DNA of 30,534 nucleotides from a virus. The notes beneath the pieces are model-generated. The model made no database searches, had not been told where the DNA came from, and was given only the letters and a program-made list of their open reading frames with translations. The translations under genes were made by a program, and so were the position numbers. Location of the stretch: the IMG/VR virus record IMGVR_UViG_3300021197_001302, positions 1 through 30,534 of that record; one strand, 5' to 3'. Numbering within the stretch: position 1 is the stretch's first letter; every line of letters starts with the position of its first letter. Below, in pieces: positions 1 through 30,534 of the stretch.

Positions 1-1758
1 TCATACTCAGGAACACCAAACGATAAATTATTAAATTACAAATGGGTAAATAGAAAATTAGTATCGCAAACTGCCCACGGACTTAGCCAAGGTCACTTAA
101 TCAAGTTTTATCAAAATGGTACACTTGCAGCCGGTGCGGGTTCAACCTACGAAAAGGCAACTGCTACCTCAAGAGCAGGTGCTGAAGTTGTTGCTATCGT
201 CGAGGAAACTCCAGTGGGTGCATGTGCAGACCAGTTCATTGCAGTGTACTCTGGTCTTGTAGACCTTGCTGGTGCATCATTCGGTGACGGAACTGGAATC
301 ACAACGAACATAGCAACTGGTAATGAAGGATTCACTTTGATGCCTGGGGAAGCATACTTCCTAAATGGCACGAATGGTCCTGCTGGTGGATTTACATCAG
401 CGGACCCACTGATTCCCGGTGAAATTAGAAAACCCATTCTAGTTGGTGTATCTGATACGGTTGGAATGTTTGTCAATTATGCAGGTTTTGAAATCGGTCA
501 AACTACAGGAATTTCTTCTGACTTCCTCGATGTAGACCTTATAACTCAAAACATGACAAGACCAGACTTCTTACCTCAGTCCACTTTCCGAAACAAAATT
601 GTCAACGGTGACTTTGACTTCTGGCAAAGATGGGAACATACTCTTTCGAGTGGGACTAAAGCAAGAGACACAAATAAACTATTCCAACCAGCACCAACTG
701 GATTAACTTACGATGGTGTTAGTTGTGACTTTGCTGCCGGTAAAACTGGATACCATGCTGACCAGTGGCTAATCGCACCTTCACATAGAGCGACTGATGC
801 AGACAATACAAGTACATGTACAGTTTCTCGATTTGGGTTGACTCAAGATGTGCAGATATTCTCGAACGGTGGAGCAAAACCCGTCAAGAACTTTATTCAA
901 GTTGTAAAGAATACTGCTCTAGGTGATGGTAATGTGGTTCTCGCACAAAGAATTGAAGATGTTCGAACACTAGCAAGAAGTGGAACAGAAAATGATGTTG
1001 TTGTTTCCTATTGGGCAAGACAAGCAGGTGTTTCTGCTCATGCAGATAACGCAGGATGTTCCTTCGGTATTTCCCTCTATCAAGTATTCCAAGGAACTTC
1101 AGGCGCCGGTCTTACATATGGAGGTGGAGCAACCTCTGCGAGTGGAATATTCACTAACGGAACAATCTATGAGCATGGACATACCCATGCATTATCCACA
1201 TCTTGGACTAGATACGAAAAGAGATTTAAGACTAGAGCAATTAGTGGATTTAGTGGAAGTGGTGCTGGTATCTCAGCAGAAGCAAACTGGTTAGAATTAA
1301 GATTCTTCCTTGACGGTGCAGGTGCTGGAATTTCTTCTGGATTTAACCTTACGAGAGTTCAACTCGAAGCAGGAGCAAATGCAACTAGATTCGAAGAACG
1401 TCCACTCCAAATAGAAAAACAACTATGTAAGCGATATTATAATATTATCACCGCACATGCAAATCAATTTGCGGTTAGTAGTGCAGTAATTCCAACAATG
1501 ATACCTCTAGATATAGACCTATATCCAATTCATGGGTTCAGTGCTGAAGGTATTAATTGTGCGGCAGCAAATAGAAATATCGTAATGAGCATAGACATGA
1601 CAGCAGGTACAGACTTAGCCGCGGCAGCATTGACTGATGTCAAGAGTATCGGTGGTCGAACTCAAGGTATTCATATCGAAAGAACCGGAGATTCTGCAAC
1701 CGCCGCCGATTTCCACACACACCATACTCTTTATCACATAGATACAAGTATACACTAG
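1..1758 (+). CDS. Tail fibre / receptor-binding structural protein (5' truncated by window)
   Basis: The frame is open from base 1, so the true start lies upstream. An internal ATG at 214 is not needed as a start. About 585 codons are visible. The first ~165 codons form a small beta-rich module containing 'SGLVDL', also found at the N-terminus of the next gene. A second module begins near codon 198 with 'NGDFDFWQRW', and near codon 451 carries 'VQLEAGANATRFEERP' followed by 'CKRYY'. The QLEAG...C(Q/K)RYY signature is common in C-terminal regions of phage tail fibres and adhesins (family knowledge). It ends in TAG, and the next gene starts 9 bases later. Its place upstream of gp13 matches the baseplate and fibre genes of T4. 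The fibre role is supported; which T4 fibre it replaces is unknown. Confidence 0.75.
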   Translation, partial: SYSGTPNDKLLNYKWVNRKLVSQTAHGLSQGHLIKFYQNGTLAAGAGSTYEKATATSRAGAEVVAIVEETPVGACADQFIAVYSGLVDLAGASFGDGTGITTNIATGNEGFTLMPGEAYFLNGTNGPAGGFTSADPLIPGEIRKPILVGVSDTVGMFVNYAGFEIGQTTGISSDFLDVDLITQNMTRPDFLPQSTFRNKIVNGDFDFWQRWEHTLSSGTKARDTNKLFQPAPTGLTYDGVSCDFAAGKTGYHADQWLIAPSHRATDADNTSTCTVSRFGLTQDVQIFSNGGAKPVKNFIQVVKNTALGDGNVVLAQRIEDVRTLARSGTENDVVVSYWARQAGVSAHADNAGCSFGISLYQVFQGTSGAGLTYGGGATSASGIFTNGTIYEHGHTHALSTSWTRYEKRFKTRAISGFSGSGAGISAEANWLELRFFLDGAGAGISSGFNLTRVQLEAGANATRFEERPLQIEKQLCKRYYNIITAHANQFAVSSAVIPTMIPLDIDLYPIHGFSAEGINCAAANRNIVMSIDMTAGTDLAAAALTDVKSIGGRTQGIHIERTGDSATAADFHTHHTLYHIDTSIH

Positions 1759-1767
1759 GAGAAACCC

Positions 1768-4176
1768 GTGGGTAACAGTGCATTCGTAAGTCAACAAGGT
1801 AGCGGTTCAGGCGCTCGATTAACAGTAAACCAAACTACAGGCAATATAGTTGCAGGTGATGTTGTTCGTTTTGATGCGGCATCAGATGTATACGTTAAAG
1901 CACAAGCAGATACTGCTGTAAATGCAGAAGCAGTAGGTGTTGTCGAAAGTTCAACCGGAAGCACAATTAACATTGTCTTTTCAGGATTAGTTGACCTCTC
2001 TGAAGCAACCCCAGATACTGGTTCATTCGAAGATGGAACTGTTTACTTTTTAAGTAATGCAACCGCCGGTAAACTTACCAAAACTCCTCCATCAACAACA
2101 GGTACTGTAAGAAAAGCAATGGTCACCATGATGACCGCAACCAAAGGTGTAGTTCAAAACTATATCGGATTGCAAAATGGTGTAAGTGAATCAAACCTTG
2201 TTGACCTAAGTGAAGTACAACCTGTGGGAACAGTTGCTCCGTTCGTGGGGTCAGATAGAGACATTCCAAAAGGTTGGTTGCTTCTCAATGGAGACACATT
2301 TTCTGCAACTGAATATCCAGACTTAGCATCTCTTGTTGGTGATTCACACGGAACTCATGCTGGTGATAGTTATTATCTTCCTGATTTTAGAGGAAAAGGT
2401 GCAATTGGTGTAAATAATTCTACCGAAAATCAAACAAGAAATACTGCATATGCAACAAGAGAATTGGGTGATAATGGTGGACAAGACACTGCAACTTTAA
2501 CCACCAACAACCTCCCAAGTCACTCGCACTCCGCAACATATAAAGTATATGAGGATGATGCGATTCGAAATCAAGCAGACTCAGATGACGCAGTATTGGA
2601 TGGTACTGGTCCTTTTGATATTGTTGGTGGAGGTGTCAACACATACGGACACACTGTCAAGAAAATTGATTTTGATTTTCCAATTACAAGCAACAACTGG
2701 AAAATTACTGCTTGTAGTGAAGATGGTGACCACAGAATTGTTGACAAAAGTGTTAGTGTATCTTCAAGTGGTTCAAACACTGCCTTTAATATTAGAAATC
2801 CATTTGTTACCATAAACTGGATTGTGAAAGCATCTGCACAAGCAGACGCGGCACTGTTTACTACAAACTTATCAAGACTTTCAGACTTTGATTCTGGTCG
2901 AGGTTCTGCGACAAGTGTCGATGCTCAAAAACCCGGAGATATGATTAGTGTTGATGGGACGACAGGAAAATTTGTTCTTAAACCTGAAATTGGAAAAGGT
3001 AACTTAATTGATAATCCTTTACTGAGAGTTTCACAAAGAGGAACTAGTTTCAATGACACAACCTCATCTCAACTAAATGTTATGGATAGATGGTACTACA
3101 GTAGAAATGGTTCTGCTTGTTTTTCGATTTCAAGAGAAACAACAGGACGACCTGAGCCTGGAATTATTACTGCGTCTGGTAATCAAGTTGCAAACTACTA
3201 CTCACCACCGATGTCGTATTGGATGAAGATTCAAAAGAATAACGATACAACCACTGCTGCGAATGCGTTCTACGCACTTACTCATGCGGTTGAAGGATAC
3301 GATTTCCAAAGCCTATGGGGTTCAGACTTCTTTACATTTTCATTCTTAATTCAAAATGACAACTCCACAACATCAATTTCACCAGCAACACCAATAACGG
3401 TTGTGTTTAGAAATGCAAATAACAGTAGAAGTTATGTTGCATCGGTTAGTAGTTCTTCGGTGACCAACGGTTGGGTTAGAAAGAAAATAACTGTTCCAAT
3501 GGCAGAACTACAATTTGCTGATTGGCAATATGAAGAAGGTATTGGTCTTCAAATTTCGTTTATTCTTGGTGCAGGAACATCCCTTCGAACAACCGAAGCA
3601 AATTTAAATACATGGAAGAGTGATAATCTTTATGCACATCCAAACCAAATTAACTTGAATGAATCCGGTGGACTTGCTTCGGGGGGACATATTGGTCTTA
3701 CTCAGTTCCAACTCGAAGCAGGTGCGTATGCTACAAACTTAAAAATACCGACTGGGTACGAAGAACTGACTAAATGTCAAAGATACTATCAGAAATCATA
3801 TGATGTTGAAACTATTCCCGGTAGCACAGACCACACAAACAATGCACCAATCGGTATCACCGACCCTGCTATCAGTAATACATGCCATGCTGGTGTACAA
3901 TTCTCAACAACAATGAGAGCAAAACCTACCGTTAGATTATATGACCCATATGGTGGAGGTAGTAGCAGAGATGGAAACGTAGGAACAATTTACCCAATGC
4001 ACAGTGGAAATCGACAGGGAACTGCGACAGCAGTCAATTCTATCAGAGATAGAGGAACCAAGGGATTCAATACTTTGGTTTTGAACAATGACCTTGGTAA
4101 TTATACTCAGGGAGATAACTTGATTCATTTCCACTATACAGCAGATGCAGATTTCTTTGTTGGTTACAACATATAA
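1768..4176 (+). CDS. Tail fibre protein with internal phage tail collar domain (gp12-like)
   Basis: 802 aa. The start is GTG at 1768, preceded by AGGAG at 1757-1761. Residues 1-140 form a module paralogous to the preceding fibre ('FSGLVDL'). Residues ~152-235 match the phage tail collar domain: 'PVGTVAPF', then 'IPKGWLLLNG', then 'YYLPDFRGKGAIGVNN'. Next comes 'NNLPSHSHS' with H252 and H254, the HxH arrangement that binds metal in T4 gp12 and related short fibres. From ~410 ('LIDNPLLRVSQRG') a second adhesin-type module runs to 'QLEAGAYATNLKIP' (~648) and 'KCQRYYQKSY'. Collar domains usually lie near the C-terminus, so the ~400-residue extension after it is unusual. It probably acts at the baseplate as a host-binding fibre. 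The fibre call is firm; orthology to gp12 is inferred. Confidence 0.8.
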   Translation: MGNSAFVSQQGSGSGARLTVNQTTGNIVAGDVVRFDAASDVYVKAQADTAVNAEAVGVVESSTGSTINIVFSGLVDLSEATPDTGSFEDGTVYFLSNATAGKLTKTPPSTTGTVRKAMVTMMTATKGVVQNYIGLQNGVSESNLVDLSEVQPVGTVAPFVGSDRDIPKGWLLLNGDTFSATEYPDLASLVGDSHGTHAGDSYYLPDFRGKGAIGVNNSTENQTRNTAYATRELGDNGGQDTATLTTNNLPSHSHSATYKVYEDDAIRNQADSDDAVLDGTGPFDIVGGGVNTYGHTVKKIDFDFPITSNNWKITACSEDGDHRIVDKSVSVSSSGSNTAFNIRNPFVTINWIVKASAQADAALFTTNLSRLSDFDSGRGSATSVDAQKPGDMISVDGTTGKFVLKPEIGKGNLIDNPLLRVSQRGTSFNDTTSSQLNVMDRWYYSRNGSACFSISRETTGRPEPGIITASGNQVANYYSPPMSYWMKIQKNNDTTTAANAFYALTHAVEGYDFQSLWGSDFFTFSFLIQNDNSTTSISPATPITVVFRNANNSRSYVASVSSSSVTNGWVRKKITVPMAELQFADWQYEEGIGLQISFILGAGTSLRTTEANLNTWKSDNLYAHPNQINLNESGGLASGGHIGLTQFQLEAGAYATNLKIPTGYEELTKCQRYYQKSYDVETIPGSTDHTNNAPIGITDPAISNTCHAGVQFSTTMRAKPTVRLYDPYGGGSSRDGNVGTIYPMHSGNRQGTATAVNSIRDRGTKGFNTLVLNNDLGNYTQGDNLIHFHYTADADFFVGYNI

Positions 4177-4179
4177 ATA
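4172..4179 (+). promoter_or_regulatory. T4-type late promoter box TATAAATA
   Basis: Exact match to the T4 late promoter consensus, overlapping the stop codon of the collar fibre gene and 23 bases before the ATG at 4203. T4 late promoters consist of this -10 element recognised by gp55 (established); a gp55 gene is present in the window. Confidence 0.6.
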
Positions 4180-4202
4180 TAAGCGGAGATTAAGGAAACA
4201 AA

Positions 4203-6479
4203 ATGGCACATAGTCATATTACAATTTCAGGTCTTGATGACCAATTCGTTTCAGTAATTAATGCTGATATTAATTATTACATCAACTCGACAACAGGAAG
4301 TGATGCGGTAGGTATTGCTGGTAGTTCGGATGCACCATTCAGAACACTGGGTAGAGCATTTGAAGTATTACGAGACAAGAAAATTGCAAAAACTGCAACA
4401 GTAACAATTAACATTGCTGATGTTGTAGATGTGGTTACAGCATATAATGAAAGCGAAATTGTAGTTGACCATCCCGATGGGGAGAGAATTAATGTCGTCG
4501 GTCAAACTCCAATTTCACTTACTGCAAGAAACTATAATTATTACCAAACCGCACCAAGTGTTTCTATGGGTGGTGCAAATGCCGCAATTGGTGGGTACAT
4601 ATTAGAAATTGGTGTGGACTCAACTGCAAACATTCAAACTGGTGACTTCGCTGTAATCAGAGAACAAAACTACACACCATCAGGCATTGTTCATACTACA
4701 GTCGCAGGAGAAACGGGTAACGGTCCTACTGCGTTTGAAACTGACTTTGGAGGTTCCGGTGACAACTACATGGCTACCGGAGAAAATGGTGTTAGTGGTG
4801 CAACTGCTCAGGGAGCATCCGTTTCTTTACGAAAACTTCTCGCAGTCGGCGCACACGAAATTCTTGCTACAGGTGGTTCTTCAACATTCCCGCACCTTGT
4901 AGTTCATATTAGACACAACAACCATATGTTAACAAGTGGATTTACACAAGCAGTTTCGTGTAACGAAGCGTTTGTTACACCACAGGGAATTCAATACTCA
5001 ACATCATCACCAGCGACACCCGGCACTCCAATATCCAACTATGCGGGTCACTCGAAGAAAGCATCCAATACATTTGTGACTGCATCTTCCGCACCCGGAG
5101 GTTTCACAGGTTCACTTCCATTCCTCGGTGGAAATGGAATGACTGCGTGTGGTAACATTTATGAAAAACTAATGACTACTGCCGCTGCCCAGCGACATAC
5201 GAATATCGGAACAGTACAGGTCTACAGAACAAGACTTAACTTTGATAATTCAAACGGCATCAATGTTAAAAATGGCGGTAAACTAGGAAAACTTTCAAAT
5301 GTCGTTCTTTGTGGTAGAGGTCACAGATTAGACGGCGGGACATACGAATTTACAGATGGTGTGACCGGAAACGGCATCTCTGTTTCTGACAATGCAATGT
5401 GTGTTCTTGAAAATGTTTCAATTTGTGGTTTCCAGAATGGACTGTATGTTGACCAATCGATGGTATATGGAACTGGTGTAGTATCTTCCGCAAACTATTA
5501 CGGACTATATTCAGAAAACCAAGGTTCAATTTCAGCAGACTATTGTATGTTCACTGGTAACTCATACGGTGTATATGCAAAAGCAAGTAACATTGATTCT
5601 AACTACAACCTTTTCAGTGCAAACTGGCAAGACGGTTTCAATATCAAAGACACCTCAAAGGCAAAATTAAACCGCTCAATCTCAGCATTCAATGGTGGAT
5701 ATGGATATTCTGTAAAGGATAATTCAAATCTTGACATGATGGGAAGCGCCACTGTTTATCAAGCAAAAACCGGAACTAATACCACCGCAACCGATGGTAC
5801 TACATCAGATTTCAATGATGCGGCTGGTGTGCTAGGAACAGAATCAACTAGATTCCTTTCTCGCTTTGGTAAGTCCAGAAGAGATGGTTGTATCTCTTTC
5901 CGAAATGCAGACGCAGGAATCTACGTTGCAAACAACTCTGGTGTACACGCAAACTCCAACAGAATTTCTTTCAATAGAAACGGTGGAGTAAAAATGTATA
6001 ATGGAGGATTCTTGAATTCTCACTTCGGAAACTACTTCGAGAATGGTGCGACATTTAACACTGGAGTGGGTGGAGGAGTATTTAACGGAATCCACGCTAA
6101 CCAAAACTGCAACATTGACCTGAGAGATGGTGGAGTTATTCACAACACCCAAGGTGTTGTCTTAGAGAAAAATAGTTCTGCAAACATAGTAGACTCAACC
6201 ATCACAAAGAACACAGCAGTCCATCTTGTTATTCAAGAAAACAGTTCTGCTCATGTGACTGGGGGTACTTTTGCCACCGCTGGTTTAGTAGCAGGAGTGT
6301 CGATGGGTGGAGCAGTCATGAACATGGATTATCATTCTATGGCTAGATTCCAAGGAACAACTTCTGGAATTGGTGGCGGTACAATTGGATTTGCTTCTAA
6401 CTGGTTCATCGATACTTATACAGAAGGACAAACTGGTGCCGTTGTCTTTGCCGATGGTTCTAACGCTTATGACGATTAA
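4203..6479 (+). CDS. Probable parallel beta-helix tail fibre/spike protein
   Basis: 758 aa, starting at ATG 4203 after GGAGATTAAGGA. Residues ~26-55 carry 'YYINSTTGSDAVG', 'SSDAPFRTLGRAFEVL', the usual lead-in of phage beta-helix proteins (a Thr/Gly/Ser-Asp run followed by PFRTL..A). Residues ~330-720 are rich in Asn, Gly and aromatic residues with short imperfect repeats such as 'NSYGVYAKASNIDSNYNLFS' and 'AGIYVANNSGVHANSNRISF', the pattern of a pectate-lyase-like right-handed helix. It lacks the QLEAG adhesin signature of its two upstream neighbours. Such proteins act as fibres, spikes or polysaccharide depolymerases at the tail. I cannot identify catalytic acids, so enzymatic activity is not claimed. 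It has its own late promoter box. Confidence 0.65.
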   Translation: MAHSHITISGLDDQFVSVINADINYYINSTTGSDAVGIAGSSDAPFRTLGRAFEVLRDKKIAKTATVTINIADVVDVVTAYNESEIVVDHPDGERINVVGQTPISLTARNYNYYQTAPSVSMGGANAAIGGYILEIGVDSTANIQTGDFAVIREQNYTPSGIVHTTVAGETGNGPTAFETDFGGSGDNYMATGENGVSGATAQGASVSLRKLLAVGAHEILATGGSSTFPHLVVHIRHNNHMLTSGFTQAVSCNEAFVTPQGIQYSTSSPATPGTPISNYAGHSKKASNTFVTASSAPGGFTGSLPFLGGNGMTACGNIYEKLMTTAAAQRHTNIGTVQVYRTRLNFDNSNGINVKNGGKLGKLSNVVLCGRGHRLDGGTYEFTDGVTGNGISVSDNAMCVLENVSICGFQNGLYVDQSMVYGTGVVSSANYYGLYSENQGSISADYCMFTGNSYGVYAKASNIDSNYNLFSANWQDGFNIKDTSKAKLNRSISAFNGGYGYSVKDNSNLDMMGSATVYQAKTGTNTTATDGTTSDFNDAAGVLGTESTRFLSRFGKSRRDGCISFRNADAGIYVANNSGVHANSNRISFNRNGGVKMYNGGFLNSHFGNYFENGATFNTGVGGGVFNGIHANQNCNIDLRDGGVIHNTQGVVLEKNSSANIVDSTITKNTAVHLVIQENSSAHVTGGTFATAGLVAGVSMGGAVMNMDYHSMARFQGTTSGIGGGTIGFASNWFIDTYTEGQTGAVVFADGSNAYDD

Positions 6480-6492
6480 TATGGAGTGATAG

Positions 6493-6951
6493 ATGTACTT
6501 TAAACATAATGCAGATGACACTATAGAAATTAATGGTGTCAAGATTGACTATGAAACTTTTCTTCGAGTAGAACCTCAATATAAAAAAGACCAGAATACC
6601 CTCTGGATAAGTTATACTCCAGGCGACCATCATGCAATTCATACATTGGATGGTAATCAGTTGCCAGGACCTTTACCTTGGGAAAGTGGAGATAGGTATA
6701 TTTCTAGGCTTGCAGATTTCAAAATAATGCAAAAAGAAATTGATGAGGAGAATGCAAAAGTAAAAAAAGAAGTTGCAACCGCTCCCAGAAAAAAGAATAA
6801 AAAAGAACAACCTAAGTTCCCCGATGAGTCTGAATTAATTATCGCTCTCTGGGAAATGATTGTCGAAGGTAAAGACGATACCGAAATAAATAAACTACAA
6901 GAACAAAGAGACTATGTGAAATCTTGGAGGAAAAAGAATGGTCACGGTTAA
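6493..6951 (+). CDS. Unassigned small protein following the fibre genes
   Basis: 152 aa. The ATG at 6493 follows GGAGTGAT. The N-terminal ~70 residues are mixed alpha/beta with 'TLWISYTPGDHHAIHTLDG'. The middle is a charged Lys/Glu linker ('PRKKNKKEQPKF'). The C-terminus is an amphipathic helix with 'ELIIALWEMIVEG' and 'LQEQRDYVKSWRKK'. A short, charged protein with a helical tail encoded directly after tail fibres is reminiscent of fibre assembly chaperones in layout only; I do not recognise a defined family. It overlaps the next gene by 14 bases, implying co-translation. Confidence 0.6.
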   Translation: MYFKHNADDTIEINGVKIDYETFLRVEPQYKKDQNTLWISYTPGDHHAIHTLDGNQLPGPLPWESGDRYISRLADFKIMQKEIDEENAKVKKEVATAPRKKNKKEQPKFPDESELIIALWEMIVEGKDDTEINKLQEQRDYVKSWRKKNGHG

Positions 6952-7318
6952 TTTTGAAACTCTCTATCGAGCATATCCAGTTTTTATGGATTTACTCGAA
7001 CAAAAACTGCCAGTTAATACTGCACTTAAAATCCGAAAACTGATTATGGACTTGAATGATTCATATAAAGAGATTACTAAAATACAAGATGCGGTTATCT
7101 CAATATATGCCCAAAAAGACTCTGATGATGTGTACCATATTCCAGAAGAGGTGGAAGGTGCGTATCTAGAAGAAATGCAAAACAGACTTCAAAAAGAAAT
7201 CGATGTAGATTGGGAAGAAATTTCCACAGATGACCTCGGAAAACTTGCGAATCTAACAGTAAAGGAATTGGAAACGGTATCCTTTTTGTTTAATGACACA
7301 AAGCCGGCTGCTGTGTGA
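6938..7318 (+). CDS. Unassigned helical protein upstream of gp13
   Basis: 126 aa. The ATG at 6938 lies inside the end of the previous gene, with GGAGG in 'cttggaggaaaaagaatg' as ribosome binding site. It is predominantly helical: 'LLEQKLPVNTALKIRKLIMDLN' followed by an acidic C-terminal half. No signal peptide, membrane segment or catalytic motif is visible. The pattern (helix with KLP.NTA.KIRKLI, acidic linker, second helical segment) resembles small alpha-helical proteins found in many tailed phages next to structural genes, but no function can be named. It ends 41 bases before gp13, with a variant late promoter box in the gap. Confidence 0.55.
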   Translation: MVTVNFETLYRAYPVFMDLLEQKLPVNTALKIRKLIMDLNDSYKEITKIQDAVISIYAQKDSDDVYHIPEEVEGAYLEEMQNRLQKEIDVDWEEISTDDLGKLANLTVKELETVSFLFNDTKPAAV

Positions 7319-7328
7319 TACCTTCTCT

Positions 7329-7336
7329 TATACATA
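7329..7336 (+). promoter_or_regulatory. Candidate late promoter box variant TATACATA
   Basis: One mismatch to TATAAATA, in the 41-base gap and 23 bases before the gp13 ATG. That is the same spacing as the perfect box at 4172-4179. The same variant recurs at 20940-20947. Confidence 0.45.
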
Positions 7337-7359
7337 ATATGTAACGGAGGAGTAAAAAA

Positions 7360-8115
7360 ATGGCTCAACCCACTAGCAGACAGACACTAAAAGACTTTGC
7401 ACTCAGAAAATTAGGGTTTCCAGTAATAGACATCAACGTCGATGATTCTCAATTGGAAGACCGTCTAGATGATGCACTTCAATTTTATGGTTCTTTTCAT
7501 AGCGATGGTTTTGAGAGAGTCTTCCTGACTCACCAAATTACCGAGTCCGACATAACAAACGAATACTTTGATATCTCGGCTATTGATAGCAATACCATTA
7601 GTGTGATTAAAGTTTTCCCCTACTCACAAAGTGTGGGTAGTTCTTCCCAATTTTTCGATGTCCGTTATCAATTAGCACTGAACGATTTTTACGGTTTGCG
7701 TAGTGGGGGGTCTTTACAGAATTATATAATCGCTCAGAACCACATTGCAATGATGCAACAGTTACTCGACCCAGAATTTAGTTTTAGATTTACTAGAACA
7801 AAGATGAAACTTCATCTTGATACAGACTGGTCTGATTTACAAGTAGGTGACTTCATGATGTTTGAGGCGTATGCTGTCATTGACCCAGAAGTCTACACAA
7901 AAATCTATAACGACAGATGGATGAAGCAATATATAACCGCTTCTTTCAAAAGACAGTGGGGTGCAAACCTCTCCAAGTTTACTGGTATTCAACTTCCGGG
8001 TGGTGTTGAGTTCAATGGTCAAGAAATCTTCAGTCAAGCAAACGAAGAAATGGAAAAACTAGAAGAGACTCTAAGAGAAACATACGAAGAACCACCCCAA
8101 TTCATGGTAGGCTAA
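7360..8115 (+). CDS. gp13: Neck protein gp13 (head completion)
   Basis: 251 aa (T4 gp13 is 309). The ATG at 7360 follows a strong CGGAGGAG. The N-terminus reads 'TLKDFALRKLGFPVIDINVD' then 'QLEDRLDDALQFYGSFHSDG', a pattern typical of gp13 in marine T4-like phages. A central 'DFYGLRSGGSLQNY' and 'EAYAVIDPEVYTKIYNDRWM' follow. gp13 and gp14 form the neck that closes the filled head and joins it to the tail (established). gp14 follows after one base and gp15 after that, as in T4, which supports the assignment. Confidence 0.85.
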   Translation: MAQPTSRQTLKDFALRKLGFPVIDINVDDSQLEDRLDDALQFYGSFHSDGFERVFLTHQITESDITNEYFDISAIDSNTISVIKVFPYSQSVGSSSQFFDVRYQLALNDFYGLRSGGSLQNYIIAQNHIAMMQQLLDPEFSFRFTRTKMKLHLDTDWSDLQVGDFMMFEAYAVIDPEVYTKIYNDRWMKQYITASFKRQWGANLSKFTGIQLPGGVEFNGQEIFSQANEEMEKLEETLRETYEEPPQFMVG

Positions 8116-8116
8116 A

Positions 8117-8962
8117 ATGGCAACTAATTCATTTTTCCATCACAAACCCGGTGAGCAAAATCTTGCCGAAGACCTCACCATTGAAGCAATCAAAATTCAT
8201 GGTAAGGATGTGGTGTATCTACCCAGAACTGCGGTAAACATAGACCAACTATTCGGTGAGGATACTGTTTCAAAATTTGACGATGGTTATCCAGTCGAAA
8301 TGTACATCGAAAGTATCGATGGATTTGGTGGTGATGGAGACTTTATTTCTAAGTTCGGTTTGGAGATTCGTGATACTGTGGATTTGGTAGTGTCGAAGAA
8401 ACGCTTCACACAAGAGACTTCCCTAGTAAGACCCAAAGAAGGAGACTTGATTTTTCTGCCTCTTTCAAATGGTCTTTTTGAAATCAAATTTGTAGAACAC
8501 GAAAACCCATTCTATCAAGCAGGAAAACTTTACACATATAAACTATCCTGCGAACTCTTCCAGTACAGTCAGGAAGACCTCGATACAGGATTCAGTGATA
8601 TCGATAAGATTGAAACTGACCGGCAAGAATTTGCACTCGACTTGGTATTTTCAAGTTATAGTGGAACATTTAAAGTCGGAGAAACTGTTACCGCTTCAGG
8701 TTTCTCTGCGAAGGTTGCTAAGTGGACTTCTACCAACAAGACACTCAGAGTATCTGAAGTCACAGGAACTCTTGGTGGTGGTGTAACCGTCACTGGTGCA
8801 ACTAGTAGTGCAACTGGTACATTCTCAAGTCAATCGACTAGCGACACAATCGTTCCCGGTATAACAACCGACCCATATGATGATTCGAATGACTTCCAGA
8901 TTGAAGCAGATTCTATCTTTGACTTTACGGACACTGACCCATTCAGTGAAGGTGGTTACTAA
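8117..8962 (+). CDS. gp14: Neck protein gp14 (head completion)
   Basis: 281 aa (T4 gp14 is 256). The start codon lies one base after the gp13 stop, implying coupled translation. The conserved N-terminal half includes 'EAIKIHGKDVVYLPRT', 'YPVEMYIESIDGFGGDGDF' and 'FISKFGLEIRDTVDL', typical of gp14. Residues ~180-250 form a Thr/Ser/Gly-rich beta segment ('GTFKVGETVTASGFSAKV') that looks like an inserted phage surface or binding module, followed by an acidic tail. It partners gp13 at the head-tail joint. The family assignment is firm; the inserted segment is only described. Confidence 0.85.
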   Translation: MATNSFFHHKPGEQNLAEDLTIEAIKIHGKDVVYLPRTAVNIDQLFGEDTVSKFDDGYPVEMYIESIDGFGGDGDFISKFGLEIRDTVDLVVSKKRFTQETSLVRPKEGDLIFLPLSNGLFEIKFVEHENPFYQAGKLYTYKLSCELFQYSQEDLDTGFSDIDKIETDRQEFALDLVFSSYSGTFKVGETVTASGFSAKVAKWTSTNKTLRVSEVTGTLGGGVTVTGATSSATGTFSSQSTSDTIVPGITTDPYDDSNDFQIEADSIFDFTDTDPFSEGGY

Positions 8963-9903
8963 TGTTTGAATATTTTAGTAATAAATCAATTCGAAACCTA
9001 GTAGTTGCTTTTGGTTCTCTGTTCAACAACCTTCACATTCGAAGACAGAACAAAGCCGATGGAAGCACAGAATTTATGCGAGTACCTTTGGCTTATGGTT
9101 CGAAGGAAAAGTATCTTCGTCGATTAGAAGAGGGTGGTTCCATTACCAACGAAGATGGTCAAGTTGTTTCAATGACTCTTCCCAGAATGAGTTTTGAAAT
9201 CAACAGCATCGATTATGATAATGCAAGAAAACGACAAACCATTGAAAAATTATTTGCAAGAAGTAAAGGTTCTCTTACCAGTTCTACTGATGATACGAAA
9301 CTAAAATACACATACTCTGAAGTCCCATACGATATCAACTTTGATTTACATATCATGACCAAGTTCATGGATGATGGTCTTCAGATTATTGAACAGATTC
9401 TGCCATACTTTACCCCAGAATTTACGGTCACTATCAATCCAACTGACCTTCATACCAAGATAGATATTCCTATCGTACTTACCAACGTCACACAAGAAGA
9501 AGACTTCGAGGGTGACTTTGATTCAAGAAGAGCGTTGACATGGACTTTATCGTTTAACTGTAAGTCTTACGTTTATGGTAGAATTCGAGATAGCGAAGTC
9601 ATTCGCAATATTATTGCAAAACTTATTGTTGCACAGGATTCTACTGTGTTGCAGGGTGTCAGTAGCGATACGCTTACTGGTGCAACTGCTCCAGACGGGG
9701 GAAGAACTTCGGGTGGAGGAAGTGCTGGTGTAAGTGGTGTTGTTCATTCTAGAATTGACATTGGTATTACAGGACCTTCTGGTGCAAGTTCGGATGCTTC
9801 CAACTACATACCAACTTTAGATGTACGAGTATTTGGAGGACAGACCTTCAATGTTCCATCTGGAAACTCTGGTTCTATTGATATATTTGGAGACATAATC
9901 TAG
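8962..9903 (+). CDS. gp15: Proximal tail sheath stabiliser / tail completion protein gp15
   Basis: 313 aa (T4 gp15 is 272). The ATG shares its A with the gp14 TAA stop. The N-terminal 'MFEYFSNKSIRNLVVAFGSL' and the core 'VPLAYGSKEKYLRRLEEGG', 'TLPRMSFEINSIDYDNARKR', 'YDINFDLHIMTKFMDDGLQI' and 'LTWTLSFNCKSYVYG' are characteristic of gp15. gp15 caps the sheath and tube and docks the tail to the neck (established). The last ~85 residues are Ser/Gly/Thr-rich ('GGRTSGGGSAGVSGVV'), a low-complexity extension beyond the usual family length. Confidence 0.88.
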   Translation: MFEYFSNKSIRNLVVAFGSLFNNLHIRRQNKADGSTEFMRVPLAYGSKEKYLRRLEEGGSITNEDGQVVSMTLPRMSFEINSIDYDNARKRQTIEKLFARSKGSLTSSTDDTKLKYTYSEVPYDINFDLHIMTKFMDDGLQIIEQILPYFTPEFTVTINPTDLHTKIDIPIVLTNVTQEEDFEGDFDSRRALTWTLSFNCKSYVYGRIRDSEVIRNIIAKLIVAQDSTVLQGVSSDTLTGATAPDGGRTSGGGSAGVSGVVHSRIDIGITGPSGASSDASNYIPTLDVRVFGGQTFNVPSGNSGSIDIFGDII

Positions 9904-10409
9904 TGGAAGATAAAAAAAATATTGATGAAAAATTATGTGATGCTCTGGATATGTCCAACGAACCAACTGAAATAGTCAAAGAAGAATCAAAAGAAATAAA
10001 ATCCATATCCACCCCACCCGACTTCGACCTCAAGCGAGACTACAATCTCGTTAGAAAAAATCTTAAAGATATTATCGATACGGGAAACACTGCGATTGAT
10101 GGAATTTTAACTGTTGCGTCCGAGACAGAAAGTCCCCGTGCGTATGAAGTCGCGGCACAAATGATTAAAAATGTTGCCGATGTGAATAAAGACCTTATTG
10201 AAATGCACAACAAGATGAAGCAAATCAAAAAGGACAACGGCGACCAACGCGCCCAGAACATTACAAACAATAGCCTTTTTGTTGGTTCGACAAAAGAACT
10301 ACAGAAAATGATTCAAGACCAGAACAAGCAGATTGTTGCAAATCAGGTCGAAGAAGAACATGAAATAATCGATGTAGAAAGTGAAGTTATAGATGGCGGA
10401 GAAGATTGA
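9903..10409 (+). CDS. gp16: Small terminase subunit gp16
   Basis: 168 aa (T4 gp16 is 164). The start is GTG at 9903, overlapping the gp15 TAG by one base, with GGAG at 9889-9892. The N-terminus is acidic and disordered. Residues ~38-110 are helical with 'DYNLVRKNLKDIIDTGNTAI' and 'SPRAYEVAAQMIKNVADVNK', matching the helical oligomerisation region of gp16-type small terminases. The C-terminus is acidic ('EEEHEIIDVESEVIDGGED'). It regulates packaging initiation and stimulates gp17 (established). It overlaps gp17 by 17 bases. Confidence 0.85.
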   Translation: MEDKKNIDEKLCDALDMSNEPTEIVKEESKEIKSISTPPDFDLKRDYNLVRKNLKDIIDTGNTAIDGILTVASETESPRAYEVAAQMIKNVADVNKDLIEMHNKMKQIKKDNGDQRAQNITNNSLFVGSTKELQKMIQDQNKQIVANQVEEEHEIIDVESEVIDGGED

Positions 10410-12039
10410 AAGTTATTTAGGGAATCCAAATCTCAAAGCGGCTGGTGTTGAAGTTGAATTCACAAAAGAGCAAGTCGCAGAGTATTTGAAATGCTCCCAA
10501 GACCCCGTTCACTTCATCAAGAACTTTGTAAAAATTGTCTCTCTTGATGAGGGACTTATTCCATTCGGTCTTTATGATTTTCAGGAAGACATCGTACAGC
10601 AAGTACACGATAACCGATTTGTTATCTGCAAACTCCCGCGACAGAGCGGCAAATCAACAACTGTTATTGCGTATCTTCTCCACTATGTTCTGTTCAACCC
10701 AGAAGTCAATGTTGCCATTCTTGCGAATAAGTTAGCGACCGCACGCGAACTTCTACACAGACTACAACTTGCATATGAACACCTACCATTCTGGCTTCAG
10801 CAGGGTGTTATTTCTTGGAACAAGGGAAGCATCGAATTAGAAAATGGGTCAAGAATCCTTGCATCTGCAACATCATCCAGTGCAGTCCGTGGTGGTTCGT
10901 TCAATATGATTTTCCTTGACGAATTTGCGTTCGTTCCTCATGAAGTGGCTGATGAGTTTTTCAGTTCGGTATATCCTACCATCACCTCCGGTCAATCGAC
11001 AAAGGTTTTGATGGTGTCCACCCCACACGGAATGAACTTGTTTTATAAGTTCTGGCAAGATGCATCAAACAAAAGAAACTCATACGTTCCGATTGAAGTA
11101 CACTGGTCACAGGTTCCGGGGAGAGATGAAAAGTGGAAAGAGCAGACAATTGCAAATACGTCCGAAGAACAGTTTCGGCAGGAATTTGAATGCGACTTCT
11201 TGGGTTCGGCAGGAACTCTCATCGACGCAGATAAACTAAGATGTCTTGCTTATGTTGACCCAGAACAATCAATGGATAACGGCTTTAAGATTTACCATGC
11301 ACCAGAAAAAGACCACCTCTATGCAATCACGGTTGATGTGTCTAGGGGTGTTGGTCAGGACTTCCATGCGTTTAGCGTAATTGACATGACGACCGTACCA
11401 TACAAAATATGTGCTACGTTTCGAAACAATGAAATGCCGCCGATGGTTTATCCCAGTGCAATTTATCCAGTAGCAAAACAATACAACGATGCGTTTATTT
11501 TGGTAGAGATTAATGATATCGGTGGTCAGGTGGCTGATATTCTCAAGAACGACTACGAATATCACAACGTATTGAGTAGTACCATTCGTGGTCGAAAGGG
11601 TCAGGTACTTGGAGAGGGGTTTGGTTCTGGAAATGTAATGCCGGGACTAAGGACTACTGATGCTGTAAAGAGATTAGGATGTTCAATTTTGAAATCTCTC
11701 ATCATGGAAGACAAGATGATAATTCAAGACTTCCAGACAATCAAAGAACTCACGACCTTCATTGCAAAGAAGGGTTCATTTGAGGCTGAAAAGGGTCACC
11801 ACGATGACCTTGTGATGACTCTTGTGATGTTTTGTTGGATGACAACCCAAGAATATTTCAAAGAATTACTTGAGGTTGATGTGAGAAGTGATTTGTACAG
11901 TGACAGAATTAAACAAATCGAAGAAGAAATGACTCCATTTGGATTTATAGATGATGGAATTCAGAATGAAACTTCATATCGGGATAATAGTGGTCAGATG
12001 TGGAACATAGAAGATAATGATGATTCTTGGACATTCTGA
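10393..12039 (+). CDS. gp17: Large terminase subunit gp17 (packaging ATPase/nuclease)
   Basis: 548 aa (T4 gp17 is 610, longer at the N-terminus). Walker A is 'PRQSGKST' (82-89, K87). Walker B is 'IFLDE' (173-177) with catalytic E177, followed by the coupling motif 'LMVSTPHG'. The C-terminal RNase H-like nuclease has its three acidic positions: D315 in 'ITVDVSRG', E372 in 'LVEINDIGG', and D471/D472 in 'HHDDLVM'. The enzyme cuts concatemeric DNA and pumps it into the prohead through portal gp20 (established). The ATG lies inside gp16, so the two subunits are probably co-translated. No intron or intein interrupts it. Confidence 0.97.
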   Translation: MAEKIESYLGNPNLKAAGVEVEFTKEQVAEYLKCSQDPVHFIKNFVKIVSLDEGLIPFGLYDFQEDIVQQVHDNRFVICKLPRQSGKSTTVIAYLLHYVLFNPEVNVAILANKLATARELLHRLQLAYEHLPFWLQQGVISWNKGSIELENGSRILASATSSSAVRGGSFNMIFLDEFAFVPHEVADEFFSSVYPTITSGQSTKVLMVSTPHGMNLFYKFWQDASNKRNSYVPIEVHWSQVPGRDEKWKEQTIANTSEEQFRQEFECDFLGSAGTLIDADKLRCLAYVDPEQSMDNGFKIYHAPEKDHLYAITVDVSRGVGQDFHAFSVIDMTTVPYKICATFRNNEMPPMVYPSAIYPVAKQYNDAFILVEINDIGGQVADILKNDYEYHNVLSSTIRGRKGQVLGEGFGSGNVMPGLRTTDAVKRLGCSILKSLIMEDKMIIQDFQTIKELTTFIAKKGSFEAEKGHHDDLVMTLVMFCWMTTQEYFKELLEVDVRSDLYSDRIKQIEEEMTPFGFIDDGIQNETSYRDNSGQMWNIEDNDDSWTF

Positions 12040-12043
12040 AAAT

Positions 12044-12051
12044 TATAAATA
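12044..12051 (+). promoter_or_regulatory. T4-type late promoter box TATAAATA upstream of gp18
   Basis: Exact consensus 5 bases after the gp17 stop and 67 bases before the gp18 ATG, leaving a ~60-base leader ending in AAAGGAGAG. The sheath is needed in very high copy, which fits a dedicated late promoter. Confidence 0.7.
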
Positions 12052-12118
12052 TCTGTAACCGAACATCTAAATTTCTACTGATTAAAACATCACTATTGGA
12101 CAAAAAGGAGAGAATCAA

Positions 12119-14380
12119 ATGGCATTTCAAGTAAGCCCAGGCGTCAATGTCACTGAAAAAGACCTCACAAACATCGTCCCATCTGTTGCAACTACCGTCG
12201 GCGGTTTCGCCGGGTACTTCAAATGGGGACCTGCTGAGGAAATCGTTCAGGTTGACAGCGAACGCAACTTAATTTCACTATTCGGTACACCCGACAACGT
12301 AAACGCAGATTATTGGTGGAGTGCCGCCAACTTCCTTGCATACGGAAACGACCTTCGAGTCGTTCGAAAACTTCCTACTTCCGCTGCTAACTCTTTCGTA
12401 AGAGGTACTGGTATGCGTGGAGACGATATTACACTACTCCACGGCGGAATCACTGGTGGTTTCCACGCCGCTGACGTAGGCGGTGCCACTTCTGGTCTTC
12501 AGATTAAAAACACCGACGATTATTACGACACTGTGGATGGTGGAACTAACCCCGCAGAAGGAGCAGGTGGTCTTTCAGACTCAATCTCAAGAGCAGATTC
12601 AGCAGACCAAGTATTCTTTGCCGCAAAGTATGCAGGTGACCTCGGAAACTCACTACTTGTTTCCATGTCAGATAAACGTGCCCATACAATAATGGAAGGT
12701 ACGGGTGCTGGTGGTAGCGGTGTTACTGGACTCAAGGCTGCCCACGCCAGCGGTAATGGTGTATATGGTACAATTGGTATCTCACATGGTGGCTCTAGCG
12801 ATAACCACGGTGAAGTCGCTGTAGGTGATATCATTCAACTCAGTGGTTCCGGTAAAGACTACACAGTCGTAGGATTCAGTGGTGGTACTGGTGGACTTAA
12901 TAGTGTTCATACATCATCAGGATTTATCACAACCAAACAACATACATGTGAAACCGCATTGTATGATTCAATTCTCGTTACACCTGATATCGATTCCGCA
13001 GACCAGACAACTGGTCTAACTGCGACCATCAAGTGGGCATATGAAGGTTCATTCGACCGATTCCCAGATACATCAACTGATGCCGCTAAGTTTAACCTTG
13101 TTAACGACGAAGTTCAAATCGTAGTCGTTGACAGTGGTGGTAAGTGGTCGGGAACTCCCGGTACTATTCTTGAGAAATTCGAAGCATCCAAAGCAAGAGA
13201 CGCTGTAAAGTTTGATGGTTCATCCAACTACTATGCAAACGTCATCAACAACCAGTCCAAGTATCTCTGGTGGGGTGACCACCCTGTTGACGCTATGCGT
13301 CAAATTGCAGGAGTATCCGGTGCCGCTGACGACAATGGTCGTATTTGGGGTGATGACCTCAAATCAATCGATGCGAATGACGGAACCCAGACAGGTCTAG
13401 GCGTTACCTTCGAATCACTTATCCGTAACTTCTACGGAATCATGGAAGGTGGAGCAGATTCGACGACTGGTGAAAACCTTAACTCAACAACTAACAACTC
13501 TGCTCTTTACACCAATGGTTACGACCTCTTCCAAGATGCCGAAACCGTAGATTGCTCGTTGCTCATCGGTGGACCTGCTCAAGAAACTCTTGCAGGTAAA
13601 CTTGTTGACCTTGCTGAAGCAAGAAAGGACTGCGTTGCATTCCTTTCACCAAAACGAGGCGACTGTGTTGGTACAACTGCTCTTACCACTAAGGTAGATA
13701 ACATTGTAGACTACTACAATAATACTCTCAATAAGAGTTCTTCCTACGGTGTGTTTGACAGTGGTTGGAAGTATCAGTACGATAACCATAACGATGTCTT
13801 CCGTTGGGTTCCCCTTAACGCTGACGTTGCTGGTCTTTGTGCTAGAACTGAGTTCAGCAATGACGCTTGGTTCTCACCCGCAGGTTACAACCGTGGTACA
13901 ATCTCGAATGTTGTAAAACTTGCAGTCAACCCACGCAAAGCACACAGAGATAAGTTGTATAAGAACAACATTAACCCTGTTGTCTCCTTCCCCGGTGAAG
14001 GTACAATCCTCTTTGGTGACAAGACTATGCAGAGAAAGGCATCTGCCTTCGACCGCATCAACGTCCGTCGCCTCTTCATTGTCCTTGAGAAAGCAATTTC
14101 CACTGCCGCGAAGTTCTTCCTCTTCGAGTTCAATGACGAATTTACCCGTCAGCAGTTCAAGTCAACTGTTGAGCCGTTCCTACGAACTGTTCAGGGTAGA
14201 CGAGGTATCACTGACTTCAGAGTCGTATGTGATGAAAGTAACAACCCAGGCGATGTAGTAGACCGTAACGAATTCGTTGCAGACATCTTCATCAAGCCTG
14301 CTCGTTCAATCAACTTCATCCAGTTGAACTTCGTTGCAGTCAGAACCGATGTTGCCTTCGAGGAGATTGCCGGAGTATAA
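12119..14380 (+). CDS. gp18: Contractile tail sheath protein gp18
   Basis: 753 aa (T4 gp18 is 659). It begins 'MAFQVSPGVNVTEKDLTNIV' with 'VGGFAGYFKWGPAEEIVQVD', the standard sheath N-terminus. The conserved C-terminal sheath domain runs from ~610: 'INVRRLFIVLEKAISTAAKF', 'FNDEFTRQQFKSTVEPFLR' and 'ARSINFIQLNFVAVRTDVAF'. The region ~95-340 is Gly/Ser/Thr-rich and variable, as expected for the outward-facing sheath domains, and accounts for the extra length. Hexameric rings of this protein surround the gp19 tube and contract on infection. Codons are richer in C-ending forms than in the flanking terminase gene, consistent with high expression. Confidence 0.96.
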   Translation: MAFQVSPGVNVTEKDLTNIVPSVATTVGGFAGYFKWGPAEEIVQVDSERNLISLFGTPDNVNADYWWSAANFLAYGNDLRVVRKLPTSAANSFVRGTGMRGDDITLLHGGITGGFHAADVGGATSGLQIKNTDDYYDTVDGGTNPAEGAGGLSDSISRADSADQVFFAAKYAGDLGNSLLVSMSDKRAHTIMEGTGAGGSGVTGLKAAHASGNGVYGTIGISHGGSSDNHGEVAVGDIIQLSGSGKDYTVVGFSGGTGGLNSVHTSSGFITTKQHTCETALYDSILVTPDIDSADQTTGLTATIKWAYEGSFDRFPDTSTDAAKFNLVNDEVQIVVVDSGGKWSGTPGTILEKFEASKARDAVKFDGSSNYYANVINNQSKYLWWGDHPVDAMRQIAGVSGAADDNGRIWGDDLKSIDANDGTQTGLGVTFESLIRNFYGIMEGGADSTTGENLNSTTNNSALYTNGYDLFQDAETVDCSLLIGGPAQETLAGKLVDLAEARKDCVAFLSPKRGDCVGTTALTTKVDNIVDYYNNTLNKSSSYGVFDSGWKYQYDNHNDVFRWVPLNADVAGLCARTEFSNDAWFSPAGYNRGTISNVVKLAVNPRKAHRDKLYKNNINPVVSFPGEGTILFGDKTMQRKASAFDRINVRRLFIVLEKAISTAAKFFLFEFNDEFTRQQFKSTVEPFLRTVQGRRGITDFRVVCDESNNPGDVVDRNEFVADIFIKPARSINFIQLNFVAVRTDVAFEEIAGV

Positions 14381-14396
14381 TAAAAAATGGTATAAA

Positions 14397-14422
14397 GGTG
14401 GGGCGCTTTCGGGCGCCTCACC
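14397..14422 (+). terminator. GC-rich UUCG-loop hairpin between gp18 and gp19
   Basis: GGTGGGGCGC (14397-14406) pairs with GCGCCTCACC (14413-14422) with one G-U wobble. The six-base loop TTTCGG can close by U-G around a UUCG tetraloop. No U-run follows (next bases TAAATACTAT), so it is not a canonical intrinsic terminator. It may pause polymerase or protect the gp18 mRNA 3' end. Confidence 0.6.
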
Positions 14423-14434
14423 TAAATACTATAG
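14421..14434 (+). promoter_or_regulatory. Weak candidate late promoter upstream of gp19
   Basis: CCTAAATA (6/8 to TATAAATA) followed by CTATAG. The stretch ATACTATAG is also found after the better box at 20940-20947. It lies 48 bases before the gp19 ATG and overlaps the foot of the preceding hairpin. Confidence 0.3.
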
Positions 14435-14476
14435 TAAAATACTTTTGCATATTAGGAAAACTAACAGGAGAGAACA

Positions 14477-15040
14477 ATGAACATCACAAACTTTTTAGGT
14501 TCAGTATCAGAACGAGGTATTCAAAGACCAAACCTCTTCACCGTAGCCGGTGACATTGGCGACACAGCACTCAGAGAAACGGACTCGTTCTTTATTCGAG
14601 CCGCATCTCTTCCTTCAATGGAAATCGGTGAGATTGTCCTACCTTACAAGGGACGACAACTCAAGGTTCCCGGCGATAGAACATTCGGAGATTGGGACAT
14701 CACTGTAATCAGTGACGAAAGCATGGACCTATACGATGCCTTCCAAACATGGCACGAAAAGATGGGTGCATCTACTGTATCAAACCTCGGTGATTCCACC
14801 AGTGCTGGTTCAGTATTCCAAAGCGGTTCCGGTTATCGAAACTGGAAGGTTGCAACACTAGATAGAAACGGCGCACAAACCAACCAATACGAAATCGTTG
14901 GTTGCTGGCCTAAGTCAGTTGGAGCAATCGAAGTTGGTGCAGACACTAATGACGCACTCGCAGAATTTACTGTCACACTTACTTACCAGTACTTCACCAA
15001 CACAACTGATACTGCTAAGAACGCAATTCCAAGTTCGTAA
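14477..15040 (+). CDS. gp19: Tail tube protein gp19
   Basis: 187 aa (T4 gp19 is 163). The ATG at 14477 follows ACAGGAGAG. Motifs are 'RPNLFTVAGDIGDTALRETD', 'FFIRAASLPSMEIGEIVLPY', 'LKVPGDRTFGDWDITVISDE' and a C-terminal beta strand 'ALAEFTVTLTYQYF', the usual signature of the T4 tube. Hexamers stack inside the gp18 sheath to form the DNA conduit. The position directly after gp18 and before the portal matches T4. A second protein of the same fold is encoded at 21386-21946. Confidence 0.95.
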   Translation: MNITNFLGSVSERGIQRPNLFTVAGDIGDTALRETDSFFIRAASLPSMEIGEIVLPYKGRQLKVPGDRTFGDWDITVISDESMDLYDAFQTWHEKMGASTVSNLGDSTSAGSVFQSGSGYRNWKVATLDRNGAQTNQYEIVGCWPKSVGAIEVGADTNDALAEFTVTLTYQYFTNTTDTAKNAIPSS

Positions 15041-15064
15041 ATAGAAATTAAGGATTTTTAAATT

Positions 15065-16585
15065 ATGGCGATTAAACTCTTTGGATTCACTCTAGGGAGA
15101 GGTGATTCTCAGGTCGGAATAGAAGGTAGTACCAACCGACCCGTATCCTTTGTCCCACCAAACCCAGAAGACGGCGCGTCTTACGTTGACGCCGCCGCCG
15201 GGTTTTTTGGGCAGTATATTGATTTCGATGGAAATCAGAAATCAGAAAAAGAACTCATTCGAAAGTATCGAGAGATGTCTCTTCATGCCGAAGTAGATAC
15301 TGCTCTCGATGATATTGTAAATGAGTCCATCGTTCAGGATGATATCAAGAAAACTGTTCAGATTGATTTGGATAATATTGATTTATCCGATAACATCAAA
15401 ACAAAGATATCAGAAGAATTTGACGAAACACTACGGCTGTTGAATTTCAATAATCGTGGATATGAAATTTTTCGTAAGTGGTACATCGACGGTAAACTCT
15501 ACTATCACATGATAGTAGACCCTTCCAAAATAAAGAAGGGTGTTTTAGAACTAAGACCTATCGATGCGACCAAGATTCAAAAAGTAAAGACCATTAAAAA
15601 GAAAACTTTAGAAGACTCCGCAAATAGGGGTGCAAAAGTAATCGATAAGGTTGAAGAATATTTTGTGTATAACGAAAATGACAACCAACCACAAGATGCT
15701 GGCTTGAAAATTTCACCCGATGCAATTGCTTTTTGTCACTCGGGTCTTTTTGATTTAGAAAAGAAAAGAGTCTATGGATTCTTGCACAAAGCAGTTAAAC
15801 CTTTAAATCAACTTCGGATGATTGAAGATGCGGTTGTTATCTATCGCATCTCCCGTGCGCCTGAAAGAAGAATCTTTTACATTGACGTAGGTTCTCTACC
15901 CAAGAATAAAGCAGAACAATATCTTCGTGATATCATGAATCGATATCGCAACAAACTCGTCTATGATGCAAACACAGGTGAACTCAAAGACGACAAGAGA
16001 TTCCAGTCGATGCTTGAAGATTTTTGGTTACCCCGGCGAGAAGGTGGTAGAGGTACGGAAATCTCAACTCTCCCCGGTGGAGAAAATCTCGGAGAGATGG
16101 ACGATGTTGAATACTTTAAGAAGAAACTATATCGTTCGTTAAATGTTCCAATCAGTAGACTGGAATCAGACAATGGTTTCAATATGGGTAAGTCTTCTGA
16201 AATTACCAGAGACGAACTCAAGTTCTTTAAGTTCATTGAACAACTCAGGACGAAGTTTTCCGAACTGTTCCTTTCAGTACTAGAAGCACAATTAGTACTC
16301 AAGGGAGTTATGAAAAAGGAAGACTGGCAGAAGATTAAACACGATATTCACTTTGACTATGCTAGAGATTCATACTTTACCGAAACAAAGAACAATGAAA
16401 TTCTAACAGAGCGAATGAGTCTACTAGATAGTATGTCAGAACATATTGGCAAATACTATTCTGTTGAGTATATTCGAAAGAATGTTCTACATCAGACTGA
16501 TGAAGAAATCAAGCAAATTGATAAGCAGATTCAGAAGGAACGAGAACAGGGAGACATCCCACAGGAAACGGAGAAATTCTATTGA
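15065..16585 (+). CDS. gp20: Portal vertex protein gp20
   Basis: 506 aa (T4 gp20 is 524). The ATG at 15065 follows AAGGA. Conserved segments are 'EKELIRKYREMSLHAEVDTA', 'FRKWYIDGKLYYHMIVDP', 'EDAVVIYRISRAPERRIFYI', 'MNRYRNKLVYDANTGE' and 'FWLPRREGGRGTEISTLPGG', the last two being hallmarks of T4-type portals used in marine phage surveys. The dodecamer nucleates prohead assembly and is the docking site for gp17 (established). The gene overlaps the next by 4 bases (ATGA). Confidence 0.97.
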   Translation: MAIKLFGFTLGRGDSQVGIEGSTNRPVSFVPPNPEDGASYVDAAAGFFGQYIDFDGNQKSEKELIRKYREMSLHAEVDTALDDIVNESIVQDDIKKTVQIDLDNIDLSDNIKTKISEEFDETLRLLNFNNRGYEIFRKWYIDGKLYYHMIVDPSKIKKGVLELRPIDATKIQKVKTIKKKTLEDSANRGAKVIDKVEEYFVYNENDNQPQDAGLKISPDAIAFCHSGLFDLEKKRVYGFLHKAVKPLNQLRMIEDAVVIYRISRAPERRIFYIDVGSLPKNKAEQYLRDIMNRYRNKLVYDANTGELKDDKRFQSMLEDFWLPRREGGRGTEISTLPGGENLGEMDDVEYFKKKLYRSLNVPISRLESDNGFNMGKSSEITRDELKFFKFIEQLRTKFSELFLSVLEAQLVLKGVMKKEDWQKIKHDIHFDYARDSYFTETKNNEILTERMSLLDSMSEHIGKYYSVEYIRKNVLHQTDEEIKQIDKQIQKEREQGDIPQETEKFY

Positions 16586-17313
16586 TGTCCAATGAAAAAC
16601 TAAAACTAATAGAATCTCTGTTGCAGGAAGATTCTGCCGAATTCAAGAACTCCTTTCTTGCTTTAATCGAAGAACGTAAGTCTGAAATTAAAGATAACCG
16701 CAAGAGTGTTCTTGCCTCTTCTATTCTTGAAGCCCCGAAAGAGGACGAAGAAGATGAAGACAAAGAGTCTGATGTACATCAGGAACCAAAGAAAACTCCT
16801 GAACCAAAAACAGAAGCAAAACCAGAAAAATCAGAAGACGATGCTGAGATTGCACTAGACCCTTCACTCGAAAAAGAATTCTTCATGAAGGCTTTTGAAG
16901 AAGGCGGTAAACGTGTGACACTTAAAACTATGGGTACAGGTAAAACTGCACCTGTGGTTGTGTATGTCGATGAAAAAAGATGGGAAATGTTCCCCGGTCC
17001 TAAAGCGGCAGAAAAGGCTGTTAAGGAATATATCGGTACTATGGAAGTGAAAACAAAAAATGAAGTTGAAGTCAGTAAAGAAGAATACTTCTACGGCATC
17101 ATCAACAGAGCATTGAGTGAACACAATTCTCAGTTTACTTCTGTTGAAGGTGAAAAGGTATATCTTCCAAGAGAACAAGCACAATTAATTGTTCGATTGC
17201 ATGACTCTCTATCTGAAGAAAATCAATCAATTCTCCGCGATAGAGTCATTATAAATAAAGACAGCCTAAAAAGAGTAATCAAATTTGCAAAAAATGTAGG
17301 AGATAAATTATGA
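16582..17313 (+). CDS. Probable prohead core protein (gp67/gp68 position)
   Basis: 243 aa, starting within the portal stop (ATGA overlap). Residues 1-50 are helical ('KLIESLLQEDSAEFKNSFLA', 'LIEERKSEIKDNRKSVLASS'), like the N-terminal helix of T4-type prohead core proteins. Residues ~52-95 are a very acidic, Pro/Lys/Glu-rich linker. Residues ~105-240 form a more structured domain with 'KRVTLKTMGTGKTAPVVVYV' and 'EEYFYGIINRALSEHNSQF' that I do not recognise. T4 has the small genes 67 and 68 here (80 and 141 aa); this product is much larger. A core role is inferred from position and charge. 'GTGKT' is not a convincing Walker A in this context. Confidence 0.65.
   Translation: MMSNEKLKLIESLLQEDSAEFKNSFLALIEERKSEIKDNRKSVLASSILEAPKEDEEDEDKESDVHQEPKKTPEPKTEAKPEKSEDDAEIALDPSLEKEFFMKAFEEGGKRVTLKTMGTGKTAPVVVYVDEKRWEMFPGPKAAEKAVKEYIGTMEVKTKNEVEVSKEEYFYGIINRALSEHNSQFTSVEGEKVYLPREQAQLIVRLHDSLSEENQSILRDRVIINKDSLKRVIKFAKNVGDKL
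17250..17257 (+). promoter_or_regulatory. Possible internal late promoter TATAAATA
   Basis: Exact consensus inside the 3' end of the preceding core gene, 52 bases before the next start at 17310. It could give extra transcription of the small core protein and the gp21 protease. Being within coding AT-rich sequence, a chance match is possible. Confidence 0.35.
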
Positions 17314-17600
17314 GTGATACAGAAGAAATCATCAAGTCAATGATGGATAAAAATCTAGATGCCGCACGCGACAAAACAAGAGCCGCATTATACACCAAGG
17401 CAACTGAATACATGGACACAAAACGAACAGAACTTGCTACTGATTTTGCAACAACAGACGTACCTGATGTTGACGCTGAAATGTCAGACGGAACGCCTGA
17501 AATCGATACTAATGTTGTAATAGATTCAGATGATGCTCATACCTTTGTTAATGTTGATAGTGAAGAAACAACGGAACCAACAACAGAAACAGAGGAGTAG
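17310..17600 (+). CDS. Small acidic prohead core protein (gp67/68-like)
   Basis: 96 aa, overlapping the previous gene by 4 bases (ATGA) with AGGAG upstream. The N-terminal ~50 residues are a helix with 'ALYTKATEYMDTKRTELATD', similar in layout to the N-terminal helix of the previous protein. The C-terminal half is a Glu/Asp/Thr-rich disordered tail ('EETTEPTTETEE'). The small size and strong negative charge match the internal core proteins that fill the T4 prohead and are degraded by gp21 before packaging. It ends 3 bases before gp21. Sequence-level orthology is not established. Confidence 0.6.
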   Translation: MSDTEEIIKSMMDKNLDAARDKTRAALYTKATEYMDTKRTELATDFATTDVPDVDAEMSDGTPEIDTNVVIDSDDAHTFVNVDSEETTEPTTETEE

Positions 17601-17603
17601 TAA

Positions 17604-18251
17604 ATGAAACTCATTACAGAAACTGTAGAAAATGTCAAATTCTTGACAGAAGATACCGAAGAAGGAAAGAAAAATTACTTCATCGAAGGTGTCTTTATGC
17701 AGGCTGAAACTGCGAACAAAAACGGTAGAGTCTACCCAGTCAAAACACTTCAAAAAGAAGTGAAGCGATACAACAAAGAATTCGTCAAGTCTGGTCGTGC
17801 AATGGGTGAACTTGGTCATCCAGAAGGACCACAACTAAACCTTGAACGAGTATCTCATATCATCAAAGAACTCAAAGAAGATGATAACAACATCGTCGGA
17901 AAAGCCAAGATTCTAGACACTCCTTATGGTTCAATCGTAAAGAACCTAATCGACGAAGGTGCTAAACTCGGAGTCTCGTCTAGAGGAATGGGTTCTCTTA
18001 AGAAGAACGACGAAGGTATCAACGAAGTTCAGGATGACTTCATGCTTGCTGCCGTGGACATTGTTGCTGACCCCTCCGCTCCAAATGCCTTTGTAAATGG
18101 TATTATGGAAGGTAAGGAATGGGTCTGGAACAATGGTATTTTTGAGCCACAAGAACTCGAAGAATCCGTAAAAGAATTAACTAGAGCAGACAAAAGAATG
18201 CTAGAAGAAGCCAAGATTGCCATCTTCAGAAAATTCATGTCAAGGCTTTGA
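17604..18251 (+). CDS. gp21: Prohead core scaffold protease gp21
   Basis: 215 aa (T4 gp21 is 212). The ATG at 17604 follows AGAGGAG. Motifs are 'FIEGVFMQAETANKNGRVYP', 'GRAMGELGHPEG' with candidate catalytic H72, 'KLGVSSRGMGSL' with candidate nucleophile S125 or S126, and 'DIVADPSAPNAFV'. These match the herpesvirus-assemblin-like serine protease family of phage proheads. It cleaves gp22, core proteins and the gp23 propeptide at (L/I)-x-E sites during maturation (established for T4). Confidence 0.95.
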   Translation: MKLITETVENVKFLTEDTEEGKKNYFIEGVFMQAETANKNGRVYPVKTLQKEVKRYNKEFVKSGRAMGELGHPEGPQLNLERVSHIIKELKEDDNNIVGKAKILDTPYGSIVKNLIDEGAKLGVSSRGMGSLKKNDEGINEVQDDFMLAAVDIVADPSAPNAFVNGIMEGKEWVWNNGIFEPQELEESVKELTRADKRMLEEAKIAIFRKFMSRL

Positions 18252-18255
18252 AATA

Positions 18256-18263
18256 TATAAATA
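18256..18263 (+). promoter_or_regulatory. T4-type late promoter box TATAAATA upstream of gp22
   Basis: Exact consensus 5 bases after the gp21 stop and 34 bases before the gp22 ATG. Confidence 0.65.
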
Positions 18264-18297
18264 GAATAGTCACTAACTGCAATCAAGGAGAACTAAC

Positions 18298-19329
18298 ATG
18301 TCTGAAAAATTAGACCCAATCGCAGCCGCTAAGGCAGTTCTCATGTCTGAAGCATCCGACGAAGAGGCAATCGGCGGTAAAGATACCAAAGATGTCACAG
18401 GAAAAGGTGTTGAAGTCATGAAGCCAAAAGCGACTGACAACAAGAAGAATAAGAAGGAACTCGACGCCGAAGCATCTGATGCAGAAGCAGAAGTAGTCGA
18501 TGACCCTAAAACACTCGCAGGTGCAAAGGAAGCCGAAAAGGTTGCCGTTGAATCTGTTGAGACTGAAGTAGACGATACCATTAAAGAACATATGGACGCT
18601 CTCTTTGGTGGAGAAGAAATCTCTGAAGACTTCCGCAACAAGGCAGAGGTCATCTTTAAGTCAGCAATCAGCGAAAGAGTAGAAGCAAAGGTTGCTTCCA
18701 TTCAAGAAGAGTTTGATGCTAAACTTGAAACAGAGACACAGCAAATCGCAGAAGAACTCACCAATAAACTTGATGAGTATCTCAACTACGTCATTAAGGA
18801 ATGGGCTGAAGAAAACGAAGTCGCAATTGAGCATGGACTCAAGAACGAAATCTCAGAATCCTTCATCACAGACCTTCGTGGACTGTTCGAGAAGCATGAC
18901 ATCTCTGTACCTGAAGGTCAGTACGATGCACTCGAAGAAGCAAACACTAAGGTTGCCGCTCTCGAAGAGAAACTCAACGAGCAACTTGAAAAGAATTCAA
19001 AACTAGTTTCAGATTCAGAGAAACTAGAAAGAGATAAGATTTTCGCAGAGTCATGTGAAGGTCTAGTAGATACCGACCGAGAAAAACTACAGAGTCTTGC
19101 AGAAGGTCTTGAGTTTGATAGCACTGAGCAGTACGCTGAGAAACTTGCTATTCTCAAGGAGTCTTACTTTGCAGAAGAGACTGTAGTTTCAGAAGAAACT
19201 GTCGAAGAGGCAAAAGACCTTAACGAAGCAGTCACTCCTGTCAAGACTGGTACGGTAATGGATAGATACGCATCTTCCTTATCTCGACTTCAATCACGAC
19301 CACGAATTTCAACCCAAATTACTAAGTAA
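18298..19329 (+). CDS. gp22: Prohead core scaffold protein gp22
   Basis: 343 aa (T4 gp22 is 269). The ATG at 18298 follows AAGGAGA. It is strongly acidic with a Lys/Glu/Asp-rich disordered N-terminal ~95 residues. A long helical/coiled-coil section runs ~105-300 ('AKVASIQEEFDAKLETETQQ', 'EKLNEQLEKNSKLVSDSEKL'), and the C-terminus is basic ('SLSRLQSRPRISTQITK'). It has several (L/I)-x-E sites for gp21. The scaffold directs gp23 shell assembly and is digested before packaging (established). Position between gp21 and gp23 and composition make the call secure. Confidence 0.92.
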   Translation: MSEKLDPIAAAKAVLMSEASDEEAIGGKDTKDVTGKGVEVMKPKATDNKKNKKELDAEASDAEAEVVDDPKTLAGAKEAEKVAVESVETEVDDTIKEHMDALFGGEEISEDFRNKAEVIFKSAISERVEAKVASIQEEFDAKLETETQQIAEELTNKLDEYLNYVIKEWAEENEVAIEHGLKNEISESFITDLRGLFEKHDISVPEGQYDALEEANTKVAALEEKLNEQLEKNSKLVSDSEKLERDKIFAESCEGLVDTDREKLQSLAEGLEFDSTEQYAEKLAILKESYFAEETVVSEETVEEAKDLNEAVTPVKTGTVMDRYASSLSRLQSRPRISTQITK

Positions 19330-19345
19330 TCAAACTACTAGTTTT

Positions 19346-19353
19346 TATAAATA
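19346..19353 (+). promoter_or_regulatory. T4-type late promoter box TATAAATA upstream of gp23
   Basis: Exact consensus in the 66-base gap between gp22 and gp23, 42 bases before the ATG. With the terminator at 20902-20940 it would allow a monocistronic capsid message. Confidence 0.75.
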
Positions 19354-19395
19354 CTTTAACTAAACTCATCAAGGTTTTAAAAGGAGAACACAGCC

Positions 19396-20859
19396 ATGTC
19401 AGACAATTTACTGACCGAACAACTTCAGAAGAAGTGGCAACCAGTTCTTGAGCATCCTGAGATGCCTGAAATTAAGGACGAGTATCGCAAAGCAACAACT
19501 GCGGTTCTCCTTGAAAATCAGGAACAGGCGCTCAACGAAGCACACGCCAACGCAGTTGGTGGTGGTATGTCACCCCATATCGGCGGAGAAGGCAACATTG
19601 CCGGATTCGACCCGATTCTCATCTCGCTCGTCCGTCGAGCAATGCCTAACCTAATCGCTTACGATATCTGCGGTGTCCAGCCAATGACTGGTCCTACCGG
19701 ACTTATCTTTGCGATGCGTGCTAAGTTTGCAAACAACGCAGGTACTGGTCTAGGTGGAGCCTCAACTCACGAAGCATTCTACAGCGAGCCAGGTAACTCT
19801 GGTGGTGGTTCAGGTGACCACCTTGCCGCTTCGACTAACCAAGTTGTACGCGGTGCAACACAAGGTACTTACCTCACAGATGACCCACTGGGTCTTGACA
19901 CCACCAGCGGCGAAGGTGCCAACTACCTTGGTCTTTCCGGTGGTTATCAGGTAGGTTCTGGTCACAGCACTGCTGTTGCTGAAGGTCTTATCCCACAGAA
20001 GATGGGATTCAGTATCGAGCGTGTTGCTGTTGAAGCACACTCCCGTGCATTGCAAGCAGAGTACACTACTGAACTCGCACAAGACCTCAAGGCTGTTCAC
20101 GGTCTTGACGCTGAAGCAGAACTCGCTAACATTCTTAGCACTGAGATTCTTGCTGAAATCAACCGCGAAGTTATTCGTAACATCAACATCACTGCTGTTC
20201 TTGGTGCATCGCAAGGTGACCTGGCAGTAGCAACCGCTGGTGGTACTGTTGACGGTCGTTCTGCAAGCGCCCCCGCCCCCTTCAATCGTGGTGTCTATGA
20301 CCTTATGCACGACTCCGATGGTCGTTGGAGTGCTGAACGCTTCCGTGGACTTCAGTTCCAGATTGAGCGTGAATGCAACGAAATCGCCAAGCAGACTCGT
20401 AGAGGTAAGGGTAACATCGTCATCTGTTCCTCAGATGTCGCTTCTGCTCTCTCCATGAGTGGTATTCTTGACCACGCACCTGCATTCGGTAACCTCGAAG
20501 TAGATGACACTGGTAACACCTTCGTTGGTGTTCTCAACGGTCGTATCAAGGTCTATGTAGACCCATACGCCGGTGCCAACTACGTCACCGTTGGTTACCG
20601 TGGTTCATCGCAGTATGACGCTGGTGTGTTCTACTGCCCATATGTACCACTACAGATGGCAAGAGCAGTTGATAGCACTACCTATCAGCCCAAGATTGCT
20701 TTCAAGACTCGTTACGGTCTTGTTAACAACCCATTCGCTAAGGGTGCTAATACCCCCGGATTCACTAAGGGTGAAACACCACTCGAAGTTCGTGCGAATG
20801 AGTACTACAGAATCTTCCGAGTTGATAACCTACACGGTATGAACACAGGTGACGTTTGA
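19396..20859 (+). CDS. gp23: Major capsid protein gp23 (precursor)
   Basis: 487 aa (T4 gp23 is 521). The ATG at 19396 follows AAAAGGAGA. Diagnostic segments are 'VRRAMPNLIAYDICGVQPMT', 'GPTGLIFAMRAKF', 'GFSIERVAVEAHSRALQAEY', 'LDAEAELANILSTEILAEIN' and 'YYRIFRVDNLHGM'. The N-terminal propeptide carries 'ALNEAHA'; L46-N47-E48 fits the gp21 (L/I)-x-E cleavage rule, giving a propeptide of ~48 residues against 65 in T4. Arg codons CGT/CGC and C-ending codons are much more frequent than in neighbouring genes, as expected for the most abundant virion protein. No gp24-like vertex paralogue is in the window. Confidence 0.97.
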   Translation: MSDNLLTEQLQKKWQPVLEHPEMPEIKDEYRKATTAVLLENQEQALNEAHANAVGGGMSPHIGGEGNIAGFDPILISLVRRAMPNLIAYDICGVQPMTGPTGLIFAMRAKFANNAGTGLGGASTHEAFYSEPGNSGGGSGDHLAASTNQVVRGATQGTYLTDDPLGLDTTSGEGANYLGLSGGYQVGSGHSTAVAEGLIPQKMGFSIERVAVEAHSRALQAEYTTELAQDLKAVHGLDAEAELANILSTEILAEINREVIRNINITAVLGASQGDLAVATAGGTVDGRSASAPAPFNRGVYDLMHDSDGRWSAERFRGLQFQIERECNEIAKQTRRGKGNIVICSSDVASALSMSGILDHAPAFGNLEVDDTGNTFVGVLNGRIKVYVDPYAGANYVTVGYRGSSQYDAGVFYCPYVPLQMARAVDSTTYQPKIAFKTRYGLVNNPFAKGANTPGFTKGETPLEVRANEYYRIFRVDNLHGMNTGDV

Positions 20860-20883
20860 TTCTGATTGAAAAAGATTAAATTA

Positions 20884-20900
20884 GTCGGACTTAACCCGAC
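20884..20900 (+). other. Small hairpin preceding the gp23 terminator
   Basis: GTCGG (20884-20888) pairs with CCGAC (20896-20900) around a 7-base loop, 24 bases after the gp23 stop and directly before the terminator stem. It may stabilise the message 3' end. Confidence 0.4.
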
Positions 20901-20901
20901 G

Positions 20902-20940
20902 AGCCCCGAAGTTTCCGAAAGGACTTCGGGGTTCTTTTTT
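20902..20940 (+). terminator. Intrinsic terminator after gp23
   Basis: CCCCGAAGT (20904-20912) pairs with ACTTCGGGG (20923-20931). TCC/GGA pairing continues above a small bulge and ends in a GAAA tetraloop. The T-tract TTCTTTTTT (20932-20940) follows. This is a canonical rho-independent terminator; it closes the capsid transcription unit. Confidence 0.9.
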
Positions 20941-20947
20941 ATACATA
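20940..20947 (+). promoter_or_regulatory. Candidate late promoter variant TATACATA after the gp23 terminator
   Basis: 7/8 match to TATAAATA, starting at the last T of the terminator T-tract and 33 bases before the ATG at 20981. It is followed by CTATAG, as in the gp19 upstream region. It would restart transcription for the following small genes. Confidence 0.45.
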
Positions 20948-20980
20948 CTATAGAGAGATATTCTTTTAGGAGAGATAAAC

Positions 20981-21202
20981 ATGGTGGCATCAGGCGGAAA
21001 CTTTTCATTTGGAACTAGTAGTGGTGGTGGAGGAGGTAATCCAACACCAGCAACAGGTGGTAATTCTGGAAGACAAAACTCTACCACAGCCGCACCAGTG
21101 ACCAACAACAAAATGAGTAAAGCACCCAGTACTGGATTTCAAAAGAAAAAGAAAAAAGGCGCTGATGGTGGAACACCCAAAGCACCCCAAACAGGAGCAT
21201 AA
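20981..21202 (+). CDS. Small Gly/Ser/Thr- and Lys-rich disordered protein
   Basis: 73 aa. The ATG at 20981 follows TTAGGAGAG, an excellent ribosome binding site. The first half is low complexity ('FGTSSGGGGGNPTPATGG'). The second half has a five-lysine run 'GFQKKKKKGADGG' and the C-terminus 'TPKAPQTGA'. It is strongly basic with no hydrophobic core, so probably disordered. It sits between gp23 and a tail-tube-fold gene, in the late region. The downstream neighbour (21206-21379) shares the K-run-Gly-...-QTG ending, so the two look like a duplicated pair. No function is recognised; DNA or capsid interaction is conceivable from charge only. Confidence 0.6.
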   Translation: MVASGGNFSFGTSSGGGGGNPTPATGGNSGRQNSTTAAPVTNNKMSKAPSTGFQKKKKKGADGGTPKAPQTGA

Positions 21203-21205
21203 CAA

Positions 21206-21379
21206 ATGGCAATGCAAAAGTCATCAAAAATATCAACTAGAAATGTAGTAAAACCCAAAGGTGGTTCTGGTAGCAACAACGCACCAACAACCGGCGGAAG
21301 AAGTTCTTCTGGGGAAACGATTAAAAAGAAAAAGGGTAAAGGTGGCGGTGGTATGAACCGAGCCGCACAAACTGGATAA
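21206..21379 (+). CDS. 57-aa Lys/Gly-rich protein, partner of the preceding gene
   Basis: The ATG at 21206 comes 3 bases after the previous stop, with AGGAG at 21193-21197 (8-base spacing). The stop is TAA at 21377-21379, and the next gene starts 6 bases later. The product begins 'MAMQKSSKISTRNVVKPKGG', has Ser/Gly/Thr low complexity, then 'ETIKKKKGKGGGGMNRAAQTG'. It shares with its neighbour a lysine run followed by glycines and a C-terminal A(P)QTG. The strong Shine-Dalgarno and tight packing argue for a real gene despite its size. No family is recognised. Confidence 0.55.
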   Translation: MAMQKSSKISTRNVVKPKGGSGSNNAPTTGGRSSSGETIKKKKGKGGGGMNRAAQTG

Positions 21380-21385
21380 TAAATC

Positions 21386-21946
21386 ATGTCCAAGAAAAAA
21401 GACGTTAATATTCAAAGTTACTTGCCGGGAGGTACTGGAGATTTTCTCACAGATGCTCCCGACAAGATTAACTTTGTACAACAACCTGCATTTAAGTTTA
21501 TTCTTAACAGGACACCGAAACTATCTTTCATGTGTCAGAGAGTAAACTTACCCGGTATTGGTGTTGAAGAATTAACCTTTGCAACACAAAGAGGCTTTCA
21601 AGGAATTCCTATTGCGGGTGCGGCTCAATTAGATGATTTTGAAATATCATTTGCAGTTGAGGAAGACCTTACCAACTGGCGAGAAATCTATGATTGGATT
21701 CATAGTATCACAACAGTGAAGGATACCAAATCATACGAAACGATAAACAACCACTATTCTCAAGCGGAACTCATAATCTTGAATAGTGCAATGAAGCCAA
21801 ACTACAGAGTTTCGTTTGAAAATATTTTCCCAAAAACACTATCCGGTATTGAATTTGATGCCACTGTTGGTACAATAGAGACTACGCAGGCAACTGCAAC
21901 ATTCGCCTATACATCATATGAGGTGGAAAAACTCGAATCCCCGTGA
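21386..21946 (+). CDS. Second tail-tube-fold protein (gp3-type terminator or gp19 paralogue)
   Basis: 186 aa. The core follows the tube pattern seen in gp19 here: 'AFKFILNRTPKLSFMCQRVN', 'LPGIGVEELTFATQRGFQGI', 'DDFEISFAVEEDLTNWREI', 'YDWIHSI', and C-terminal beta strands 'TQATATFAYTSYEVEKL'. In cyanophage-type T4-like genomes the gene between gp23 and uvsY is, as I recall, the tail completion protein gp3 (T4 gp3 is 176 aa), which fits length and position. A baseplate tube initiator of the gp54 kind is the alternative. The tube fold is well supported; the exact T4 equivalent is not. No strong Shine-Dalgarno is visible, so translation may couple to the small gene 6 bases upstream. Confidence 0.65.
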   Translation: MSKKKDVNIQSYLPGGTGDFLTDAPDKINFVQQPAFKFILNRTPKLSFMCQRVNLPGIGVEELTFATQRGFQGIPIAGAAQLDDFEISFAVEEDLTNWREIYDWIHSITTVKDTKSYETINNHYSQAELIILNSAMKPNYRVSFENIFPKTLSGIEFDATVGTIETTQATATFAYTSYEVEKLESP

Positions 21947-21957
21947 GGTAATTTTTT

Positions 21958-22392
21958 ATGAAATTTGATGACATCCGCAAAATGGCAACTGCGGACATGA
22001 AGGTTGATGGAACTGAACTTGATATCGAAGCACTCAAGATTCCACAACTACACAACAAGTACTTGAACATATACCACGACGAAAGACTTCGACTGAAACA
22101 AATGCGTTCTCAGTTAAAGGAACTTATGCGTGATAAATGGGAATACTATAGTGGAAAGATGAGTGAAGAAGAACTATCCTCTCGGGGATGGGAACCTTTC
22201 CAATTGAAAGTACTGAAGTCCGACCTCGATAGATACATTGATGCAGACAAGTCCGTCATGGTAGAGAATGATAAAATCGCATACCAAGAAGAAAAGGTAG
22301 ACTACTTACAGGCTGTTCTTAAATCAATAACATCCCGTGGTTGGGATATTAAAAATGCTATTGAGTGGAGAAAGTTTATAAATGGAATATGA
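21958..22392 (+). CDS. uvsY: Recombination mediator UvsY
   Basis: 144 aa (T4 UvsY is 137). The ATG at 21958 follows GAGG. It is a helical protein with 'LHNKYLNIYHDERLRLKQMR', 'KWEYYSGKMSEEEL' and 'AVLKSITSRGWDIKNAIEWR', the last corresponding to the 'I.SRGFAIK....R.F' ending of T4 UvsY. UvsY helps load the UvsX recombinase onto gp32-coated ssDNA (established); uvsX is not in this window. It overlaps the deaminase gene by 11 bases and is followed by uvsW, so recombination and nucleotide genes are linked. Confidence 0.9.
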   Translation: MKFDDIRKMATADMKVDGTELDIEALKIPQLHNKYLNIYHDERLRLKQMRSQLKELMRDKWEYYSGKMSEEELSSRGWEPFQLKVLKSDLDRYIDADKSVMVENDKIAYQEEKVDYLQAVLKSITSRGWDIKNAIEWRKFINGI

Positions 22393-22894
22393 TTTTCAAT
22401 CCGACCCAATGCATCCAATCTATTTGAAGTATGCATACGAGACTGCTCAAAATAAATCAACAGACCCCAGAACACAGAATGGGGCTGTTCTTGTTGACCA
22501 TTCCCTTGGTTTGATTGCAAGTGACGCGAACAGATTTCCTGATAATGTAAATGACACTGAAGATAGATGGACTAATGAAAACAAATACCATTTCGTTGAA
22601 CACGCCGAAAGAAACACAATATACAAGGCAATCCGTTCTGGTTATTCCCCGGAAAATTTAACACTATACTGTCCATTCTATGCCTGTTCTGATTGTGCAA
22701 GAGCAATCATTCAAACAGGAATCAAGCGTGTGGTGGGTCATAAAGAGTATATGGATTTAATGCCTGATAGATGGAAGACTAGTTGTAGTATTGGTCATAC
22801 CATGATGCAGGAAGCAGGAGTTAGGTGTTTTTTCTGGTCGGGTAAAATAGGAGGAGTATCCATCCGAGTGGATGGTAATATATTTGAACCCTAA
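22382..22894 (+). CDS. Cytidine/deoxycytidylate deaminase family protein
   Basis: 170 aa. The ATG lies within the uvsY end, with GGAG upstream. The zinc site is visible: H74-A-E76 in 'VEHAERNTIY', then C102 and C105 in 'YACSDCARAI'. The family's usual PCxxC has Ala in place of Pro. 'IIQTGIKRVVG' follows, as in T4 gene cd. T4 dCMP deaminase (193 aa) makes dUMP for dTMP synthesis; this is the likeliest role, but substrate cannot be fixed from sequence and the N-terminus is shorter. The gene lies between uvsY and uvsW, which are usually adjacent. Confidence 0.85.
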   Translation: MEYDFQSDPMHPIYLKYAYETAQNKSTDPRTQNGAVLVDHSLGLIASDANRFPDNVNDTEDRWTNENKYHFVEHAERNTIYKAIRSGYSPENLTLYCPFYACSDCARAIIQTGIKRVVGHKEYMDLMPDRWKTSCSIGHTMMQEAGVRCFFWSGKIGGVSIRVDGNIFEP

Positions 22895-22901
22895 ATAGTA
22901 T

Positions 22902-24398
22902 ATGGCAGACATTACTATAAAACAGTGCGACAGCGTGAATGTATCGGTTAGTTGTGAGAGAAGTCTCGCAAAAGAACTATCCGATTTTTTTACGTTCAAA
23001 GTACCGGGTTTTCAGTTTATGCCTGCATACAAAAACAAAATGTGGGATGGTACAATTAAACTATACAATATGTTTTCAGAACATTTGTATGCCGGACTTT
23101 TAGACTATGTAAAATTATTCTGCGAAGAGCGAGGATATAGTCTGGACATCGATGAAGCACTCAATCCTCAAAACATTGTGACCCCCGACCAAGTAAAGAA
23201 ATTTATCAATGAACATCTTCAGCCTGTAGTAAACAAAGATAGAATTTATCCACACGACCATCAGATTGATGCGGTTACTCATGCAATAAACAAAAATAGA
23301 TGCCTTCTTTTATCTCCGACTGGTTCCGGTAAGTCCTTAATGATTTACTCCCTTGTTCGTTACTATATGGATAAGATTCCATCGGATAAGAAAATTCTAA
23401 TTATTGTTCCGACAACTTCACTCGTTACTCAGATGTACTCTGACTTTCAAGAGTATTCCACAGGTGATGTAAACTTCGATTCGAATCAGGAATGCCATAC
23501 CGTCTTTGCAGGACAAGATAAAATAAACGACAGTAAAATTATCATAAGCACATGGCAGAGCATATACAAAATGCCTAAAAAGTACTTTGATAATTTCGGA
23601 GCAGTGTTTGGTGACGAGTGTCACTTGTTCAAAGCAAAGTCATTGACAACAATAATGACAAAACTAATTGACTGTCCGTATCGAATCGGAACTACAGGAA
23701 CCCTAGATGGAACACAGACCCACAAATTGGTAATCGAAGGTCTGTTTGGTGTTGCGAAGAAAGTAGTGGATACCAAAAAATTAATGGATGAAGATTTACT
23801 TGCATCTCTTAGTATCGATTGTATTCTTCTAGACCACGAACAAGAAGACAGAAAAATCGTATCAAAGTTGAAATATTTTGATGAGTTAGAATGGATTGTA
23901 ATGAACCAGAAACGCAATGATTTCATTGCAAATATGGCAAAAAACCTAAAAGGTAATACTCTGATACTCTTTCAACTCGTAGAGAAACATGGAAAACACC
24001 TAAATAAGTTGATGGAATCTGTTTGTTCAAATCATAAAGTTTTCTTTGTACATGGGGGAACCGCCGTTGAGGACAGAGAAGCAGTTCGTAAAATTACAGA
24101 AGAAAATGAAAATGCAATTATCGTTGCGTCTTATGGAACATTTTCGACAGGCATCTCAATACGCAGATTGCACAACATCATTTTTGCCAGTCCTTCAAAG
24201 TCTAGGGTGAGGGTTCTACAGTCAATCGGAAGACAGTTACGAAAATCGGAACACAAAGATATGGCTAGACTATATGATATTGGAGATGACCTGTCTTGGA
24301 AGAGCAGAAAAAATCATACGCTAAAGCACTTCATTGAAAGAATGAAACTCTACAACGCAGAACGATTTGATTATCGTTCAATTAAAATAAAACTCTAG
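22902..24398 (+). CDS. uvsW: UvsW superfamily-2 helicase
   Basis: 498 aa (T4 UvsW is 503). N-terminal ~120 residues carry 'FTFKVPGFQFMPAYKNKMWD', the small substrate-binding domain of UvsW. Motif I is 'LSPTGSGKS' with K144. Motif II is 'GDECH' (D238-H241). Motif III is 'GTTGT'. Motif VI is 'QSIGRQLRK' (440-448). UvsW unwinds and branch-migrates recombination and fork structures and shifts T4 from origin-dependent to recombination-dependent replication (established). No clear Shine-Dalgarno precedes the ATG, which is 7 bases after the deaminase stop. Confidence 0.95.
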   Translation: MADITIKQCDSVNVSVSCERSLAKELSDFFTFKVPGFQFMPAYKNKMWDGTIKLYNMFSEHLYAGLLDYVKLFCEERGYSLDIDEALNPQNIVTPDQVKKFINEHLQPVVNKDRIYPHDHQIDAVTHAINKNRCLLLSPTGSGKSLMIYSLVRYYMDKIPSDKKILIIVPTTSLVTQMYSDFQEYSTGDVNFDSNQECHTVFAGQDKINDSKIIISTWQSIYKMPKKYFDNFGAVFGDECHLFKAKSLTTIMTKLIDCPYRIGTTGTLDGTQTHKLVIEGLFGVAKKVVDTKKLMDEDLLASLSIDCILLDHEQEDRKIVSKLKYFDELEWIVMNQKRNDFIANMAKNLKGNTLILFQLVEKHGKHLNKLMESVCSNHKVFFVHGGTAVEDREAVRKITEENENAIIVASYGTFSTGISIRRLHNIIFASPSKSRVRVLQSIGRQLRKSEHKDMARLYDIGDDLSWKSRKNHTLKHFIERMKLYNAERFDYRSIKIKL

Positions 24399-24406
24399 GA
24401 GATACG

Positions 24407-25084
24407 ATGAGTGGAAACAGATACAAATCATTTAGACTTCGCAACGGTGAGGAGATAGTAGGTGAAGTTGTTGGAGTTACTGGAACTTCAACAAAACTCT
24501 TTCGTCCTGTTCTTATAAAAACTGTAATTATGCCTGATATGGCGACAGGAACAGTCAAGGAGTTTGTTTTATTCAAAGAGTGGCTTCCTTCAATAGAGAA
24601 TGAATTTACTTTACACAAAGATTATATAATGACTCAATATACTCCGAGTGCTAAAGTAATGAAATCGTACTTGGAATACCTCGAAAGACTCGACGTTGCA
24701 CAAGACATAGCAAAAGAACTAATGAATGACCCAGATGCGTTGGAAGATTTCTTACGAACAAAAATCAATGAAGAACTCGGAGAAGATAGTTTGGAAGAAG
24801 AACCAAGCAATCCATCTACCCCTTCAGATGATGTACAAATGAATTTTGTTTTAAACCCCAGAATGTTTATGGAGTTTCTTCATCATGGAATCTTGAGCCT
24901 AAATGATGACGAAGATGGTGAGAACGGAATCGAAATTGACCCCGATGCGTTTATGGAAACGTATGAAGAAATGAAACAGCACGAAGAAGAGTCAAAAGAA
25001 AACCCCCCGCGTCGTGCAAAGAAGAAGCGAGGGGAGTGGGATTATGGAAACCAGTTTGATAACTGGGACCCTAAACCAGATTGA
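24407..25084 (+). CDS. LSm-like domain acidic protein, function unknown
   Basis: 225 aa. The ATG at 24407 follows TAGGAGA. Residues ~8-45, 'SFRLRNGEEIVGEVVGVTGT' then 'KLFRPVLIKTVI', match the Sm1-type pattern (hydrophobic-RNG-x-hydrophobic-x-G-x-hydrophobic). 'FKEWLPSIENEFTLHKDYIM' and a helix follow. I recall similar genes in marine myoviruses, always uncharacterised. The middle and C-terminus are very acidic, ending in a basic patch 'NPPRRAKKKRGEWDYGNQFD'. RNA binding is an inference from the LSm-like segment only. It lies between uvsW and gp55. Confidence 0.6.
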   Translation: MSGNRYKSFRLRNGEEIVGEVVGVTGTSTKLFRPVLIKTVIMPDMATGTVKEFVLFKEWLPSIENEFTLHKDYIMTQYTPSAKVMKSYLEYLERLDVAQDIAKELMNDPDALEDFLRTKINEELGEDSLEEEPSNPSTPSDDVQMNFVLNPRMFMEFLHHGILSLNDDEDGENGIEIDPDAFMETYEEMKQHEEESKENPPRRAKKKRGEWDYGNQFDNWDPKPD

Positions 25085-25178
25085 ATGTCTTTAAGTACTT
25101 ATCTATCTATACCCAACCAAGACACAGATATAGTAACCCAAAGGCTGTAGATGTCAATAGACAAAATTCGCAATTAAC

Positions 25179-25206
25179 TTGATTTTTTTTAAATGTAGTG
25201 TATAGT
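25179..25206 (+). promoter_or_regulatory. Sigma70-like promoter upstream of gp55
   Basis: TTGATT (25179-25184), a 16-base spacer, then TATAGT (25201-25206), inside the longest gap of the window (25085-25230). It matches the bacterial -35/-10 consensus at 4/6 and 5/6. The rest of the gap shows no ORF or convincing hairpin. It would let host polymerase transcribe gp55 and the following recombination genes before late transcription starts. Confidence 0.5.
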
Positions 25207-25216
25207 ATATACAAAG

Positions 25217-25225
25217 AAGGAGGTG
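25217..25225 (+). promoter_or_regulatory. Ribosome binding site fixing the gp55 start
   Basis: AAGGAGGTG, a near-perfect Shine-Dalgarno, 5 bases before GTG at 25231. It excludes the upstream in-frame GTG at 25198, which lies on the promoter, and the ATG at 25229, which is followed at once by TGA. Confidence 0.75.
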
Positions 25226-25230
25226 TCCAT

Positions 25231-25776
25231 GTGAGCAAGAAAAAAACACCAGCAAACCACTATGTGGATAACAGTAAATTTTTTGAAGAGATGTGTCTTT
25301 GGAAAGAAAAGGTTGTTGAAGCAAATGAAACAGGTGACCCTCGACCGCCTGTGAATGAATACATCGGAGAGTGTTTCATGAAAATTGCAGAACACCTTTC
25401 CCATAAGCCCAACTTTATCAATTATGATTATAGAGAAGAAATGGTCGGAGATGGCATAGAAAACTGCCTAATGTACGCACACAATTTCGACCCAGAAAAG
25501 TCAAAGAATCCATTTTCATATTTCACCCAGATGATATACTATGCGTTCTTGAGAAGAATCCAAAAAGAAAAGAAGCAGATGTATGTCAAGTATAAACTGG
25601 CAGAACAATCTGACCTCTATAGAAACTTTCCAAGATGGGAAGACCAAAGTGATAACTTAGCAAAGCAGTTTAATTTAACCGAAACTGACCTCGATAACTT
25701 CACTCCAAAGTCCAAAAAGAAAAAAAAGAAAGAGGATGGGAGTGAGGGTGCAACCCTTGATGATGTAATGGAATGA
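25231..25776 (+). CDS. gp55: Late transcription sigma factor gp55
   Basis: 181 aa from GTG 25231 (T4 gp55 is 185). Motifs are 'KTPANHYVDNSKFFEEM', 'PPVNEYIGECFMKIAEHLSH', 'DYREEMVGDGIENCLMYAHN' and 'NPFSYFTQMIYYAFLRRIQK', the sigma region 2-like block of gp55. The factor directs host RNA polymerase to TATAAATA late promoters and contacts the sliding clamp through its C-terminal tail (established). Here the tail is a lysine run (~162-167) then acidic 'ATLDDVME', a weak match to a clamp-binding tail. An in-frame A-AAA-AAG heptamer occurs at 25722-25728. gp33, the co-activator, is not in the window. Confidence 0.92.
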   Translation: MSKKKTPANHYVDNSKFFEEMCLWKEKVVEANETGDPRPPVNEYIGECFMKIAEHLSHKPNFINYDYREEMVGDGIENCLMYAHNFDPEKSKNPFSYFTQMIYYAFLRRIQKEKKQMYVKYKLAEQSDLYRNFPRWEDQSDNLAKQFNLTETDLDNFTPKSKKKKKKEDGSEGATLDDVME

Positions 25777-25781
25777 TGTGA

Positions 25782-26825
25782 ATGAAAATACCTATTATTA
25801 ATGATACGCACTTCGGTGCTAGAAATGATTCCCCAGTCTTCATAGACTACTTTTTAGATTTTTTTGAACAAGACTTTTTTCCATACTGTAAAGAAAACAA
25901 CATCACGGATGTAATTCATCTTGGTGATTTTCTTGACAGAAGAAAATATGTCAACTTCAATACTCTGAACCAAGTTAGAACTAGGTTCGTAGAACCTCTT
26001 TCTGCTCAGGGTATTCGTATGCATTGTATTCTCGGCAACCACGACACTTACTTTAAGAACACTAATGAAGTCAATTCTCTTCAAGAGATATTTGATGATA
26101 GGTTCGTGGTATACGATAAACCATCTCTCATAGAGTTTGATGGTGTTTCGTTCACTATGATTCCGTGGATAAACAAAGAGAACTATGAAGAGACTATGGA
26201 CTTTATGAAAAAGAACTCTTCACCAATTCTATGCGGACACTTGGAGTTAAACGGCTATCAAGTTCTACAGGGAGTTATGTTTGAAAATGGAATGAGTGAT
26301 GAGGCTTTAAGAAAGTACGAGATGGTTCTTTCTGGTCATTTCCATATGAAGCAACATAAGAACAATGTGCATTACTTAGGCACTCAGTATCAAATTACCT
26401 TTAGTGATTTGAATGTACCGAAAGGGTTTCATATATTCGATACTTCTGATAGAAGCCTTGAGTTCGTAGAGAACCCAAGAAAGATGTTCTACTCATTGGA
26501 ATATGATGATGAGAAAAACACTTCAGAGGAAATACTAAGCGAAGACCTTTCAAAGTATGCCGGATGCTTCGTGAAAATTTTCGTCAATAACAAAAGTAAA
26601 CCATTTACATTCGATAAGTTTCTTGATAAGATATACGCAGTCCAGCCTTCTAATGTCACTGTCGTTGAAGATGTTGATGATGAACTGGATGATGATGCTG
26701 TAGATTTAGCCAAGGGTACGTTAGAAATCATTTACGAAGAGATTGATTCAATCAAGGAAGTAGATGACCCCGCTCGGCTAAAGAAAATATTTCAAGAACT
26801 GTATATGGAAAGTTTATCACTGTGA
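25782..26825 (+). CDS. gp47: Recombination endonuclease subunit gp47 (Mre11/SbcD-like)
   Basis: 347 aa (T4 gp47 is 339). Metallophosphoesterase motifs are 'INDTHFG' (D8, H10), 'HLGDFLDRR' (D49), 'GNHDTY' (N86, H87), 'CGHLE', and 'SGHFHMKQ'. These ligands bind the two catalytic metals of Mre11-type nucleases. With gp46 it resects DNA ends for recombination-dependent replication and degrades host DNA (established). The ATG at 25782 has only a weak Shine-Dalgarno and follows gp55 by 5 bases. The stop overlaps the next gene by 4 bases. Confidence 0.95.
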   Translation: MKIPIINDTHFGARNDSPVFIDYFLDFFEQDFFPYCKENNITDVIHLGDFLDRRKYVNFNTLNQVRTRFVEPLSAQGIRMHCILGNHDTYFKNTNEVNSLQEIFDDRFVVYDKPSLIEFDGVSFTMIPWINKENYEETMDFMKKNSSPILCGHLELNGYQVLQGVMFENGMSDEALRKYEMVLSGHFHMKQHKNNVHYLGTQYQITFSDLNVPKGFHIFDTSDRSLEFVENPRKMFYSLEYDDEKNTSEEILSEDLSKYAGCFVKIFVNNKSKPFTFDKFLDKIYAVQPSNVTVVEDVDDELDDDAVDLAKGTLEIIYEEIDSIKEVDDPARLKKIFQELYMESLSL

Positions 26826-27373
26826 ATATTTTTGTATTGGACGAGATTCCACAAACCGCCGCTAGGGATATGTGCGATAAGCATGTCGTGAAAATGATTG
26901 TTGAGTCTGCACAAATGTTGTCTACTGCTCATCGCGTTCTCGATGGTGAAATGTATACTGAGTTGTCTGCAAACAATCGACGTATCAAACGCTGGAAATC
27001 TCCACATAATATGTTTGAAGAGATGCTATACAAAGCATCCTTTGTTGGACATCCTTGCACTAAGTGGGTAATGGAAAACAACAAAAACTACTACTGGTTG
27101 GTTGAACATGCATACGAACTATGCAAGGAATATACTCGTCGATATGGTAAAGTACACAAGAGTGAAGATATGATTTCTCTCATTCGGTTTCGTAAACCTG
27201 CGAACATTGCAATCGCAGATTCAATCACCCCCTTTGCACAAGCAATGCCTGATGAGTACAAGAATGAAGATGCGGTGAAAGCATACCGTGCATACTACCT
27301 CGGAGAGAAGACAGCCTTTGCAGAGTGGAACTATTCAGAAACTCCAAGTTGGTACGAGGAGGCGTTAGTTTGA
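26822..27373 (+). CDS. Conserved-looking phage protein inserted between gp47 and gp46
   Basis: 183 aa, GTG start in a GTGA overlap with gp47; its own TGA is overlapped by the TTG of gp46. Motifs are 'MCDKHVVKMIVESAQMLSTA', 'MLYKASFVGHPCTKWVMENN', 'ELCKEYTRRYGKVHKSEDMI' and 'ITPFAQAMPDEYKNEDAVKA', ending 'ETPSWYEEALV'. I recall this pattern (CDKHVVKM...HPC..W...YGK.HK...FAQAMP..YK) as widespread in phages without a proven role. The closing 'PSWY' is faintly like the C-terminus of T4 endonuclease V, too little for homology. Coupling to both subunits suggests a DNA-end or repair role (inference). Confidence 0.75.
   Translation: MNIFVLDEIPQTAARDMCDKHVVKMIVESAQMLSTAHRVLDGEMYTELSANNRRIKRWKSPHNMFEEMLYKASFVGHPCTKWVMENNKNYYWLVEHAYELCKEYTRRYGKVHKSEDMISLIRFRKPANIAIADSITPFAQAMPDEYKNEDAVKAYRAYYLGEKTAFAEWNYSETPSWYEEALV
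27357..27362 (+). promoter_or_regulatory. Ribosome binding site for the gp46 TTG start
   Basis: AGGAGG ends 7 bases before TTG at 27370, whereas the upstream in-frame ATG at 27325 has no comparable site and would add 15 residues encoded inside the previous gene. Confidence 0.7.
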
Positions 27374-29082
27374 TTATATTTAAGAAGTTGAGTTGGAAAA
27401 ACTTTCTCTCTACAGGAAACTATAAAACTACATTAGACCTGATACGACATGGAACTACATTGGTGTCAGGTGAAAATGGAGCAGGTAAGTCAACCATGTT
27501 AGATGCGTTGACTTATTCCCTATTCGGAAAGTCTTTTCGTGGTATCAATATTCCACAACTCGTTAACAGTATCAACGATAAAGACAGTGTTGTAGAGATT
27601 GAGTTTTCGATTGGTAAAGACGATTACAGAATTATCAGAGGTCAGAAGCCTAAGATATTTGAAATCTACAAGAACAAAAAATTGGTTGACCAAGACTCCA
27701 AAGCAAAGGACTACCAAAAGACCCTAGAAGAGAACATTCTCAAGATGTCATACAAAGCATTTTGCCAGATTGTTATTCTTGGTTCTTCTAATTATATTCC
27801 TTTCATGAGACTTTCCGCAAGTGACCGAAGAGCAATCGTAGAAAACCTTCTGGACATTGATATATTCTCTTCGATGAATACTGTGCTTAAATCTAAGGTT
27901 AGCGAAGTAAAAGAAAAAATCAAAGACCTAGACTACCAAGTCGATTTGATGAAGAACAAAATAGAGGCTCAGGAAAAATTTATACGAACAGTAGAGAGTA
28001 AATCTGACAAGACCATTGAGAAATACAATACTGAAATTAAAGAGTCTCGCCAGATGATTGGTGACTTGGATAATGAAATTGACAAGTTGCGTTCAAACAT
28101 AACAGAACTAATGCAACAAACAACAGAGAAGTCTTCCTTAACCAACTCACTCCAGAAAATTCGCAATCTGAATAGTCAAATCGTTAACAAGGTAAAGGGA
28201 CTTGAGGACGATATTTCGTTCTATGAAAATAATGACACATGTCCCACTTGCACACAACCCATTGATGAAAACTTCAAGTCCAGTATTGTTTCTAGTAAAT
28301 CAGAAAAAAAGAAAGAGTGTGAGTCCGGTCTAGAGGAAATCAAAGAGCAATCCAATAATCTAGAAAAAACTATTCAGGGAATAGATGAGGTATTGTCTTC
28401 CATTCGAAAACTAGAGGATGACATTAAGGACAAGAAATCATCACAAAGGTCTGCTAGAAGTTACATGGAAAAAATGCAAGACGAAATTGAACTAGCACAA
28501 ACCGAACGACAGTCGATTAACGAAGAGAGGTCAAAACTAAAAGACCTTGCTTTATCTGGTAAGGATTTGGTCGTGGAACGAATGGAAAGCGTTTCAGAAA
28601 AACAATACTACGACTATGCTAGTATTCTTCTGAAGGATGGTGGAATTAAGTCTAAGATAATCAAGCACTACTTACCAATCATGAACAAACTGATTAACAA
28701 GTATCTTGTTTCTATGGATTTCTTTTGTCAGTTCAATCTCGATGAAAGTTTTGATGAGACTATCAAGAGCCGACACCGAGACGAATTCACATATCAAAGT
28801 TTCAGTGAAGGAGAGCGACTCCGTATTGACCTGTCTCTTCTTCTGGCATGGAGAGAAATTTCCCGATTAAGAAACAGCACCAATTGTAATCTTTTGATTT
28901 TGGATGAGGTGTTTGACTCTAGTCTAGATGCAGTGGGTACAGAGGAGTTTCTTAAACTTCTGAATACATTCGGCAATAAATCAAACATCTTCGTAATCAG
29001 TCACAAGTCTGATTCGATGACAGATAAATTCCAGAACCATATTGTGCTTGAAAAGAAGAATAACTTCAGTAAAATAAAATGA
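27370..29082 (+). CDS. gp46: Recombination endonuclease subunit gp46 (Rad50/SbcC-like ATPase)
   Basis: 570 aa from TTG 27370 (T4 gp46 is 560). The new start puts 'IIFKKLSWKNFLSTGNYKTT' at the N-terminus, as in T4. Walker A is 'GENGAGKST' (34-42). Coiled coils run on both sides of a zinc-hook motif 'CPTC' (C291-C294). The ABC signature is 'FSEGERLRI' (478-486). Walker B is 'LLILDEVFD' (D512, E513). The protein dimerises through the hook and controls the gp47 nuclease. TTG-TGA overlap couples its translation to the preceding gene. Confidence 0.95.
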   Translation: MIIFKKLSWKNFLSTGNYKTTLDLIRHGTTLVSGENGAGKSTMLDALTYSLFGKSFRGINIPQLVNSINDKDSVVEIEFSIGKDDYRIIRGQKPKIFEIYKNKKLVDQDSKAKDYQKTLEENILKMSYKAFCQIVILGSSNYIPFMRLSASDRRAIVENLLDIDIFSSMNTVLKSKVSEVKEKIKDLDYQVDLMKNKIEAQEKFIRTVESKSDKTIEKYNTEIKESRQMIGDLDNEIDKLRSNITELMQQTTEKSSLTNSLQKIRNLNSQIVNKVKGLEDDISFYENNDTCPTCTQPIDENFKSSIVSSKSEKKKECESGLEEIKEQSNNLEKTIQGIDEVLSSIRKLEDDIKDKKSSQRSARSYMEKMQDEIELAQTERQSINEERSKLKDLALSGKDLVVERMESVSEKQYYDYASILLKDGGIKSKIIKHYLPIMNKLINKYLVSMDFFCQFNLDESFDETIKSRHRDEFTYQSFSEGERLRIDLSLLLAWREISRLRNSTNCNLLILDEVFDSSLDAVGTEEFLKLLNTFGNKSNIFVISHKSDSMTDKFQNHIVLEKKNNFSKIK

Positions 29083-30534
29083 TGATAGAAACAAAAACAC
29101 ATTACGAAAAAAACGAATACTTTCTGAACTCTCCGGTGAACGTGTGCTTTGAGGAGTTACTTGAAATGACTCCAACGCAATTCGAAGATTGGGTTGTTGA
29201 TATGCGTAAGACCGTTGTAGACATATGGGATACACATGGAATTCCTCCACGGAGAGGTAAGAACGAAGAAGGTATTGTTGCACAGTTCAATAAAATGTGT
29301 TCATATCCTATACATGAATTTACTCACACTGATGAATTGTCTGATGTTGAAGATGATGTGATTATCAACAAGAGTAGACTTGGTGCAGAAGCAGACCAAT
29401 GGTTTCCAACGATGTACAAAACCAGAATCAACTACACAGAAAAGGATACTGGATATTCAATTTATGATTTGTTTGCTAGTGACAAATATAAAGAGAGAAT
29501 GATGAAGGGTTGCTTCCGTCATTTTCGAAGAGACTCAATGTATATCCATGCTCTTACTTGCTTTAAAAATAAGAAGAAGCCTGCATTAATTGAATGTGGT
29601 GATGCCGCAGAGTATATTCGCACATTTCATGATTATAAAGAACGAATCTTTAAGGGTTATGATTTTATGCTCGAACAGGTTAAGGTTCGTGAAGGAATGA
29701 ATACGGGATACTATCAAGTAGACCAGTCGGACATTCTACAACTGACGAAGGAACAAGTGGTATCCCTGAAGCACGATGGTTTATTGGAATACCGTCATTA
29801 CTCTACCTTTGATATCGATGATATGCCGGATGACATGGTTTATAGTATTCGGTTATACAAGAAGGGTGAACGAATGTTTCCCAAGGGATTTCCTGCATTT
29901 AGAATTGGATATATTCAACCTGCGGTAAACTTCCCCCCAATGACTGCTAAATACTTGTATGAGCGATTCACAGAAGATGTCAAAGACCAAGAAAGAATTG
30001 TCATCTACGACCCGTCTTCGGGATGGGGTGGTCGCATACTTGGTGCTATGTCCTGCCGCGATGATAGGAACATTCATTATGTTGGCACTGACCCCAATAC
30101 TGATAACCACCATAGTGTTGATGGCGGCTCTCGTTACGCTGATTTGGCTAACTTTTATAACACCAAAACTTATCGCGGAAATCCTTTCTTTTCCGAAACA
30201 AACAGTTACGAGATATTTAAGGAAGGCTCAGAAGAAATACAACACCACCCAGACTTCCAAAAGTACAGAGGAGAACTCGACCTCGTATTCACTTCACCAC
30301 CTTATTTCAATAGAGAGGCGTATAGCGAGGACGAAACTCAATCATTCAAAAAGTACGGAACCTCATACGAATCGTGGAGAGATGGATTCTTAAAACCAAC
30401 ACTGGAAACATGCTACAACTGGCTTAAAGATGATAGGTACATGCTCTGGAATATTGCTGACATAAAAATTGGTAAAAACTACCTTCCTCTAGAACAAGAT
30501 TCTATAAATATACTAGAGGAGTTAGGAATGAAAT
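29079..30534 (+). CDS. DNA methyltransferase with SPPY motif and long N-terminal region (3' truncated)
   Basis: Open from ATG 29079 (ATGA overlap with gp46; a second ATG at 29082) to the window end, 485 codons with no stop. The SAM-binding motif is 'DPSSGWGGRILGA' (from D311). A following acidic position is 'YVGTDPN'. The catalytic motif is 'TSPPYFNREAY' (T405-Y415), the (T)SPPY form typical of amino-methyltransferases (N4-cytosine or N6-adenine). Downstream 'YESWRDGFLKPTLETCYNWL' and 'YMLWNIADIKIG' fit the same fold. Residues 1-300, including 'GKNEEGIVAQFNKMC' and 'FRHFRRDSMYIHALTCFKNK', are not recognised and may be target recognition or a separate domain. It likely modifies phage DNA; no restriction partner is visible. 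Confidence 0.85.
   Translation, partial: MMIETKTHYEKNEYFLNSPVNVCFEELLEMTPTQFEDWVVDMRKTVVDIWDTHGIPPRRGKNEEGIVAQFNKMCSYPIHEFTHTDELSDVEDDVIINKSRLGAEADQWFPTMYKTRINYTEKDTGYSIYDLFASDKYKERMMKGCFRHFRRDSMYIHALTCFKNKKKPALIECGDAAEYIRTFHDYKERIFKGYDFMLEQVKVREGMNTGYYQVDQSDILQLTKEQVVSLKHDGLLEYRHYSTFDIDDMPDDMVYSIRLYKKGERMFPKGFPAFRIGYIQPAVNFPPMTAKYLYERFTEDVKDQERIVIYDPSSGWGGRILGAMSCRDDRNIHYVGTDPNTDNHHSVDGGSRYADLANFYNTKTYRGNPFFSETNSYEIFKEGSEEIQHHPDFQKYRGELDLVFTSPPYFNREAYSEDETQSFKKYGTSYESWRDGFLKPTLETCYNWLKDDRYMLWNIADIKIGKNYLPLEQDSINILEELGMK

Follow-up and report, generated by a model that had tools for sequence, protein, structure and literature searches.

Between the genes of the major capsid protein gp23 and the tail protein gp3, a virus record of 30,534 bases from a T4-like marine phage lineage (referred to in full length as the window) carries two short ORFs, ORF1 and ORF2, which probably encode genuine, basic, late-expressed small proteins. 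Both appear to be lineage-specific, fast-changing accessory genes, and a possible, still tentative reading is that their products act as accessory disordered polycations of the virion or of its assembly. The features behind this view, namely the coding frame, the orthology of ORF2, the slot behind a late promoter, the basic composition and the fast evolution, are taken from sequence, and the disorder is predicted.

Two small basic genes behind a candidate late promoter

The locus has the order gp22, gp23, terminator, late promoter, ORF1, ORF2, gp3, uvsY, dCMP deaminase and helicase, the last of which is read as UvsW from its position beyond the dCMP deaminase. The gp23 gene (positions 19396-20859, plus strand) was assigned by its match to phrog_138 (E = 8e-146), with the closest isolate matches, at 53-54%, in Methylophilales, Pelagibacter, Stenotrophomonas and Synechococcus phages. 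The gp3 gene (21386-21946, plus strand), encoding a tail-tube terminator or tail completion protein of the tail-tube family, matches phrog_45 (E = 7e-34) and, in tblastn, an annotated cyanophage gp3. An initial annotation of this DNA had placed the small genes between capsid and tail genes, which is correct; of the gp23-uvsY interval that it also named, the gp23 side stands, whereas on the far side gp3 comes next and uvsY lies one gene beyond. A literature search on the gp23-gp3 interval found nothing.

ORF1 (73 aa; 20981-21202, plus strand) is a basic protein rich in Gly, Ser, Thr and Lys, and ORF2 (57 aa; 21206-21379, plus strand) is basic and Lys/Gly-rich. Most of what had been described for them was borne out: ORFs of 73 and 57 codons are present, each has a strong Shine-Dalgarno sequence (duplex energies of -7.3 kcal/mol for ORF1 and -6.6 kcal/mol for ORF2), lysine runs of five (ORF1) and four (ORF2) residues occur together with Gly/Ser/Thr-rich stretches, and the genes are tightly packed downstream of a terminator and of a candidate late promoter, with stop-to-start gaps of 3 nt between ORF1 and ORF2 and 6 nt between ORF2 and gp3. 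The net charges are +8 and +11 and the pI values 10.8 and 11.8, respectively. The proteins are very probably disordered, as had been suggested, with only 7 hydrophobic residues in each and an AlphaFold2 model of ORF1 that is devoid of secondary structure (pTM 0.12, from an alignment of only three rows).

Upstream of the ORFs, a small hairpin, GTCGG-ACTTAAC-CCGAC (GTCGGACTTARCCCGAC; 20884-20900, plus strand), is predicted by folding, and it is followed by an intrinsic terminator (20901-20934, plus strand) with a 14-pair stem and a T-run, the region scoring z = -5.05; an Rfam search of the terminator region gave no match. The candidate T4-type late promoter TATACATA (20940-20947, plus strand) has one mismatch to the late consensus of T4, TATAAATA, which itself occurs six times on the plus strand of the window and never on the minus strand, mostly 30-75 nt before gene starts. 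With a TATAAATA-like promoter (one mismatch) upstream and the late sigma factor gp55 encoded (25198-25776; phrog_234, E = 4e-62), the window has what is expected of T4-type late genes, and a T4-type late promoter, NATAAATA, is known from marine cyanophages (PMC2984593).

Neither ORF matched any family in Pfam, NCBIfam or PDB, PHROGs returned a chance-level match only, and phage records yielded none for ORF1 by tblastn; in line with the initial annotation, there is no assigned T4 counterpart. Direct IMG/VR searches with ORF1 and ORF2 yielded pattern matches but no confirmed relatives, and screening the first 115 loci mechanically for Gly/Ser/Thr-rich ORFs with a lysine run recovered only the window and one further contig, L003. 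Short length, low complexity and the lack of database matches are what would be expected if the ORFs were spurious products of an intergenic region of low complexity. Nevertheless, we consider this explanation extremely unlikely, as the in-frame codon log-odds per codon of +0.545 (ORF1) and +0.456 (ORF2) exceed the median of known genes while every other frame looks non-coding (at most 0.03), the corresponding averages being +0.36 over known coding pieces in the window and -0.63 over non-coding frames (99th percentile 0.00). In addition, L003 holds an orthologue in which the tight packing is kept.

An orthologue of ORF2 in the closest relative

IMG/VR scans with gp3 identified L003 as the one close relative (gp3 87% identical) along with a sister clade at 51-52% identity, and an alignment of gp3 against bacterial genome contigs found nothing. 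The L003 interval contains a single ORF of 58 aa (L003 positions 4818-4994) with the same architecture, located 6 nt ahead of gp3. It is 44% identical to ORF2 and scores 77 against 38 +/- 7 in run-preserving shuffles (p <= 0.0002), and the two proteins have in common the lysine run, a glycine run and the ending M-N-[KR]-A-[PA]-x-T. In contrast, it is not clearly related to ORF1 (p = 0.31), which has no counterpart in the L003 slot. The orthologue thus argues that the gene is real and that neither the pair nor the QTG ending is conserved: the pair of genes with lysine run and QTG that related genomes had been expected to share was traced only as far as this near relative, and there as one gene.

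ORF1 and ORF2 resemble each other at p = 0.002 in residue shuffles and p = 0.018 in shuffles that leave runs intact. The duplication proposed in the initial annotation is therefore no more than plausible, its weak support being this likeness, with one copy in L003. The same annotation had suggested dN/dS as a check, and the ratio, estimated as pN/pS between ORF2 and its L003 orthologue, is 0.51 (95% range 0.31-0.75) and hence below 1, although the protein-based alignment favours a low ratio. This is close to the values of gp22 (0.48) and of a 96-aa gene before gp21 (0.50) and well above those of gp3 (0.16) and uvsY (0.11), indicating that ORF2 evolves like a prohead-core gene and unlike gp3. 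In this one comparison of two genomes, ORF2 looks fast-evolving yet subject to purifying selection.

The stretch upstream of the small genes is more conserved than the genes themselves. From the gp23 stop to the promoter (20860-20953, comprising hairpin, terminator and late promoter), 94 of 94 bases are identical in L003, compared with a DNA identity of 81-87% for gp23, gp3 and uvsY. The identity of this leader may reflect a functional RNA or a recent exchange.

A probable ribosome-binding site behind the QTG ending

Both ORFs had been said to end in QTG, which is true of ORF2, whereas ORF1 ends in QTGA and the L003 protein in APKTE. The conserved QTG motif that the initial annotation had anticipated, and whose absence it took to speak against its proposal, is thus not found, the L003 orthologue ending in KTE. 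The DNA at the junctions offers a simpler account. ORF1 runs into ORF2 as CAA ACA GGA GCA TAA CAA ATG, ORF2 into gp3 as CAA ACT GGA TAA TAAATC ATG, and the L003 ORF into gp3 as AAG ACG GAA TAA TAAATA ATG; in all three, a GGA core precedes the start of the following gene at a distance suited to a Shine-Dalgarno sequence, so that what is kept is the GGA triplet near the start codon and not the amino acid. In ORF1, the Q-T-G codons (CAA ACA GGA) plus one base (21188-21197, plus strand) contain AGGAG, the Shine-Dalgarno sequence of ORF2. Since codons for QTG (CAR ACN GGA) carry the GGA core of the next gene's Shine-Dalgarno sequence, the common QTG is best read mainly as an overlap with this ribosome-binding site rather than as a functional peptide signal.

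A role of QTG as a signal in protein sorting or binding was also considered. In the more than 2,000 ORFs of the loci examined, it recurs at the end of credible genes only in the sister-clade gp3 proteins (NQTG). Their genes end in CAG ACA GGA TAA a few bases ahead of the uvsY start, and a signal was rejected as the main cause on the basis of the junction DNA. Within the window, a Shine-Dalgarno core falls in the last five codons at 11 of 16 tight junctions versus 3 of 9 wide ones, a trend that is not significant. As a caution, where phage genes are tightly packed, C-terminal residues that they have in common can stem from a translated ribosome-binding site.

The slot ahead of gp3 and possible roles of the ORFs

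A late-promoter-like motif was present in 124 of 136 distinct gp23-gp3 intervals, mostly 10-30 nt before gp3, some of these by chance given the loose motif set. The promoter TATACATACTATAG of the window and of L003, by contrast, precedes the small ORFs rather than gp3 directly. The slot is occupied in four other contigs by proteins of 78-83 aa resembling phrog_12296, whose family label is tail fiber (L004:1676-1915; L142:1530-1766; L099:3549-3788; L013:4670-4921). Like ORF1 and ORF2, these are encoded by a small gene between late promoter and gp3 with a weak gp3 ribosome site behind it; unlike them, they are beta-rich in a poor, low-confidence model (pLDDT 50) and not of basic low complexity, and no sequence relation to the ORFs was seen. 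Elsewhere the gp23-gp3 interval holds genes for 354 and 196 aa (P-SSM3) or, in other relatives, varied unrelated ORFs. A 158-aa Gly/Met/Trp-rich protein (L036:5082-5558), without matches in a family search, is encoded in this interval ahead of the terminator and promoter, not behind them.

That relatives carry insertions in this interval would suit cargo acting outside the virion, such as late peptides for host takeover or anti-defence that borrow the gp3 promoter, as would the strong divergence and lineage restriction of the ORFs. However, a late promoter is atypical of takeover genes, which in T4 are unusual behind such promoters, and the proteins have few hydrophobic residues and no matches of weight in Pfam, PHROGs, NCBIfam or PDB; we regard cargo of this kind as rather unlikely.

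The ORFs might alternatively be leader cistrons whose peptides matter little and which set gp3 translation by coupling, as the weak gp3 site lies 6 nt past the ORF2 stop. The gp3 Shine-Dalgarno energy is -3.1 in the window and -3.5 in L003, compared with about -9.2 in the directly promoted sister clade, and it lies between -2.6 and -3.6 wherever a small gene separates promoter and gp3 (window, L003, L004, L013, L099 and L142), with the proviso that start codons were picked by Shine-Dalgarno strength and that these six cases amount to about four independent ones. The short stop-to-start gaps agree with coupling as well. On the other hand, coupling requires neither a conserved basic composition, nor the lysine run, a terminal motif or a pN/pS below 1, other tight junctions in the window join ordinary genes, and a weak site (-3.5 or weaker) is also found in 27% of gp3 genes directly behind the promoter. 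A purely regulatory role is accordingly judged improbable, although a weak gp3 site behind a small gene fits translational coupling as well as the production of a six-copy protein downstream of one that is more abundant; the copy number of T4 gp3 is six (PMC3004832).

In five sister contigs (L195, L196, L197, L200 and L201) the small ORF is absent and gp3 directly follows the promoter, upstream of which lie the same hairpin, also found after gp23 in L003, a similar terminator and TATACATACT. Their gp3 proteins carry, up to and including a YLP motif, a variable, mildly basic (+2 to +4) and disordered-looking N-terminal stretch of 33-49 aa, compared with 14-16 aa in the window and L003 (14 residues in the window). 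One could therefore imagine the ORFs as a free-standing counterpart of this hypervariable gp3 arm that acts at the tail-tube terminator. If so, the arm would be fused in one lineage and replaced by one or two separate polycationic peptides in the other, behind the same promoter, which would give the T4-type neck a modular, disordered component. Nevertheless, the arm is part of gp3, no alignable sequence has been demonstrated between arms and ORFs, the charge of the arm is far below that of the ORFs (+8 to +12), and the common QTG ending is accounted for by the Shine-Dalgarno overlap, all of which makes such an origin very unlikely.

We thus return to the accessory disordered polycation as our tentative preference. 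The ORFs would have been inserted between gp3 and its usual late promoter and, in the lineage of the window, probably duplicated. Owing to the strong ribosome sites ahead of gp3, the small proteins would probably be made in excess of gp3 and be multicopy. As short disordered polycations, they may bind a negatively charged partner, either packaged DNA or an acidic surface on the prohead core, the capsid or the neck; association with the virion and binding to DNA or capsid would match both the charge of the proteins and their genomic setting, with its late promoter and neighbouring genes. We surmise that, much like the small basic internal proteins of T4 but outside that family, they could be dispensable components of the virion or of its assembly.

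The T4 small internal proteins are abundant, dispensable and poorly conserved, and related phages have different basic proteins in their place (PMC9026906). ORF1 and ORF2 share with IPI, IPII and IPIII, which are tied to head assembly (PMC9026906), the small size, basic character and poor conservation. They differ in being far smaller (57-73 aa) and of extreme low complexity, and in lying ahead of gp3. Moreover, an [LI]xE site for the prohead protease (gp21-type) is found in neither ORF nor in the L003 protein, while gp22 and gp23 contain several; the T4 route into the head is therefore not evident, and the ORFs are not classed with IPI-IPIII. They would represent an example of an orphan disordered late protein, otherwise an ordinary kind of accessory gene, and suggest how, in T4-like phages, an essential tail gene can become separated from its promoter by the insertion of small late genes for unstructured proteins.

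It also counts against the preferred reading that lysine runs are not peculiar to the small proteins, being seen as well in linkers of gp55 and of the product of 24407-25084. In gp55 of the window, a KKKKKK run is followed by the C-terminal tail ATLDDVME.
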